Positions 1 through 64,000 of a DNA stretch of 64,000 nucleotides are shown here, one piece after another (position 1 is the first letter of the stretch; every line of letters begins with the position of its first letter). The notes below the pieces were generated by a model. It made no database searches. It was not told the origin of the DNA and was given only the letters and a program-made list of their open reading frames with translations. The position numbers were made by a program, and so were the translations under genes. Source of the DNA: Nonlabens xiamenensis (GTDB lineage: Bacteria > Bacteroidota > Bacteroidia > Flavobacteriales > Flavobacteriaceae); assembly GCF_003865345.1 (NCBI RefSeq), contig NZ_RMVE01000004.1, positions 62,001-126,000 on the forward strand, written 5' to 3'.

Positions 1-541
1 AGAGTTGACCTTTATCCTTAAAAAAATCAAGCACATTCTCATTATGAGTATCAAATACCTCTCTATATATAGCTGGATGCTCAACAGGATTATGATTGGC
101 GTATAATATATCGTGGAAAGGAAAAGGATGTTTCTTAAAATGCGACTGCGCGCTACGCAACCAGCTTTCCCTATCGCGCAGAGTCAGAATAAATTTGGCA
201 TTAGGAAATCTTTCGTATAAATTTTTATAAAGTAAAAACCACGGCGTATCTTGAAAAGCATTGAATTCTTTAAAATGATCTTCGGCGCGATCCATCAGAT
301 AGTCCCTTACATCCTGCTCTACATTGACATAGTCATAAGCAGTTTTATGACTCCCACAAACTCTATAACCGAGTCTTTGTAAAGCTTTTCCGAGAGACGT
401 GGTACCTGTTTTGTGTAATCCAATCACAAAAACTTTTTGCTTGGGCGCATCAAAAAACCTTCTCTTAAGACCTTTTAAGAAATAGGAGGAAGGCTTTAAA
501 GCATCTACTTGTGCTCTTTGAATTTCTGGAAAGTATGACAT
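1..541 (-). CDS. Sulfotransferase family protein (3' end outside window)
   Basis: The reverse strand is open from an ATG at 541 to the window edge, giving 180 residues without a stop, so the C-terminus is missing. Residues 37-50 carry the P-loop-like 5'-phosphosulfate-binding motif VIGLHKTGTTSLGK, and a later LTLRDRESWLRSAQ resembles the 3'-phosphate-binding loop of PAPS-dependent sulfotransferases. The family moves sulfate from PAPS to hydroxyls, here presumably on the polysaccharide made by this locus. The start lies 6 bases after the stop of the upstream gene, so the two are probably co-transcribed. It is the fourth sulfotransferase domain in the locus. The acceptor cannot be inferred. Confidence 0.85.
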   Translation of the reverse strand, partial: MSYFPEIQRAQVDALKPSSYFLKGLKRRFFDAPKQKVFVIGLHKTGTTSLGKALQRLGYRVCGSHKTAYDYVNVEQDVRDYLMDRAEDHFKEFNAFQDTPWFLLYKNLYERFPNAKFILTLRDRESWLRSAQSHFKKHPFPFHDILYANHNPVEHPAIYREVFDTHNENVLDFFKDKGQL

Positions 542-547
542 GGGAAA

Positions 548-1981
548 TTAATTGATTTTGAGCGAATTCATTCTCAATATTTCACCTATCCCATCCCAGA
601 TCCTTTCACTGGCGTGATCTGGCCTTTCAGGATGATTGATAACACCGTACCATTGATGGCAAACAGGCACTGGATTCTCCTTATGCTTTATTAGATCTTT
701 TATTCCCTGATAGATATCTTCTTTTTCATAAGCCCAAACCACAGCATCTTTAGGCATGGTTCTAAAATGCACATATTTATAATTCTGCCCAATATCCCGT
801 ATACCTTTCTTTAATTGTGGTTGCTCATAGTTGGGGTATATCGTCGGCTTATTGTGTATCACAAAATCAAACACCATGCTGCTACAGATATTGACCACTA
901 ATGCAGAATGATGACAGGTATTGACCAATAAAGCAAAGTCCTCTTTGGTGGGCATGATCTGGTTCCACTGCTCACCCATGGGTTTCCATAAAGGTTTAAT
1001 GGGTGTGATCAGATCGGCATATGCTTCCAACACCTGATCGTACCTACCGCTATGATCTACCGGCACCTGACGGAATATAATTCCCAGATTCATCCCCTCT
1101 TGATTAAGTCGGCGCACTGCTGCTGCTGTATCCTCCAGATAATACTGGTCGAGAGGCGATGTGGTCATGTCATCGCCTGAAAAGCAGACGTAGGTTCTCT
1201 TAGGGTCTAGTCCATATTGGGAGCAAAAATCGGCACGCGATACGATCAGACTTTCGTCATAATGGGGTTCAAATTGTGGCGTCCCTGTGACAAAAATTTG
1301 ATCTTCTTTTACTTTAGGATAGTATTGCAGCAGTTGCTCTTTCATCAAATCGGACCAAACAAAATAGTAGTCGGTCTCGATGGTGGTCATACCTTTAGGT
1401 AAATTATCCCAACTATAAATCCAACAAGCTGTAGGGATCCCCAAGTCTCGTGCCGCCAGAATGGGTGCGATTCCTTGTGTAGCGCGCTGAGTAGTACAAA
1501 AAACTAGATCCGGACGATGTTTCTCCAACTGTGCTTTTAGTAACTTATATCGATCAGTACTGCGTTCTGCCGCATTCATTTGATCCATCAGTTGTTGCCA
1601 ACCTTTAGGATGACTGCTGAACCTTTCATGAAATTTCACAAAAGCAGATTTAGCTATGTTTTTAAGGTTATTCCAGCGCAAAGGGAATCGGTAGGTAGGA
1701 TATACATCGTCTTGGAACCGCTTTCGCGAAAGCGCTAACTCCACCCGTTTCCTTGCGTGATTGATGACTGGAGTTTTGGGATGGATTTTGGTGGTGGGAA
1801 TCATGAGTTGCGAATACCCAAACTCCTTTTCCAAATCAAAAACACTGTTGTTCCAATAAGTGATATCAAAACCCTGCGACTCCCCTACCTTTTTAAAATC
1901 GGTAAATGCAAAGTTGCGTAAACCAACACCATCTGGAAAAAGTATAAATATTTTGGGCGTTTTGTTCTGATGTTTAGGCAT
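548..1981 (-). CDS. GT-B-like glycosyl/glycerophospho-transferase family protein
   Basis: About 477 residues with no signal peptide or membrane segment. The middle part (about residues 160-250) reads as the hinge of a GT-B fold, with VFCTTQRA, GIPTACWIYSWDNLP and FVTGTPQFEP. This pattern is seen in CDP-glycerol glycerophosphotransferase-like and UDP-glycosyltransferase-like proteins of capsule loci. A TTG six bases upstream is also in frame, but the ATG at 1981 begins the natural MPKHQN terminus. It carries one copy of the 16-bp iterated palindrome, read as ALSRKR. It is separated from the rest of the locus by the hairpin array. The sugar donor is not predictable, and the GT class is inferred from fold-like motifs only. 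Confidence 0.6.
   Translation of the reverse strand: MPKHQNKTPKIFILFPDGVGLRNFAFTDFKKVGESQGFDITYWNNSVFDLEKEFGYSQLMIPTTKIHPKTPVINHARKRVELALSRKRFQDDVYPTYRFPLRWNNLKNIAKSAFVKFHERFSSHPKGWQQLMDQMNAAERSTDRYKLLKAQLEKHRPDLVFCTTQRATQGIAPILAARDLGIPTACWIYSWDNLPKGMTTIETDYYFVWSDLMKEQLLQYYPKVKEDQIFVTGTPQFEPHYDESLIVSRADFCSQYGLDPKRTYVCFSGDDMTTSPLDQYYLEDTAAAVRRLNQEGMNLGIIFRQVPVDHSGRYDQVLEAYADLITPIKPLWKPMGEQWNQIMPTKEDFALLVNTCHHSALVVNICSSMVFDFVIHNKPTIYPNYEQPQLKKGIRDIGQNYKYVHFRTMPKDAVVWAYEKEDIYQGIKDLIKHKENPVPVCHQWYGVINHPERPDHASERIWDGIGEILRMNSLKIN
1719..1734. repeat. Iterated palindrome copy 1 (exact, coding)
   Basis: Exact CGCTTTCGCGAAAGCG inside the GT-B-like gene. On the coding strand it is read in the phase giving L-S-R-K-R. 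Confidence 0.9.
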
Positions 1982-2073
1982 TACCAAATTTTACGGGTTG
2001 CGAAGATATTTTATTCAGATCATTTGAAGAAGATAATGAATGATTTCTATTTTTCTAGACTACCTACTTATGT

Positions 2074-2682
2074 TATGCTGAGTACTTCGGCAAACTCTGT
2101 ACAGGCGCTGTCGAAGCTGGCTACAAATCTCACAAGCCTGTTCCGCTGTTACTCGCCTTCGACGGGCTCAGGCTGACAATGGAGTTCAGACTGACAATGG
2201 AGCTCTGGATGACAAAAGCTGTCATGTTGAGCTCGTCGAAGCAGGGTTTGAAACCTCACAAGCCTGTTCCTCAGATACTCGCCTTCGACGGGCTCAGGCT
2301 GACAATGGAGTTCAGGCTGACAAAAGCTGTCATGCTGAGCTCGTCGAAGCAGGGTTTGAAACCTCACAAGCCTGTTCCTCTGTTACTCGCCTTCGACGGG
2401 CTCTGGCTGACAAAGGGAGCTCAGGCTGACAAGAGTTGTCATGCTGAGCCTGTCGAAGCAGGGTTTGAAATCTCACAAGCCTGTTCCTCTGTTACTCGCC
2501 TTCGACGGGCTCAGGCTGAAAATGGAGCTTAGGCTGACCAAAGGGTGTCATGCTGAGCTCGTCGAAGCAGGGTTCAGATCCCACAAGCCTGTTCCTCTGT
2601 TACTCGCCTTCGACGGGCTCAGGCTGACAATGGAGCTCTGGATGACAAAAGCTGTCATGCTGAGCTCGTCGAAGTTGGGTTG
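2074..2682. repeat. REP-like hairpin array, left block (about 5 units)
   Basis: Tandem units of about 108 bp. The right-arm core CTTCGACGGGCTC starts at 2157, 2283, 2391, 2500 and 2608. Each unit has a left arm containing GAGCTCGTCGAAG and a right arm containing CTTCGACGGGCTC, a 22-nt imperfect inverted repeat around a loop of about 45 nt holding the sequence CACAAGCCTGTTCC. The first unit is degenerate and the block ends in a half-unit at 2653-2682. Several stop-free frames run through the repeats, but they translate repeats only and are not genes. The array lies between neuB-like and GT-B-like genes of one transcription direction, so it could also fold in the mRNA. Confidence 0.92.
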
Positions 2683-3140
2683 GTATCCTCTAGTTACCAG
2701 CTTTAAGTATCTTGATCCTTTTTATTTATTCTGTTCCCGTACTTTGTATAATTCCTTGAATACAAGGACAGCTTTTCCCAATCTCCGTCAATTAAAGCTT
2801 GCTTTTTACGTCTAGACCAGCCTTTTATTCTTTTTTCCCAGATAATAGCTTGATCAGGATCATCCAGAAATTCTTTGTACCATACGAGTTCCACGGGTAG
2901 TCGTGAGGATGTAAAACCTTTATTCTTACCTGTATTATGTATGGCTACCCTAGCATCCAAGTTTGAAGTGATTCCAGTGTAAAAACTACCATCGCTGCAT
3001 TTTAGAATGTATACACAATAAGCCTTCATTTTACAAAAGAATTTTGATGAAAGTTAGTGAAGTTTGAGTACAACAGATTTGTCTAGTAGCATTTCACCTT
3101 TTATTGATCTCTTTAAACGGAACTTGTCGAAGTTGGGTTG
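2668..3140 (-). mobile_element. GIY-YIG cassette inserted in a hairpin unit, with 15-bp flanking repeat
   Basis: The sequence GTCGAAGTTGGGTTG occurs at 2668-2682 and again at 3126-3140, on either side of the GIY-YIG gene. Other units of the array have GTCGAAGCAGGG at this place, so the TTGGG variant marks both copies as one original site. Deleting 458 bp (one repeat copy plus the insert) puts the next unit core 107 bp from the preceding one (2608 and 3173), matching the 108-bp period. I see no terminal inverted repeats. Mobility is an inference from the flanking duplication. Confidence 0.7.
2703..3029 (-). CDS. GIY-YIG nuclease superfamily protein
   Basis: A 108-residue single-domain protein of the small YhbQ/UPF0213-like GIY-YIG group. 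Residues 4-21 contain the signature pair as VYILKC and FYTGIT. An arginine follows in LDARVAIHN, and the presumed metal-binding glutamate is in IIWEKRIKGWSRRKK, the usual C-terminal basic helix. The family cuts or nicks DNA using a single metal ion. The gene lies wholly inside the insertion that splits the hairpin array, 20 bp from one edge. That context suggests it acts on the hairpin DNA, but this is inference. Genes of this type are common in Bacteroidota and mostly uncharacterised. Confidence 0.9.
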   Translation of the reverse strand: MKAYCVYILKCSDGSFYTGITSNLDARVAIHNTGKNKGFTSSRLPVELVWYKEFLDDPDQAIIWEKRIKGWSRRKKQALIDGDWEKLSLYSRNYTKYGNRINKKDQDT

Positions 3141-3605
3141 AAATCATACAAGCCTGTTCCTCTGATACTCGCCTTCGACGGGCTCAGGCTGACAATGGAT
3201 TTCAGGCTGACAAGAGTTGTCATGCTGAGCCTGTCGAAGCAGGGTTTGAAATCTCACAAGCCTGTTCCTCTGTTACTCGCCTTCGACGGGCTCAGGCTGA
3301 CAAAGGGAGCTCTGGCTGACAAAGGGTGTCATGCTGAGCTCGTCGAAGCAGGGTTGAAACCTCACAAGCCTGTTCCTTCGTTACTCGCCTTCGACGGGCT
3401 CAGGCTGACAATGGAGCTCAGGCTGACAATAGGTGTCATGCTGAGCTCGTCGAAGCAGGGTTTGAAATCTTACAAGCTGGTTCCGCTGATACTCGCCTTC
3501 GACGGGCTCAGGCTGACAATGGAGCTTAGGCTGACCAAAGGAGCTCTGGCTGACAAAGGGTGTCATGCTGACAAAGGAGTTCAGGCTGACAATGGGTGTA
3601 ATTCT
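3123..3605. repeat. REP-like hairpin array, right block (about 4 units)
   Basis: Right-arm cores begin at 3173, 3281, 3389 and 3497, an exact 108-bp period. Arms and loop are the same as in the left block. The block ends in partial arm repeats (about 3540-3600) that alternate CTGACAAAGG and CAGGCTGACAATGG. It stops about 30 bp before the stop codon of the neuB-like gene. Confidence 0.92.
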
Positions 3606-3637
3606 ACATTTTGAATTGTACTACCGGTCGGTTGAAT

Positions 3638-4519
3638 TTAAGCCTTTCTGTATTTCAACTTATCGCGTTGTACTTGCTCGATTGGAAGAATATCTTGGGA
3701 TTTAAAAGTCAGGGCTTTATGCACTGCACGCAAGTCTCGGGAGAGTTTACGCAAACCATTGGGTTCTAGTGAAGCACTATGATCCGTCCCTTTCCAAGTG
3801 CGATCAAGGGTATAATGACGCTCGATGATAGGAGCTCCCAAGGTGTATGCGGCTACATCAGCCGCGATCCCCAGGTGATGTCCAGAAAAGCCGATGTGTT
3901 TCACCCTGTCCTTGTATTTTTCATTCAAGGTGGTGATGTCCAACAGGCATATATCTTCAAACGGCACTGGATAGCCGCTGGTACAGTTATATACTACTAA
4001 ATCCTTACCGCGCCCATGCTTCTCAAAAAATTGCACCAATTCCTCGATCTCTTCTTTGGTGGTCATACCCGTGGAACAGTGAATTTCGCCCTGATAATGC
4101 TCACAAAGCCAACCCAGCATCTCATAGTGGTTGTTACAGGCACTAGGGATCTTGATAAACTCTGGTTCCAAAGAAGCAATTTCCTGGGCGCTAGTCGTAT
4201 CCCAAACACTGGTAGAATAAGTGATATCCATCTCCTCGCAGTATTCTTTTAACTCTCGATGTTGTTCAACATCAAACTCCAGGAATTCGCGATGGGCACC
4301 ATAAGTATCCCCGTAGCTATTGACCGGATTAGGGTGTGGTGCATTGTACTGCTCCTCAGTCAATAATTCTTTATTATTTCTTTTCTGAAATTTAACCGCA
4401 TCAGCCTTGCAAAAAATGGCAGCTACTTTGATTAATTCCTTGGCGATTTCCATATCGCCCTTGTGGTTACATCCTATTTCGGCGATCACATAGGGGGCGT
4501 GATAAGTCTTCATAAACAT
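3638..4519 (-). CDS. NeuB-like nonulosonic acid synthase lacking a SAF domain
   Basis: A 293-residue NeuB-family TIM-barrel enzyme that condenses phosphoenolpyruvate with a hexose or hexosamine to make a sialic-acid-like sugar. Visible motifs are VIAEIGCNHKG at the N-terminus, AVKFQKRN, FIKIPSA, CSTGMTT, and a C-terminal GTDHSASLEP. The usual SDH motif reads GFSGHHLGI. It stops after the barrel, about 50 residues short of typical NeuB, so the antifreeze-like SAF domain that caps the active site is absent. ATG codons at 4519 and 4513 are both possible starts. With the downstream phosphatase-bearing NeuA fusion it may use a 6-phosphorylated substrate. The exact sugar (Neu5Ac, KDN or other) is unknown. 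Confidence 0.88.
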   Translation of the reverse strand: MFMKTYHAPYVIAEIGCNHKGDMEIAKELIKVAAIFCKADAVKFQKRNNKELLTEEQYNAPHPNPVNSYGDTYGAHREFLEFDVEQHRELKEYCEEMDITYSTSVWDTTSAQEIASLEPEFIKIPSACNNHYEMLGWLCEHYQGEIHCSTGMTTKEEIEELVQFFEKHGRGKDLVVYNCTSGYPVPFEDICLLDITTLNEKYKDRVKHIGFSGHHLGIAADVAAYTLGAPIIERHYTLDRTWKGTDHSASLEPNGLRKLSRDLRAVHKALTFKSQDILPIEQVQRDKLKYRKA

Positions 4520-4691
4520 CTTCTAAAGCTGTGCAAGTTACGTAAAACTGATTAATACTATTACTCCTTGCCGATCAGAAAAGCTTTTTATCTGACCCTA
4601 GGTGTATAGCCTTATTTTCTATCTGATAGAAACGTTGATGACACTAATATTGCTAAATTCAATACTTTACCGCGCCCCACAACCTCAAATT

Positions 4692-5852
4692 CTACTCACG
4701 GAATCGTTGGTTATACCTTTCTATGAATCCGCAGGCCTCGCGTATGGCACCTGCAGCACTTTCATGTTGTAGAATTACATCAGCGTGATTCTTGACTGCG
4801 GCTGTGGCGTTGGCTGGTGTAAAAGACCAACCGACGGCACAGATATTGGCCAAATCATTCACATCGTCTCCGATATACGCCATGGAAGAGAAACTCAACT
4901 GGCGATCATGAGCGATACGAGACAATAAGCTGAACTTATCTTTGACCCCCATAAACACATCGTCGATCTTTAATTTTTTCATGCGACTGGCAACGATGGG
5001 TGAATCCTCTGAGGTCATGACCATCACCTTAATGTTTTGCTGACGCAGGATTTCCAACCCCATTCCATCCCGCATATCAAATTTCTTCATGAGTTCGCCA
5101 TCCGCACCAAAATAAACACAGCCATCCGTGAATACACCATCCACGTCCAAGATCAGATGAGAAATAGGAGCATTGCCTTTTTTCCACTTTAAGCGCTCGG
5201 CCAGTAGTTGTTCTACAATACTCCAATCGGTCAGGCTATCGATTTCGGTGAGGCTGTCTTCAGGCATATGTACCAAACCAATATCTCCAGACACGCGATT
5301 TTTAGACTCAAACCATTTCTCTTTCAAAGTCAAGTAAACCGCTCCGTTTTCTAAAAGTAATCCTTCAAAGTCTTGGCGTCTTGGGCGTTTATACAAGTCG
5401 TAATTTTGTGGGGTACCATCGGCATTCCAAGTAAATCTATGGGTTTTTACCACTGTCATGGCACTGTCCTTACCTTCCTGCAGTTGTTGTAGACATAGAT
5501 TGATGTCCTTGGAAGTAGTAAAAGGAGAAGTAGCTTGTAACAAACAAAAGACTTCAAAATCTGGATCCTCATCTCTAATGAAGTCGGCCATTGCCGATTC
5601 TGTACTGGCCGTATCGGTAGCGTTAGATGCCAATCTTTTTACGGCGTGTACTTTTGTGGTCCAGTGGTATTCTTTTTTCACGAAGGCCAAAATGTCTTCA
5701 TCGTCAGTGTATATATAGACATCTTCCAATGTTGAGGCAATAGCAGCGCTTAGCGCCCAGCAAAACAAGGGTCTACCCAGTAATTTCTTTTTATTCTTTC
5801 CCGGTATTCCTTTGGAGCCAGCTCTTAATGGTATAAAGCCTATGGATTTCAT
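4692..5852 (-). CDS. Acylneuraminate cytidylyltransferase fused to KdsC-like HAD phosphatase
   Basis: A two-domain protein of 386 residues. Residues 1-225 are a NeuA-type CMP-sugar synthetase, with IPLRAGSKGIPGKNKK for CTP binding and LLQATSPF. Residues 230-380 are a HAD phosphatase of the KDO-8-phosphate phosphatase type, with LILDVDGVFTDG as motif I, MVMTSEDS as motif II and YIGDDVNDL as motif IV. The same pairing is known in vertebrate CMAS. The phosphatase half could dephosphorylate a nonulosonic acid 9-phosphate before CMP activation. About 170 bp separate it from the neuB-like gene downstream. No sialyltransferase is recognisable nearby. Confidence 0.9.
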   Translation of the reverse strand: MKSIGFIPLRAGSKGIPGKNKKKLLGRPLFCWALSAAIASTLEDVYIYTDDEDILAFVKKEYHWTTKVHAVKRLASNATDTASTESAMADFIRDEDPDFEVFCLLQATSPFTTSKDINLCLQQLQEGKDSAMTVVKTHRFTWNADGTPQNYDLYKRPRRQDFEGLLLENGAVYLTLKEKWFESKNRVSGDIGLVHMPEDSLTEIDSLTDWSIVEQLLAERLKWKKGNAPISHLILDVDGVFTDGCVYFGADGELMKKFDMRDGMGLEILRQQNIKVMVMTSEDSPIVASRMKKLKIDDVFMGVKDKFSLLSRIAHDRQLSFSSMAYIGDDVNDLANICAVGWSFTPANATAAVKNHADVILQHESAAGAIREACGFIERYNQRFRE

Positions 5853-5903
5853 CTGAAGATGTTTAAAATATATATCTCAAAAATAACTTTAATGTATCAA
5901 AAG

Positions 5904-6833
5904 TTATCGATTCAACAAATATATATCCTGAGCTAACTTTAAGCTGAACTTATTTGCCCCTTCAGCATTAAGGTGCATATTGTTATAGAATAAGGACTGG
6001 TCCGAACTTACACCTGACCTGCTGTAATCGAGTAGCGCTAGTTCATATTGAGAGGCAAAACTCTCAATAATATCCATGTGCTCTAGTTTATTCACTACCA
6101 TTTTTTATCCCTCTATAAAATACGGGGCCACCACTAAAATAACCTCGATATTTTCTGACTGCATTTCATAAAGAAACTCATTTAGCATTGACTTGACTTG
6201 GTCGTTGACCTGAATTCTAAAGGGTTCAATTTTTCTTTAGGTCCAATCTTTTTCCATCTCTTTAAATCCACGGTTTCTATTAAGTGGCCTGATAGTATCT
6301 TCTTTCTGCAATAGCATTCGATACGGATTTCCTTGACCTGTGTAGCGGTAAAATGGCACCCAAAGGTCCATGGGATCAACAGACTCAACTTTAGACAAGT
6401 GTTTGATGGCCTTGGGATTTCATAACATATTTGGTAAAAACTGGTTAGGATTGTACAAATCTTCTCTTAGAGCTAAACTATGCCAGTCTACCATTAGTAT
6501 GATTGATCTTGGTTTTGAATTGTGTTCAAAATATTCCTTATGCCTAAAATATTGCCTATTGAAAGGGTAACCCTCGATACCAAGATTGTAGCAATGCGTT
6601 CTGAGTACAGCGTCTATAATTGTTGGTTTCACATGGACCCAAGCTCTAGAGGAACCATATATCGCCAAGTCGGCCTTGATTTTGGGTGTATAGATACCAT
6701 CCCAAACCCCCATTTAGCCATTCTTATCTAATTTTTTAAATATGGGTATGGTTGAATAACAAATATCTAGTGACAATGAGACGAAAATTCCCACCAAAAT
6801 TAAATTTGAGATAAGATACCCAAATTTTTTCAT
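5904..6833 (-). pseudogene. SGNH-hydrolase-like protein, four in-frame stops, no frameshift
   Basis: One continuous frame of 310 codons runs from an ATG at 6833 (membrane anchor MKKFGYLISNLILVGIF) to a stop at 5904. It is interrupted by TAA at 6714-6716, TGA at 6420-6422, TAA at 6237-6239 and TAA at 6105-6107. Coding content on both sides of each stop is coherent: ADLAIYGSSRAWVHV holds the GSSR block of DHHW/AlgJ-like SGNH proteins, and NNMHLNAEGANKFS is the C-terminal His block. Length matches the intact neighbour at 7103-7999. The TGA follows QFLPNML, and two TAA codons sit where Gln would fit, so C-to-T or G-to-A changes could explain them. Probably a decaying paralogue. Confidence 0.85.
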
Positions 6834-7102
6834 TGGTTTGTTCAATGATTAATGCAAGTAACAAACCTAAAAACTTTTTAGGCGCTAAACATAGAGAAGA
6901 TAAATTGTTTGAGAATTAAATGGGTTAACTAAAAATAAGGTTGTGTGTTGAAAACAATATATTCCGAAATAGAATAATTAAAATACTACAGCATTTTATT
7001 CTTAAGGCTCGGGCATCACTGTTTATGGTTGAGGATATGCTATCTGAACTTCCAACCAAGATATACCTATTGGTATATGATCTAAACTATAGACACACAT
7101 TA

Positions 7103-7999
7103 TTAACGGTCTATCTGCTCCGCAATTTCTGAAGTAAAAATCTGAGCTCCTTTCGAAAACATATGCGCCTCATCTCTAAACAAGTCACTGCTGCGGTATT
7201 CAGTATTTAAAGTATCATAAAAAATGATGGAGGCTCTTTTAGACTTTAAATTTTTAAACCTGTTTACAAAATCAGTATTGTAGGCCTTATATATAGGCGT
7301 AAACACGTAATATAATTGGATATTGTTTTCTTTACATATACGCTCTATAGAATGTAATGATGCTAATTTTTCTTCATCTTCCTTATTGATATCATAAGCA
7401 GAGGTGGATGCAATGTATTTTAAATCGTCATTCGGCTTGGGCGGCAATAATTTTGAACCATGAGAAGTCATCAAATTAATAGGATAAACCCGATTTGGCT
7501 TTAGATTGAAATCTGCTCTATCTATTTTTAAAGCAAACAAATATGGTGATAACACATTTTTTTTATCTGATGCTATCAATTTTTGATTGATGTAAGAATA
7601 ATTTTTTAAGGGAAAAAGCCGGTCGTACCGGAAATGTAGAGAATGGTTGCTTAAAAATTGATTCTCATAATCAATTACCAGCAAGAGCTTTTCAGGCTTC
7701 TTGTTATATTTTAATAAGGTTTTTAAAATGAACTCATGAAAAATCACATTAGACCCGCGGTAGGAAAGATTATAAGTGCTTAAACCGGTTTGTTTTTCCA
7801 ACTGTTCGGCAGCAATATTGTTTGCACCTCTTGACGAACCCAATATGATGATGTCTTTGTTCATCTCTCCATTTAAGATAAGCTCTAACCTTTTATCATA
7901 TTCTTTTTTTGGAGCATGTTCGATAAAAAAATACAAGCCCTTATCCACAACAAACAGCAGTAGACCAAAAACCAAACAAGCTTGTAAAAATTTCTTCAT
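7103..7999 (-). CDS. SGNH/AlgJ-like membrane-anchored protein, partner of MBOAT
   Basis: About 298 residues. The N-terminus has one hydrophobic anchor (residues 3-25), placing the catalytic domain outside the inner membrane. IIILGSSRGANNI carries the nucleophile block of the SGNH/DHHW family, and LFRDEAHMFSKGA carries the Asp-x-x-His pair near the C-terminus. The ATG at 7999 overlaps the MBOAT stop by one base (TGATG), indicating translational coupling. In alginate-type acetylation systems an MBOAT channel passes acetyl groups to a periplasmic SGNH transferase, so this pair probably O-acetylates the exported glycan. The sugar target is unknown. Confidence 0.78.
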   Translation of the reverse strand: MKKFLQACLVFGLLLFVVDKGLYFFIEHAPKKEYDKRLELILNGEMNKDIIILGSSRGANNIAAEQLEKQTGLSTYNLSYRGSNVIFHEFILKTLLKYNKKPEKLLLVIDYENQFLSNHSLHFRYDRLFPLKNYSYINQKLIASDKKNVLSPYLFALKIDRADFNLKPNRVYPINLMTSHGSKLLPPKPNDDLKYIASTSAYDINKEDEEKLASLHSIERICKENNIQLYYVFTPIYKAYNTDFVNRFKNLKSKRASIIFYDTLNTEYRSSDLFRDEAHMFSKGAQIFTSEIAEQIDR

Positions 8000-9438
8000 C
8001 AAAACTGAAAGTAAATAAATTCTTGAGGCGCCTCATTACTGTAAATAAGTATGAGTAATGCTAATGATAAATAAAAGGCCCACCTTACGGCTTTTGGCTT
8101 TTTAATCAAAAATGACTCTAACGCAAATCTTTGCCTTCTTCCCGCCCATTCAACTATTAAAAATAATGCGACCATCAACAATAGGTCCGAAGGCCTAACC
8201 CCAGGCATTTTAATCAAATCCATAGTAAATATACCCTGAATGTAAGAGAATGCGTGTTTGAGATTCTCGGCTCTAAAAAATATCCAAGCAAAAACCGTCA
8301 AGGAAAAGGTAACCAACATATTTATTGCTTCCCTAAAATTGGGTAAAATTTTCTGATCTGCAACCACATCAATATGACGTCTGTTCCGGCCAGCCAACAA
8401 TAGCGGAAGGAAGTAAATAGCATTTAAAAAGCCCCAGAAAATAAAGGTCCAATTAGCACCATGCCAAAAACCACTAACCACAAAAATGATAAAAGTATTA
8501 CGGACCTGCATCCAGCGGCCTCCTCTACTTCCTCCTAAAGGAATATACAAATAGTCTCTGAACCATGTAGATAGGGAAATATGCCACCTGCGCCAAAACT
8601 CTGCAATATCTCTAGAAAAATAAGGAGTGGCAAAGTTTTGTTGCAAATCAAAACCAAATAATCTTGAAGTACCTATAGCGATATCAGAATATCCAGAAAA
8701 ATCTCCATAGATCTGAAAGGTAAAAAAAAGCGCACCCATGACTAAAGTACTTCCAGAATAATCTGAAGAATTATTAAAAATTGAATTGGCATAAATTGCA
8801 CATTGATCTGCAATCACAACTTTCTTAACCAGTCCCCACAAAATTTGCCGACACCCATTAACCGCCAAATGATATTCAAACCTGCGTTCCGCAAAAAATT
8901 GAGGCACCAAGTGCGAAGCGCGTTCTATGGGTCCAGCCACCAATTGAGGAAAAAAGCTCACAAAGGCGAAGAACGAAATAAGGTTCTTGGTTGGCTCTAA
9001 CTTTCCTCTATAAACATCGATGGTGTAGCTTAAGGTTTGGAAGGTATAAAAACTGATTCCTACAGGTAAAATGATATCCAGCGAATTGGAGGCTATCGGA
9101 TTTCCAAAAAAAGAAAAAGCACTGGCAAAATTGTCAATAAAAAAATTGAAGTACTTAAAGAAACCTAAGAGGCCTAGATTGAGTATAAGGCTTATGGCCA
9201 ACAGTAACTTTCTTTGAGATTGAGCTCTCTTCTGCCCCAACAGAAAGCCTATAGAATAGTCACAGGCTGAACTGAATATAATCAACCCCAAGAATCGCCA
9301 GTCCCACCAGCCATAAAAAATATAACTTGCAACAACTATTAATAGATTTTGACCTCTTAGATTTTTAGCAAATACAAACCAGTACAGTAGAAAAACTACA
9401 GGCAAAAAAATGGCAAAGTCAAGCGAGTTAAACAGCAT
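7999..9438 (-). CDS. MBOAT-family O-acyltransferase (AlgI-like)
   Basis: A 479-residue polytopic membrane protein. PYFSRDIAEFWRRWHISLS and STWFRDYLYIPLGGSRGG are the family hallmark, and the catalytic His lies in FVVSGFWHGANWTF. About ten or more hydrophobic segments run from LPVVFLLYWFVF at the N-terminus to the tail. AlgI-type MBOATs carry acetyl groups across the inner membrane for polysaccharide O-acetylation. The ATG at 9438 follows the stop of the preceding glycosyltransferase by one base (TAG C ATG), and the SGNH partner follows directly, so the two form a coupled acetylation module. Confidence 0.95.
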   Translation of the reverse strand: MLFNSLDFAIFLPVVFLLYWFVFAKNLRGQNLLIVVASYIFYGWWDWRFLGLIIFSSACDYSIGFLLGQKRAQSQRKLLLAISLILNLGLLGFFKYFNFFIDNFASAFSFFGNPIASNSLDIILPVGISFYTFQTLSYTIDVYRGKLEPTKNLISFFAFVSFFPQLVAGPIERASHLVPQFFAERRFEYHLAVNGCRQILWGLVKKVVIADQCAIYANSIFNNSSDYSGSTLVMGALFFTFQIYGDFSGYSDIAIGTSRLFGFDLQQNFATPYFSRDIAEFWRRWHISLSTWFRDYLYIPLGGSRGGRWMQVRNTFIIFVVSGFWHGANWTFIFWGFLNAIYFLPLLLAGRNRRHIDVVADQKILPNFREAINMLVTFSLTVFAWIFFRAENLKHAFSYIQGIFTMDLIKMPGVRPSDLLLMVALFLIVEWAGRRQRFALESFLIKKPKAVRWAFYLSLALLILIYSNEAPQEFIYFQF

Positions 9439-9439
9439 G

Positions 9440-10318
9440 CTAGTAGGTCAGATTTTGAAGTGCGTTACGCTTTTGAATTGTGCTAGGATCTACTGGATCT
9501 CTTCGTTGCAAATAATTCGGTAATTGGATCAATAATGTTAAAATAGCCTTGCAGTACTTTGAAAAGTAGGTCGGATTTTTAAAGGCGTATTTCTTTCCGT
9601 TATGCCATATGGTTTTTAATATCTTACGCGTTGGCTTTGGGTAATAAATGAGATAGAATCCCAAGGTATTGACCAGTTGCTTCTCAAACCTAAAATAATT
9701 GGCTCCAGAAGCTCTCCTACCTTGACTATCTTTTCTGTGATTGACCTTTATATCATATGAGTAAACAATATCATAGTTTTTGTCTAAAACTTGTATAGCC
9801 ACTGCACTTTCTTCTCCATAAATGTCCATCCATGTAGGGAAACCAACAATTTGCTCATAAACCGATCTCCGCATGGCAAAACCACAGCCGACGAATTCAT
9901 TGGTCTTAAACTCTACACCCTTTTTAGCTTGAGATAAGGCTTTGGAATCATTTTCGAATATGCCGGTAATTTCTTGAAAGGCAATGATCCCGATGTGCTC
10001 GCTTTCGCGAAAGCGTGTATTTACTTGATCTAAAAAATTAGTTTCTAAGGGGTGAGCATCATCATCCAAACCGATTAAAATATCTTTTGTAGCCAAAGGA
10101 TAGAGTTGATGACGTGCGGGTGATGCCCCCAATTGTTTGTCTGATGAATGCCACTGGACCCAAGTGTACTTAGAAATTAAAGCCTTGGTCGCATTACAGC
10201 CGTCTATAAAAACCATAACCTCATCAGTATCGAGATTCATTATATCATGCAAACGTTTAAGAGTGACCTCCAAATCATTGGGCCGATTTCTAGTGACGAT
10301 GAGAAAAGAAAAGGTCAT
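9440..10318 (-). CDS. Glycosyltransferase family 2 protein
   Basis: A 292-residue GT-A enzyme. FSFLIVTRNRPNDLEVTLKR is the GT2 N-terminus, GLDDDAHPLE holds the metal-binding acidic cluster, FVGCGFAMRR and YGEESAVAIQV form the acceptor side. It probably adds one sugar of the repeat unit in the cytoplasm. The start overlaps the upstream GT4 stop by four bases (ATGA). It contains a copy of the iterated palindrome at 10000-10015, read as RFRES, in a variable surface-like stretch. Donor and acceptor are unknown. Confidence 0.9.
   Translation of the reverse strand: MTFSFLIVTRNRPNDLEVTLKRLHDIMNLDTDEVMVFIDGCNATKALISKYTWVQWHSSDKQLGASPARHQLYPLATKDILIGLDDDAHPLETNFLDQVNTRFRESEHIGIIAFQEITGIFENDSKALSQAKKGVEFKTNEFVGCGFAMRRSVYEQIVGFPTWMDIYGEESAVAIQVLDKNYDIVYSYDIKVNHRKDSQGRRASGANYFRFEKQLVNTLGFYLIYYPKPTRKILKTIWHNGKKYAFKNPTYFSKYCKAILTLLIQLPNYLQRRDPVDPSTIQKRNALQNLTY
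10000..10015. repeat. Iterated palindrome copy 2 (exact, coding)
   Basis: Exact CGCTTTCGCGAAAGCG in the GT2 gene, read in the phase giving R-F-R-E-S. Confidence 0.9.
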
Positions 10319-11460
10319 GATGAGTTTGACAGGGTTTGATATAAGGATTGAATGACAGGGCGCAAAGTAGTACGTTCGTATTGAAGCGCCATAAAAGCAA
10401 CATTTTTTTCCATAGCACGCTGCAATACATCGTGATTTTCAATGACGCTTTCCATGGCGCGGCGGATTTCGTTAACATCCATGGGGTTTTCTATGATCAA
10501 CCCATTCACCCCATTTTCAATCACCTCTTGTGTAGCGCCACCAGGGTTGCTCTGTATGGGAAACGCGCCCATCCCCATGGCCTCGAGAAGTGAATTAGGC
10601 ATACCGTCGCTGGTACTGACTGCAACATGGAGTAATGAGGTACCCATGATCTTCAATAAGGCTTTATTTTCTAAAAAATCACCGCGCCTGATGATTTGAA
10701 TAGGCATGGATTGAAGTGTCTTGGAATGATTGCAATAATCAATAACATTTTGATCTGCACTGTATATAACATATTCAAACTTGCCATTTTGCAGCATATC
10801 ACTTGCCTCAATTGCCTTAACGACATGGAGTGCTTGGCCTACACCATCATCATATCCTTTAACGATGATATGTTTGCGTTTGGACAGAGGTTGAATAAAT
10901 TCACTGGGGTAATCTATACCTCCATTACCAGGCAATACGCCCAAAAATTTACCTGGGTATCCCAATTGCCTCGCAATTTGATAATCTCGTTGGCAATCTG
11001 TAATCAAATAAGCGACGCTATAAAGAAACGCCTTAACTTGAGCTCGACTTAATCCTAAATTTTGATAATCAAATAAATCACTTCCCCAAGAAGAATAAAT
11101 AATAGGTATTTGAGTGTTATCCCATAATTTCTGAAAAGGAACACCTGTCAGCTTCATTTCAAAGCAATGAATACAATCTGGCTGAATCTGTTCGATGATC
11201 TTCTGAAGTTGCCCTATCACAGGGCGCTCATTAAACTTTTGAATTATATTATAGACCGCTGGCAAAGCACTCTTTAGTCTGGTCCTACCTGGAAAATCTG
11301 ATTTCAGCCGCCATCCAGATATTTGATGTACCCAAGGGATTTTAGGACTCACTCCAGCATCTGTTATATCCATCCAAAAGACCTCATGGCCACTTGTCTC
11401 CAATTGATTGATCCATTGAAAGAAATGATGATTGGGTATGGAAAGAGCTAAGATTTTCAA
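10315..11460 (-). CDS. Glycosyltransferase family 4 protein
   Basis: A 381-residue GT-B enzyme. The C-terminal donor domain has SDGMPNSLLEAMGMGAFPI followed by GGATQEVIENGVNGLII, the E-x7-E region of GT4. The N-terminal half has IHCFEMKLTGVPF and YSSWGSDLFDY, the latter common in polysaccharide GT4 proteins. No in-frame ATG exists before residue 30, so the TTG at 11460, two bases after the upstream stop, is the likely start. Retaining sugar transfer onto the growing lipid-linked glycan is expected. The sugar is unknown. Confidence 0.88.
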   Translation of the reverse strand: MKILALSIPNHHFFQWINQLETSGHEVFWMDITDAGVSPKIPWVHQISGWRLKSDFPGRTRLKSALPAVYNIIQKFNERPVIGQLQKIIEQIQPDCIHCFEMKLTGVPFQKLWDNTQIPIIYSSWGSDLFDYQNLGLSRAQVKAFLYSVAYLITDCQRDYQIARQLGYPGKFLGVLPGNGGIDYPSEFIQPLSKRKHIIVKGYDDGVGQALHVVKAIEASDMLQNGKFEYVIYSADQNVIDYCNHSKTLQSMPIQIIRRGDFLENKALLKIMGTSLLHVAVSTSDGMPNSLLEAMGMGAFPIQSNPGGATQEVIENGVNGLIIENPMDVNEIRRAMESVIENHDVLQRAMEKNVAFMALQYERTTLRPVIQSLYQTLSNSS

Positions 11461-11461
11461 A

Positions 11462-12607
11462 TTAAGAGTTATTTTTAATGGTCTCCAGAAACGCTCTCCT
11501 GACTGATGCGATAGACGAATTTTCCAAATATGTGTTTCGCAATTCTTGCTTTAGTGCTGTATGTTCTTTTGAACTCAGTTCATTGATTTTTTGGACGTTA
11601 TTTTTCAAGCTCTCTTTAAGTGCCTGATGCTCTAAAAAAAACTGGTTTTTAGTATTTGACAGCCTTTTTTCCATAGCACCTACCTTAGTGCTAATAATTA
11701 GATTACCAGCTGCCATCATCTCTACTCCAACGATTGGTCCACCCTCATGAAATGAACTTATAATATTGACATCTGTTTCCTGGTAAAATTGCACCAGCCC
11801 GTCGTCATCTAAATTTCCCTTGTACTCAAATTGATCATATTTGGATACAAATGCTTTCACTTGGTCTATTAAAGGCCCATCTCCAGCGATTTTCAGTGGT
11901 AGTTTTAATTGGTAAGCCGCTTCAAGAAGTTCTAAGATTCCCTTCTCAGAACTCAATCTACCAACATAACCATATACAGGAGGATCTTTGTGCTGTAAAG
12001 GAAGATTTAATAATTGTTGCTCTAATCTGGTGGATTGCTCAATGTAGGTTACTTTTTCAAAGCCTTGCGTGCGTAGGGCATCAAAATTCTCAGGTGAATG
12101 TACAATAAAATGAATGTCTTTTGAGAGCGTTTTTGAGATCTGCTTAACCTTTACCATCCCAGTGACTCTAATAAACAATTGCTTTTTAGAAGAAGTTTGG
12201 GCGCTTAGTAATGAAATCCATTTATCACATATTTCGCCACTATAAAACAGCAGGTCGAAGTCTTTGGTAATATCGATAATGATCTTACGATAAATCTTAT
12301 CAAAATCTACTAAAGAACGGGTCAAACCGTTTTTTAGAAAAAAATAATGAGGGGGTTTTCTAGAGTGGTATTTTTTAACAAGATAGCCCGTCAAGGATAT
12401 CAAAGGATAGCGCTTGGTTATCTCTTTACCGATTGACGTAAAATTTTGCGCAGGAACCTTCTCAAATGCGATAGACTGATCAGAAACCACTGTTGTAGAG
12501 AAAATAGAAACCTTGTACAGATCATCAAATATCTGATACAAGAATCTTGTCATACTTTCTCTACCTCCAAATTCTGAAATGGGCCCCAATATTAAAATCT
12601 TGCTCAT
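11462..12607 (-). CDS. Glycosyltransferase family 4 protein
   Basis: A 381-residue GT-B protein. The donor domain begins at VYGYVGRLSSEKGILELLEA, continues with LKIAGDGPLIDQV and SFHEGGPIVGVEMMAAGNLI, and ends in a Lys-rich tail. An N-terminal ILGPISEFGGRESMTRFLY forms the acceptor-side glycine loop. It sits in the same operon as the neighbouring GT genes, with one base to the next gene and about 74 bases after the GT2-like gene upstream. The usual GT4 E-x7-E appears as E-GGPIVGV-E. Specificity cannot be predicted. Confidence 0.88.
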   Translation of the reverse strand: MSKILILGPISEFGGRESMTRFLYQIFDDLYKVSIFSTTVVSDQSIAFEKVPAQNFTSIGKEITKRYPLISLTGYLVKKYHSRKPPHYFFLKNGLTRSLVDFDKIYRKIIIDITKDFDLLFYSGEICDKWISLLSAQTSSKKQLFIRVTGMVKVKQISKTLSKDIHFIVHSPENFDALRTQGFEKVTYIEQSTRLEQQLLNLPLQHKDPPVYGYVGRLSSEKGILELLEAAYQLKLPLKIAGDGPLIDQVKAFVSKYDQFEYKGNLDDDGLVQFYQETDVNIISSFHEGGPIVGVEMMAAGNLIISTKVGAMEKRLSNTKNQFFLEHQALKESLKNNVQKINELSSKEHTALKQELRNTYLENSSIASVRRAFLETIKNNS

Positions 12608-12681
12608 GAGAAAAAGATCAGCTCTTAGATATAAGTAAAGTTACCTTTTTATAATCGCTTAACGAATGGATAAAATGTCGC

Positions 12682-13722
12682 TTAATATACCCTGTCTAAG
12701 TAATTATAAATTTGTTGATCGTTCAGCCCTTTCTTTTTCAACACCCATCTGAGAAATTTTTTAGTTTTAAATAACTTCTTGAACAAAGTGAAGTCCAACC
12801 AATATTTAAAAGCGTTTTTTTCTAATCGATCAAGTGAACTATAATCGTTGAATTGAGACGAAACAGCATCTAGTTGTTCAAATGCATCACTCATCCATTC
12901 TTCGTGAACATTACCCAAGTGGTAAGCATTATTGGAATAGGTTGATAATCGATAGCCGTTTGATAAAATAACAGGCTTATCTAAATACAGGTATTCACTA
13001 TCGCCATCAATCAAGTAAGGAGAATTTCTTTCGGGAAGGGCTTCAAAAACCTCTCTTTTATAAGTAGCTACAAAATGGGAACAGCCCACTACAGCTTTGA
13101 GGCCATTCTTAGATTCTAATGTAGCAATACTATCTCCAAATTCTTCTGGAAGGTATTTCCAGCCAATACTTTTAGCAAAGTTTTCTAGCGCATCTTTATC
13201 TTTTACTTCAGAAAACTTCAACTTGTTTGAAAACAAGTAATCTTTCCAAATATTGTGAGTCAAGTCAAACTGCTTTCTGTAAACGGGAACTGGACAAACG
13301 GCACCAGCTCTAGGAAATGCCTTAAAAACGCGAACCACTTCCTGCTCCCAGTTATTTAAGAAAAGTACATCGGCATCCGTTATGGTAATCAAACGTTCTT
13401 CTGCCGTGCGTATGGCTTTTAAAACACTATTGATTTTCCCAATACCTTCACGTTCAATGATCAATTCATCAATCTCTTTCTGCTCGTAGAGTTTAATGAG
13501 TCTTTCATTGATCACCGGACTACAATTGTTACTAATGATGGATATCTTAAGAGCAGAAGTCGAGGTTTTGAGAAGCGAGCCTAAACAGAGCTCAAAAATC
13601 TTATATGCATCCTTAAAATAATCATTCTCATGTGGAATGAACAAAGGAATTACCACCCTATGGTCGCAAGGCGCCTTTATTACAGGCTTTCCTCCTTTTA
13701 CTGGATTGACGCCACTCCTCAT
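12682..13722 (-). CDS. GT2-like glycosyltransferase
   Basis: A 346-residue probable GT-A enzyme. VVIPLFIPHENDYFKDAY starts the fold, IISNNCSPVI follows, and ITDADVLFLNNW is the DxD-type metal site. Later ATYKREVFEALPERN and a histidine in AYHLGNVHEEW complete the acceptor half. It is more divergent from classical GT2 than its neighbours. The start overlaps the epimerase stop by four bases (ATGA), so the two are coupled. The sugar may be the product of that epimerase, which is inference from position only. Confidence 0.75.
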   Translation of the reverse strand: MRSGVNPVKGGKPVIKAPCDHRVVIPLFIPHENDYFKDAYKIFELCLGSLLKTSTSALKISIISNNCSPVINERLIKLYEQKEIDELIIEREGIGKINSVLKAIRTAEERLITITDADVLFLNNWEQEVVRVFKAFPRAGAVCPVPVYRKQFDLTHNIWKDYLFSNKLKFSEVKDKDALENFAKSIGWKYLPEEFGDSIATLESKNGLKAVVGCSHFVATYKREVFEALPERNSPYLIDGDSEYLYLDKPVILSNGYRLSTYSNNAYHLGNVHEEWMSDAFEQLDAVSSQFNDYSSLDRLEKNAFKYWLDFTLFKKLFKTKKFLRWVLKKKGLNDQQIYNYLDRVY

Positions 13723-14648
13723 TGCTGATGCTTATAATGTGCTAATAATTTCTCGATACCCTCATTTAGCGGGACAAGACTACGATCAAGCACTGCCTTC
13801 ATTTTTGAAATATCAGGTTGCCTTCTAGTCATATCACCTTCTTTAAGCGCTGGTAGGTGCACAATTTTGGAATTGCTATTGGTGATTGACAATATAGTTT
13901 CTGCAAGCTCTTTGACCGTGTAAATGGTATCACTACCTATATTATAGACATCGTTTGCATATTGATCATCAAAGAAAATACGACATGATGCCTCAATATT
14001 ATCATCTATATAACAGAACGTACGGGTTTGTTGACCATCTCCGTAAATCGTGATATCCTGATGATTGACCGCTTGTGCCAACAATTTAGGGATGACAAAA
14101 TCTTCACTTTGGTGCGGACCATAGGTATTGAAGAATCTAAAAATAACATAAGACAATCCATACTCTTGAAAATAGGACCTGAAATAGGCCTCTCCCACAT
14201 TTTTTACCACTGCGTACGGAAGTTTAGAATTCAAGGGAGTTACATCTTCAATTTGGGGAAGACTTACAGGTTCACCGTAAACTTCGCTGCTGGAGCTGAA
14301 GGCTACTTTTTTGACCCCTGTATTTTTAGAAAGCTCAAGAATATTCTTGATACCTTGAATATCATTGAGTACATTGATAGGGTTATCTAATGTACGTTGC
14401 ACGCCCACTACCGCTGCATAGTGAAATACAAAATCATAGGATTTTGACAACATGACCTGAGATAAGGCCTGCAGGTCGTTGACGTCTAACTTTACAAAGG
14501 AAAAATCACTGTGTTTTGGTAATTTATTGACATCACCTGTGCTAAGATTATCCAGTCCTGTAACCTTGTAACCTTGCTGTAAAAGATAATTGGCTAGTGC
14601 ACTTCCTACATTGCCCGCTACACCAGTGATTAGAATATTTTTTTTCAT
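13719..14648 (-). CDS. NAD-dependent epimerase/dehydratase (GalE-like)
   Basis: A 309-residue extended short-chain dehydrogenase/reductase. The Rossmann loop is ITGVAGNVGSALA at residues 6-18, FSSSSEVYGEP holds the catalytic Ser, and PYAVVKNVGE gives the Tyr-x3-Lys pair. FRFFNTYGP and YNIGSDTIYTVKELAE match UDP-sugar 4-epimerases and decarboxylases. It probably makes a UDP-sugar for the polysaccharide (galactose-, N-acetylgalactosamine- or pentose-type). The start lies 25 bases after the upstream GT stop direction boundary, within the same cluster. Confidence 0.9.
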   Translation of the reverse strand: MKKNILITGVAGNVGSALANYLLQQGYKVTGLDNLSTGDVNKLPKHSDFSFVKLDVNDLQALSQVMLSKSYDFVFHYAAVVGVQRTLDNPINVLNDIQGIKNILELSKNTGVKKVAFSSSSEVYGEPVSLPQIEDVTPLNSKLPYAVVKNVGEAYFRSYFQEYGLSYVIFRFFNTYGPHQSEDFVIPKLLAQAVNHQDITIYGDGQQTRTFCYIDDNIEASCRIFFDDQYANDVYNIGSDTIYTVKELAETILSITNSNSKIVHLPALKEGDMTRRQPDISKMKAVLDRSLVPLNEGIEKLLAHYKHQQ

Positions 14649-14673
14649 GAGGGATTAAAAAAGCAAATATAGT

Positions 14674-15630
14674 TTATATGGATTTGAGCAGAAGACCTTT
14701 AAAAACTTCTCCTTTCCCTGTGAATTGGAAAGAAAAATAAATGAGTTTCAACAACCACAATTGCTTTTTTTCAGGCATTAAATGGCGCAATTGCGCATAC
14801 ATTTCTCTGTTCATCTGTGATTTACGCCAGGCTGGTTGTTTCAAGGCGGTGACAAACAGTCCGATCAATTCTTTTATCAATATCCGGCGAGCTGCAGGTG
14901 TGGTCAAGGTTGGGTATCCAGTGACAAATTGATAACGTACGCGAAAACTTGATGCTAATTTTGTTGCAGATGCTGGACCATGGGAAATGCTTTGGTCGTG
15001 TTTTCTAAAGAAAACCAATGCCTGATCAACGACACCATAATTGGTGGTCTGGGCTAACAATCTACCAAACATATCCAATTCTTGGGATTGATGAAGGTGC
15101 TCATCAAAGAGAATCTTGTGATTGATGAGAACCTCCTTTTTGATCAATGGAGCCTGAGTCAGCCACTTTATACGATGTGAAACGTAGTCATTAAAAGGAT
15201 CATCAGAATGTAAGTTGATTGACCTGGGTGTACCATTACCATCAAATTTGCCTTCAAAAACTAGGGTCTGACAAACATTAAAATCGTATGCATGATGATT
15301 GAGATGTTGGACTTGTAGCAGCAACTTATCCGGATGCATTAAATCATCACTGTCAAAAAAGTTGATATAAATCCCAGTGGACTTTTCAAATCCTATATTT
15401 CGGCAAGCATTTGCACCCTTGGGTCTTTCTTGATCACGCTTGTACAAATGAATACGGTCGTCTTTTTTTACATAAGATTCAACCACATCCACGGTGTTGT
15501 CTGAGCTATGGTCATCTACTATAATACATTCCCAATGGGTATAACTTTGCTTTAAGATGGATGCTAAAGTCTCGCCAATTAAGTGACCTCGGTTGTAAAC
15601 AGGTATAATGATTGAAACCAATTTATTCAT
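14674..15630 (-). CDS. Glycosyltransferase family 2 protein
   Basis: A 318-residue GT-A enzyme with a textbook N-terminus: SIIIPVYNRGHLIGETLAS, CIIVDDHSSDNTVDVVESY and INFFDSDDLMHPDKL (DxD). Residues 180-220 hold SQELDMFGRLL, the ED-like catalytic region. The start overlaps the upstream GT stop by four bases. It is one of three consecutive overlapping GT2 genes (14674-17412), which suggests coupled synthesis of one repeat unit. Confidence 0.92.
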   Translation of the reverse strand: MNKLVSIIIPVYNRGHLIGETLASILKQSYTHWECIIVDDHSSDNTVDVVESYVKKDDRIHLYKRDQERPKGANACRNIGFEKSTGIYINFFDSDDLMHPDKLLLQVQHLNHHAYDFNVCQTLVFEGKFDGNGTPRSINLHSDDPFNDYVSHRIKWLTQAPLIKKEVLINHKILFDEHLHQSQELDMFGRLLAQTTNYGVVDQALVFFRKHDQSISHGPASATKLASSFRVRYQFVTGYPTLTTPAARRILIKELIGLFVTALKQPAWRKSQMNREMYAQLRHLMPEKKQLWLLKLIYFSFQFTGKGEVFKGLLLKSI

Positions 15631-16547
15631 AAATAATGAGGTCCTGTGGTCTTATTTAACTCAACGTGCTGAACGATCTGATCCAATTCATTAGACAAAT
15701 TCTTGGTAAGCGATCTATAGTATGTATAAGCATCAAAATTTCCTTTTAAAATGTTTTTAACGCTCTTGCGCTTGAATTCTTTAATTTTTTTTCTAAGAAT
15801 GACTTCATTGTTGGGGACGTTTGGATTGGCCACATAATGTTTGATTTTCAACATCCTTTTGTCCACATCCTTAATGGAATACCGCTTAATATCCTCCATT
15901 TTTCTTTTTGCTCTATCGTGAATCATTGCTGCTGAAGGAACGACACCAATTTTGAGCCCATGATACTTTAGGCGATGACAATAATTTTCATCCTCACCAT
16001 AGTGGAAAAAAACAGGATCAAATCCGCCGATGGTTTGCAATGTTTTCTTTGGCAAAAACCATCCAGCTGCATTGACAAAAGCTATTTCATAAACCTGTTT
16101 TAATTCTTGATTAATCGCATCTGAATAGAAATCAGGATTGTGATCATACTGCAGATAATAACTGAATAATCGATCCAGCTTGCGATCAGTGCCATCAAAA
16201 TGGATCGGGCTCAAGAGCGAAAATTCTGGATGATTTTCATAACAGATTTGTAGTTTTTCAATGGTATCCGTTCTCAAGTAGGCATCTTGGTTTAAAAGAA
16301 AACAAGATTCGGCTCCTTCTTGCAGTGCATGGGTCAAACCAAGATTATTGGCCTTTCCAAAACCCAGGTTTTGGGATTGAGCAAACAGCCTGTGTTGGGG
16401 GTAATGGTCAGTAATAAACTGAACCGTATCATCTGTTGACGCATTGTCCACAATAATCACTGGATATTGAGCGGGTATGGATGCTAGACACTTCTCCAGC
16501 CAGCGCATGCCATTATAGGTTACGATAATGATAAATGTTTTAGTCAT
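15627..16547 (-). CDS. Glycosyltransferase family 2 protein (rhamnosyltransferase-like)
   Basis: A 306-residue GT2 protein with TFIIIVTYNGMRWLEKCLAS and VIIVDNASTDDTVQFI, the pattern of WbbL-like rhamnosyltransferases. FLLNQDAYLR carries the metal-binding Asp, and GGFDPVFFHYGEDENYCHRL is the hallmark catalytic segment of that subgroup. Its start overlaps the upstream GT by eight bases and its stop overlaps the next gene by four. Rhamnose specificity is a family guess and dTDP-rhamnose genes are not in the window. Confidence 0.9.
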   Translation of the reverse strand: MTKTFIIIVTYNGMRWLEKCLASIPAQYPVIIVDNASTDDTVQFITDHYPQHRLFAQSQNLGFGKANNLGLTHALQEGAESCFLLNQDAYLRTDTIEKLQICYENHPEFSLLSPIHFDGTDRKLDRLFSYYLQYDHNPDFYSDAINQELKQVYEIAFVNAAGWFLPKKTLQTIGGFDPVFFHYGEDENYCHRLKYHGLKIGVVPSAAMIHDRAKRKMEDIKRYSIKDVDKRMLKIKHYVANPNVPNNEVILRKKIKEFKRKSVKNILKGNFDAYTYYRSLTKNLSNELDQIVQHVELNKTTGPHYL

Positions 16548-17412
16548 GCCTACCCAAATAGCGTTTAAGCTTTCTCATTATTCTGGCGCTTAAACCGAAT
16601 TTATTTTTCAACTTCAATTGGATATCTGCATGCAGGTAAGGAAAAAACTCTTTATACAAAATCCTATTATAGTGCTGATAGTCCATGATCTGAGTTTTAC
16701 TATTTACACTGGTCGCTTGTTCTAGATGCAGTCTAAATTTTACCAAGGAACGATTGATGATCGCTATTTTGGCAAATTTAAGGATCCGATAGTAAAACAC
16801 ATAGTCTAAAATCTGTTTTAGATGTTCATCAAACAAACCTGTTTGCCGAATGATTTCAGTTCGGAACATTGTACAACTAGGTTCGCCAATTTTATTTTTC
16901 AATGGGCTTAGGAACCATGGTTGCGACATCATGGTATGATCAATCAGGTCCACATCCTTATCGGATTGAAATTCTGCTTGAAGGTTTTTAAATTTTTTGA
17001 TCCATTCATTTATTGAAGTAGTTGGACCAGATTCTACGATGAATTCGCGTTTTGAACTCACCAAAGCCACTTCAGGCGAAGCTTCAAGAATAGCTAACAT
17101 TGCAGATACACAGTTTGGCATGAGCACATCGTCTTGAAATAAGAATTTGATATAGTCACCTTTCGCGAAAGCGATACAATTGTTCCAGTTGGCCCCAATA
17201 CCAGCAGGTTGATGATGTAAAATACGGGTGGGAATCGGATTGTTTTTTCTGAATGCTTCAACGATTTCCAAGGTACGATCTGTGCTGGCATCATCACTGA
17301 TTACAAGTTCAATATTTTTATAGGTTTGCTCACGCACTGAGTCCAGGGCTTCCTGTAGGTATTTTTCACCGTTATAGGTAGGAATACAAATAGATACTAG
17401 GGGTGAGTTCAT
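16540..17412 (-). CDS. Glycosyltransferase family 2 protein
   Basis: A 290-residue GT2 enzyme. SICIPTYNGEKYLQEALDSV opens the fold, LVISDDASTDRTLEIVEAF follows, and IKFLFQDDVLMPNCV carries the acidic metal site. The palindrome core at 17160-17171 is read as AFAK in AFAKGDYIKF, immediately before the catalytic acidic motif. The ATG at 17412 is the first of the three-gene overlapping GT block, and 224 bases of AT-rich sequence separate it from the upstream GT4 gene. Confidence 0.92.
   Translation of the reverse strand: MNSPLVSICIPTYNGEKYLQEALDSVREQTYKNIELVISDDASTDRTLEIVEAFRKNNPIPTRILHHQPAGIGANWNNCIAFAKGDYIKFLFQDDVLMPNCVSAMLAILEASPEVALVSSKREFIVESGPTTSINEWIKKFKNLQAEFQSDKDVDLIDHTMMSQPWFLSPLKNKIGEPSCTMFRTEIIRQTGLFDEHLKQILDYVFYYRILKFAKIAIINRSLVKFRLHLEQATSVNSKTQIMDYQHYNRILYKEFFPYLHADIQLKLKNKFGLSARIMRKLKRYLGRHD
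17160..17173. repeat. Iterated palindrome copy 3 (near-exact, coding)
   Basis: The 12-bp core CTTTCGCGAAAG plus the right CG is present but the left CG is replaced by AC. It is read in the phase giving A-F-A-K. Confidence 0.8.
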
Positions 17413-17636
17413 TTTTATTTGATAGTTTCTTTTAAAGAGAAGCTTTTACATGTGCGGAAAGGTAAGGATTTGACATTTATACCATTTTAATGATTGATAT
17501 AACGTATATGGGAATTGATCGCTATAATTATTATCCAATCTAGATCTATACTGTTCAATTAGTGGTTGATTATTAAGCGAATATCCTAATATCAATCCAA
17601 GTCATTGCATTGTGAATAACAACTTAGATGAAGATA

Positions 17637-18755
17637 TTATAGGATGGGATCGGATAAAGTAGATTCAATAATATTAAGTAATTTAGGAAAAACCACATCA
17701 GATTTTGAAGTTTGAAATTGGATCCTCGCTTGTTCTCCCATGGTTTTTATTAGAGATCGATTGTTGTAACAGTTGGCAACCGCCTCTGCCATCCGCTGCG
17801 TATCTAGATAAGGAACAATCACCCCACCTCCATCAACGATAGATTCATTGATCCCTGTGGCTTTGTCGAAAGTAATGATGGGAACTTTAAGAAGCGCATT
17901 CTCGACACATACGAGTGGGTATGGATCTTCTCTTGAGGTGAGCAGAAATACAGAGAAATTGCGATAAGATTCTATTGGATCAGACACTGCACCCATGAAT
18001 TCTACTTTCCCTGCGAGACCAGCCTTGGAAATATCTGCTTCGTAAATGGTTCTAAACTTTTTATCAATGTGACCTAGCCACTGAAATTTGGCCACTGACA
18101 TGGGATTTTCTCGAAAAAAATTGATGGCTACCTGAACAAACAGCTCTGGTCCTTTACGCCAATGAACCGTACCCGAGCCTCCGATGATAAACTCCTGGCT
18201 TTCATACTTCTCAACCTTTATATCCTTAGCAGGAGTTTCCCTGACCAAGCTAACATTGATTTTGGAGGTATCTAAATAAGCTTTCAAATCATCTATGACT
18301 AAGCTGGAGGGTGCGACAAAGTGATCTACTAAATCAGATTGCGCCCGCCATCTTTGATCCAGAAGCTTGAGCATAATATTTGCTTCATGAATATGACAGA
18401 TCAAGGGCACTTTTTTAATTTGCTTGATTTGAGTCGCCAATAAAAAAGTAGGCACTGAATTGGCATATATTAAATCCACATGAATATCCTCTAGGGACTT
18501 TAATACAACTTCCGAAAAGCTTTTGTGGAAGAATAGTTTCTCAACTTTGCTTAGAATCCTTCCTTTTTTACCCTGAGATTTGGGAATCAAAAGTAAATCA
18601 GCCACGCTTTGAAACTCTTTCTCTAGCTCCCCTGACTTCATACCTACAACCATCAGCGTATGGTTTGTATTTTCTTTTAACCAGTACATAAAATTCAACA
18701 TCACCAAAGGCGATCCTGTACGAGTCAATTCGTGAAGTGCAAAAACTAAGGTCAT
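17637..18755 (-). CDS. Glycosyltransferase family 4 protein
   Basis: A 372-residue GT-B protein. The N-terminus LVFALHELTRTGSPLVMLNF is the glycine-loop region of capsule GT4 proteins, ICHIHEANIMLKLLD holds conserved His/Glu residues, and IIGGSGTVHWRKGPELFVQV begins the donor domain. LTSREDPYPLVCVENALLKV provides the E-x7-E-like donor site. It lies 26 bases after the upstream GT2 gene. The sugar is unknown. Confidence 0.9.
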   Translation of the reverse strand: MTLVFALHELTRTGSPLVMLNFMYWLKENTNHTLMVVGMKSGELEKEFQSVADLLLIPKSQGKKGRILSKVEKLFFHKSFSEVVLKSLEDIHVDLIYANSVPTFLLATQIKQIKKVPLICHIHEANIMLKLLDQRWRAQSDLVDHFVAPSSLVIDDLKAYLDTSKINVSLVRETPAKDIKVEKYESQEFIIGGSGTVHWRKGPELFVQVAINFFRENPMSVAKFQWLGHIDKKFRTIYEADISKAGLAGKVEFMGAVSDPIESYRNFSVFLLTSREDPYPLVCVENALLKVPIITFDKATGINESIVDGGGVIVPYLDTQRMAEAVANCYNNRSLIKTMGEQARIQFQTSKSDVVFPKLLNIIESTLSDPIL

Positions 18756-18780
18756 TTTGATTCGAGGATTTTAAACATAG

Positions 18781-19557
18781 CTAAAGTCGTGGAATAATAC
18801 CCAATCTAGTGAGAAGTTTGATTTTTCTGGATCTATTCATTTTTTGAAATAGCGTTTGGTATTCCTCTAGTTCCAAAGCATCTTCTACAAATAAAGGAAA
18901 ATGTTCTTGAAGAACGGAGGTCCTTTCTCGGTCAATCAGTTCTTTGTTAGCTGGGTCAGCGCTGATCCCGTCATGATAATGATCACTAAGAACTTTTGGT
19001 ACATGCCCGTAAGTGGCATTATGCTTAGCGACAGCCAAAATAAAAAACTTCCAATCAGAGACAATCGCTAATGACTCGTCGTAAAAACCAAATGTATAGA
19101 ACAGTTCTCTTTTAATGAAGGTGACTTGATGAAAAGGCATTTGCTTTCTTAAGAAGGAAAATGTCAATTTATCTGGTGCTTGTCTAAGAATGGCCTGATC
19201 GGATTTAATAAGCCTTACATCAAAATATATAAAATCCGTGCTGAGTTCGCTTTCATAAAAATATTGAACAGCCTGAGGTGAATAAAATGCATCCCCACTA
19301 TTAAGAAAAAGTACATACTCACCCTTTGCTGCTCGAATTCCTTTGTTCATAGCGTTGTAAATACCATCATCACTTTCTGATATCCAGTGATCAACATATT
19401 CAGAGAATTCTTGAATCACCTCCACACTACCGTCATCTGAACCTCCATCAATGACCAACAATTCGTAGTCGGTGTTAGACTGGGTTTTAACACTTTCTAG
19501 AGTACGCTCTAAACCTATTGCGTCGTTGTAGTTTACCGTTATGATTGAGAGTTTCAT
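18781..19557 (-). CDS. Glycosyltransferase family 2 protein (WcaA-like)
   Basis: A 258-residue compact GT2 enzyme. LSIITVNYNDAIGLERTLES, LLVIDGGSDDGSVEVI and YVLFLNSGDAFYSPQ mark the nucleotide-binding half, with the usual DxD written as NSGD, common in this subgroup. A TTG one codon upstream is in frame, but the ATG at 19557 is preferred. A gap of about 175 bases separates it from the sulfotransferase gene upstream. Confidence 0.9.
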   Translation of the reverse strand: MKLSIITVNYNDAIGLERTLESVKTQSNTDYELLVIDGGSDDGSVEVIQEFSEYVDHWISESDDGIYNAMNKGIRAAKGEYVLFLNSGDAFYSPQAVQYFYESELSTDFIYFDVRLIKSDQAILRQAPDKLTFSFLRKQMPFHQVTFIKRELFYTFGFYDESLAIVSDWKFFILAVAKHNATYGHVPKVLSDHYHDGISADPANKELIDRERTSVLQEHFPLFVEDALELEEYQTLFQKMNRSRKIKLLTRLGIIPRL

Positions 19558-19732
19558 CAAAAAATATTGAGCTATTTATTCACAAAGAGAATTAGGATCC
19601 GGCCGAATTTAAGTACTTATTTCTTATGGCTTTTATATATATGTACTTTTTATCATAATTGAGACTTAATGCTTTTGCTTGATTTTTAGTAAATATGATC
19701 GACAGTCTTAATCAAAGAAAAAGAGTAAGGTC

Positions 19733-20710
19733 TCATTTTACTTTTAATTTTTTAAAAAAATATGCGCACTTTGAAGCTATTTTGAAAGTCTTTGATGATT
19801 TGATTCTCTGCAACTCTTTTTTATAATCCTCCTTGGTTTTATGAAGATGATCAGTTCTGAAAAAAGGAGATAGATTTGATATTTCAAAATCGCCTTTGGT
19901 TGAGGGGTAATTACCATATTCTTGTAAAAATTGATCTCCTAAAAAGCGTTGATATTGTAGTAAAAGACCTTTCAATTCATCATTGTTTTTTGTCAAATCC
20001 TTGCTTTCGGATTTGGTTTGCTTGTAAGATTTACCAGAGTTTTGATATGGATCTCCATACTTACCTTTGATCTTAACGTTCCGTTTTGTATCTAAAAAAT
20101 CAATTTGAAACGAAATTCCCAACCATTCATAAATGCGTTCAATTTCATTTAATTGGTCGTCAACAATGTTTTCGTAGTATACTGTTTTGACTAGTGGATC
20201 ATTTTTATGTTTCAAACTAAATTCATGTAGCCTTTTAGGGGCTAATAACAAATCACGCTTGTACGGCTCCAGTAGTTCAATCGATCCCTTATTCCAAGTA
20301 TTGATAATTGATTTAAATACGTCAACTGGATTTCTTTTTAGAATAATCATCCTAGAATTGGGAAATATCTTTTTAATCTCATCAATGATTTCCCAATATC
20401 TGGGAGTTTTATCTATTACGTAAGGATAATCGTTAACCAAGGGCTCATATAATGAAAGTAGAAAGTTCTTAAACTTGGACTGAAAATTATCAGTACCTGT
20501 ATGTCTTAAATAGGTTTGAAAAGCGTCATTTCCCAAAACATTGTCAAATTTACTAGATACAAGATCGCTATTGATCTGATTAGCGAAATTTAATAGCAAC
20601 CAATGTTCGCTTATCGTATTAACATCATTATTGTTAGACAATAAGTTTTGCAACAGGGTTGAACCAGCTCGTGGTTGAGAAATGATGAATATGATATTAT
20701 TTTCTTCCAA
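19733..20710 (-). CDS. Sulfotransferase family protein
   Basis: About 325 residues. IIFIISQPRAGSTLLQNLLS at the N-terminus is the 5'-phosphosulfate loop, and MIILKRNPVDVFKSIINTW is the 3'-phosphate loop. Both identify a PAPS-dependent sulfotransferase. The only start that keeps the P-loop is a TTG at 20710, which overlaps the preceding GT2 gene by 14 bases. The C-terminus is Lys-rich and possibly peripheral. Sulfate donor supply comes from the cys cassette at the head of the locus. The acceptor is presumably the locus polysaccharide. Confidence 0.88.
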   Translation of the reverse strand: MEENNIIFIISQPRAGSTLLQNLLSNNNDVNTISEHWLLLNFANQINSDLVSSKFDNVLGNDAFQTYLRHTGTDNFQSKFKNFLLSLYEPLVNDYPYVIDKTPRYWEIIDEIKKIFPNSRMIILKRNPVDVFKSIINTWNKGSIELLEPYKRDLLLAPKRLHEFSLKHKNDPLVKTVYYENIVDDQLNEIERIYEWLGISFQIDFLDTKRNVKIKGKYGDPYQNSGKSYKQTKSESKDLTKNNDELKGLLLQYQRFLGDQFLQEYGNYPSTKGDFEISNLSPFFRTDHLHKTKEDYKKELQRIKSSKTFKIASKCAYFFKKLKVK

Positions 20711-21533
20711 GATATTTTCTGATTCTGCTTAATAAGGCTCTTTTTCTACTTTTTTTCAACTGCGCCGTTTTCAACTCATTTAGCCTACTAAAAATTTCTT
20801 TTCTTTCATTTCTTCCCAATTGCTTAATATCTTGGCGATATTTCTTAAAAATATAATTATATGCTGATATGTGTTGTTGTATAGGTCGTTTAGACAAACC
20901 ACTTTTACTTTGTCTAATATGGGTGGTGACCACATTTGATCCAACAATCTTGAATTCTTTTGAAAGTCTAATCCGGAAATCATAATCTTCGTATAATTCA
21001 AGTTTATGATCGTAACCTCCTATTTCCTCTACAGCATTCTTTCTTATCAATTCCATTCTAAAAAGACTGTTTCTAGGATAATTCCTGCACAACGTCCTTT
21101 TAAAACTCGAAGTTATTAAATCATCTGTTTGTTCCGCCCATGTGAAAAGGAATTTATCTAATTCTTCTGTGTAATAAGAATTATTGGAAAAAGCAACATC
21201 ACAATTGTAGTTTTTAATAATTTCTACTTCTGTTTCAAGTTTATTTGGAAGGTATAAGTCATCACCATCGCAATAGGTAAAAAAGTCGCTGGTAACCATG
21301 GAAATGGCCTTCGATCGAACTTTCGAAACACCTTGATTTCGTTCAAAAATGAAATACTTTATAATCTTATGTTGATCTGCATAATACCGTATCAATTCAT
21401 CTGAGCCATCAGAAGAACAATCATCGACAATTATGATTTCGTCAGGCATTAAAGTTTGCGCCAAAACTCCTTCGATAGCTTCTCTGAGAAATTCCTTTTG
21501 GTTGAAGGATGTGATATAAACTGAAATGGTCAT
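20697..21533 (-). CDS. Glycosyltransferase family 2 protein
   Basis: A 278-residue GT2 protein. ISVYITSFNQKEFLREAIEG, IIIVDDCSSDGSDELIRYY and FFTYCDGDDLYLPNKL (DxD) give the full GT-A nucleotide-binding half. GGYDHKLELYEDYDFRIRLS is the acceptor-side ED motif. The ATG at 21533 abuts the upstream sulfotransferase stop with no gap. It is sandwiched between two sulfotransferase genes, so the sugar it adds may be one that becomes sulfated. Confidence 0.92.
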   Translation of the reverse strand: MTISVYITSFNQKEFLREAIEGVLAQTLMPDEIIIVDDCSSDGSDELIRYYADQHKIIKYFIFERNQGVSKVRSKAISMVTSDFFTYCDGDDLYLPNKLETEVEIIKNYNCDVAFSNNSYYTEELDKFLFTWAEQTDDLITSSFKRTLCRNYPRNSLFRMELIRKNAVEEIGGYDHKLELYEDYDFRIRLSKEFKIVGSNVVTTHIRQSKSGLSKRPIQQHISAYNYIFKKYRQDIKQLGRNERKEIFSRLNELKTAQLKKSRKRALLSRIRKYLGRK

Positions 21534-22394
21534 TTAAAGCTCATAATTATATTTGCCAGATAAATTCTCTACCAAGTTTATCATCTCTTGTTTCTCATTT
21601 TCTTTCCAAGCTTGATATTCAGGGTAGTTACTCAATTTAAACATATTTCTAGGTTCATTACCAGTAATAGTTACTTTGTTTACCCGCTTATTAGATAACG
21701 CAATTAACTCTTTATCAGTTAAATGATTATTAATCCCAATAAACTGAAATAATGACTTCAGTACGGTTAGGTCTTTAGTGAGGTCTTCCAACTTTAATGT
21801 AAGGAAACAAGGTAGATGATCCTTTTTGAACTCTTCAATAAAATCATGAGTGGCGTTCCAAACCCAGGCTAATTTTTCAATTTGCGAATACGATTCCCAA
21901 ACCGAACGATCTGGGTTTTTAATTCTTCCCATCTCCCAAACCGTGTCGTTCCTGTGCCATCCCTTCATTATCGCACTTCGAATAAAATCCCCTGGGTGCC
22001 TAGTCAGATGAACAAACTTAGCTTTAGGAAAAAGTGATTTTATTTGATGAATATAAAAAACCAAACACTGATTAGATTCTAAATAGATCTTGTTCTGGAT
22101 GGAACTCTGTAACATAAGTTCAATTCTAGCAGACTCAAATATCATTTGAAGCGTTTCATGCTTGTCCTGATTAAATAAAGCATAATCAGACAATAAAAAT
22201 AGATTAGGAAATGCCTCGTGATGAGCGTCTATTTCAGAATAGTTTTTGAAAATTCTTTGAATGAATGCCGACCCTGAACGCCCCGTATTGAGAACAAAAA
22301 CAGGTTCGTAATTTGCATAAAATTGATTTAGGAATTCACTACTTACGTGATGTATTTGCTGAAAATTTGAAGGTAATGAGTTTTTACTTGTCAC
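21534..22394 (-). CDS. Sulfotransferase family protein
   Basis: A 286-residue sulfotransferase. FVLNTGRSGSAFIQRIFKNY is the 5'-phosphosulfate loop and KFVHLTRHPGDFIRSAIMKG is the 3'-phosphate loop. A conserved acidic stretch LKLEDLTKDLTVL follows. The start codon appears to be GTG at 22394. The KGW that ends the second loop is shared with the fusion protein at 23373-24893, suggesting these two are closer to each other than to the 19733-20710 enzyme. The acceptor is unknown. Confidence 0.88.
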   Translation of the reverse strand: MTSKNSLPSNFQQIHHVSSEFLNQFYANYEPVFVLNTGRSGSAFIQRIFKNYSEIDAHHEAFPNLFLLSDYALFNQDKHETLQMIFESARIELMLQSSIQNKIYLESNQCLVFYIHQIKSLFPKAKFVHLTRHPGDFIRSAIMKGWHRNDTVWEMGRIKNPDRSVWESYSQIEKLAWVWNATHDFIEEFKKDHLPCFLTLKLEDLTKDLTVLKSLFQFIGINNHLTDKELIALSNKRVNKVTITGNEPRNMFKLSNYPEYQAWKENEKQEMINLVENLSGKYNYEL

Positions 22395-22509
22395 AGTATC
22401 TAATTTATTATTGTGAATATTTCATTCTTTTTGATTTCCAAACTCCAACTTCAATAAAGATATGACGATCTTAAATGTACTGGTCTAGATAAAACTCTAC
22501 ATATTAATT

Positions 22510-23376
22510 TCACTTTAGATTAAATCGACTCCGTATTCGATCTATCAAACCAAGATTACTAGTAATAATTTGTTCTTGCTTCTTTTCAGAATTTTCTTTA
22601 GACCAGAATCTCAAAGCGTAGTCGATTACAGATTGCAAGTTTTCTGTATACATAGATAATTTTTCCTCTACTTTTTCATACTCTTTCTTGTTGTGTGCTT
22701 CGTATTCATCAAATTCACTTTTCTTCCAATTTTGGTCATTCCCAATGTGAAAGGTAAGATGTTCTTCGTCAAATTCTTTAAAATTGGAAGAAAAGACAGA
22801 TAGATTTAAATATAACGATAGCCCAACATATCTAGCTCCTATAATAATGTCTTCCAACTGAAGTTTATAAAATAAATCACGTTTAAAAACGAAGCAATCA
22901 AAACCTGGATGCTTTTCCCCAATCTCACTATATGCAGAATACAGAGTATCTAAAGAATGTAATCCTGAGATCGTGCGCCGATTAATCACAAAGGCATCCA
23001 ATCCTTCTTCAATCTTTTGTTTGACAAAAAGGTAGAAATAAGGCTGTAAAGCAATATCGCTGTTTGTATAAATGATAAAGTCAGAATTAAGAGCTGCTGC
23101 GCGGCCCAGAATATCGTTTAATACTGGCAACTTACGCCTCTTTTTGAAAACACCTAGATCAAGAACCGATCTCTGTAAGTTTTTGGTTTTTATGAAACCA
23201 TCAGGTATGATTTTTCGATCCTCCTCATATTGTGTGGTGGCTAGATTTACATCAACAACTCCTTCACTCAACTTCTGTGCTATCAACATCGTTTCAAATG
23301 TAACGGGCTGCGCTATGAAGAGATCAGATTCTGAACCAACCAGAACTGGGTTTATAATGTGAGCAATTCTAATCAT
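22510..23376 (-). CDS. Putative GT-A glycosyltransferase-like protein
   Basis: A 288-residue protein I do not recognise with certainty. IIYTNSDIALQPYFYLFV has the look of the nucleotide-sugar DxD region of GT-A enzymes, with the acidic pair reduced to NSDI. GFDCFVFKRDLFYKLQ resembles the acceptor-side segment of GT2-like proteins. The C-terminal third is charged and probably helical. It overlaps the upstream sulfotransferase-FkbM gene by four bases, so it is translationally coupled to it, and 115 bases separate it from the next gene. No signal peptide. Confidence 0.55.
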   Translation of the reverse strand: MIRIAHIINPVLVGSESDLFIAQPVTFETMLIAQKLSEGVVDVNLATTQYEEDRKIIPDGFIKTKNLQRSVLDLGVFKKRRKLPVLNDILGRAAALNSDFIIYTNSDIALQPYFYLFVKQKIEEGLDAFVINRRTISGLHSLDTLYSAYSEIGEKHPGFDCFVFKRDLFYKLQLEDIIIGARYVGLSLYLNLSVFSSNFKEFDEEHLTFHIGNDQNWKKSEFDEYEAHNKKEYEKVEEKLSMYTENLQSVIDYALRFWSKENSEKKQEQIITSNLGLIDRIRSRFNLK

Positions 23377-24893
23377 TTAAAAAAATTAAAAAAACGTTGA
23401 CGCTTTAAAAATTCCTTAGACTTTTCAAAGTTTGCCGGAGTAGAATCGAGATCCATGTTTTTGTTAAATGGATGGTATTGCGTAGCTCTTTGATATGTTA
23501 AGTTAGAAATTGACCTTAAATTGGATCTGTCAATTTTATCTTTATCTATAAAAAATAGATTCTGGTAATTCCTACCAATGAACACAAATTCTGTTCTTGA
23601 CTTAAAAAAATTAAATATTTTTTGATCAAACTCCGATGAATTGCTTTCAATAATTAATAGTGAAATGTTCACTTCGTTAAAATCTATACCTTTCAAAACC
23701 TCCAATTCAAAGCCTTCCACATCAATAGAAACTACGTCTATATTTTTTGGAAAGCCTGGATTTTCCTTCAGTATTTTTCCAAAGGATTTTGCATCTACCT
23801 CCAATCGTTTAGGCTCTTCGTACGGCAACCCACGATTTGCATATCTTCTTTTTATGTCTTCCTCATCGAAAGAGCAACCTGACAACACGCCTATTTCCTC
23901 AGCAAAAAAAGTAATTGTATTATTTTGATCACTTTCAACTACGGCACAGTTTACATTAATAGCATCAGGCCTGTTCAACTCAAGTTCTTGAAACATGATT
24001 GGGTTGGGCTCTATATTCAATGTCTCCCAGCCAATTTTTTCTAAGCTATACGTGTTGCTTAAGTGCATGCCATCAAATGCTCCAATCTCCACCGCATAAC
24101 CATTTTTTTTCTTTCCTAGCAATTGCCAAGCTATGTAATCATCACCATGCTGGCTCAAGGAGATAAACGCATTTAGGTCTGGCCATTTTAATTCGTACCC
24201 ATTTCGATCTAAATATTTATAAGCTATTCGTTCAATAGATACTATTTCCTTTTCATTTAATTCAGTTAGAAATTGATTGGATTCACCACTATTTATATGG
24301 TTGTGATGAATTAGGGTTTCTTTGTTGAACACCTGACCGTATGCTTCTTGTTTATTTTCGTTATTTAATTCTGTCTGTGTTTTTTTAATCTGATTGATAC
24401 CAAGAGAATCAGCGATTTCAATCCTCTGCGGGTCAGAAATGTTGATATTGAGAATGGATTCAAAATATTTTAGTTCCAAGATATAATCCTGAGTAAAATC
24501 TTCGTACTTTCTTGAATGAATTGGAACAGGAAGATTTACCCATTTATAAAATTCATTTAAATAGGTATGGGTAGCATTCTCAATTTCGTCATCATTCTGT
24601 TTTATCCATCCTTTTTTTATCGAGGATACGATCACATCTCTAACGTCACGATAACAATGAAAAACTATTGCATTCTCGTCAACTATTGTTCTAAGTATTT
24701 CATCATTAAAGGAGTGAACTTTAATGACCTTTAAACCTGAATAGCTAGAATATTTATTTTTTATCTTGCTGAAATCTTCTATTTTAAAATAAGGTATCCT
24801 TATTCCTAAATTGTCCGTTTCAACAAGTTTGGATACTAGATTGTATTGCAATGTAGAACCTGACCTTTTAGCGCCTGCACAAATTACCCACAT
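23373..24893 (-). CDS. Sulfotransferase - FkbM methyltransferase fusion
   Basis: A 506-residue bifunctional protein. Residues 1-200 are a sulfotransferase domain: VICAGAKRSGSTLQYNLVSK is the PAPS 5'-phosphosulfate loop and FHCYRDVRDVIVSSIKKGW the 3'-phosphate loop. Residues 260-480 are an FkbM-type methyltransferase, with YAVEIGAFDGMHLSNTYSLE as SAM motif I, LNIEPNPIMF as the acidic loop and VSIDVEGFELEVLKGIDF as the FkbM hallmark. One chain could therefore both sulfate and O-methylate the glycan. The start lies one base after the Wzt stop (TAA T ATG). The continuous frame argues against a sequencing artefact. Confidence 0.88.
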   Translation of the reverse strand: MWVICAGAKRSGSTLQYNLVSKLVETDNLGIRIPYFKIEDFSKIKNKYSSYSGLKVIKVHSFNDEILRTIVDENAIVFHCYRDVRDVIVSSIKKGWIKQNDDEIENATHTYLNEFYKWVNLPVPIHSRKYEDFTQDYILELKYFESILNINISDPQRIEIADSLGINQIKKTQTELNNENKQEAYGQVFNKETLIHHNHINSGESNQFLTELNEKEIVSIERIAYKYLDRNGYELKWPDLNAFISLSQHGDDYIAWQLLGKKKNGYAVEIGAFDGMHLSNTYSLEKIGWETLNIEPNPIMFQELELNRPDAINVNCAVVESDQNNTITFFAEEIGVLSGCSFDEEDIKRRYANRGLPYEEPKRLEVDAKSFGKILKENPGFPKNIDVVSIDVEGFELEVLKGIDFNEVNISLLIIESNSSEFDQKIFNFFKSRTEFVFIGRNYQNLFFIDKDKIDRSNLRSISNLTYQRATQYHPFNKNMDLDSTPANFEKSKEFLKRQRFFNFFK

Positions 24894-24894
24894 A

Positions 24895-26190
24895 TTAATT
24901 TTTTATTTTTTCAAGATTCCATTCAAAATCTGGTCTTAATGGCCCTTTTGATTTTCCAAACCAGCGTCCTAACTCAATATTCTTTGGTATAACATTAAAT
25001 TCAATCACCTGCTGCTCTCTAAACAATACCTCTTTTTCTTCGTTATACACTTGAAAATCCAACGTAAATATGGTTGAATTAAAGAAGTTGGGAGGTATTT
25101 TCATCATAAATCTAATTCGCCCTGTGGTGTTATCAGCAGACACATTCTCTTCAAATTGACTCGTGCAAGCAAAGATAACTTCCTTATTTTTTTCAAAAAA
25201 TTGAGCATTGATGTAGTAATATTTGGAAACGTCGACAACTTGAATTTCTACGGTGAATTCGATTGAATCATCCATGGCGATTGGAAGACCACCAGGTTTA
25301 TTGACGGCAATAACTTTAGCCTCAATTAACTTTGTGCCATCAATCGTTGAAACTTTATCTTCTCCGTATTTCCTTGCATTAGAAACCACTCCTTCATCAT
25401 TTTCATTGAGATAAAATGAAACACAATCATCGGTTGTTCCTCTAAAAGCTATTTTACCATTCTGCAGGGCAATCCCTCTCGTACACAAACTTTTAACTGC
25501 AGCCATGTTATGACTCACAAAAAGAACTGTTCGACCTGAGGTATCAGAAATATCCTGCATCTTACCGATGGCTTTTTTCTGGAACTCGGCATCTCCTACG
25601 GCCAATACCTCATCAACCACCAAAATATCAGGTTCTAAGAATGCCGCCACCGCAAAGCCCAGACGTACACGCATACCGCTGCTGTATCTTTTAACCGGTG
25701 TATCTATATACATCTCGCAACCTGAAAAGTCGACGATTTCATCAATTTTTGACGCTATTTCTGCCTTGGTCATCCCTAAAATAGCCCCATTTAAAAAGAT
25801 GTTCTCCCGTCCTGTCAACTCAGGATGCATCCCAGTACCCACTTCAAGTAAACTAGCGATCCTACCTTTGGTTTTAATACTTCCCGTAGTAGGCGCGGTG
25901 ACTCTTGATAAAATCTTTAACAATGTAGACTTTCCCGCTCCATTTTTGCCGATAATTCCGATAATTTCGCCACGTTTTACCTCAAAATTAATATCCTGAA
26001 GTGCCCATACATAATCACTGGTTGCCTTGGCACTGCGATCATTCTCTGCTCCTATCTTTAGATATGGATCTTCTTTACCTCTTATTCTATGCCAGAATCT
26101 GTTGAGATCATGTCCCAATGATCCGGTCCCCACAAGTCCTAATCGATATTGCTTGCTTAAATTTTCGACTTTTAAAATCACATCACTCAT
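24895..26190 (-). CDS. wzt: Polysaccharide ABC exporter ATPase (Wzt-like, with C-terminal glycan-binding domain)
   Basis: About 431 residues. Residues 1-250 are the ATPase: Walker A GKNGAGKST, signature YSSGMRVRLGFA and Walker B ILVVDEVLAVGD. Residues 270-420 form a beta-rich Wzt_C-like domain, which in O9a-type exporters binds the modified chain end before export. The ATG at 26190 is favoured over an upstream TTG and overlaps the pyruvyl transferase stop by eight bases. It works with the permease at 27004-27864. The C-terminal domain implies a capped glycan, and the adjacent pyruvyl transferase or sulfotransferases could supply the cap. Confidence 0.92.
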   Translation of the reverse strand: MSDVILKVENLSKQYRLGLVGTGSLGHDLNRFWHRIRGKEDPYLKIGAENDRSAKATSDYVWALQDINFEVKRGEIIGIIGKNGAGKSTLLKILSRVTAPTTGSIKTKGRIASLLEVGTGMHPELTGRENIFLNGAILGMTKAEIASKIDEIVDFSGCEMYIDTPVKRYSSGMRVRLGFAVAAFLEPDILVVDEVLAVGDAEFQKKAIGKMQDISDTSGRTVLFVSHNMAAVKSLCTRGIALQNGKIAFRGTTDDCVSFYLNENDEGVVSNARKYGEDKVSTIDGTKLIEAKVIAVNKPGGLPIAMDDSIEFTVEIQVVDVSKYYYINAQFFEKNKEVIFACTSQFEENVSADNTTGRIRFMMKIPPNFFNSTIFTLDFQVYNEEKEVLFREQQVIEFNVIPKNIELGRWFGKSKGPLRPDFEWNLEKIKN

Positions 26191-27004
26191 GGTCGTCAAT
26201 TTTAAATGAACAAGCGCTTAAAAGCCCCTTTCCCAACTCAAGGATCATCTCCCTATCTGGCAAATTTTGTCCATGTTTCTGAACTTCTTCAAAATTTATC
26301 TGGTGATCGTTTTGAATAGAAATAGGTTCATAAGGATTCAATCCCACACTGAGAAAATAATCATGGTATTTGACTCCATCCCCTGTAAATTTATCAGAAA
26401 ACTTGACTTGTACAGCTGGGATTCCGTAGGCGTGGGCTACGATCAATCCATGCAAAGAAGATGATAAGATTTGTCGACATGATAAAATGTCACGTGTAGT
26501 GTACTCTACGTCATTGGAATTGAAATCGATAAGCTTCACATCTTTGCGATCTTGTAGCAAATCCCTTACCAGGTCAAGGTCATTGATATGTGGTATAACG
26601 CCCAATTCATGGGTCTTGTTGATCTCTGGCGCGAAGAAATCAGGTAGCAGCAAGGCAAGATCTCCGTAAATTTCTGGACAATCTATGTTCAAATCCAGGA
26701 TTCGCTTTCGCGAAAGCGGACCTCTTACAGCGGGATAAATAGCTTTAGGCATCTCACTATCTACATTCATGACGCTACTACCCCAAACGGTAGCATAAGC
26801 AGCCAGGTGATCAATAATACTTCCTACGGTCGCATGATAGGTTTTGGGTTTTTGCCAGCATTTTTTGTCCTTATTTCTAAAAAACCTTGGAGCCCTGCCT
26901 GTAATTTTCTCGTACCAGAAGGGACCGATCAAGTCCCCATAATTTTCAAAAGGGTTCTTCTGAATATATCGCTCACTCCAACAGTATAATCGATCGTGTT
27001 CCAT
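26183..27004 (-). CDS. Polysaccharide pyruvyl transferase family protein
   Basis: A 273-residue WcaK/CsaB-like enzyme. The family adds a pyruvate ketal from phosphoenolpyruvate to sugar hydroxyls, giving acidic acetals. ENYGDLIGPFWYEKITG, YAVRGPLSRKR-like AVRGPLSRKR and SSSLHGLIVAHAYGIPAVQV (the C-terminal His-Gly block) are the hallmarks. It is inserted between the permease and ATPase genes of the exporter, overlapping both (one and eight bases), so its product is probably tied to export. The iterated palindrome at 26703-26718 encodes part of GPLSRKRI. Confidence 0.88.
   Translation of the reverse strand: MEHDRLYCWSERYIQKNPFENYGDLIGPFWYEKITGRAPRFFRNKDKKCWQKPKTYHATVGSIIDHLAAYATVWGSSVMNVDSEMPKAIYPAVRGPLSRKRILDLNIDCPEIYGDLALLLPDFFAPEINKTHELGVIPHINDLDLVRDLLQDRKDVKLIDFNSNDVEYTTRDILSCRQILSSSLHGLIVAHAYGIPAVQVKFSDKFTGDGVKYHDYFLSVGLNPYEPISIQNDHQINFEEVQKHGQNLPDREMILELGKGLLSACSFKIDDHE
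26703..26718. repeat. Iterated palindrome copy 4 (exact, coding)
   Basis: Exact CGCTTTCGCGAAAGCG in the pyruvyl transferase gene, read in the phase giving L-S-R-K-R. Confidence 0.9.
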
Positions 27005-27864
27005 TATACAGTATCAATAAAATTACGTTCTGTTCTATTGAAGATGACAAGCCCTATGAACATCATGATAACCCCCAGTCCCAGTGCGGCTAACAGAGGT
27101 ATTATGTTGGGTTGATCACCGCCTAGTAGCATATACCGCCATGCCTCAATTACTTGGGCCAGCGGGTTATATTCAATCAGCCAATAATATTCATTCAGCT
27201 TTTTCTTGGCCTCCTGTAATGGGTACATCACAGCACTGAGATACATCAATAAATTAAGTCCAAAACCAATCAGTATACTGAGGTCTCTATATTTTGTGGT
27301 GAGCGCAGTTAATATAAAACCAGTCCCTAAAGCAATACTAGCAATAGCTAGAATAGGAACAAAAAAGAGAAACCAGTCAAACCCTGGAGCAATATCACTA
27401 CCCTGGTATAAATAGTAGAAATAAAAGATGATTAAAATGAATAGTTGAATCGAAAACTTAAACAATCCAGAAACTGCCTTACTCAACGGAACGATGACCC
27501 GAGGGAAATAAACCTTACCAAAAAGGCCTTGGTTGGCTTTAAAAGTACTGCTGGCAGAATTGAGACATTCTTTAAAATAAGTCCACAATACCAGACCCGA
27601 TAAATTGAATAAAAATGGGGGTACACTACCTGTGTCAATTCCTGCGACGTTGTTGAAGATCAAAGTAAAAATAACACTGGTAAATAAGGGTTGTATTAAA
27701 AACCATAGCGGCCCCAAAATAGTTTGCTTGTAAACGGTAACAATATCCCTTTTTACAAACAGCCATAATAAATCACGATACCTCCAAATTTCTTTAAAGT
27801 TCAGATCAATAAACTTTGCCTTGGGTTTAATCTCATACAACCATTCTTGTGATCCTGCTGCCAT
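27004..27864 (-). CDS. wzm: Polysaccharide ABC exporter permease (Wzm-like, ABC-2 type)
   Basis: About 286 residues with six hydrophobic segments. WRYRDLLWLFVKRDIVTVYK is the amphipathic N-terminal interface helix of O-antigen/capsule ABC-2 permeases, followed by QTILGPLWFLIQPLFTSVIF. It moves lipid-linked polysaccharide across the inner membrane with the Wzt-like ATPase. GTG at 27870 or ATG at 27864 could be the start, and I prefer ATG. Its stop overlaps the pyruvyl transferase start by one base (TAATG), showing coupling. It follows the Wzc-like gene by about 14 bases. Confidence 0.93.
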   Translation of the reverse strand: MAAGSQEWLYEIKPKAKFIDLNFKEIWRYRDLLWLFVKRDIVTVYKQTILGPLWFLIQPLFTSVIFTLIFNNVAGIDTGSVPPFLFNLSGLVLWTYFKECLNSASSTFKANQGLFGKVYFPRVIVPLSKAVSGLFKFSIQLFILIIFYFYYLYQGSDIAPGFDWFLFFVPILAIASIALGTGFILTALTTKYRDLSILIGFGLNLLMYLSAVMYPLQEAKKKLNEYYWLIEYNPLAQVIEAWRYMLLGGDQPNIIPLLAALGLGVIMMFIGLVIFNRTERNFIDTV

Positions 27865-27878
27865 CTTCACTGTTCCTT

Positions 27879-30338
27879 TTATTTTTTCCTAGAAGTCCAT
27901 TTAGTAAGAAGACTTTTAAGACCCGATGACTTCTTTTCATTCTCATGATAACCGTTCCCATAAGCACCGTAACCATAACCATAACCGTAGCCATAACCAT
28001 AGCCATAACCGTATTTTCCTCGTTCGTTGAAATAGTTAAAGACAAAACTTACATTACTGATCTCTTCACGTTGGTATTTCTCGTTGATGACGTCCAACAT
28101 TCCTTTTTTGGTATAGCCCTGTCTTACCATATAAATACTGGCATCTGCATGACGTGCGATTTCTAAAGAATCCGCGACAAGACCTAAAGGAGGTGTATCC
28201 AATATGATATAATCGTATGCTGTCTTAAAACCTTCAATCATTTCAGATGCCCGCTGCGACATGATCAATTCGCTGGGATTCGGTGGAACTGGTCCAGATA
28301 AGACAATGTCCAAATGATCGATTTTAGTAGATCTTATCATTTCCTCCATGGTACAGTCGCCCACCAAGTAATTAGATACGCCCAGGTCATTGTCAATCTC
28401 AAAATCATCAAAGATCTTCGGTTTTCTTAAATCCAGTCCCACCAGCAAGGTGCGTTTTCCGCTTAAAGCGAACACCGTGGCCAGGTTGATACTCGTAAAC
28501 GTCTTCCCTTCCCCACTCACACTACTGGTCACCATGATGGTCCGCGAATTAAACGTAGTATCTGGGTTATATAAGAAATGTAAGCTCGAACGCAATCCTC
28601 TAAAAGATTCGGCAATGGTTGATTTTGGTTTATCGTGAACAATCAAATTGGTTGGGTGGTCCATTTTACCTACTACACCCAGCAACGGAATTTTAGATAA
28701 TTTTTCAATATCCTTAGGCGCATGAATATAATTATCAAGAACGGTTAGAATAAAGGCGACACCAATAGGCATCGCAATAGCAAGAAGCAACGCGATGAGA
28801 TAATTGATATTACTATCCTGTGACCTTCCCCCTTGACCTACATCTTTGGCCTCATCAATTACAAAAATATCTGAAACATTAGCCGCCTTGACAAGCTCAG
28901 CTTCCGCTTTTTTGGCCAGGAAAATGTTGTAGGCATTTTGTTTAACGTTGAACTCTCTTTGAATTTTTAAATACTCTTGCTGCTCTTTGGGCAACTTCCT
29001 GATTTGCGCTTCTACTTCATTGATGTCTTGGTTGAGCTCTCTCAACTCATCGGCCAATTGTATTTTTGAACTGGCAATGTTTTCATAAATCACATCTTTA
29101 ATCGCATCAATATCCCGGTCGATGCGCTGAAATACAGGAGCATCTTCTCTAACTGCAAATTCGCGTCGTTTGCGTTCTTCAGACAAGGCAATGATTCTGG
29201 CAACACTTCCAGTGATATTAGGCTCGGTAATCCCAACGACCGTAGGTGCCTGAATAGCAGTATAGTCTGTTTTATTTTGCAGGTAAGATTTCAAATTATC
29301 GTAATAATTCACTTTGTTAGTAAGCGTATTACGACGCAGTTCATAGTTGGTCAATTTTTCATTATAATCCGAACTCTGCGCACTGGCATCAATCAGCTGG
29401 CTGTTGCTTTTGAAATCATTTAAAGCTTGTTCAGACTCCTTTAAGGCATCTGCCTCGGCAATCAATGTGCTGTCGATGTACTCAATCGTACTGGTGGCAA
29501 ATTTATTCTTGCGAAGCAGTTCTCCCTTTTCCAGTACTACCGAACTCGTATTAATATAATCGACCAAACGCTGTTTATTGGTCCCTTCAAGGCTCAATCT
29601 GAGTATTGAGCTTCCATCGGGCATCTGTTGTATACTGATCTCTTTGTATCTATTGACCGTACCCCAGTAATTACCAAAGCTGATCAACCATTCTCCAGCT
29701 TTAATATTTTCAGTGCGTTTCTCAATTTTCGCATGAAGAAAAGGCAGATCAATGGACTCACCAAAGCTATAGCGCTTTGACCATTCTCCCTGAGTTACCG
29801 GTATATTGTCTGCTTTGAGTGTGGTATAGTTATAGACCCTAGCTGAAGCAGAAGGAAAGTTGGTGCTTAATTCAAATGTATTTTGATCCAGAACTTTTAC
29901 CCGTATGGATTTCCCATACAATTGCCATTGATTGGTATCAGCATAAACGAAGAAAGGGGTTTGTTTATAGGCATCTTTGTTGTAATAGTCACCTTCTTTG
30001 ATGTAGTTGATGTAATATTGTAGTTCATCTACCACTTTTTCAGCATGGCTCCTGGATTTGAACTGGGTTATTACCGTAGTTACCTTATCGGTAGTTCCTC
30101 CCCAGTTAAAAGTCAAACTGGTGTTATTGGTGAATAATGGATTGGTATTATCTTTAATACTAATTAAAGAGTCAATAGAATAAAATGTTTGTATAAATTG
30201 ATTTTTGTAATACGCGTAACCTACCCCGATCACAAGACACAATATAAATAGCCACCAAAGTTTAAGCAGCTTAGTCAGAAATTGCCTAATATCAAAGATA
30301 TTGGACAGCGAATTAACTTCTTTTTCTTCTTCTTCCAT
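27879..30338 (-). CDS. wzc: Wzc-like polysaccharide co-polymerase / BY-kinase
   Basis: About 819 residues. A transmembrane helix (WWLFILCLVIGVGYAYY, near residue 30) and a second one (LIALLLAIAMPIGVAFILTV, near residue 500) bracket a periplasmic Wzz-like domain with coiled coils. The cytoplasmic C-terminal domain is a bacterial tyrosine kinase: Walker A SSVSGEGKTFTSIN, Walker A' LLVGLDLRKP and Walker B YIILDTPPLG. It ends in a tyrosine-rich tail of eight Tyr-Gly pairs followed by basic residues, the usual autophosphorylation cluster. The ATG at 30338 lies one base after the Wza stop. It controls export and chain length of the glycan. Confidence 0.93.
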   Translation of the reverse strand: MEEEEKEVNSLSNIFDIRQFLTKLLKLWWLFILCLVIGVGYAYYKNQFIQTFYSIDSLISIKDNTNPLFTNNTSLTFNWGGTTDKVTTVITQFKSRSHAEKVVDELQYYINYIKEGDYYNKDAYKQTPFFVYADTNQWQLYGKSIRVKVLDQNTFELSTNFPSASARVYNYTTLKADNIPVTQGEWSKRYSFGESIDLPFLHAKIEKRTENIKAGEWLISFGNYWGTVNRYKEISIQQMPDGSSILRLSLEGTNKQRLVDYINTSSVVLEKGELLRKNKFATSTIEYIDSTLIAEADALKESEQALNDFKSNSQLIDASAQSSDYNEKLTNYELRRNTLTNKVNYYDNLKSYLQNKTDYTAIQAPTVVGITEPNITGSVARIIALSEERKRREFAVREDAPVFQRIDRDIDAIKDVIYENIASSKIQLADELRELNQDINEVEAQIRKLPKEQQEYLKIQREFNVKQNAYNIFLAKKAEAELVKAANVSDIFVIDEAKDVGQGGRSQDSNINYLIALLLAIAMPIGVAFILTVLDNYIHAPKDIEKLSKIPLLGVVGKMDHPTNLIVHDKPKSTIAESFRGLRSSLHFLYNPDTTFNSRTIMVTSSVSGEGKTFTSINLATVFALSGKRTLLVGLDLRKPKIFDDFEIDNDLGVSNYLVGDCTMEEMIRSTKIDHLDIVLSGPVPPNPSELIMSQRASEMIEGFKTAYDYIILDTPPLGLVADSLEIARHADASIYMVRQGYTKKGMLDVINEKYQREEISNVSFVFNYFNERGKYGYGYGYGYGYGYGYGAYGNGYHENEKKSSGLKSLLTKWTSRKK
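27968..28015. repeat. Six-base tandem repeat encoding the Tyr-Gly tail of Wzc
   Basis: Eight consecutive copies of a six-base unit (variants of CCATAA and CCGTAA on the plus strand) encode (Tyr-Gly)8 on the minus strand. Because the unit is six bases, slipped-strand changes would keep the frame and add or remove two residues each, including one phosphorylatable Tyr. Confidence 0.85.
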
Positions 30339-30339
30339 G

Positions 30340-31155
30340 CTAATTGGATATTCTGTCAATCAATAAAACCGTTCCCACTACTGCGGTAAATACAGATAAA
30401 ATAGTTGTAAATGATGAAAGGCCAGTGGTTCCTGTCCCCAATGCTTTTTGAGGCAATGGGTTCACTACAATCATATCATTGTTTTGAACATAATAATAAG
30501 GCGAATAAACCACATCCATACTGGTCAGATCCAATTCGTGGGTGCGGACTCCATCTGGATATTGCCGTACAATTTTTACTGCAGTCAGATCTCCGGTGAT
30601 GGGTACACCACCACCGTCGGCAATGGCCTCGACGATACTTACTTGATCTCTATAAATATTCTTTTGACCTGGCCCATTTACTTCACCTACCATGGTATAT
30701 CGCAAACCATCGAGTTTTACGGTAACAAAAATATCTGCGTTCTTTTTAAAAAATTCAGCCAGTAAGCGTTTTTCAATAAGCATTCTCAGCTCTTCCGTGG
30801 TCATGCCCAATGCCTTGATCTTACCCAACTGCGGTACACGTATATCACCGTGTTGATCCAGGCTATAACCAGTAAAGTACAATCCTCCACTACGCGTACT
30901 TTGTTGGGTAGTTCCAGGTCCAGAGTTCGAAACATCAAAACCTGTAACCAAATCTGGGTCTGTAGGCGCCTTGATCTGAATGGATAATATATCGTTTACT
31001 TGCAGTCTATAGGGTGCCTGCACTTTTCTAATAGAAATCAGAGAATCGTTGAGGGCAGACTTTGATTCTTGAAGGTAAGTGATCTTGGAAGTCGGTACGC
31101 AGGAAGATACCAGCAACACCACGCCCAAAATAAATAAAGCCAAAAGCTTGCGCAT
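30340..31155 (-). CDS. wza: Wza-like polysaccharide export outer-membrane lipoprotein
   Basis: About 271 residues starting at the ATG at 31155, which begins a lipoprotein signal peptide with lipobox VSSC (Cys19), so it is lipid-anchored in the outer membrane. LQVNDILSIQIKAPTDPDL is the Poly_export domain start, and YTMVGEVNGPGQKNIYRDQV and IVEAIADGGGVPITGDLTAV are SLBB-type segments. It ends in a hydrophobic helix (FTTILSVFTAVVGTVLLI), the usual Wza C-terminal segment. It forms the export portal contacting the Wzc-like protein encoded directly downstream. Confidence 0.93.
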   Translation of the reverse strand: MRKLLALFILGVVLLVSSCVPTSKITYLQESKSALNDSLISIRKVQAPYRLQVNDILSIQIKAPTDPDLVTGFDVSNSGPGTTQQSTRSGGLYFTGYSLDQHGDIRVPQLGKIKALGMTTEELRMLIEKRLLAEFFKKNADIFVTVKLDGLRYTMVGEVNGPGQKNIYRDQVSIVEAIADGGGVPITGDLTAVKIVRQYPDGVRTHELDLTSMDVVYSPYYYVQNNDMIVVNPLPQKALGTGTTGLSSFTTILSVFTAVVGTVLLIDRISN

Positions 31156-31243
31156 AGTCAGAATTGTGTAAGCTGCAAATATAAAGTTATTGTAATGAAA
31201 ACACCATTTAACCAAGCATATTGCATTTTCATCGGAAAATCAA

Positions 31244-32500
31244 TCAAACCACCATACCCGCAGCTACCGTCTCATGGGTTTGCTCATCTACGAGAATAAT
31301 GCTTCCTGTAATTCGATTTTCCCGATAAGTATCCACCAACATGGGTTTACTAGTCTTTAAAGTCACCCTACCTATTTCATTTACCTCAAAGGGATCTGTA
31401 GTTTTCTCCCTGGATAAATTTTCCATATTGATTTGATATACCTTTTCTTTGATCATGCAGGTTTGCTCATTGTTGCAGTGCATGATTTTATATTTTTTAC
31501 GTAGAACGGAAGGATTGGTATGTAGCCAACACAGCATTACATCAAATTCCTGAACAGCTTCAGGTTGGTTATTCGGTCGGACCAACATATCACCTCTGGC
31601 AATATCAATATCATCCTCCAGGGTCACAACGACTGACATCGGAGCAAAAGCTTCTTCCAATTCCTTTTCTCCAAGTTGTATACTTGCGACTTTGGAAGAG
31701 AAACCGGATGGTAAAGCCACCACAGCATCCCCAATTCTGATCACGCCACTCGCCAACCGCCCAGCATAACCGCGGTAGTCAGTAAAGCCTTCTCGCTGTG
31801 GCCGTATAACTGTCTGTACTGGTAGGCGGAGATCCAATTTATTTAAATCACTACCAATATGCATATGTTCCAACGTATATAACAATGGCGCACCCAGATA
31901 CCAAGGCATATTTTCTGATCGGTGTACGACATTATCGCCATTGAGTGCACTCATGGGAATAAAAGAAATATCTTGAATCAACATTTTGGAAGCAAAGTGC
32001 TCAAAGTCGCTGACGACTTGTTGAAATACCTCTTCTTTGTATTCTACCAAATCCATTTTATTGATACAAACTACAATATGTGGTATATTGAGTAAACTGG
32101 CGATAAAAGCATGTCTTCTGGTCTGCTCTACCACACCGTGTCTCGCATCAATAAGGATCAAAGCTACATTGGCCGTAGATGCACCGGTTACCATGTTACG
32201 GGTATACTGGATATGCCCGGGAGTATCCGCTATAATAAATTTTCTTTTTGGGGTAGTAAAATAGCGGTAGGCCACATCAATGGTGATACCTTGCTCCCGC
32301 TCGTCCCTGAGTCCATCGGTAAACATGGCCAGATCAATATTTTCCAAGCCTTTTTGTGTACTGGAGGCTTGAACTGCATTAATTTGATCTTCAAATATAG
32401 ATTTAGAATCGTAAAGTAAGCGTCCGATCAAAGTACTTTTACCATCATCTACACTACCTGCCGTCGTAAATCTCAATAATTGGTTTGATGCAATATCCAT
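31244..32500 (-). CDS. cysN: Sulfate adenylyltransferase subunit 1 (CysN)
   Basis: About 418 residues of an EF-Tu-like GTPase. Motifs are TTAGSVDDGKSTLIGRLLYD (G1), GITIDVAYRYF (G2), IADTPGHIQYTRNM (G3) and VVCINKMDLV (G4). With CysD it makes adenosine phosphosulfate from ATP and sulfate, GTP hydrolysis driving the reaction. The ATG at 32500 begins 13 bases after the cysD stop; an upstream ATG at 32569 would overlap cysD by 56 bases and is less likely. The length fits an unfused CysN, the CysC function being on its own gene. It ends about 88 bases before the Wza gene. Confidence 0.96.
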   Translation of the reverse strand: MDIASNQLLRFTTAGSVDDGKSTLIGRLLYDSKSIFEDQINAVQASSTQKGLENIDLAMFTDGLRDEREQGITIDVAYRYFTTPKRKFIIADTPGHIQYTRNMVTGASTANVALILIDARHGVVEQTRRHAFIASLLNIPHIVVCINKMDLVEYKEEVFQQVVSDFEHFASKMLIQDISFIPMSALNGDNVVHRSENMPWYLGAPLLYTLEHMHIGSDLNKLDLRLPVQTVIRPQREGFTDYRGYAGRLASGVIRIGDAVVALPSGFSSKVASIQLGEKELEEAFAPMSVVVTLEDDIDIARGDMLVRPNNQPEAVQEFDVMLCWLHTNPSVLRKKYKIMHCNNEQTCMIKEKVYQINMENLSREKTTDPFEVNEIGRVTLKTSKPMLVDTYRENRITGSIILVDEQTHETVAAGMVV

Positions 32501-32513
32501 GGTTGCTGCCTTA

Positions 32514-33419
32514 TTAAAAATATCCTTGTTTCTTTCTGTCTTCCATCGCGGTTTCTGATCTTTTATCATCGCTCCTGTTACCGCGTTCAGTCTGCTTAAG
32601 TGCCGCCACTTCTACTATGATTTTCTCCAGGGTATCAGCCTCTGACTCCATTCCACCCGTAATGGTGATATCTCCTAAGGTCCTGAATCTTACCTTCTTG
32701 GTTTGAATTTCAGAAGGGTCAACTTGTGGTAGGAATTCTGAGTAAGGTAGCCAGGCATCATTGCGCCAAATCACTTGCCTCTCGTGCGCCAAATAAAGGC
32801 TAGGTATTTCTATTTTTTCCCTCAAAATATAGTTCCAAACATCCATCTCCGTCCAATTGCTGATAGGAAACGCACGGAAATGCTCCCCTTGGTAATGATT
32901 TCCGTTTAAGATGTTCCACAACTCAGGCCTTTGGTTTTTTGGATCCCATTGACCAAAGTCATCGCGATGTGAGAAAAAACGCTCTTTGGCCCTGGCTTTT
33001 TCTTCATCACGTCTTGCTCCACCAATTGCACAATCAATACCATGGGATTCAATCGCGTCCAGCAAGGTTACTGTTTGCAAGGCATTGCGTGTCGCATGTT
33101 TTCCTTTTTCTTCCCTAACTCTTCCTTGATCTATAGATGCTTGTACGCTTCCCACAATCAACTCGACGCCCTTCTGCTCAACAATGCGATCTCTAAAGGC
33201 TATGGTCTCTGGAAAATTATGCCCCGTATCCACATGAAGCAATTTAAATGGAATCTTGGCAGGGTAAAAAGCTTTCTGTGCCAGATGGGTAACAACAATA
33301 CTGTCTTTCCCGCCGCTAAAAAGTATGACCGGGCGATCAAACTGCGCCCATACCTCACGGATGACATACATCGCTTCGGCCTCCAACTCCTCTAGGTAAT
33401 CTAAAAAGAATTTACTCAT
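32514..33419 (-). CDS. cysD: Sulfate adenylyltransferase subunit 2 (CysD)
   Basis: A 301-residue PAPS-reductase-fold ATP pyrophosphatase. VILFSGGKDSIVVTHLAQKA is the PP-loop, and CAIGGARRDEEKARAKERFF and FRAFPISNWTEMDVWNYILR are characteristic of CysD. It catalyses adenylylation of sulfate together with CysN. The start overlaps the cysC stop by four bases (ATGA), so cysC and cysD are translationally coupled. Genes for APS/PAPS reductase and sulfite reductase are not in the window. Confidence 0.97.
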   Translation of the reverse strand: MSKFFLDYLEELEAEAMYVIREVWAQFDRPVILFSGGKDSIVVTHLAQKAFYPAKIPFKLLHVDTGHNFPETIAFRDRIVEQKGVELIVGSVQASIDQGRVREEKGKHATRNALQTVTLLDAIESHGIDCAIGGARRDEEKARAKERFFSHRDDFGQWDPKNQRPELWNILNGNHYQGEHFRAFPISNWTEMDVWNYILREKIEIPSLYLAHERQVIWRNDAWLPYSEFLPQVDPSEIQTKKVRFRTLGDITITGGMESEADTLEKIIVEVAALKQTERGNRSDDKRSETAMEDRKKQGYF

Positions 33420-34012
33420 GGCTGTATTTTTTTCATAATGGCTGTGGCAATTTCTTCAATGGCCTCAGGTATATCCATTTTTTCGGTATCAATTATTAAA
33501 TCTGGATCACTTGGTTTTTCATAAGGCGCACTGATCCCAGTAAAGTTCTTCACTTCTCCTGATCTTGCCTTTTTGTATAAGCCATTGACATCTCGATTTT
33601 CGCAAATTTCTAAGGATGTGCTTACAAATATTTCAAACACATTTTCAGCCCCTACTATGGTCTTTATCATCGACCGTTGCTCTTGTAATGGAGATACAAA
33701 AGCAGAAATCGCAACTGTCCCTGCATCCAGAAAAAGTTTGGCTACCTCAGCGACACGTCTAAGATTCTCTGTTCGGTCTGCAGCACTAAAACTTAAACCT
33801 GCATTGAGGCCTGTTCTGAGATTATCTCCATCCAGCACAAAGGTATGAACTCCCTGATCATTCAAAAATAATTCGAGATGACGAGCCAGCGTGCTTTTTC
33901 CTGAGCCTGAAAGACCAGTAAACCATATCAATAAGGGTTGGTGACCTTTGAGGGCTTTTCTTTTTGCGATAATATCGCTAAAATCATGTTTGTAAATATG
34001 CTCAGCACTCAT
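33416..34012 (-). CDS. cysC: Adenylyl-sulfate kinase (CysC)
   Basis: A 198-residue APS kinase. LIWFTGLSGSGKSTLARHLE is the Walker A region, FVLDGDNLRTGLNAGLSFSA the APS-binding segment, and ISAFVSPLQEQRSMIKTIVG the lid-adjacent region. It phosphorylates APS at the 3' position to give PAPS, the sulfate donor of all four sulfotransferase domains in the locus. It overlaps the DUF2061 stop by four bases and the cysD start by four bases. Confidence 0.97.
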   Translation of the reverse strand: MSAEHIYKHDFSDIIAKRKALKGHQPLLIWFTGLSGSGKSTLARHLELFLNDQGVHTFVLDGDNLRTGLNAGLSFSAADRTENLRRVAEVAKLFLDAGTVAISAFVSPLQEQRSMIKTIVGAENVFEIFVSTSLEICENRDVNGLYKKARSGEVKNFTGISAPYEKPSDPDLIIDTEKMDIPEAIEEIATAIMKKIQP

Positions 34013-34242
34013 GACTTGTCCGCTCTGTTTTTAATCCCAAAATTGCTTTTATACCAGGCTCTCTCGTGAAAGTAATATAACACCATTTTGATCACAGTTT
34101 CGGCCAGCGCGACACCAGTAGCCTTGGTGGCAGCGTCCGGATCTTCTTTGAAAAACAGATAGGCCAAGATAAATGTAGTAACACTGGCAATGATCCTCCA
34201 GGTGATTGTTTTGGCGATATGCCTCTTTTTTGAAACTTCCAT
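34009..34242 (-). CDS. DUF2061 small membrane protein in sulfate-activation cassette
   Basis: A 77-residue protein with two predicted membrane helices (TWRIIASVTTFILAYLFF and TGVALAETVIKMVLYYF) and a conserved RHIAKTITWR start and FHERAWYKSNFG end, which are DUF2061 hallmarks. It is embedded between cysQ (one base gap) and cysC (four-base overlap), strongly suggesting a linked function. The role is not established; association with sulfate activation genes is known for the family, but I cannot say whether it transports sulfate or tethers the enzymes. Confidence 0.85.
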   Translation of the reverse strand: MEVSKKRHIAKTITWRIIASVTTFILAYLFFKEDPDAATKATGVALAETVIKMVLYYFHERAWYKSNFGIKNRADKS

Positions 34243-34243
34243 C

Positions 34244-35050
34244 TTATTTGACTATAAAATAGGGATTGTATAAATCTTCTTTGTTATACTGTAGGGGCAC
34301 CCCCGTATCAGCTTGAATTACATCTAACCCGGCTGCCTCACAAATGGCTTGACCAGCTGCTGTATCCCATTCCATCGTAGGTCCAAACCTAGGGTAAATT
34401 TCTGCTTTTCCCGCAGCGACCTCGCAAAACTTAAGCGAACTACCCACCGCCACAATGTCCAGCGGTCGATCATCTTGCATGGCCAACCCATCTACATAAT
34501 CTCTCGTAAGCTCATTCATATGGGATTTGCTACCTATGACTTTCAGTATTTTACTATCTTTTCTTGGAACAAGCGGCTCTGCCTGTTCCATTAAATTTGA
34601 TAAGGTACATTCTTGGTCTTCCCAAACCAATCCATATGCCTTCTTCATGTCAGGTTGTGTGAAATAGAGTTGCCGATGCACAGGTACATATATAACACCT
34701 ATGCTTAATTTACCCTTGTCCAATAAAGCGATATTGACGGTAAACTCTCCATTTCTTTTGATGAACTCTTTGGTTCCATCCAACGGATCTACAATCCAGC
34801 AACTTTCCCAGTCTTTGCGCTCTGCATATGGTAGGTTGGCAATTTCTTCAGAGATGATAGGTACTTCGGTTGGGCTCAACGCAGCTATAATTTTTGCATT
34901 GGATGCTATATCTGCTTGGGTCAATGGGGAATCATCAGATTTATGATCCACCTCAAAGGAGTTGGAATCATAAATTTCCATTATAGCTTCTCCAGCGACC
35001 AGGCTTGCCTTAATGGCTTCAATCAAAAAACTGTCAATCTTGTTACCCAT
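34244..35050 (-). CDS. cysQ: 3'(2'),5'-bisphosphate nucleotidase (CysQ)
   Basis: A 268-residue inositol-monophosphatase-fold enzyme. WIVDPLDGTKEFIKRNGEFT has the metal-binding DPLDGT motif, FTVNIALLDKGKLSIGV and MEWDTAAGQAICEAAG match CysQ. It hydrolyses PAP (3'-phosphoadenosine 5'-phosphate), the by-product of sulfotransferases, which inhibits them and exoribonucleases. As the first gene of the whole minus-strand locus it completes a PAPS production and PAP removal cycle. The next gene begins one base after its stop. Confidence 0.96.
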   Translation of the reverse strand: MGNKIDSFLIEAIKASLVAGEAIMEIYDSNSFEVDHKSDDSPLTQADIASNAKIIAALSPTEVPIISEEIANLPYAERKDWESCWIVDPLDGTKEFIKRNGEFTVNIALLDKGKLSIGVIYVPVHRQLYFTQPDMKKAYGLVWEDQECTLSNLMEQAEPLVPRKDSKILKVIGSKSHMNELTRDYVDGLAMQDDRPLDIVAVGSSLKFCEVAAGKAEIYPRFGPTMEWDTAAGQAICEAAGLDVIQADTGVPLQYNKEDLYNPYFIVK

Positions 35051-35183
35051 GGAGCCAACAAAAGTAAACTATATCGAATGAATAGGCCCTAGACAGACGA
35101 TCAGATATAACCAGTTGATCTTTATATATAGACAATCGGTCAATTACCCTTAATTTAGCAGCCCAATTCCAATTTGCTGCTGC
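35051..35183. promoter_or_regulatory. Divergent intergenic region, head of the polysaccharide locus
   Basis: This 133-bp gap separates the outward-reading cysQ (minus) and ABC-F (plus) genes, so it must contain or adjoin promoters for both. On the minus strand TACTTTTG at 35059-35066 fits the Bacteroidota -7 box TAnnTTTG and would give a transcript starting almost at the cysQ ATG. I see no good -33 TTG box at the right distance, so the assignment is tentative. Confidence 0.3.
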
Positions 35184-37064
35184 ATGAATTATATCACCGT
35201 TGAAAATGTTTCCCGTTCCTTTGCAGATCGGATGCTTTTTGAGAATATCTCTCTGGGCATCAATCAAGGGCAGAAAATCGGCTTTGTTGCCAAAAACGGT
35301 TATGGTAAAACCTCATTGCTTAATATTATCACCGGAAAAGAAGCCCCTGATAATGGCCAGGTTTCCTACCGCAACGGTTTAAAACTGGCTTTTCTGTCCC
35401 AAGAACCTGACCTGAACCCCGATCGAAGTATTGAAGAGGTGATTCTAGACAGTGATATTCCTATTATGAAAGTCATCGCCAGGTATGAGCGGGCCATGAA
35501 AAACACCGATGATCCCGAAGGAATGCAGCAGGCAATTGATGCTATGGATGCGGTCAATGCCTGGGATTTTGAAACTAAATACCGCCAGATATTGTCCAAA
35601 CTACAACTCAACGACCTGACCCAACAAGTAGGCCAATTGAGTGGCGGACAAAAAAAGCGCATTGCTATGGCCATCGCTTTGCTCTCTGATCCGCAGTTAT
35701 TAATCATGGACGAACCGACCAACCATCTTGATCTGGAAATGATTGAGTGGCTGGAACAGTACTTTAAACAAGAAGATTACACCATTCTTATGGTTACCCA
35801 TGATCGCTATTTCTTGGATCGGGTATGCAATGAAATTATCGAACTGGATCAGGGCCAACTCTATTCCTATAAAGGAAATTATTCCTATTACGTGCAGAAA
35901 AAACAGGAACGGCTGGAAATTGAGCAAACCACTCAGGAAAAAGCCCAACAACTGTACAAAAAGGAGTTGAATTGGATGCGTCGCCAACCTAAAGCCAGGC
36001 GTACCAAATCAAAGTCCCGCATCGATGATTTCTATGAGATCAAAGCTGCCGCCCACAACAGGCGTAAGGATCATCAAGTCGAACTCGAAATCAATATGGA
36101 ACGCCTGGGTACCAAGGTGGTCGAATTGCACAAGATCAGTAAAAGCTTTGGAGATAACACCTTGATCAAAGAGTTTTCTTATAACTTCCTGCGTGGTGAA
36201 CGACTGGGTATTATCGGTAAAAATGGTACGGGAAAATCTACATTCCTCAATATGATTACTGGTGCCTTACCACCCGACACAGGGAAAGTGGTGGTCGGTG
36301 AAACGGTAAAATTAGGCTATTATACCCAAGGCGGTATCTCCATCAAACCTGGTCAAAAAGTCATCGATGTGGTGAAGGAATACGGAGAGTATATCCCACT
36401 GAACAAAGGAAAAATCATCAGTGCGAGCCAGTTGTTGGAAAGATTTCTGTTTGACAATAAGAAAAAACATGACTTCGTAGAGAAGCTCAGCGGTGGGGAA
36501 CGCAAGCGTTTATACCTCTGTACTGTGCTTATTCAAAATCCAAATTTCCTGATCCTGGATGAACCTACCAATGATCTAGATATTCCCACATTGAATATCC
36601 TGGAAAATTTCCTGATGGACTTCCCTGGTTGTATCATCGTGGTGAGCCACGATCGTTATTTTATGGACAAGATAGTGGACCACCTCTTTGTTTTTAACCA
36701 ATCTGGACATATCACAGATTTCCCTGGGAATTATAGCGATTTCAGGGCTTATGTTGGCAACACAGATATTGCACTGGACGATGACAGTACCGCTCAAGGC
36801 GAAAAGGAAACGGTTGCGCAAGAAGAAAAACCTAAAAAGATGGCTACCGGCCCCACCAGAGAACAACAAAAAATGCTTTCTCGCCTAGAGAACAAAATCA
36901 AAAAGCTGGAAGAACGCCGGGATATCTTGCAGGAATCTTTTTTAAATCCTGACCTGAACCCAGAAGACCTGACCAAAAATTCGATCGAACTCGAAGCCGT
37001 TAAATCCGAACTAGAGGAAGTGGAAATGGAATGGCTGGAATGTTCTGAAAAGTTTGGAGATTAA
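35184..37064 (+). CDS. ABC-F family ATPase (Uup-like)
   Basis: A 626-residue soluble protein with two ABC domains and no membrane segment. Domain 1 has KNGYGKTSLLNII (Walker A), LSGGQKKRIAMA and LLIMDEPTNHLD. Domain 2 has GKNGTGKSTFLNM, LSGGERKRLYL and LILDEPTNDLD. The linker between them is rich in Arg and Lys, as in ribosome-acting ABC-F factors, and a C-terminal coiled coil (about 565-620) resembles the Uup CTD. The family acts on ribosomes or, for Uup, on branched DNA. It is transcribed away from the polysaccharide locus and probably belongs to the core genome. Confidence 0.93.
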   Translation: MNYITVENVSRSFADRMLFENISLGINQGQKIGFVAKNGYGKTSLLNIITGKEAPDNGQVSYRNGLKLAFLSQEPDLNPDRSIEEVILDSDIPIMKVIARYERAMKNTDDPEGMQQAIDAMDAVNAWDFETKYRQILSKLQLNDLTQQVGQLSGGQKKRIAMAIALLSDPQLLIMDEPTNHLDLEMIEWLEQYFKQEDYTILMVTHDRYFLDRVCNEIIELDQGQLYSYKGNYSYYVQKKQERLEIEQTTQEKAQQLYKKELNWMRRQPKARRTKSKSRIDDFYEIKAAAHNRRKDHQVELEINMERLGTKVVELHKISKSFGDNTLIKEFSYNFLRGERLGIIGKNGTGKSTFLNMITGALPPDTGKVVVGETVKLGYYTQGGISIKPGQKVIDVVKEYGEYIPLNKGKIISASQLLERFLFDNKKKHDFVEKLSGGERKRLYLCTVLIQNPNFLILDEPTNDLDIPTLNILENFLMDFPGCIIVVSHDRYFMDKIVDHLFVFNQSGHITDFPGNYSDFRAYVGNTDIALDDDSTAQGEKETVAQEEKPKKMATGPTREQQKMLSRLENKIKKLEERRDILQESFLNPDLNPEDLTKNSIELEAVKSELEEVEMEWLECSEKFGD

Positions 37065-37182
37065 CTGATGTCCTCTGTCATCAGATGTTTATTACAACTT
37101 GATCTTCTTCTTTGGCGTCTTATTTTTATACCTGTTGATCTGCCATCAATATTAACTGTACACCAAGCATAAAAAAAGAACA

Positions 37183-37974
37183 TTGTCCCTACTTCATTCG
37201 ATACGACATTATTTGAGACACAGTTTGAAGTCTTTCCACCTGCATGGTATACATTCTCCATTTGTGTTTAGCTTGGAAAAAAACTGTTTAAAGGACAAAT
37301 CTGCTTACCCGGAATATCAAGCCTTATCGCGCTTTCGCGAAAGCGTAAAAAATAATCCATCCCACTTAAAAATTAAAGATTTCGGAGCTGGCAGCAAACG
37401 ACTGGCAACGGACGAAAGAAAAATCGCTGACATTCTAAAGTATAACTGCACCAGTGCAAAGCGCACCAAAATGATGTTTAGGATCGCCAAGTATTTTAAA
37501 GCCGATCGCATATTGGAATTGGGAACCTCCCTTGGAGTGGGAACTCATGCACTGGCCACTGCGAGACCAGAAGCCAGCATTACAAGCCTGGAGGGATCAC
37601 CTGCTGTGGCCGAATTTGCTCAATCCCAACTAGAACAACATCACCTAACAAATGTGCAGGTAATTACCGGAAGTTTTGCCGATTTTCTAGACGGTAAATT
37701 ACCGCATCATCCTGATGGCACCTATGACCTTATTTTTATCGATGGGCATCACGATGGACCAGCCACCTTGGATTATTTTGAGAAACTGCTGCCTTTTTCT
37801 CATCCGAATACGGTGTTTATACTCGATGATATTTACTGGTCGGCTGATATGACCAGTGCTTGGAGAAAATTGACCAAACATCCCAAAGTAACGGCTAGTG
37901 TGGACAGCTTTCAGTGGGGGTTGCTTTTCTTGCGTAAAGAACAATTGCAGGAAAGCTTTTATATCAAGGTGTAA
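37183..37974 (+). CDS. Class I SAM-dependent O-methyltransferase-like protein
   Basis: About 263 residues. ILELGTSLGVGTHALATA is SAM motif I, ITSLEGSPAVAEFAQ contains the adenosine-binding acid, and YDLIFIDGHHDGPATLDYF is the catalytic-type IDG motif of family 3-like O-methyltransferases. The likely start is TTG at 37183, since no ATG occurs before motif I and the N-terminal HSPFVF is conserved in this family. The iterated palindrome at 37330-37345 is read as RFRES in SRFRESVKN. The substrate is unknown. Confidence 0.85.
   Translation: MSLLHSIRHYLRHSLKSFHLHGIHSPFVFSLEKNCLKDKSAYPEYQALSRFRESVKNNPSHLKIKDFGAGSKRLATDERKIADILKYNCTSAKRTKMMFRIAKYFKADRILELGTSLGVGTHALATARPEASITSLEGSPAVAEFAQSQLEQHHLTNVQVITGSFADFLDGKLPHHPDGTYDLIFIDGHHDGPATLDYFEKLLPFSHPNTVFILDDIYWSADMTSAWRKLTKHPKVTASVDSFQWGLLFLRKEQLQESFYIKV
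37330..37345. repeat. Iterated palindrome copy 5 (exact, coding)
   Basis: Exact CGCTTTCGCGAAAGCG in the methyltransferase gene, read in the phase giving R-F-R-E-S. Confidence 0.9.
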
Positions 37975-38027
37975 CGTTTGGGCGGCTGTATCGTCATACC
38001 GTCGAAGATAATTCATAACTTCGTTTC

Positions 38028-38729
38028 ATGAGTGAAAATGTGATCGAGACACGCGGCATCATCCGTGATTTTAGATTGGGACAAGAAACCGTTCACGTCC
38101 TAAAAGGCATCGACCTGGATATCAAAAAAGGAGACTATGTAGCCTTTATGGGACCTTCTGGATCTGGAAAATCAACTTTTATGAACCTCTTGGGTTGCCT
38201 GGACACCCCTACTTCCGGGTCTTATCGACTCAATGGTGTGGATGTATCGATGCTCTCTGACGACCAACTGGCCGATATACGCAACACAGAAATCGGATTT
38301 GTCTTTCAAACCTTTAATCTATTGCCTCGTACTACAGCACTGGACAATGTGGCGCTACCTATGATCTATGCGGGAAAGTCCAAAAAAGAAAGAAATCAAC
38401 GAGCAGAAGAGGTACTTACCAGTGTAGGATTGGCTGATCGGATGGACCACAAACCCAATCAGCTTTCTGGTGGACAACGCCAGCGGGTAGCCGTGGGAAG
38501 GGCTTTGGTCAACAGACCTTCCATTATTCTAGCCGATGAACCCACCGGTAACCTGGACTCCAAAACCGGAGTAGAGATCATGGCCTTATTTGACCAGATT
38601 CACGCTGATGGAAATACCGTGATTCTCGTAACGCATGAAGAAGACATCGCCGAACATGCCCATAGAATTATACGTTTGCGTGACGGCGTGATCGAAAGTG
38701 ATACCAGAAACAAAGCATGGAATTCATAA
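38028..38729 (+). CDS. ABC transporter ATP-binding protein (MacB/LolD type)
   Basis: A 233-residue ATPase. Walker A is [20 protein letters not shown], the signature [19 protein letters not shown], and Walker [17 protein letters not shown]. The insertion [20 protein letters not shown] is typical of the MacB/LolD group, which drives extraction of lipoproteins or export without substrate translocation through the membrane. No permease gene is adjacent, which is common for LolD-like ATPases in this phylum. It overlaps a small membrane-protein ORF at its end. Confidence 0.93.
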
Positions 38730-38890
38730 ACACCTATCAAGATTGGATATATATTGGTGGAGTCATTCTCGCATTCTTTGTTTTCCTGGTTTGGAATAAA
38801 AGCCGACAAGGAAGTGTCAAGGATAGACGCAGACGCAATTTTAAGCAGTCCTTCCGGGAAAAGAAAAAGCAAAAGAGAGAAAAGGAGTAG
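38717..38890 (+). CDS. Small single-pass membrane protein (57 aa)
   Basis: An ATG at 38717, within the last 13 bases of the ABC ATPase gene, opens a frame of 58 codons ending in TAG at 38888-38890. The product begins [15 protein letters not shown], continues with a hydrophobic helix ([11 protein letters not shown]) and ends in a strongly basic tail ([18 protein letters not shown]). The overlap implies translational coupling with the ATPase. I do not recognise a family. The layout (outward N-terminus, positive cytoplasmic tail) fits a small membrane subunit, but this is inference. Confidence 0.6.
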
Positions 38891-38973
38891 CTTGAATCAC
38901 ACCTTGACCAGAATGGAGTTATAACTAAACTTCTTTCAACTTGATCAACCTCATTATTTCCATCTGATCGGAT

Positions 38974-40980
38974 TTAAAATCTTTTTTTGTGAAATAGCGT
39001 ACCATTTCTCAAATAAGCTTTCCATCGACCGGCTTGTTCGCCTTCATCAAATCGTCCAGAAATACGCAGCTGCCCGTCAAAATAATAGGATCTGTAACGT
39101 CCGTCAGGGATGCCATCCTTAAGCCTGACCTTCATTTTGGTTTTTCCGTTCAGGTGTTTTTCCTCATAATAGGAAGCCGTAAAATCAGAGGGAAATATAG
39201 GCGGAATATCAAATACTGTTGCCTTATCAATTTCCTCTTTTTTTACATTTACCAGATCCAGCGGTATTTTGCGGGTACGTTCTTCCAGTTCTATGGCCTC
39301 AATATCATAATCGGGATCATAAGCGATGACCATACGGGTCTCAAAGCTCTTTTTCTCGGCCTTAAGCTCCAATCCCAGATGAGTGAATTGAGAGTAAAAG
39401 GATCGGTTTTCTCGCAATTGTTGTCGGGAAGATGGTGTCAAATAGCGCTCTGAAGCGTTGGCCAATTTATTGGTATTGACGTAGAGAAAAATGTTGCTTT
39501 GCGAACTAAAATGATCCACAAATTCGCGATAGGTTTCATCGCCAATCAAACTGGTCCGATCTTCATAGCCATCTATGAAAAGCTTGATGGTTCTGGGCGA
39601 ATTACTAAAAACCACAAATTCATCAATAATACTATAATATGGTTTTTCAATATCTTCAAATAGTGATCCCAGAATAAGTTGAAAAAAACCTTTGATCTGC
39701 AGGTAGTTGATTTTGTGATCCCGATAAGGTACTTCTTGAAATTTGACCGGTGTCTTTTTCCTGATTTTTTCCTGAATTTTCTCCAGGCTCGCTTTCGCGA
39801 AAGCGATATCATTGGCCTTAATGACCACAGCCAAACCTTCCTTATCACCAAAAGCTGGCTGACCTGAACCTTGCCCAGGGTTCCCACACTGGACCAACGC
39901 CAATTCATCACCCATCCAATTGTAAAAATCGGCTTGCAGGTCGATGTCTAGAAAATTTTCGACCTTTTTTCTATTGGTGCGGTATTCCTTTACCATCTCA
40001 GGTTGTCGTTCTTCCAATAACCCGTAAAAATTGTCATGTAAATCCAAAAAACTATTAAAACCAAAACTGGCGTAAAGCGCAGTTTCTTGAGGTAAAACGG
40101 TCGTAGCATCAATTGACCCTGTCCCAGCCTCGTCCAGGGCAGTAATTAAATTCTGTAATGTACCATTACCATTGGAAGCGCCTTGTGCCACCAGCAATCG
40201 ATCATCTTCTACATCTACCTTGAATCCAGAAAAGTCAAAATATTCTTCCAGGGTTTGAATAATAGCGCTCTCCTCTTTAGAAAAAACCTGCCAATAATCA
40301 CTCAACAGCTGGTGATTGAGATAAAATCTAAAAAGATCATCCTTGCGCACCTGTCTTTGGACTTCCAGAAATTGGAGGTTCCTACCTATTTGCGGATTGA
40401 TGGAAGCGTCTACGCTTTTTTCTACCAATTGCGGCGTATAGCTGGCGATCAATTGGTTTTTGATAAAAGCCAGAGAAAGGGTTTCAAAAGTCTCTTGGTC
40501 GGTTACTTCAGTGATTTCTACCTCTTTATAAGTTCGGCTGGTGACCTCATATCCTTCTCTAAAAAATTGATTGATATTGCTTTTAAGCAGTGACAATCTG
40601 GACCATTTTCGCAGATCGGCAATGTAGAGAAAGGCATAGTCATCTTGAGCAATCATGTGGGCCGAGATGATCAGGTCCCGGTCTCCAATTCGTTTAAATA
40701 AGTCTGTGTCGTCTTGAAAAAGCGAATCTACTGAATTGAGTTTGGCGCTCATTTCACGGATTTGAGGTTGGGTCTGGAAGTGATCCCAAATCTGGCTCTC
40801 AGCCAACACTTCAAGGTTTTTGATGGGTTTATCCATTTCCATAAAGAAAATAGCATCCTCTGGGATCAGGTAAAAACCTTGGATACGCTCTTCTTCCCAC
40901 AAAAAAAACGATGCCACTAAATACAACAGGTATATCAACAAACCCACGCCAACAATCCACAAAAGCTTTTTTATCCTCAT
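38974..40980 (-). CDS. DUF3352-like membrane-anchored protein with MORN-like tail
   Basis: About 668 residues starting at the ATG at 40980. A single N-terminal anchor (LLWIVGVGLLIYLLYLVASF) is followed by a large alpha/beta extracytoplasmic region resembling DUF3352 proteins (LIPEDAIFFMEMDKPIKNL, ALYASFGFNSFLDLHD). The last 60 residues (HLNGKTKMKVRLKDGIPDGR, DGQLRISGRFDEGEQAGRW) match the MORN/YwqK-type repeats of small secreted proteins. Function is unknown. It carries a palindrome copy at 39790-39805, read as AFAKAS. It is convergent with the ABC ATPase/small-ORF pair. Confidence 0.6.
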   Translation of the reverse strand: MRIKKLLWIVGVGLLIYLLYLVASFFLWEEERIQGFYLIPEDAIFFMEMDKPIKNLEVLAESQIWDHFQTQPQIREMSAKLNSVDSLFQDDTDLFKRIGDRDLIISAHMIAQDDYAFLYIADLRKWSRLSLLKSNINQFFREGYEVTSRTYKEVEITEVTDQETFETLSLAFIKNQLIASYTPQLVEKSVDASINPQIGRNLQFLEVQRQVRKDDLFRFYLNHQLLSDYWQVFSKEESAIIQTLEEYFDFSGFKVDVEDDRLLVAQGASNGNGTLQNLITALDEAGTGSIDATTVLPQETALYASFGFNSFLDLHDNFYGLLEERQPEMVKEYRTNRKKVENFLDIDLQADFYNWMGDELALVQCGNPGQGSGQPAFGDKEGLAVVIKANDIAFAKASLEKIQEKIRKKTPVKFQEVPYRDHKINYLQIKGFFQLILGSLFEDIEKPYYSIIDEFVVFSNSPRTIKLFIDGYEDRTSLIGDETYREFVDHFSSQSNIFLYVNTNKLANASERYLTPSSRQQLRENRSFYSQFTHLGLELKAEKKSFETRMVIAYDPDYDIEAIELEERTRKIPLDLVNVKKEEIDKATVFDIPPIFPSDFTASYYEEKHLNGKTKMKVRLKDGIPDGRYRSYYFDGQLRISGRFDEGEQAGRWKAYLRNGTLFHKKRF
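39790..39805. repeat. Iterated palindrome copy 6 (exact, coding)
   Basis: Exact CGCTTTCGCGAAAGCG in the DUF3352-like gene, read in the phase giving A-F-A-K-A. Confidence 0.9.
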
Positions 40981-41233
40981 AATCAAAGATCTTATTGGGT
41001 CTAAAAGTACAAGCAAAACCTGCATTGGAAAAGTTAGGATGGAAATTATTCTTAACTCTGCTTCAACTCATTAACATTGATTCAGATGCAAGGTCACTGG
41101 TCGATTTTAACATTTTATTAGACAATTGTGCCCCTCTACTGTACAAATGGTCTCATGTCAGATCGGTCGATGCAGTACTTTAGTTTAGTCAAACTATTAT
41201 GCTTTGAACACCCTAACCCTTAACAACTTATAT

Positions 41234-43849
41234 ATGAAAACTTTTACCCTACAATCGTTTTCCGGATTTTCTGTTATAGAAAAGTCCTTAATGATGATTT
41301 GTTGGATAGGCATGACCTCTCTATGGAGCACTGCAAATCCTGGTCCTATCGATAAAAACGAGTCAGCCACATTGGTACAAACCATCAATTGCAGTACGGT
41401 CCAGTGTATTCTTGATGCGATGAGAAATGCGGCTCCCGGCGATGAGATTGTGATTGCCAGTGGTATCTATACCGCTACTTCCAAAACGGATTTACCCGAC
41501 AATGACGGTAAAGCCTCGCGCTTTTATTCCAATCAGAATGGAACTGCCAGTCAACCCATAATACTCAGAGGAGCAAGCAGCACCAACAGACCTGTGCTCA
41601 AAGGCCCTAATAATATTTATGACGGCTATATCATGCGTATCCTGGGTAATCACTGGATTATCAAAGATCTTGAACTGGAAGAAGGTTCTAAAGGTCTAGT
41701 GCTGGATCGTGCTAATAATTGTCATATTGAGAATGTATCTGTACACGATATAGGTGAAGAAGGTATCCACCTGCGAGATGGGTCCAGCAATAACCTGGTT
41801 ACCGGATGTCAGGTATATAACACGGGAATAAAAAAACCTGGGATAGGTGAAGGTTTATACGTAGGTTCTGATAAAGGACAACACGATATGTATGACCGTG
41901 ATTGCGATAATAACACCCTTGAATTTTGTGTAGTTGGACCAAATGTAACCGCCGAAGGTGTAGATGTCAAAGAAGGCACCAATAACACCATTATACGCAA
42001 TTGTACTTTTTCTGCGGATGGAATTTCTGGAGCCAACAGCGCCGATGCCTTTATCGACCTAAAGGGAGCAAATGCTTTTGTATATAACAATGTCTTTAAT
42101 CTGGACGGTTCCACCATCATTAATGCGGGAATAGACTTTTTGGACCGAGGAACTGGCTATCAAACGGGCTTCCGACTGGCTATTTTCAACAATACTTTTA
42201 ATTTGGGGAGTCGCGCTTCAGACATCAACACAGTAAGAAAGAAACAAGGTGACCCTTCCGACGTACATGTGTGGAACAACACTAGAGTACCTAGTGGTCC
42301 GGACTTCCCTGTAAGTGATGGCACTGCCAATTACGTCACTTTGAGCTGTCCTTCCTGGAATATAGTTCCTTGCAGCGGAGGAAGCAATCAGACACCCCTT
42401 GTGAGCATTAATTCCCCCAACAATAACACCACCATCACGGCTGGTAGCAACCTCACCATTAGCGCCGACGCGAGCGACGCAGATGGTAATGTAACCAAGG
42501 TTGAATTTTACGCCAATGGATCCAAAATAGGTGAAGACACCACGCCCAGTTATAACTACACCATTTCTAATATCAGCGCAGGAACTTATAATTTCACCGC
42601 CAAAGCAACTGATAACGATGGTGCCACCACGACTTCCAGTAGTGTGAATGTGACCGTCGATGCGAATCAGCCAACTCCCCAAACTCCTTATACCAGTCTG
42701 AGCATTCCTGGTGTAGTTGAGGCAGAGGATTTTGACAACGGTGGTCAGGGAATTGCCTACAACGATGCGGATACTTCCAATAATGGAAGCCAATACCGTT
42801 CTGAGGGAGTGGACATCCAAAACACAACAGACATAGGCGGAGGCTTTAACGTAGGTTGGACCCAAAATGGAGAATGGTTGGAATATAGCATTGCTTCAGT
42901 CCAAGCTGGTACCTATGATATTACACTACGTGTGGCCAGTAATTCTGACACAGCTAAATCAGTTTCTCTAAGCTTGGATGGAAATGCATTAGGTGATATT
43001 CCCGTTCCTAATACAACAGGATGGCAAACCTGGGCCGAGGTGAGTTTAAACAATATTGCTATCACTGGAGGAAACGATCAAGTATTGAGGCTTACCATTA
43101 ATGGAGGAAGTTTTAATCTCAATAAGCTGAGTTTTAACCTGGCCAGTCCTGGTGGAGGCGGCACAGGTGACGGCGGGAGCTGCAGCTTTAATACCCCAGC
43201 CAGCAGTGGATTGCCAACCTATGACCGGGTAGTTTTCAAGGAGCTACACGTATTGGGTTCTGGTGGGCCTACTTTTTCTAATTTTAGGAAATTCACCATC
43301 AATTACGATGCGGCTGCCGATGGATTGTACACTTTTGCCTTTAATACTTCAAATGGTGTACCCTCCTACTATGTAGATCTAAGAAATGCCAGTACTGCAT
43401 CCTTCAATACGAGTTCGCCGGATGTCAGTATCAGCGGATCAGGTATTCCAGGATTAGATGGCGATTACTGGGTCACGGATGATGGAGGTAATTTTGTAAT
43501 GGTCTCCAAAAACAACGGCTATACTTTGTATTTCAGCAACAGCAGTACAGCACCGGTTTGCGGCGAAGCCAAAACTCAATTCATCATTGAGCAAGCCACA
43601 GCGTATAGTATTTCACCAAACCCAGCCAAAGGTTCGCAGGTAGAGCTAAGTAACCTCAATCCTCTTGAAAGCACCCAATTCCAATTGATCGACTTAAAAG
43701 GAGTTGTTGTACTTAAGAAAAATTTGGCCGTAAACCGAGCTACACATCGCTTAGATATATCTGGTGTCCCAGGTGGCATCTATCTTTTGAACATTCAACA
43801 AGAAACTAACCAACAAACCTTAAAACTTATCATCCCTAACCAACAATAA
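41234..43849 (+). CDS. Secreted parallel beta-helix protein with Ig-like, CBM6 and T9SS sorting domains
   Basis: About 871 residues, starting at the ATG at 41234 (another ATG at 41204 is in frame). After a hydrophobic N-terminus, residues 40-375 are a right-handed beta-helix of the pectate/alginate lyase or NosD type ([39 protein letters not shown]). Residues 389-475 are an Ig-like domain and 485-635 a CBM6-like module ([29 protein letters not shown]). Residues 646-776 are a module shared with the next gene, and 786-871 a type IX sorting domain (ISPNPAKG). It is exported by T9SS and probably binds or cleaves a polysaccharide. Enzyme class is unproven. Confidence 0.8.
43173..43563 (+). repeat. 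C-terminal module copy A (shared with 45030-45420)
   Basis: A segment coding about 130 residues is repeated about 1.86 kb downstream in the next gene. Near-identical blocks include [28 protein letters not shown] and [20 protein letters not shown]. The high similarity suggests duplication or gene conversion. Confidence 0.9.
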
Positions 43850-43857
43850 GAATAATT

Positions 43858-45678
43858 ATGAAAAAATTTACTACCAACTACTTAGTATTAATTGTACTTG
43901 CCCTGTTTTGTCGACCGGCCATTGGTCAAACGGCAGATGTCTATGATATGGACTTTAACCATCTGGCTACAGGCGTGTACAATCTGGATCAAATAAAAAC
44001 CGCCCTGGGTGTCGCGTTTTGTAAAGGAGCCGATGAAGGAAGAATCTCGATGGAGGCAAGACCCAACCAAGGGAACAGTCTGCGTGTTTTGTATCCGCAG
44101 GGCAAAGTCAAAACAGGAGAAAGCGGAATTCACACCAAGATCTATCTGGATGACCAGCAGGTGCATGACGAATTATACATCAGCTATCTGGTATTCTTCC
44201 CCAATGATTTTGAATTCAGAGCCGGTGGAAAACTACCCGGTCTGGCCTACCAGTCCAGTGATAAAAATATGTCCTTGCGTTTGATGTGGAGATACAACGG
44301 ACTGGTGGAAACCTATGTGCATTATAACACCACCCCGACCAGGCCAGAATACAGGGCTTCTATCAATTGGAGCTTGATAGACCCTGTGAATGAACCTAAC
44401 GGTGAACCTCAGCCAGACCAGGTCAAATTCACGAAAGGCCAATGGCACCATGTCGAGATGTATCACAAACTCAACACACCAGGCCAAGCCGATGGTATCA
44501 TGCGCGGATGGTTGGATGGACAGCTGGCACTTAACATTACCGACGCACAAGATTATCGTCAGTCCGGAGAATCTGATATCAGCCTTAATGCCATTTATTT
44601 GTCCTCATTTTTTGGAGGATCTGATTCCAGTTTCCAGCCTACCAAAGATGTGCATGCCTACTTTGATGATTTTAAAGTATCCACCACGCGTATTGGACCT
44701 CCAACTGGTGGGAACGTGAATACTAATTTACCGCCTAGTGTTAGCCTTGTAGGCCCAACAGCAAATTCGGCGGTAGATGTTGGAGATACGGTCAGCATTC
44801 AAGCCAACGCCTCAGACGATAAGGGAATCGCACAGGTGAACTTTACAGTGGATGGACAAACCATCGCTACAGATACGACGGCTCCTTACTCCACCCAATG
44901 GACCCCAACCGCTGCGGGCACCTATACCATCAGTGTCGAAGCGGTGGAAACCGGAACCGACGGATTTACCGCTACTGCTCAAACCAGCATCACTGTAAAC
45001 TCCATAGATAATGGTGGCGGTAGCAGCGGAGGCAGCTGCACTTTTGGAACACCTAGCAGCAGTCCGCTGCCTTTATATGACCGCGAGGTCTTTAACGAAG
45101 TGCATATTTTAGGATCTGGTGGCCCCAGCCTATCTAACTTTAGAAAGTTTACCATCAATTACGATGCACCTGTCAATGGATTATACACTTTTGCCATAAA
45201 CACTTCAAACGGTGTACCTTCCTACTATGTGGATCTTAGAAATGCCAGCGTCGCATCCTTTAATACGAGTTCGCCAGACGTAAGTATCAACGGATCAGGA
45301 ATACCTGGTCTGGATGGTGATTATTGGGTAACCGATGACGGAGGTAATTTTGTAATGGTTTCCAAGAACCAAGGCTTTAGCCTGTATTTCAGCAATTCGA
45401 CCACAGCCCCAGATTGCGGAAGTGCCAAAAGTTCAGTTGTCCATCGAAATATTGATCAAATCCAACTCTACCCTAATCCGGTGGAAGGTTTACTCCACAT
45501 TCAGGTGCCCGGGAAAATTGAAAGTATCAGGGTCATGAACCTGAGCGGACAGGAAGTCCAACTGGCCAAGATGGTCAACAATCAACTGGATACCTCAGCA
45601 TTGGCACCTGGATTATACCTGATAGAGGTTTATAATCAAAACCAAGAGCGCTGGATTGAAAAAATTCAAAAAAGATAA
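43858..45678 (+). CDS. Secreted polysaccharide lyase family 14-like protein with Ig-like and T9SS sorting domains
   Basis: A 606-residue secreted protein, ATG eight bases after the upstream stop. A signal peptide (residues 1-24, cut after GQ-like AIGQT) precedes a PL14-like jellyroll (25-280) with [30 protein letters not shown] and [11 protein letters not shown], as in bacterial alginate lyases. Residues 291-381 are Ig-like, 391-521 repeat the module of the preceding protein and 531-606 are a type IX sorting domain (LYPNPVEG). With its neighbour it likely acts on an extracellular uronate polymer. Substrate is inferred from family. Confidence 0.82.
45030..45420 (+). repeat. C-terminal module copy B (shared with 43173-43563)
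   Basis: Second copy of the duplicated module, between the Ig-like domain and the sorting domain of the PL14-like protein. It begins with a Cys-containing Gly/Ser linker (GGSC) and ends at a second Cys (DCG), which could form a disulfide. Confidence 0.9.
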
Positions 45679-45685
45679 GCTCAAA

Positions 45686-45720
45686 AAAAAGCCATTGATG
45701 TAAGATCAATGGCTTTTTTA
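45686..45720. terminator. Bidirectional intrinsic terminator
   Basis: Stem AAAAAGCCATTGAT / ATCAATGGCTTTTT with loop GTAAG, flanked by A and T runs. It lies between the convergent PL14-like gene (plus) and carboxylase gene (minus) and can serve both. Confidence 0.88.
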
Positions 45721-45731
45721 TTTGTTGTAGA

Positions 45732-47360
45732 TCAGGTTTGGAGCACACCCATATTAAAAGGCTTTTCAATGGGAGCCTGATCAGCGGCTTCAATCCCCAT
45801 GGAGATCCATTTGCGTGTATCTCTGGGATCTATGATAGCATCCGTCCAAATTCTGGAAGCTGCATAATAGGGAGAGACTTGCTGATCATATCGGTCTTTA
45901 GTTTTGGCAAAAAGTTCCTGTTCTTCTTCCTCACTCAGTTTTTTTCCATCCTTTTCAAGGGATGCTTTTTCTATTTGCATCAATACCTTGGCGGCGCTAT
46001 TTCCACTCATCACGGCCAACTCGGCAGTAGGCCAAGCCACGATAAGTCTTGGATCATAAGCTTTTCCACACATGGCGTAATTACCAGCACCGTAACTGTT
46101 ACCTATCACCACGGTGAATTTAGGAACCACACTGTTAGAAACGGCGTTCACCATTTTAGCGCCATCTTTAATGATACCGCCATGTTCAGATTTTGAACCA
46201 ACCATGAATCCGGTCACGTCTTGTAAGAAAACCAGCGGAATTTTCTTTTGGTTGCAATTGGCAATAAAACGAGTGGCTTTATCGGCACTATCGCTATAAA
46301 TCACACCGCCAAATTGCATTTCGCCTTTTTTGGTTTTAACGATCTTTCTTTGATTTGCAACTATACCTACCGCCCAACCATCAATCCGCGCGTAACCTGT
46401 AATGATGGTTTGACCAAATCCAGCTTTATATTCTTCAAAAGAATCAGCGTCAATCAGTCTGTTTATAATTTCCATCATATCATATTGGTCACTTCGCTTT
46501 CGCGGAAGCACGCCAAAAAGCTCTTCTGGATCCTCGGCCGGAGACTTACTTTCCTTTTTATGAAAGCCAGCTGATTCAACTGCGCCGATCTTATCCATGA
46601 TATTCTTGATCTTGTCCAGCGCATCTTTATCATCCTTAGCTTTATAATCGGTAACACCGCTGATCTCACAATGGGTAGTAGCGCCTCCCAAGGTTTCATT
46701 GTCAATACTTTCTCCGATAGCTGCCTTGACCAGGTAACTACCTGCCAGGAATATGCTTCCCGTCTTATCTACAATCAGGGCCTCATCACTCATGATAGGC
46801 AAATAAGCCCCACCGGCCACACAACTTCCCATAACGGCAGCAATTTGAGTAATTCCCATACTGCTCATCACGGCATTATTTCTGAAAATTCTTCCAAAGT
46901 GTTCCTTGTCAGGAAATATTTCGTCCTGCATGGGAAGATATACCCCAGCACTGTCCACTAAATAAATAATGGGCAATTTATTTTCCATGGCGATTTCTTG
47001 CGCCCGCAGGTTCTTTTTTCCGGTAATTGGAAACCAGGCACCGGCTTTGACGGTAGCATCATTGGCTACAACGATGACTTGTCGTCCTTGCACATAACCT
47101 ATTTTCACTACCACACCTCCACTCGGGCAACCGCCGTGTTCTTCATACATTCCTTCTCCAGCAAAAGCGGCAATTTCAATAGATTTTTCCGCATCGTCGA
47201 GTAGGTAGTCAATACGCTCACGTGCAGTCAACTTACCTTTGGCGTGATGTTTTTCAATGCGTTTTTTACCACCCCCTAGGTGGACTTTGCCCAATTTTCT
47301 ATTCAGATCAGACAGCAGTAATTTATTGTGATCTTCGTTCTTGTTGAAGTTGATATCCAT
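45732..47360 (-). CDS. Acyl-CoA carboxylase beta subunit (carboxyltransferase)
   Basis: A 542-residue biotin-dependent carboxyltransferase. GKLTARERIDYLLDD, the oxyanion-region GGCPSGGVVVKIGYVQGRQV and GIIKDGAKMVNAVSNSVVPK with GNSYGAGNYAMCGKAYDPR match methylcrotonyl- and propionyl-CoA carboxylase beta subunits. AGVYLPMQDEIFPD favours the methylcrotonyl-CoA (leucine catabolism) or geranyl-CoA type. The biotin carboxylase alpha gene is not in the window. A near-copy of the palindrome lies at 46495-46510, and a separate 17-bp inverted repeat lies about 70 bp upstream of the start. Confidence 0.9.
   Translation of the reverse strand: MDINFNKNEDHNKLLLSDLNRKLGKVHLGGGKKRIEKHHAKGKLTARERIDYLLDDAEKSIEIAAFAGEGMYEEHGGCPSGGVVVKIGYVQGRQVIVVANDATVKAGAWFPITGKKNLRAQEIAMENKLPIIYLVDSAGVYLPMQDEIFPDKEHFGRIFRNNAVMSSMGITQIAAVMGSCVAGGAYLPIMSDEALIVDKTGSIFLAGSYLVKAAIGESIDNETLGGATTHCEISGVTDYKAKDDKDALDKIKNIMDKIGAVESAGFHKKESKSPAEDPEELFGVLPRKRSDQYDMMEIINRLIDADSFEEYKAGFGQTIITGYARIDGWAVGIVANQRKIVKTKKGEMQFGGVIYSDSADKATRFIANCNQKKIPLVFLQDVTGFMVGSKSEHGGIIKDGAKMVNAVSNSVVPKFTVVIGNSYGAGNYAMCGKAYDPRLIVAWPTAELAVMSGNSAAKVLMQIEKASLEKDGKKLSEEEEQELFAKTKDRYDQQVSPYYAASRIWTDAIIDPRDTRKWISMGIEAADQAPIEKPFNMGVLQT
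46495..46510. repeat. Iterated palindrome copy 7 (degenerate, coding)
   Basis: CGCTTTCGCGGAAGCA, two mismatches from the consensus, in the carboxylase gene. Read in the phase giving L-P-R-K-R. Confidence 0.65.
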
Positions 47361-47429
47361 GTATTATTTAGTCTTTGACCAAAAATAAGGATTTTAAGCG
47401 TACAGATCTCGGCTGGGAAAAGGCTTAAC

Positions 47430-47446
47430 TTTCGCTTTAAGCGAAA
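47430..47446. promoter_or_regulatory. Perfect 17-bp inverted repeat upstream of carboxylase gene
   Basis: TTTCGCTT-T-AAGCGAAA, eight-base arms around one base, about 70 bp upstream of the carboxylase start and between it and the M23 gene. It has the symmetry of a regulator-binding site and resembles half-arms of the iterated palindrome. No regulator can be named. Confidence 0.4.
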
Positions 47447-47516
47447 TAAACATCTCAGTAATTGTAGAAGATGTGGTACTGATGTAGTATGGATGTAAAA
47501 AAAAGTATTTCTTCAA

Positions 47517-48326
47517 TCAGGGCTTACGGTAGCTTCTGTTTTCTACCAACAAATCGGCCACTCGGTCACGCTCCAAACGAAAGCGAACTGGAATGGTGCG
47601 GCTTTTTTTGGCAAAACGAGGCTGATAGACGGTAAAGTGCAGGTGTGGTCCGGTCGTCCAGCCAGTATTTCCACTATAACCAATCATCTGATCGCGTTCC
47701 ACCCGATCTCCTTTCCTAACCACAGCACCTCTGTACTTCAGATGCGTATATTCTGCAATGGTTCCATCCCGATGTAGAATCCTAATGAAATTGGCCTTTT
47801 TCATACATTCAGGAGCGGTACAACCTTTGGTTTCATTTTGTTTGACTTGAATAACCACTCCACCACGGGCTGCATGCACTGGTGTACCTATGGGCATGGT
47901 AAAATCTATCGCATAAGTGTCCTGATGCGTACTCTTACCATGGTACCCTTGCGAAACCCTCCAGGCTGATTTTTTGGCATAAGGTAAATGATAGAGAAAG
48001 GTTTTATCATAATCAGATTTACGCTGGTCTCCCCACAAATAAGAAGTTCGTAAGTTATAGCCATACTTGCCTTTTGTTTTGGGTCTCAATTGAACTATTT
48101 CAAAGTCCGCGGCGTGCGCAGGTACCACAAATACCTGATCCAATGTCGTTGAAGCTGTGAGATTGACCAAGGTACCGATCAGACGCACAGATACGGGTAC
48201 AGGTTCAGCATTGGTGACCCGATAAGAAAAACCCCAGTCTGTTTTAAACGCTGCAGCTTTGATCGCTGGAGCCTGAGAATATAGGGAACAACTGGATAGA
48301 AAGACCAATAAAAGGAGAATTCGCAT
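47517..48326 (-). CDS. M23 family metallopeptidase (LytM-like)
   Basis: A 269-residue secreted or lipid-anchored protein. The N-terminus MRILLLLVFLSSCSLYSQ has a hydrophobic core with an LSSC lipobox-like end. The C-terminal LytM domain shows HQDTYAIDFTMPIGTPVHAA (first zinc ligands), VKQNETKGC, GYSGNTGWTTGPHLHFTVYQ (HxH zinc ligands). It probably cleaves peptidoglycan cross-bridges or has a scaffold role. An Ig-like N-terminal half (residues 30-110) precedes it. It stands alone between the carboxylase gene and the SulP gene. Confidence 0.9.
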   Translation of the reverse strand: MRILLLLVFLSSCSLYSQAPAIKAAAFKTDWGFSYRVTNAEPVPVSVRLIGTLVNLTASTTLDQVFVVPAHAADFEIVQLRPKTKGKYGYNLRTSYLWGDQRKSDYDKTFLYHLPYAKKSAWRVSQGYHGKSTHQDTYAIDFTMPIGTPVHAARGGVVIQVKQNETKGCTAPECMKKANFIRILHRDGTIAEYTHLKYRGAVVRKGDRVERDQMIGYSGNTGWTTGPHLHFTVYQPRFAKKSRTIPVRFRLERDRVADLLVENRSYRKP

Positions 48327-48673
48327 AGAAAGAAACCAATCGTATTAAGGATTTATTAACGTTTATCACTCTGCAGTTATTGTGCCAGGATCGCCTTAAA
48401 CAACTCATCAAATCAACGAATCTGTACAAAAAGTCCAAGCTTTTCCACTAATTTTTCTGGAATTCAAAAAGATAAAACTTCCTAGGAATGATAGAAAGCT
48501 AGTCAAGTAGCTAGTCGATATAGGGTTGCTAACTCAACCATTTGATGCGCAAAAGAAGGCCGTAGACTAGATGGGACTGAACTGATTTAGCCGCGCTACT
48601 CAGGCTAACTACCAGGAGCACGTGATATGGCGAAGTTGCCTTTTAAAGGCCAGCATTAAGTAAAGATAAAGAC
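48327..48673. other. Intergenic region without recognisable features
   Basis: This 347-bp gap between the M23 gene and the end of the SulP gene holds no convincing ORF, RNA or repeat by eye. It must contain the M23 promoter; I could not place a clear -7 box. Confidence 0.5.
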
Positions 48674-50326
48674 TTAGACCTCAGCGTCCAGAAGATCTGT
48701 AGCGATATGGTATCTTGGATCCTCCACACTGGTTTCAATAATACTGGCAAACTCTGGGTTTCTTCTGAGCAGAAGCCCTTGACATTCTGGACTCAAGTGG
48801 GTAAGTTTTATCTTTTTGTTCTGATCCAAGTATTTATTGGCCAGATTACGCAATGCTTCTACTCCGCTGTGGTCTTGCACCCTGGACTCAATAAAGTCAA
48901 TTTCGATCTGATCTGGATCGTTCTTGGGGTCAAACTTTGAGTTGAAGGCTGTCACCGATCCAAAGAATAGCGGACCCCAGATCTCATAGACCTTGGTCCC
49001 ATCCTCCTTGAGACTCTTACGTGCCCTAATGCGTTTAGCAGAATTCCAAGCAAATACCAGAGCACTCATCACCACTCCGACAACTACAGCAATGGCAAGG
49101 TCGGCAATCACTGTAATGGCACTCACTGTAATTAGAACAATAATATCAGAAAGTGGCACCTTATTAATGATCCTAAAGCTACTCCAGGCAAATGTACCAA
49201 TGACCACCATGAACATGACGCCTACAAGGGCAGCAATAGGTATGCGCTCGATCACTGGCGCTCCAAAAAGAATGAACATCAACAAAGCCACTGCTGCAAC
49301 GACACCAGAGAGTCGGCCACGACCACCAGAGTTAACATTGATGATCGACTGACCGATCATGGCACAACCACCCATTCCTCCAAAGAGTCCGTTGACCATA
49401 TTGGCAGCACCTTGAGCAAGACATTCCCTGTTCCCGCTCCCACGAGTATCAGTCAAATCATCGACAAGATTTAAAGTCATTAAAGATTCAATTAAACCTA
49501 CCGCCGCCAAGGTAACTGCACTACCCAAAATGAGCGACCAATTGCCTTTCATGGTATCGATCAGGCTAAAAATTTGATATTGAAAAGAAGGCAGACTACC
49601 TTGCAGTGTTGCCTCCTCACCAGCACCTTTTCTTAGAAAGGAACCCACGGTTTCGGTATCAAGTCCAAGAAAAATTGTAATTCCTGCCACTACCACAATA
49701 GCTACCAGAGCTGAGGGTACAACTTTGGTGAGCTTCGGAAGGAAGAACATGATGGCCATGGTCAACAATACAAAAAACAACATGATCCAGAATTCACCAT
49801 TACTGAATAGGTCTGACCAAAAAGTAGTGTTTTCTTCAAACATTCCCATCTCACTGATGCTAGGGAACAATCCCAATTGAGCAAGAAAAATCACAATGGC
49901 TAAACCGTTTACAAATCCCATCATAACCGGGTGAGGTATAAGTCGCACAAACTTCCCCAATTTAAAGAGTCCTGCGGACATCTGAATCACTCCCACTAAA
50001 AGTAAGGTAATAAAAAGCCACTGTAGACCTAGATTTTCAATAGGTTGTGTAAGACCATCACCTACTTCATTACCTACAGCTATCAAATGCACCATTACTA
50101 CTGCCATGGCTCCTGTAGCTCCAGAGATCATACCAGGGCGTCCACCAAAGAGCGAGGTGATCAACCCCATCATAAATGCACCATATAGGCCTACCATGGG
50201 GTCTTTGATCCCAGCCACAAAAGCAAAAGCTATGGCTTCTGGAACTAAGGCCAAAGCAACGGTCAGTCCCGATAAGAGGTCATTCTTTAGATTTCCGATG
50301 AAATTATTGAAGATCTTGCCCATCAT
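48674..50326 (-). CDS. SulP-family anion transporter with STAS domain
   Basis: A 550-residue membrane protein with about 10-12 hydrophobic segments. LSGLTVALALVPEAIAFAFV and GRPGMISGATGAMAVVMVHL are SulP signatures, and residues 430-545 form a cytoplasmic STAS domain (KVYEIWGPLFFGSVTAF, IEIDFIESRVQDHSGVEAL). Family members carry sulfate or bicarbonate. The Gly-rich GATGAMA region is common to BicA-type bicarbonate carriers and sulfate carriers, so the substrate is open. The gene is not linked to the sulfate-activation cassette 14 kb away. Two adjacent ATGs at 50326 and 50323 could start it. Confidence 0.9.
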   Translation of the reverse strand: MMGKIFNNFIGNLKNDLLSGLTVALALVPEAIAFAFVAGIKDPMVGLYGAFMMGLITSLFGGRPGMISGATGAMAVVMVHLIAVGNEVGDGLTQPIENLGLQWLFITLLLVGVIQMSAGLFKLGKFVRLIPHPVMMGFVNGLAIVIFLAQLGLFPSISEMGMFEENTTFWSDLFSNGEFWIMLFFVLLTMAIMFFLPKLTKVVPSALVAIVVVAGITIFLGLDTETVGSFLRKGAGEEATLQGSLPSFQYQIFSLIDTMKGNWSLILGSAVTLAAVGLIESLMTLNLVDDLTDTRGSGNRECLAQGAANMVNGLFGGMGGCAMIGQSIINVNSGGRGRLSGVVAAVALLMFILFGAPVIERIPIAALVGVMFMVVIGTFAWSSFRIINKVPLSDIIVLITVSAITVIADLAIAVVVGVVMSALVFAWNSAKRIRARKSLKEDGTKVYEIWGPLFFGSVTAFNSKFDPKNDPDQIEIDFIESRVQDHSGVEALRNLANKYLDQNKKIKLTHLSPECQGLLLRRNPEFASIIETSVEDPRYHIATDLLDAEV

Positions 50327-50818
50327 TTGTGATTTAAGCGGGCAAAAATACGCTTTTTTTTAGGCTTGACGGCAGGTCATTCTTCTGGGAGCTGTAAATT
50401 GGATAGAAGTTACACTACCATTGGTCAAAACGAATCAATAGCCCGCTTTTGAACAACCTCTAGAATGTGATCATGACTTTACCCTACTCAAGTTTAGTCG
50501 ATTTGTGACGTAAATAAGTGAAACAAAAAAGTCGATGAACGTGAAGGGAGAGATAGTGTTGCTATTTTCTTGTTTTAAAGCATTCTTGGGATTGAAAATG
50601 GACTAGGCCGAGTAAAATTTTGCAATGAAAACATTCGTTCCAGTATCAGTTTTTCACCAGGTCATCACTTGCCTCTTCGTGGCGTAAAAGCTACATAAAG
50701 AGTCGATTGCGTTGAATATTATCGATAAACGACCAAAACTTTTTATAGAAATTATGGTTTTCTATAAATTTCTTAGAATCAATCAATAATGTTTGTATTT
50801 TCGTTTAAAATTTCTTTC
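50327..50818. other. Intergenic region with a 10-bp inverted repeat
   Basis: A 492-bp gap between divergently read genes. The only clear structure is the perfect inverted repeat TTTATAGAAA / TTTCTATAAA (50742-50751 and 50759-50768, loop of seven). It lies 50 bp upstream of the ATG of the secreted protein at 50819. It could be an operator for that gene. TAATGTTTG at about 50787 resembles a -7 box. Confidence 0.35.
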
Positions 50819-51448
50819 ATGCACAAATTTCCTGCATTCTTCTTGTTTTTGATCGGTACATTATCCATGGCTCAAGTGGGTATTAATACTTCTGATCCCC
50901 AAGCCGAGTTGGATGTAAATGGAAACATTAGGGTGCGCAATTTAATGGATGCTGCCAGCGGAACTCCAGGAAGTGGCGCCATCAGATTGATCGGCGTAGA
51001 TGCTTTAGGGAATATGGTTCCAGTTGAATTTGGGGAGGATATTGAAGTTGAAGGAAATACGATTAGGGCCAAAAGAGAAGTCATGAAATTTGGAGATCTA
51101 CCTCCATTAGTTATTCCGTCAGATGGTATCATCGACAATTTAGACATCGTTATTTTACCAGGAGACCGTAATGAAGGAAAATCAATTATCCGTATGGAGC
51201 ATCCTAATACTTCTGGAACTGGATCAACCAACTTGACCATCTCAGGTATACAAGCGGCTCCTGATGGCACGCAAATATGGTTATATCCCGTTGATGGCCG
51301 TATGGACTTATTACCGCTAAGTGGAGATTCATTACCTCAAAACCAGATTCAAGTGAATAGTCATATGGGTTGTGCCCAATATGAAATGATGCGTTTGGTC
51401 TATGATGCAACCATCCAAAAGTGGGTGATTATGAAGCATCACGGATAA
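50819..51448 (+). CDS. Secreted protein of unknown function with Bacteroidota VGINT-type N-terminus
   Basis: A 209-residue protein. The ATG at 50819 begins a signal peptide (MHKFPAFFLFLIGTLSMAQ), directly followed by VGINTSDPQAELDVNGNIRV, a stretch common at the mature N-terminus of flavobacterial surface proteins and fibre-like repeats. The rest is beta-rich with two Cys-free domains and ends KWVIMKHHG. No sorting domain is visible. I do not recognise the C-terminal two thirds. An ATG at 50789 is in frame but would add residues before the signal peptide. Confidence 0.7.
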   Translation: MHKFPAFFLFLIGTLSMAQVGINTSDPQAELDVNGNIRVRNLMDAASGTPGSGAIRLIGVDALGNMVPVEFGEDIEVEGNTIRAKREVMKFGDLPPLVIPSDGIIDNLDIVILPGDRNEGKSIIRMEHPNTSGTGSTNLTISGIQAAPDGTQIWLYPVDGRMDLLPLSGDSLPQNQIQVNSHMGCAQYEMMRLVYDATIQKWVIMKHHG

Positions 51449-52058
51449 GGACTTAACACTTCTCCTTTATAATTTCTCTTTCGCTGTGAATTCTTTAGGA
51501 TAGGCATACAGGCTGTATTCTGTTCAACTGCAAACTGATATGCGGAGTCTATTCAGTAATTCATAGCCGACTGTTTATAATGTCCTATGACTCTCTTGCT
51601 GAATGAATGATCAACTCGCTTTCAGTATGATTTTCATTTAAAGTCCCGTTTTGCTCAATTCAAATTTTTAAACCTTCACGGTTTATTAGGAACTAGTATG
51701 AATTAGTCTGGAGACCATTCTTATTCGCCAAGCTCTAAATGCTTAGAAAGACTTGTCAAAAAGAGAAAACAATAAACAGCACAAAACAATGCGTTGACCA
51801 ACTGCTCATATTCAACATCTCATATGATTACCCCTGCCTCATCTCTTGAACAGATGACCTCAGAGCATTCCAACAATACTAACGCATCAAAACTTCTTAC
51901 AAGCGATTATTATTTTCTACAAGATAAACCCTTATCGAACCTGCTTAATGAAAGCAATGAACTGTTTTTTGTAAAAATAATGAGTTGGCGGTACCGGAAA
52001 AGTCCAAAAACTTTATTCCTAAAAATAGTCTTTAGGATCAATTCAACACCTGATGGCC
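51449..52058. other. Intergenic region without convincing features
   Basis: This 610-bp AT-rich gap lies between convergent genes. A 107-codon plus-strand frame (51794-52117) has no recognisable homology pattern and its end is antisense to the histidine kinase, so I do not call it. No hairpin terminator stands out. Confidence 0.4.
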
Positions 52059-54299
52059 CTACTTATTCAGATGCTTTAGAATCTTCTGATAAAACTTTGA
52101 TTTTTCAAATGGTTTGATGACGTAATCATTCATCGCAGAATCTTCCATCCGTTGTTTGATCTCCCGTTGCTCAACCGCAGTTAAAGCGATAATAGGAGTT
52201 TCTTTGTCAAACTCTCTGATTTGCCTAGATGCCTCAAATCCATCGATACCAGGAGGCATGTTGATGTCCATAAACACCATATCATAGGTATTGTCCCGCA
52301 TCAATTCCACGGCACTTTTACCGTTATCTGTGAGTTCAACCCTTGCGCCTGCCGATTCTAATATTTTTCTGGTTACAATCTGATTAATTTTATTGTCATC
52401 TACCACCAGTAACCTAAGATTTTCAGGTAATGCTGAAGTTTCAATTGATTGGAGACCAGCTTTATCCTGTTCTACGCCAGAAACGCTTCCTACCTCTTTT
52501 ACCGGTTCATAACAAATAGTGAATGCGATCGTTGTTCCTTCACCTACCGCACTGGTTAATTCGATTTCAGCACCGTGCAACTCGATGATCTTTTTAGAAA
52601 TAGGTAATCCCAATCCAGTTCCTTCATTCTCATGAAGATGTTTGATCTGGGTTGATTCTTCAAATATCATCGATTGTCTTTCTGCAGGAATCCCGATGCC
52701 GTTATCCTTGATTTCAAATCTAATATAATGGCCTTCAGGATTGATTTGCGTACTGGTTAAGGTTAAGCGCACTTCTCCATGTTCGGTAAATTTGGCAGCG
52801 TTACCCAACAGATTAATAAGTACCTGAGACAACCTGGAACGATCTCCTATAACTTTTTTGGGGATTTGCGGGTCGATAACTAAGTTGAACTGGTTGCTGT
52901 CGTTTTGCGCCATATATCTTGCGGAGTCCATAGCATAGTGACAAGCCTTTCTTAAATTAAAAGCCTCTTTTTTTAAGAAATCATCCTGAACGCGATTCAT
53001 CCGGTTCATTTCCAATACATTGTTGATCAAGGACAATAAATAGTCACCACTATATTTTAAGGATTTAATGTTTTCCACATTGTGGGCCTCTTCCTCATTA
53101 TCGATCATCAAATTGGAGATACCTATGATACCATACATCGGCGTACGCAATTCATGACTTATCCTTGAAAATAACGCATCTTTCGCCTCACGCAGCAGGT
53201 CACTTTTTTCTTTGGCAAGGGCAAGTAATTTATTTTTTTCCTGTAGATCAACAAGCAACTTTTTACGTTTGACCTGAATGATATATAGTAATATAGAGAT
53301 AAAGCTGAGGAAAACAGCTACCGCAATACCTAGGGCAAGAATACTATTTCTTGAAGCCCGTTCCTCTGTAAGCTGCTTTTCTATCCTCGCATTTTTAAGT
53401 TCCTGCTGGATTTTATCCACCTTATATTTAGCTACCGCGCTTTCGACGGCATTGATTTTATCTACCTGATATTTTTCTTCATTCAGTTCGTTGAACTTTT
53501 GTAACTTATCCAAGGCAGATGCATAGTTTCCTCTACCCTCCTCAACGCTGGCATAAGTCTTATAAATTTCTACCAATATTTCCTTGAAACCCGAGGATTC
53601 GGCCAATTTGATTCCTTGCACTAACTCATCGGCCGCGGCATTGAATTGTTGGGTACTGTAATAGTATTTACCGAACAAGGATTTCTGACCTGCCTTGTAA
53701 GCATCGACCAAACTGGATACATATTTTTCTGAAGATTCAATATACGGCTTGGCGTCCTTGGCTTGATCCAATTCAAGAAAAGATTCACCAATATTATAAT
53801 TCAGCAGGAACAGGGAGATAGTATCGTTGACTTGTTCGGCCAGGGGAAGCACCTTTTGATAATTTTTGATGGCTGAGCTGTAATCTTCGCTGATGGCATA
53901 AACATTGCCCAAATCAATGGAGGCGGTGAGTATACTCTGGGTATCATCCAATTCCTTGGCTTTACGCAAGCTACGCTCAAAAATCTCCTGAGATTGTACT
54001 GTATCGCCTAATTGTAAGAGTGAGCTACCCAACAAACTAGACGTATTGACAAATGACTTGAGATCATTGCGCTCTTCGGCCTGTTGTAGAAGCTTTTGTC
54101 CATTCTCTATGACTAATTCGTAATCCTTGGAATAATAATATCCGCGAACAACACTTACCATTGAATCGAGCGATATTTTGCCAACCTCCTGAGAAGGCTG
54201 CACGTCAGGATCCTGAAAATTGACAAAACCTAAGATTACCGATAGAGGTAAAAAGGTAGCACACAGAAGAGAATAAAAGAAACGGATTGGCTTTGGCAT
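52059..54299 (-). CDS. TPR-containing hybrid sensor histidine kinase/response regulator
   Basis: About 746 residues. After a hydrophobic start, residues 40-300 are tetratricopeptide repeats (FVNTSSLLGSSLLQLGD, TASIDLGNVYAISEDYSSAI) outside the membrane, then a helix at about 318-342. A HisKA/HATPase core follows: H-box RISHELRTPMYGIIG (about 381), N-box LINLLGNAAKFTE, G-boxes DNGIGIP and GTGLGLPISKKI. The C-terminal receiver domain has LLVVDDNKINQIV and a phosphoacceptor Asp in VFMDINMP. Such orphan TPR hybrid kinases are common in Flavobacteriia. The signal is unknown. ATG at 54299 fits the hydrophobic N-terminus better than the one at 54326. Confidence 0.92.
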   Translation of the reverse strand: MPKPIRFFYSLLCATFLPLSVILGFVNFQDPDVQPSQEVGKISLDSMVSVVRGYYYSKDYELVIENGQKLLQQAEERNDLKSFVNTSSLLGSSLLQLGDTVQSQEIFERSLRKAKELDDTQSILTASIDLGNVYAISEDYSSAIKNYQKVLPLAEQVNDTISLFLLNYNIGESFLELDQAKDAKPYIESSEKYVSSLVDAYKAGQKSLFGKYYYSTQQFNAAADELVQGIKLAESSGFKEILVEIYKTYASVEEGRGNYASALDKLQKFNELNEEKYQVDKINAVESAVAKYKVDKIQQELKNARIEKQLTEERASRNSILALGIAVAVFLSFISILLYIIQVKRKKLLVDLQEKNKLLALAKEKSDLLREAKDALFSRISHELRTPMYGIIGISNLMIDNEEEAHNVENIKSLKYSGDYLLSLINNVLEMNRMNRVQDDFLKKEAFNLRKACHYAMDSARYMAQNDSNQFNLVIDPQIPKKVIGDRSRLSQVLINLLGNAAKFTEHGEVRLTLTSTQINPEGHYIRFEIKDNGIGIPAERQSMIFEESTQIKHLHENEGTGLGLPISKKIIELHGAEIELTSAVGEGTTIAFTICYEPVKEVGSVSGVEQDKAGLQSIETSALPENLRLLVVDDNKINQIVTRKILESAGARVELTDNGKSAVELMRDNTYDMVFMDINMPPGIDGFEASRQIREFDKETPIIALTAVEQREIKQRMEDSAMNDYVIKPFEKSKFYQKILKHLNK

Positions 54300-54569
54300 T
54301 TTGGAATAACAAATTCTTATCTGCACAGCTAATGTAATATATTCCTACGAGAACTTATATTAAAACCAAGATAACAGCAGCTAATTGTGTCATATAAGTC
54401 AATAAATTGACCATATGTGATACCAATGAGCAAATGAGGGTTTCATTGGTCGATCATAAAAAAGTTTATTGTTTAAACTTGATGATTAAAAAAGGTAGTC
54501 ACTCTGTCAAATAAATCCGTGGAGGCCCTTTATTGAAAAGCTTTTATGACTATCACTCCCTTTTCCGTT

Positions 54570-55844
54570 TTAGTTTCTTTTTCGGTTCCGATTCCTGTTT
54601 CCGGAGCTATAATTACCAGATGATTTTCCAGATGGATTGGATGAGCTATTTTTCCTCCTGGGTGGACGCTGGCCTTGTTTTTTATGCGTTGGTTCTGCCG
54701 CATCTTCCATCCTGAATTCGTACTCGTGTTCTTCTACGACTGGAATCTTGGTTTTGATCAATTTTTCAATATCCTTGAGGTAGGGTCGTTCTTCCAGCAT
54801 ACAGAAAGATATAGCCAATCCACTAGCACCAGCCCGACCTGTCCGACCTATGCGGTGTACATAGGATTCAGGGACATTGGGAAGATCATAGTTGACCACA
54901 TAGGACAACTCATCTATATCAATGCCTCTGGCCGCTATATCTGTAGCTACTAATGCACTGAGGTCGCCATCTTTGAAATGTTGAAGAGCGCGTTGCCTTG
55001 CGGCCTGTGATTTATTCCCGTGAATGGCAGCTGATTTGATGCCAGCTTTATCCAAAATTTTTACAATTTTATTGGCACCATGCTTTGTCCTTGAAAAAAC
55101 CAAGGTCGGTTCGGTCAATTTTTCCTGTAACAAATGAACCAATAGTTTGGTTTTGTTCACCTTGTTGACGTGGTAAATTTGTTGTTCAACCTTTTCTGCG
55201 GTAGTTTTTTCTGGGGCGATCGTGACACGTGCAGGATTCCCTAAAATCTCGTTAGATAATTTCACTATTGCAGAGGGCATAGTGGCACTAAAGAATAAAG
55301 ATTGACGCTGTTGTGGGAGTAATTTTAAAATCTTTTTGATGTCATGAATAAAGCCCATGTCCAACATCTGATCCGCTTCATCCAATACAAAATGCTGGAT
55401 ATACTCTAGCGTGATGAACTTTTGACCAATCAAATCCAATAGACGTCCAGGCGTAGCCACCAACACATCCACACCCTGATGCAAAGCATAAACTTGAGAT
55501 GTCTGTTTTACACCACCGAAAATGACCGTGTTTTTAATATCCGTGTATTTGGTGTATGCTGTGAAATTTTCACCGATCTGAATCGCAAGTTCACGTGTGG
55601 GTGTAACCACCAATGTTTTGACCTTGCGCTTACCCTTTTCTTTGGGTTGGCGGTACAAATCCTGAACAATTGGGATAGAAAATGCTGCTGTTTTACCTGT
55701 TCCTGTTTGTGCACATCCCAATAAATCTTTGCCTTCGAGCAAAACCGGGATAGATTGTGATTGTATAGGTGTGGGACGTTCATAGCCCTGATCCTGCAAT
55801 GCGCGTAAGATGGGATCTACAAGTCCTAATTCTTTAAATGTCAT
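54570..55844 (-). CDS. DEAD-box RNA helicase (RhlE-like)
   Basis: A 424-residue helicase. Motifs in order: Q motif GYERPTPIQSQSIPVL, I AQTGTGKTAAF, Ia PTRELAIQI, II VLDEADQMLDMGF, III FFSATMPSAI, IV LVFSRTKHGANKIV, V TDIAARGIDID and VI HRIGRTGRAG. The C-terminal tail (residues 375-424) is rich in Arg, Ser, Asn and Gly and resembles RNA-binding extensions of RhlE/CsdA-type enzymes. It unwinds RNA duplexes, typically in ribosome assembly or cold response. It is monocistronic by position. Confidence 0.95.
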   Translation of the reverse strand: MTFKELGLVDPILRALQDQGYERPTPIQSQSIPVLLEGKDLLGCAQTGTGKTAAFSIPIVQDLYRQPKEKGKRKVKTLVVTPTRELAIQIGENFTAYTKYTDIKNTVIFGGVKQTSQVYALHQGVDVLVATPGRLLDLIGQKFITLEYIQHFVLDEADQMLDMGFIHDIKKILKLLPQQRQSLFFSATMPSAIVKLSNEILGNPARVTIAPEKTTAEKVEQQIYHVNKVNKTKLLVHLLQEKLTEPTLVFSRTKHGANKIVKILDKAGIKSAAIHGNKSQAARQRALQHFKDGDLSALVATDIAARGIDIDELSYVVNYDLPNVPESYVHRIGRTGRAGASGLAISFCMLEERPYLKDIEKLIKTKIPVVEEHEYEFRMEDAAEPTHKKQGQRPPRRKNSSSNPSGKSSGNYSSGNRNRNRKRN

Positions 55845-56009
55845 GAAAAATATTAAGCGCCAAAGGTACGCTTTTGAAGTCGGCTAAAGACTAGATTAAT
55901 ACTAAAGTCCTTTTTCTTCATCCCATCTGTGTTACAGCATTGGCCCTTTTTGAGATTCCTAAGGCTGCGACCTTGGCCATCACAGGCTTTTCCTCAATTT
56001 TCCTTGACT

Positions 56010-57023
56010 CTACGTGCGTTTTGATTCTTGTTTCACAGCGGCAGCTTTTTTTCTCAAGGCTTCGACTTCTTGCAAGATGCGCCGTTTTTCCTCCTCTAAT
56101 TTCTTGAGTCGCAACTCTTCTGTAACTCTTTTACTCTTAAATTTTTCTTCCTGGATGGCCTGAGCGCGTTTTCTCAAGGCTTCCTTGTGCTTTTGATGTG
56201 CCTTTTCCTCATTGGATTTTTGCTCAATCGCTTGTTCAATTAAAGCCTGTCGCTCTTTGATGGCTTGAAGCTTCATCTCCTCCTCGATCTTTTGTTTTCG
56301 TGCTTTTTCTGCCTGATCTGATAGCCTGGCCTTTTGTTTCTCCGTGGCACTGATTTCCTTTTCCAATGCCCGGTGGTTAGGATTGGAATCCGAATTGGGT
56401 TGTCGAGTTGTGGTCTTGCGCTGCTCTGTAGTTAATTTGACGGCCGTGTCAGCAGCTGGATCCATTTTCTTCCTGTGATTATCAACAGCATTTTGTTGGG
56501 GTGCTTCTTGTTTTTTGACAGGATGCGGTCGGTGCGGTTCCTTCACGCGTTGGGCAGATACATCGGATTCGGTCTGTACAGGTTTTTCATCCATCTTTTG
56601 AACTGATGGCTGGGCTGGTTTTTCGTTTTTTGCTCCAAGATCACAATAATCAAAGTAAAGGATCAAATTCTTCTGGATATCGATTTTCAAACAAATGTCT
56701 TTGATTCCGTTTTTGTCTTCTGCTAAAATGGAAAACTCGTTGCCTTGATCAGAGATCAGGTTCAATCCTAATTTACTGGTCACACCAGAAGAACGTTGAT
56801 AACCACTGATCTTACAAGTAATACTATAAGCTTCTTTCAGTTCTCTGATCAGATCAAAGATTTGATTACGGTCGAATTGCGCATTGATGGTAAACACCCT
56901 GACCTGGTCGTCATTCATTGTGCTTGGTGGGTAGATGGCTGTTGAATTCGCTTTCGCGAAAGCGGAAATACCTACGATAACCAGTAGCCAGCACAACTTC
57001 CATTGCCCTATAATTGAAGTCAT
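56010..57023 (-). CDS. Secreted coiled-coil protein of unknown function
   Basis: About 337 residues. The ATG at 57023 begins a signal peptide (MTSIIGQWKLCWLLVIVGIS) whose cleavage region AFAKANSTA is encoded by the iterated palindrome at 56949-56964. Residues 30-135 are a small alpha/beta domain (TINAQFDRNQIFDLIRELKE, ISGYQRSSGVTSKLG) of no family I can name. Residues 150-335 are highly charged with heptad-like Lys/Glu/Arg/Ala runs (KARKQKIEEEMKLQAIKERQ), a long coiled coil. The architecture suggests a periplasmic or surface scaffold. Confidence 0.55.
   Translation of the reverse strand: MTSIIGQWKLCWLLVIVGISAFAKANSTAIYPPSTMNDDQVRVFTINAQFDRNQIFDLIRELKEAYSITCKISGYQRSSGVTSKLGLNLISDQGNEFSILAEDKNGIKDICLKIDIQKNLILYFDYCDLGAKNEKPAQPSVQKMDEKPVQTESDVSAQRVKEPHRPHPVKKQEAPQQNAVDNHRKKMDPAADTAVKLTTEQRKTTTRQPNSDSNPNHRALEKEISATEKQKARLSDQAEKARKQKIEEEMKLQAIKERQALIEQAIEQKSNEEKAHQKHKEALRKRAQAIQEEKFKSKRVTEELRLKKLEEEKRRILQEVEALRKKAAAVKQESKRT
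56949..56964. repeat. Iterated palindrome copy 8 (exact, in signal peptide)
   Basis: Exact CGCTTTCGCGAAAGCG, read in the phase giving A-F-A-K-A at the signal-peptide cleavage region of the coiled-coil protein. Confidence 0.9.
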
Positions 57024-57139
57024 GAGTTGAGAATTGATTCGGTGAAAATACATAAATATCTTATTTTCAGCAGCTGAGAATCAATAATTAATCTGCAAAA
57101 TTTCTAAAAAGCAAGCCTAAATAAAACTGGTCTTTTTAA

Positions 57140-57158
57140 GTAAAGGTTTTACCTTTAC
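57140..57158 (+). promoter_or_regulatory. thrS leader hairpin, candidate operator
   Basis: GTAAAGGT-TTT-ACCTTTAC, a perfect eight-base stem with a three-base loop, ending 19 bases before the thrS ATG. Outer bases (AACTGG upstream, CCGGTT downstream) could extend it with one wobble pair. It lies where an mRNA operator or a regulator-binding site would sit. CATATTTTG just downstream (about 57164-57172) resembles a -7 box. Confidence 0.45.
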
Positions 57159-57177
57159 CGGTTCATATTTTGTAGTT

Positions 57178-59124
57178 ATGATCAATATTACACTGCCAGA
57201 TGGCAGCATTAAAAAAGTAGAGCAAGGTAGCACGCCCATGGATGTAGCCATGAGCATTTCCCACGGATTGGCTCGCAATGTTATCAGCGCCTCTTTTAAC
57301 AGTAAAAAGGTAGAGACCAAAACGCCTCTGGAAGAGGACGGAAGCTTGATTCTGTACACCTTCAAGGATGACGAGGGAAAGGAAGCTTTCTGGCACAGTA
57401 CTTCACACGTAATGGCGCAGGCGATTGAGGAACTATTTCCTGGTGTGAGCCTGACCATTGGACCAGCGATCGACAATGGCTTCTATTATGATATTGACTT
57501 TAAAGACCATAGTATTTCTGAAGCTGATATTCCTAAAATAGAAGCGCGTATGCTAGAGATTGCCCGTGGTAAGCATGAGTTTGAGATGCGGAATGTATCC
57601 AAGGCCGACGCCCTCGAATTTTATAAAAAGCAAAACAATCCCTTTAAGGTCGAACTTATTGAAAACCTCACCGATGGTGAGATTAGCTTTTGTGACCATG
57701 ACACTTTTACCGATTTATGTCGGGGAGGTCATATTCCCAATACAGGGATGATCAAGGCGGTAAAGATTATGAGTATTGCCGGTGCTTATTGGCGTGGTAA
57801 TGAGAATAATCCTCAACTGACCCGTATTTATGGTACCTCTTTTCCTAAACAAAAAGAACTAAAGGAATATTTAGAATTACTGGAAGAAGCCAAAAAGCGT
57901 GACCATAGAAAACTGGGCAAGGAATTGCAGTTGTTTACTTTTTCTCAACGTGTAGGTCAGGGGTTGCCATTGTGGTTACCCAAAGGAGCTGCTTTGCGCG
58001 AGCGTCTGGAAAACTTTTTAAAGGCAGCCCAGAAAAAAGCTGGATACGAAATGGTGGTGAGTCCGCACATCGGGTCCAAAGAGCTCTACGTTACTTCTGG
58101 TCATTATGCCAAGTATGGTGCAGATTCATTTCAGCCTATTACTACACCCAGCGAAGACGAAGAGTTTTTGCTGAAGCCGATGAATTGTCCGCATCACTGC
58201 GAAATTTATAAAAGTGCCCAATGGTCCTACCGGGATCTTCCTAAGCGCTTTGCCGAATTCGGTACGGTGTACAGATATGAGCAAAGTGGAGAGTTACATG
58301 GATTGACCCGTGTACGTGGATTTACACAGGATGATGCACACATCTTTTGTATGCCAGAACAGTTGGATGCCGAATTTAAGGCTGTCATTGATTTGGTGCT
58401 TTATGTATTCGGTTCTTTAGGCTTTGAAAACTTCACTGCGCAAGTGAGCGTTAGGGATCCAGAAAATCCAGATAAATATATAGGTGACACCAACAATTGG
58501 GAAATTGCAGAGCAGGCCATTATTAGTGCAGCTCGTGATAAAGGCCTCAACTATGTGGTAGAGGAAGGTGAAGCTGCCTTTTATGGGCCTAAACTGGACT
58601 TTATGGTCAAGGATGCCTTGGGTAGAAGCTGGCAATTGGGAACCATTCAAGTGGACTACAATTTACCTGAGCGATTTGATCTTTGGTACAAAGGAGCTGA
58701 CAATGAGTCACATCGACCCGTAATGATTCACAGAGCGCCCTTTGGAAGCATGGAGCGATTTATTGCGATTTTACTAGAACACACGGGAGGTAATTTCCCG
58801 CTCTGGTTAATGCCTGAGCAATGTACGGTGCTGTCTCTCAGCGAGAAATATGAAAATTATGCCAAAATAGTGGCAGATTCTCTTGAAAATAACGAAATTC
58901 GCACTAGTATTGACAATCGCGCGGAAACCATGGGCAAAAAGATACGTGAGGCCGAAATGAATAAATCGCCTTATATGTTGATCGTGGGAGAGCAAGAAGA
59001 AAAGGATGGTACGGTTTCTGTACGTAAACACGGTGGAGAGGACTTAGGTTCCATGACTCCGGCAGCATTTGCCGAACTGGTACAGAAAGAGATCTCTCAA
59101 ACGATCAAAACATTTGAAGTTTAA
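57178..59124 (+). CDS. thrS: Threonyl-tRNA synthetase
   Basis: A 648-residue class II synthetase of the usual length. Residues 1-60 are the TGS domain (INITLPDGSIKKVEQG), 61-240 the editing domain with HSTSHVMAQAIEEL and CRGGHIP zinc/editing motifs, then the catalytic core (MVVSPHIGSKELYVTSGHYA, KPMNCPHHCEIYKSAQWSYR, RFIAILLEHTGGNFPLWLMP) and an anticodon-binding domain (YMLIVGEQEEKDGTVSVR). It charges tRNA-Thr. It heads the thrS-infC-rpmI-rplT translation block; a hairpin precedes it. Confidence 0.98.
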   Translation: MINITLPDGSIKKVEQGSTPMDVAMSISHGLARNVISASFNSKKVETKTPLEEDGSLILYTFKDDEGKEAFWHSTSHVMAQAIEELFPGVSLTIGPAIDNGFYYDIDFKDHSISEADIPKIEARMLEIARGKHEFEMRNVSKADALEFYKKQNNPFKVELIENLTDGEISFCDHDTFTDLCRGGHIPNTGMIKAVKIMSIAGAYWRGNENNPQLTRIYGTSFPKQKELKEYLELLEEAKKRDHRKLGKELQLFTFSQRVGQGLPLWLPKGAALRERLENFLKAAQKKAGYEMVVSPHIGSKELYVTSGHYAKYGADSFQPITTPSEDEEFLLKPMNCPHHCEIYKSAQWSYRDLPKRFAEFGTVYRYEQSGELHGLTRVRGFTQDDAHIFCMPEQLDAEFKAVIDLVLYVFGSLGFENFTAQVSVRDPENPDKYIGDTNNWEIAEQAIISAARDKGLNYVVEEGEAAFYGPKLDFMVKDALGRSWQLGTIQVDYNLPERFDLWYKGADNESHRPVMIHRAPFGSMERFIAILLEHTGGNFPLWLMPEQCTVLSLSEKYENYAKIVADSLENNEIRTSIDNRAETMGKKIREAEMNKSPYMLIVGEQEEKDGTVSVRKHGGEDLGSMTPAAFAELVQKEISQTIKTFEV

Positions 59125-59157
59125 CAACCTACGATAGTAGGATAAAATTATATAGCC

Positions 59158-59709
59158 ATAGCAATAAGAAGACGCAGAAGCCGAGGCCCGGCTCGAATTA
59201 TCAAAGAAGACAAGCATGCGATCAATGAAAAGATCCGCGCGCGAAAAGTTCGCCTGGTAGGCGAAGGAGAACCTAGAATCATCGACACCCGCGATGCTCT
59301 GGCAGAAGCTAGAGAAAAAGAATTGGATCTGGTAGAGATCTCCCCCAATGCAGAACCTCCCGTTGCCAAGATCTTGGACTACAAAAAGTTCATTTACGAG
59401 CAGAAGAAGCGGGAAAAGGCCATGAAAGCTAACGCCAGTAAAGTAGTCATTAAGGAGATCCGTTTTGGACCTAATACAGATGACCATGACTATGAGTTCA
59501 AAAGAAAGCACGCAGAAAAATTCCTGAAAGAAGGAGCTAAGTTAAAGGCTTACGTATTCTTTAAAGGACGTTCTATCATCTATAAAGATCAAGGCGAAAT
59601 CTTGCTTTTAAGATTAGCGCAAGATCTAGAAGAACTAGGGAAAGTAGAACAAATGCCCAAGATGGAAGGTAAACGTATGAATATGTTTATCGCCCCTAAG
59701 AAAAAATAA
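59158..59709 (+). CDS. infC: Translation initiation factor IF-3 (apparent ATA start)
   Basis: IF-3 blocks premature 50S joining and proofreads start codons on the 30S subunit. The N-domain holds [20 protein letters not shown] and the C-domain [20 protein letters not shown]. The first in-frame ATG at 59323 would remove the conserved N-domain segment [15 protein letters not shown]. Reading upstream without a stop gives (M)[20 protein letters not shown] from ATA at 59158, total 183 residues, the family length. A non-AUG start is consistent with the AUU start and autoregulation known for E. coli infC. The alternative ATA at 59152 is also possible. It starts 33 bases after the thrS stop. Confidence 0.93.
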
Positions 59710-59762
59710 AAATCATCGGTGTGATTTTAGCGTTTTAATGCGGTCATTACCAAGAAAACATA

Positions 59763-59798
59763 TATTTTTGCAGTCCTCTAAATGAGGACTGTTTTTTT
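59763..59798 (+). promoter_or_regulatory. infC-rpmI hairpin with T-run and -7-like box
   Basis: TATTTTTG (59763-59770) fits the -7 box TAnnTTTG, directly followed by a hairpin CAGTCCTC / GAGGACTG (loop TAAAT) and seven Ts. The hairpin looks like an intrinsic terminator or attenuator after infC; the two signals overlap, so which function is real cannot be settled by eye. Confidence 0.5.
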
Positions 59799-59866
59799 AT
59801 GCCTTTTCCTGAAGGCCATTAAGCAGGACTTAGCAAGAGGATTGCGAGAATCTAAAAAAGGAAATT

Positions 59867-60064
59867 ATGCCTAAGATGAAAACAAAATCCAGTGCCAAAA
59901 AGCGTTTTAAGCTTACTGGTACCGGTAAAATCAAAAGAAAGCACGCTTTTAAAAGTCACATCCTGACCAAGAAAAGCAAGAAGCGCAAGTTGGCTTTGAC
60001 CCACGATACCCTCGTGCACAAAGCAGATGAGCCTAATGTCAAATTGCAATTGAACCTTAAATAA
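59867..60064 (+). CDS. rpmI: 50S ribosomal protein L35
   Basis: A 65-residue basic protein starting [20 protein letters not shown], the L35 signature, with [19 protein letters not shown]. It binds 23S rRNA in the large subunit. Length is standard. It lies 157 bases after infC, past the hairpin, and 100 bases before rplT. Confidence 0.98.
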
Positions 60065-60164
60065 GGGAAAATTGTCACTTTGACGGTTTATTAATTATTC
60101 AATAACCCAATAGTAGTGCTCTAAGAAGTATCCCCAGGATCGCCTGCTGTTAAAAAATTAAATT

Positions 60165-60509
60165 ATGCCAAGATCAGTAAACGCGGTTGCCCGTAGAGCC
60201 CGCAGAAAAAAAGTCCTTAAACAGGCCAAAGGTTATTTCGGACGTCGTAAGAACGTTTGGACAGTAGCCAAGAACGCGGTAGAGAAAGCCATGCAATACT
60301 CTTACCGTGACAGAAGAAACAAGAAAAGAACTTTCCGCAGATTGTGGATCACCCGTATTAATGCTGGTGCCCGTCTTCACGGAATGAGTTACTCTCAGTT
60401 TATGGGTGCGGTAAAGAAAAACAATATCGAGTTGAACCGAAAGGTGCTAGCCGATCTTGCTATGAACCACCCAGAAGCGTTTGAAGCAGTAGTTAAAAAA
60501 GTAAAGTAA
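60165..60509 (+). CDS. rplT: 50S ribosomal protein L20
   Basis: A 114-residue protein starting [20 protein letters not shown] with [20 protein letters not shown] and the globular C-terminal [20 protein letters not shown]. It is needed early in 50S assembly and represses its own operon in E. coli and Bacillus. The infC-rpmI-rplT order is conserved. Two terminators follow. Confidence 0.98.
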
Positions 60510-60536
60510 TTAAGGTGTAACCACCATCTCGCATTG

Positions 60537-60566
60537 AAAATCCTGGTCTATCGACCGGGATTTTTT
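60537..60566 (+). terminator. Intrinsic terminator after rplT
   Basis: AAAATCCTGGTC / GACCGGGATTTTTT with loop TATC and one wobble pair, 28 bases after the rplT stop. Confidence 0.85.
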
Positions 60567-60610
60567 ATTAGATGACTTGAGAAGGCAACAATTGAGCCAC
60601 TTGACCTCAT

Positions 60611-60641
60611 AAAAAAAGCAACCCGAACGGGTTGCTTTTTT
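60611..60641. terminator. Bidirectional intrinsic terminator
   Basis: GCAACCCG-AA-CGGGTTGC flanked by seven As and six Ts, between convergent rplT (plus) and the secreted coiled-coil gene (minus). Its A-run side serves the minus-strand gene, whose stop is at 60662. Confidence 0.9.
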
Positions 60642-60661
60642 GCATTACTATATTGAAGAAA

Positions 60662-61228
60662 TTACTTCTTCATATCGGTCACCTCATTCAATTCCTTGAT
60701 TTCTTCTTCGTATTCTTTTGAAGCCTCAATCATATTTTGTCTGCGGGTTCTATTATTTTCAATCTCCTCCATGTATTCTTCACGTGCTTCCGCTTGAATG
60801 TCATTGTATTTCTTTACTGTTTCTCCAACTTCTTCACGCAAGTCTTCATACTGCTCAATTACTTCTTCCAAATTCTCCTTAAATTCAGAAGTGTCCATTT
60901 TGGTACCTTTCATCAATTCGATGTACTCCTTTTGAACATCCTGCACATCTTCCATCACACTTTCGGTCCACATCCACATGGGCAGTGTATCGTCCAATAG
61001 CATGATATTTTCACGCATTTGCGGGATGATTACCATGGTTTCATTTAAGGTTTTACCTTCCAACATATATACATGTTCTGATAGCGTATTAAAACTTTCC
61101 CAGTCGCTTACACCTACAATTCCAGTATCTTCTAAATCGTCGTCCACATCGTTCATACCTACGTTTTGGGCTTGACTTAGATTCATCATTCCCGCTGCTA
61201 TTAATAAGGTAAACATTGTCTTTTTCAT
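60662..61228 (-). CDS. Secreted acidic helical protein of unknown function
   Basis: A 188-residue protein. MKKTMFTLLIAAGMMNLSQA is a signal peptide, followed by an acidic linker (NVGMNDVDDDLEDTG). The remainder is helical and Glu-rich (FKENLEEVIEQYEDLREEVG, KEYEEEIKELNEV), probably a periplasmic coiled coil. I see no family motif. A CAAAATTA at 61252-61259 on the plus strand (TAATTTTG on the minus strand) is a reasonable -7 box about 24 bases upstream of the start. The gene is closed by the bidirectional terminator. Confidence 0.65.
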   Translation of the reverse strand: MKKTMFTLLIAAGMMNLSQAQNVGMNDVDDDLEDTGIVGVSDWESFNTLSEHVYMLEGKTLNETMVIIPQMRENIMLLDDTLPMWMWTESVMEDVQDVQKEYIELMKGTKMDTSEFKENLEEVIEQYEDLREEVGETVKKYNDIQAEAREEYMEEIENNRTRRQNMIEASKEYEEEIKELNEVTDMKK

Positions 61229-61505
61229 AATATCTCTTTTTTGATTTGAGTCAAAATTAAGATGATAACTTTAATGGTATACCTAATAAAGAATCAATTT
61301 TATTGCTAAAAAAGCCGAAGTATTATGTTAAATTTGGTTAGATCGCTTGTAGAACGGCCGCAAGTTTAATTATTTATTAAAAAGAGAATACCGAGAAATC
61401 ATATGGACTGCTTCCCATACATCAAGCACGCATTTGATGAGCGCCTTTTTAGCGTCATCAAGGTTGGTGCATGAATAGGTAAGAACCAGGCGTACCAAAC
61501 ATTAC

Positions 61506-62489
61506 TTAGTTCAGTAAATACACTCCGCTCAAATTGAAATTGACAAAATCGCCCACGCTGATTTGGGTATTGAGATTCCAGCGATTGGAAAGCTGATAAG
61601 CAGCCCCCAGATCTAGTTTAAAGGTGTTTTTTCTATCGCTCAACCTGGTCAATGCCTGATTAAATAAGTTAAAAAATGGTCCCTCCTCTCCTACCAATCT
61701 ATAGTCAACCCAACTCGTATTGTAATTGACGGCAGTCGATAAGGTCCATTTACCGTAAAGCTTACTAGCGACCACCCCAGTATTGACAGAGTGAAAATCG
61801 ATCAGCGAACCCGTAACTATGGCCAACTGTGCACCACCGTCGGTAGGCTCAAGGTCAAGTGGCTCGTCATAAATCAAGTTGAGATCGCTCAGGCTGTAAT
61901 TGACAAATAAGGACAATTCAAAGCTTCTATCTGATTCAAAAAAATATTGAGACAATCCATGTTTGAGGCTTGCACCATAAACCGCATAGTTAGTTTTTTC
62001 TATGGTGACTTGTGGTGCATATCTCAATGTTAGTTCAGTTTCCTTCCATAAACCGATCTGAGATTGAATGTAGGGATAGGCAAAAAAATCTGTATCTAAT
62101 CCAGAAAAAGCCTGAAACTCATAAGTTTCACCCTCTATTTCAAAATCAAAAAATGTAAGTCCGCGACCTCCGATGGTAGTGGGAATTGACGCACGCTCAC
62201 CACCTCGGATGCGCAAATTGCTGAAATCAGTATTGGAAACTTCAAAACGTTTTCGCCTGGAAGGAAAAGGCAAACCTCCAATACCCACTGCTAGGTTGAC
62301 TTTGTATAAACCCAACGGGCGTGCGGTATGGAACCAACCTCCACTGGTTTGCATTACACTGGCCTCTGCGGCAGGCTGATTGTAGCCATCTAAAATAAAA
62401 AGAATGTCAGAAAGTACATTCTCTACATCGTTTTGGGCATAGAGATTGGCACTTAAGAATAGAGTTAAAAGGAGTAAAGGTTTCTTCAT
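61506..62489 (-). CDS. DUF6588-like secreted beta-rich protein
   Basis: About 327 residues. The ATG at 62489 opens a signal peptide (MKKPLLLLTLFLSANLYAQ). VENVLSDILFILDGYNQPAA and GGWFHTARPLGLYKVNLAVG match the DUF6588 group of flavobacterial proteins. The second half has alternating hydrophobic strands ending NFNLSGVYLLN, suggesting a beta-barrel outer-membrane protein. Function is unknown. It starts only a few bases after the stop of the PagL-like gene, so the two may be co-transcribed. Confidence 0.7.
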   Translation of the reverse strand: MKKPLLLLTLFLSANLYAQNDVENVLSDILFILDGYNQPAAEASVMQTSGGWFHTARPLGLYKVNLAVGIGGLPFPSRRKRFEVSNTDFSNLRIRGGERASIPTTIGGRGLTFFDFEIEGETYEFQAFSGLDTDFFAYPYIQSQIGLWKETELTLRYAPQVTIEKTNYAVYGASLKHGLSQYFFESDRSFELSLFVNYSLSDLNLIYDEPLDLEPTDGGAQLAIVTGSLIDFHSVNTGVVASKLYGKWTLSTAVNYNTSWVDYRLVGEEGPFFNLFNQALTRLSDRKNTFKLDLGAAYQLSNRWNLNTQISVGDFVNFNLSGVYLLN

Positions 62490-62492
62490 CAA

Positions 62493-63146
62493 TTAAAGCT
62501 GTACGTGATAAATCAAACCCATTTCAATTCCCCAACTGTTGTGTCCAGAGTTGGGCTGGATAAACTCAAGGTTTGAAGTGTGCCTCAAAATACATCTTAA
62601 ATTCCAATCCCACTCCTTTTGTTGAAAAGATATACCTATTCCTAAAATATTTGAAAAAGCAAAACCCTTACTCAATCTTTCCGTTTGCATAGTGCCATAC
62701 ATGGGTCCAAGGCTGGCTAACAATGGCGTGCTCCATTTTTCATTCCATCGGTATCTCACTTGAAGACCTAGATTAAGAGCATATTCATGAAATGTCCTAG
62801 GGGTAGTAAATTTCATGCGTCGCTGCTCAAAATCAGGTCCTGAGGCAGGCGTTATATAAAATGGATTGAGCAGTTGATGTTCCACCCGATATATTCCAGG
62901 TTCCAACACAATCTCCCAATCCCAACGTTCTCCTTGCTTGATCTCCCAAAGCAAAACTGCTTTAAAAGAAGTATTGGCATAGCGATAGTTTTCATCTTTG
63001 ATCAAGAAACTTTCATGTTTTGCGGTACCTAAAAATATGCCCACAGCGTCGATTTTCAGAGATGCTTTATTGATCGATTGGGCGACAAGATGTGTAGAGG
63101 AAAGCATCAATATCAAGCGCAATATCAAGTTGCTTTTCCTGATCAC
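62493..63146 (-). CDS. Acyloxyacyl hydrolase / PagL-like lipid A deacylase
   Basis: The best start is GTG at 63146, which yields a signal peptide (MIRKSNLILRLILMLSSTHL, cut after VAQ); a TTG at 63224 would place 26 extra residues before it. The mature protein of about 190 residues is beta-barrel-like. Near the C-terminus RHTSNLEFIQPNSGHNSWGI has the PagL hallmark HxSN followed by the PNxGxNS loop, and YHVQL ends the barrel. PagL removes the 3-O-acyl chain of lipid A in the outer membrane. The catalytic Glu cannot be assigned with certainty by eye. Confidence 0.65.
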   Translation of the reverse strand: MIRKSNLILRLILMLSSTHLVAQSINKASLKIDAVGIFLGTAKHESFLIKDENYRYANTSFKAVLLWEIKQGERWDWEIVLEPGIYRVEHQLLNPFYITPASGPDFEQRRMKFTTPRTFHEYALNLGLQVRYRWNEKWSTPLLASLGPMYGTMQTERLSKGFAFSNILGIGISFQQKEWDWNLRCILRHTSNLEFIQPNSGHNSWGIEMGLIYHVQL

Positions 63147-63288
63147 GATAATTTTCTTAATAAAACGCAGAAATACTTCCAAAATATTTGATGATTGGTG
63201 TTCATTCTTTTGAGGCCAAGCCAATTCCTATCAAAGTTGAACTGTTCTAAGGTAAGAATATCCCTCCTTTTATCAATGAGACAGGTAT

Positions 63289-63304
63289 CGCTTTCGCGAA
63301 AGCG
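63289..63304. repeat. Iterated palindrome copy 9 (exact, intergenic)
   Basis: Exact CGCTTTCGCGAAAGCG in the gap between the PagL-like gene and the partial gene at the window edge. It is the only copy found outside genes. Confidence 0.9.
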
Positions 63305-63370
63305 AGCCAACCAGCATCAGGATATATACCTAGTTCCGGCAAGTCAACAATCGCATCATCAGTATAAAAA

Positions 63371-64000
63371 TCAACTTTTAGGTCGATCCAGCAAAAAATT
63401 TAGTTGAATGCCAGTCTCTACATCGGGAGCATTATGTACGTCAAGATCTTCTCTCAGATAAACTGAAATTCCCCAAACTTCTCTCTGGTGGGAATAGATC
63501 AGGCTCCAACCGGTGAGCTCCTCAATAAGTGTGGTATAAGCGTGATGCCAGCCTTGATTGATCGCATCCCAATCTCCTTTAAGATGAAAATAATCGGCTT
63601 CTTCCCGTTTAAAAAATGGCGTTTGATATTGATAATTAACACCTAAACTGTTCCAATTCCCGTGACGGGTTTTGTGCGACCACTGAAGCGTAACTTCTCC
63701 AACCCCCATGAAATTGTTATTCCCAGTGTCAAGCACATCTTCGTTTCGGGAGAAATTTTTGGCGGTTACATGTAAGCCTAATCCCGCATTTAACCAGGAC
63801 TTATTGGTCAAAAGAATGGATTTTATCAAGCTACTTCCCGCCCCTACGTCCAATGATGGATTATATTTACTTGTATTCCATCCCAAGTGCGCCTGAAGGT
63901 TAAGAGACCATCCCTTTTGGTTCCAGTGGGTCAAGGTGGGAGAATACCTGTACACCAATTCAAGTCCGCCCAGAATCATTTCATTTTCCTGCATCTTAAG
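63371..64000 (-). CDS. Beta-barrel-like outer-membrane protein (5' end outside window)
   Basis: The frame is open to the window edge (codons CTT AAG precede the first ATG), so the N-terminus is missing. The visible 209 codons are beta-strand-rich with alternating aromatic and charged residues (LNLQAHLGWNTSKYNPSLD, VTLQWSHKTRHGNWNSLGVN, VWGISVYLREDLDV) and end in a Phe-rich LNFLLDRPKS tail. It looks like an integral outer-membrane barrel; the family is not identified and the HxSN motif of its neighbour is absent. Confidence 0.55.
   Translation of the reverse strand, partial: LKMQENEMILGGLELVYRYSPTLTHWNQKGWSLNLQAHLGWNTSKYNPSLDVGAGSSLIKSILLTNKSWLNAGLGLHVTAKNFSRNEDVLDTGNNNFMGVGEVTLQWSHKTRHGNWNSLGVNYQYQTPFFKREEADYFHLKGDWDAINQGWHHAYTTLIEELTGWSLIYSHQREVWGISVYLREDLDVHNAPDVETGIQLNFLLDRPKS

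Follow-up and report, generated by a model that had tools for sequence, protein, structure and literature searches.

Small stand-alone GIY-YIG nucleases of about 95 to 115 amino acids, bracketed by inverted TGTC/CGTC palindromic repeats and accompanied by gene-less copies of the same repeats, probably constitute a two-part system in which the nuclease is predicted to spread the repeats. On balance, we favour the broader proposal that these nucleases are the predicted dedicated mobilizing enzymes of CGTC/TGTC REPs, and hence an unrecognized class of mobile element that has no transposase and extends over at least eight phylum-level groups. Judged from sequence, we rate this as a new kind of REP system with a putative function. 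The main evidence consists of control open reading frames (ORFs), tree shuffles and a comparison of filled and empty sites.

The window, that is, the whole stretch of 64,000 nucleotides of Nonlabens xiamenensis DNA that was analysed, contains one such gene, located between both arms of one inverted pair within a tandem array (Table 1). The array unit is an inverted pair, TGTCATGCTGAGCTCGTCGAAG ... CTTCGACGGGCTCAGGCTGACA, with the left arm also occurring as TGTCATGCTGAGCNNGTCGAAG. Arms are found at 2110, 2157, 2235, 2283, 2343, 2391, 2452, 2500, 2561, 2608 and 2668 in the left part of the array and at 3126, 3173, 3233, 3281, 3342, 3389, 3449 and 3497 in the right part. The window repeat reads GTCGAAGCAGGG, with the tag TGTC and without a CCA tail. 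On folding, one unit (window 2325-2432) gives a single hairpin (z -2.8); the arm alone, taken either as the 22-nucleotide stretch or as the typed 28-nucleotide arm, folds poorly, and the two arms of a unit pair mutually. A reading of the array as structured RNA was rejected on the grounds that Rfam returned no match at the gathering threshold across the window, array included. The neighbours of the array (window 548-1987, 3638-4519 and 4692-5852) we take to be surface-polysaccharide-like genes; those on its right resemble a neuB-like synthase gene and a cytidylyltransferase gene.

Table 1. Features of the gene-bearing unit and its array, in window coordinates (G004 and G008 are two related genomes).
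Feature	Position	Strand	Basis
Small stand-alone GIY-YIG nuclease gene, 108 aa	2703..3029	-	ORF; PF01541, E = 1.6e-16; AlphaFold model resembling UPF0213 and SLX1
Left repeat arm TGTCATGCTGAGCTCGTCGAAG of the gene-bearing unit	2653..2674	+	Sequence, register
Right repeat arm CTTCGACGGGCTCAGGCTGACA of the gene-bearing unit, inverted relative to the left arm	3173..3194	-	Sequence
15-bp direct repeat, copy 1, GTCGAAGTTGGGTTG	2668..2682	+	Sequence; genome search with up to one mismatch
15-bp direct repeat, copy 2, within a truncated extra left arm (~3119-3140)	3126..3140	+	Ordinary unit arm aligns there in G004 and G008
Array, left part, 108-bp period	2186..2681	+	TRF, 4.6 copies
Array, right part, 108-bp period	3126..3541	+	TRF, 3.9 copies

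The arm core TGAGCYYGTCGAAG is present in 44 copies in the same genome, in three clusters and at some single sites, while the reversed control has none. The two clusters outside the window (G000:C6:263821-264994 and G000:C7:84486-85093) lie on contigs without GIY-YIG matches. This genome holds four GIY-YIG matches, and the motif GTCGAAG is absent from the approximately 3.2-kb loci of the three other than the window gene. A 32-residue GIY-YIG match with an internal stop and no GTCGAAG nearby (L004, G000:C5:660098-660193) is possibly a decayed relative.

The window protein has 124 matches in 41 of 59 related genomes. Ninety loci (30 and 60 further regions), sampled without regard to their flanks, were examined in the Flavobacteriales. 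ORF calling yielded 88 hits, from which two in locus L094, two long ORFs and one gene with a flank of less than 250 bp were removed to give 83; broken genes (for example, that of L020) were excluded. Complementary arms, at a score of at least 14 and within 300 bp to either side, flank 29 of these 83 small GIY-YIG genes and only 3 of 320 control ORFs from the same loci (p = 4e-19). By named repeat types, which were defined after arms had been seen, one type stands on both sides of 45 of 85 genes as against 2 of 306 controls; the other 40 of the 85 have no recognized same-type pair, which counts against the proposal. This 85-row set covers 35 genomes and includes the window gene, missed by ORF calling and added by hand. 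The arm sequences vary by gene (TGTCAGTCTGAGCTTGTCGAAG, TGTCAGTTCGAGCGCAGTCAAGAACA, TGTCAAGCCGTCGCAGGACGGCTTCG, CGTCATTGCGAGCGAAGCGAAGCAATCT, CGTCATGCTGAACTTGTTTCAG and more) and their outer ends, where seen, mostly carry a TGTC or CGTC tag. Chance or general richness in repeats is rejected as an explanation by the same-locus control ORFs and by the within-genome shuffles described below. Nor would any GIY-YIG gene do, as none of six hand-picked genes of other small GIY-YIG groups, taken from plasmid matches (YazA-like genes in an operon from two Bacillota, and four others), has arms.

The type of repeat can be followed on the protein tree, each gene being labelled with whichever repeat type was most frequent up to 400 bp away, irrespective of side; 32 of the 85 rows received no label. 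The 53 labelled genes carry seven repeat types and require 8 changes of type (the minimum is 6), compared with a mean of 35.7 for shuffled labels (0 of 200 shuffles as low). Shuffling labels within genomes gives a mean of 27.2 and a least value of 15, with 0 of 1000 shuffles as low as 8. When one row per genomic position is kept (35 labelled), the count is again 8, against 22.7 (0 of 1000). The tree is built on 106 columns, with many forks unresolved, and T1, T1b, T3 and T6 each fail to form one clade (2 or 3 changes apiece). Among the 15 genomes with at least two labelled GIY-YIG genes, 13 have no repeat type shared between genes (T1, T2, T1b and T6 occur together in G004, for example), while one type appears twice in G018 and G034. 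The tree and shuffle counts together argue that the repeat follows the protein and not the species.

Within the genus of the window, genomes in which a clade is present contain more of its repeat (T1, p =.009; T2, p =.0004; T4, p =.0025; T6, p =.0001), although these p values ignore kinship, include gene-flanking copies and are partly circular, five T4 genomes and the T2 genome G019 having been assigned on the basis of the repeats beside the gene. T4 has 2-7 copies per genome, and flanking copies may explain much of its co-occurrence. Gene number and total repeat number are correlated at 0.75 over the 59 genomes and weakly within the genus (rho 0.36, p = 0.095). None of the four repeats occurs in 17 of the 18 genomes without a GIY-YIG match, which are mostly distant, G017 alone belonging to the same genus, and none occurs in 8 of the 41 that have one. 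T1 repeats persist in several genomes whose protein matches include no T1 gene (20 repeats in G016). Among the 45 T4 sites, pairs that face each other across less than 600 bp are present in G003, G011, G014, G016, G019, G020 and G022, one per genome, and all seven pairs enclose a GIY-YIG gene, that of G019 being missing from the protein-match list. Four stretches with T4 sites and no facing pair (L256, L257, L259 and L260) contain no GIY-YIG gene. In L257 (~2520-2540, genome G019), a T4-type repeat apparently lies in frame within a coding sequence, which we presume to be hisF.

Outside the Flavobacteria, arms (score at least 14, 350-bp flanks, counted without control ORFs) were found at 12 of 15 hand-picked named plasmid loci, a selection from matches in 53 and 33 records. 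The 12 include Sinorhizobium meliloti pSymB, where two genes each have a repeat of their own, together with Azospirillum lipoferum 4B, Novosphingobium aromaticivorans, Rhizobium, Shinella, Neorhizobium and Neisseria; the arms at two Methylobacterium loci look different. A broader set came from a contig scan with a five-protein alignment taken from REP-flanked genes, which gave at least 574 confirmed places. The best 80 of these were kept, and seven loci whose flanks ran off the contig reduced them to 73. Among these 73 of the best 80, arms occur in 49, in comparison with 1 of 310 control ORFs (p = 2e-42), and the 24 without arms at score 14 count against the proposal. Tagged hairpins stand on both sides of 40 of the 73, and of 2 of the 310 controls. 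In these 40 two-sided loci the nearest hairpins precede the matched stretch by a median of 28 bp and follow it by a median of 22.5 bp; the tags point outward in 26. The tagged hairpins of the best 80 number 151, of which 114 have a stem of 8 and a loop of 4, the commonest tails being CCAG (82) and CCAT (39), in agreement with the published description of CGTC-1. The arms of this set are for the most part CGTC-tagged REPs, and their commonest form has an 8-bp stem, a 4-nucleotide loop and a CCA tail. By record titles, the arm-bearing loci of the best 80 belong to Pseudomonadota, 'Deltaproteobacteria', Ignavibacteria, Planctomycetes, Spirochaetes, Uhrbacteria and Deferribacteres; together with Bacteroidota these make at least eight phylum-level groups, several of them represented by one or two metagenome-assembled contigs. 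The typical REP core recurs in 13 of 15 hand-picked genomes of the broad set, at 3 to 98 sites (the reversed control had one hit overall), with no sites in Caenimonas and Ancylobacter. In Tistlia consotensis (G071), REP pairs in opposite orientation are mostly ~54 or ~82 bp apart and resemble REPIN dimers.

Empty versions of the site, which a preliminary description of this DNA had suggested seeking in relatives, do exist. A search with the neighbouring neuB-like protein returned 17 loci at 80-100% identity, and the GIY-YIG gene lies within 1.5 kb in three of them (the window, G004 and G008). It was not found within 1.5 kb at the other 14, among which G017 is bare, while a single decayed hairpin without a gene is left in G014 and half of one in G011; at some of the 14 the next gene differs too. 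The protein tree unites the genes of the window, G004 and G008 (95), and G004 and G008 share the neuB neighbour; the gene is therefore probably older than the split of these three lineages. At a second Flavobacterial slot the gene is present in G001, G020 and G013, and both the gene and T1 repeats are absent in G000, G003, G008 and G017. By eye, G002, G005, G006, G007, G012 and G016 have a RAYT-like gene with its own repeats (for example GCGATGCGTCGCGCCC) at this slot; the Y1_Tnp domain was confirmed there in G016 (L240:741-1445) only. Two unrelated REP systems occupy this one site across sister species. The same slot also holds a Flavo-1 RNA (RF01705) at L241:717-800.

Filled and empty sites were also seen outside the Flavobacteria. 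The gap between sufB and sufC in A. lipoferum 4B contains a REP dimer, the gene and a second REP dimer. Azospirillum oryzae, Azospirillum ramasamyi and strain B510 (93-94% identity) have no gene between sufB and sufC, the first two have no REP at the site either, and alignment of filled with empty sites reveals no clear target-site duplication. The gltA-lpxB gap of S. meliloti Ak57 holds two tandem units, REP-remnant-REP followed by REP-whole gene-REP. The remnant (pSymB, L125 ~1666-1820) comprises the last ~26 codons of a GIY-YIG gene between two REPs; it looks as a gene-less derivative in the making is expected to look, and is the only one found. In Sinorhizobium K101 the gltA-lpxB gap has one intact palindrome tagged at both ends and one decayed palindrome, with no gene. 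Filled and empty sites, together with the REP-bracketed remnant, point to a putative mobile unit.

Genes associated with one repeat type occupy different genomic positions: 11 T2 loci fall into 9 groups and 9 T5 loci into 7, while the five T4 loci share a single position. T1 genes fall into four position groups once L007 is left out, its contig also holding the gene beside L009/L010. REP arrays adjoin the gene in S. meliloti (L126) and G018, as they do in the window. Two identical GIY-YIG genes lie 1036 bp apart in L014, and a pair in L071 is 568 bp apart; both are tandem duplications surrounded by long direct repeats (scores 59-118). A GIY-YIG fragment in G027 lies where its contig ends and has T1 repeats upstream. 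Short GIY-YIG 'remnants', five of them in L087 (G014), were judged to be artefacts of a 149-residue query ORF (L092) running through a REP, because their positions coincide with REPs.

The intact palindrome of K101, at the place where Ak57 has REP-gene-REP units, is also what a free-standing homing endonuclease might leave to be seen. According to this explanation, the REPs would be present for other reasons, and a GIY-YIG parasite that cuts palindromes would be copied in by homologous repair without moving the REPs themselves. Two relatives weakly match phage homing endonucleases (phrog_7168, 3e-5 and 1e-5), which fits such an origin. Two observations, the REP-free empty sites of A. oryzae and A. 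ramasamyi and the tracking of protein clade by repeat type inside single genomes, argue against it, and we regard it as unlikely, though the most serious competitor to mobilization of the repeats by the nuclease.

In the preferred scheme, the REP-gene-REP unit would be the autonomous element, and REP dimers and arrays its gene-less derivatives. The SLX1/UPF0213-like nuclease would recognize and nick its own repeat once this is extruded as a hairpin or cruciform. Repair, with another repeat or the element as template, could then place a copy of a repeat dimer or of the complete REP-gene-REP unit at the break or at new sites, whereby the repeats would spread and the gene would move. Unequal repair might cause tandem arrays to grow beside the gene.

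The properties of the protein are compatible with this role. A profile search with the window protein matched the UPF0213 structure 1zg2 at 4.8e-18, and Foldseek with the AlphaFold model (pLDDT 76, unsure from residue 85 on) returned UPF0213 at 4.6e-6, followed by SLX1 with a probability of 1.00 at E values of 0.006-0.02. Pfam identifies the window protein and those of L125, L074 and L127 as GIY-YIG (L125 also as T5orf172), and finds no Y1_Tnp (HUH) domain in any of the four. One set of residues is invariant across the GIY-YIG alignments, and presumably includes the catalytic residues of the family. In the nine of 15 pairs with a computable dS, dN/dS is 0.03-0.24, a rough estimate with dS above 1 in four of the nine; such low values fit a protein that has been kept functional. 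A phage or defence origin was rejected, the window protein having no match in PHROGs and matching none of the PADLOC families; L073 and L125 gave weak partial PADLOC matches only.

The same fold would suit a domesticated housekeeping nuclease, one that protects replication by resolving or trimming REP cruciforms and remains near REPs through regulation or recombination. The closest folds are UPF0213 and the structure-selective SLX1, and dN/dS is low. Branched DNA is the substrate cut by SLX1-type enzymes, and ANKLE1, also a GIY-YIG nuclease, nicks a plasmid cruciform once (PMC10287932), a further point for this reading. A housekeeping function is difficult to reconcile with the patchy presence of the genes, with their shifting positions (as for T2 and T5), with several clades per genome, or with presence in one species and absence in another whose flanks are ~94% identical. 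We consider it improbable.

The preliminary description had centred on the 15-bp direct repeat of the window, and much of what it reported is borne out. GTCGAAGTTGGGTTG stands exactly on both sides of the GIY-YIG gene (Table 1). The in-register copies start at 2229, 2337, 2446, 2555, 2662, 3120, 3227, 3336 and 3443, with spacings of 108, 109, 109, 107, 458, 107, 109 and 107. Two of these nine copies, the flanking ones, have the TTGGG variant, as had been claimed, and seven have CAGGG; removal of 458 bp does restore a 107-bp step. The 15-mer is not a widespread unit variant, with two copies in the whole 3.68-Mb genome at up to one mismatch. The claim that no terminal inverted repeats are visible was wrong, because the gene sits between two arms of one pair, which are its inverted ends. 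Its reading of the 15-bp repeat as a target-site duplication is not supported either, since G004 and G008 have the gene at the same place without the repeat. In the alignment with these genomes the right copy is an ordinary unit arm and the left copy has no counterpart, and array turnover is therefore likelier than an insertion scar. Furthermore, direct repeats (score at least 14) lie beside 37 of 73 small GIY-YIG genes among the best 80 and beside 48 of 85 in the Flavobacteriales set, compared with 13 of 310 and 10 of 377 controls; because direct repeats so often flank such genes, one is expected here without target-site duplication. Turnover of the array most likely produced the 15-bp repeat, which would then be no footprint of an insertion. 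That a cassette was inserted once into a ready-made array, leaving a 15-bp target-site duplication, is very improbable: the confinement of the 15-mer to the two gene flanks genome-wide and the recovery of spacing speak for it, and its absence from the syntenic filled loci, the frequency of direct repeats at such genes and the REP arms at unit ends elsewhere speak against it. The other part of the earlier proposal, a RAYT-like role of the GIY-YIG protein towards the hairpins, is supported by most tests.

REPs are common bacterial repeats, and one group of them has been described without an enzyme. In Di Nocera et al. 2013 (PMC3733652), REPs of the CGTC superfamily are defined by a terminal CGTC (or TGTC/CCTC) tag, a stem of 8-9 bp and a loop of 4-5 nucleotides, and 'apparently lack a dedicated transposase'; movement by other transposases and the extinction of families are both left open there. 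Among the open-licence matches listed, no title or abstract opening links GIY-YIG with REPs, a description elsewhere being possible, and the word GIY is absent from PMC6006769, from RepRanger (PMC12306157) and from a Bradyrhizobium REP paper (PMC5082802). In a Moraxella pangenome table (PMC9465073), RayT and a GIY-YIG gene are separate, unlinked entries. If our proposal is true, the gap of CGTC REPs without an enzyme would be filled, genes annotated merely as 'GIY-YIG nuclease family protein' would acquire a role, and there would exist a mobile element with a GIY-YIG nuclease as its sole protein. REP systems would in that case have originated on at least two occasions, unrelated enzymes having converged on one architecture and even on one chromosomal slot. 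The CGTC REP question becomes open to bench tests, the candidate being small and expressible and having a matching repeat beside it.

The repeats of the broad set share the tag, 8-bp stem, 4-nucleotide loop and CCA tail of the CGTC REPs, and taxa named in PMC3733652 (S. meliloti, A. lipoferum, N. aromaticivorans and the Neisseriae) have flanked GIY-YIG genes. Those REPs were published without an associated enzyme. The window repeat is called CGTC-REP-like, and not a member, because it lacks a good single-arm stem and a CCA tail. UPF0213/YazA and SLX1-type nucleases resemble the protein described here in sequence and fold (1zg2, 1ywl, 7cq2 and 6seh), but arms were absent beside all six genes checked from other small GIY-YIG groups. 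Free-standing GIY-YIG homing endonucleases are likewise nuclease-only selfish genes with presence/absence polymorphism, whereas the gene described here brings REP ends and possibly dozens of gene-less repeats. Akin to MITEs and their parent insertion sequences, the gene-less copies resemble internal-deletion derivatives of a gene-bearing unit, and the terminal inverted repeats of insertion sequences are present as REP arms; unlike in those systems, no transposase domain and no defined target-site duplication were found. Closest in organization are the RAYT (TnpA_REP) genes and REPINs, which also feature a single-gene unit in inverted REPs that recur in a genome, gene-less REP dimers elsewhere, a patchy distribution and an enzyme clade matched to REP type; TnpA_REP groups have co-evolved with their REPs, according to Corneloup et al. 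2021 (PMC8266576). RAYTs are HUH Y1 transposases whose REPs are tagged GTAG, whereas the protein here is a GIY-YIG nuclease in which no HUH domain was found, and its arms for the most part start with CGTC or TGTC wherever their outer end is visible.
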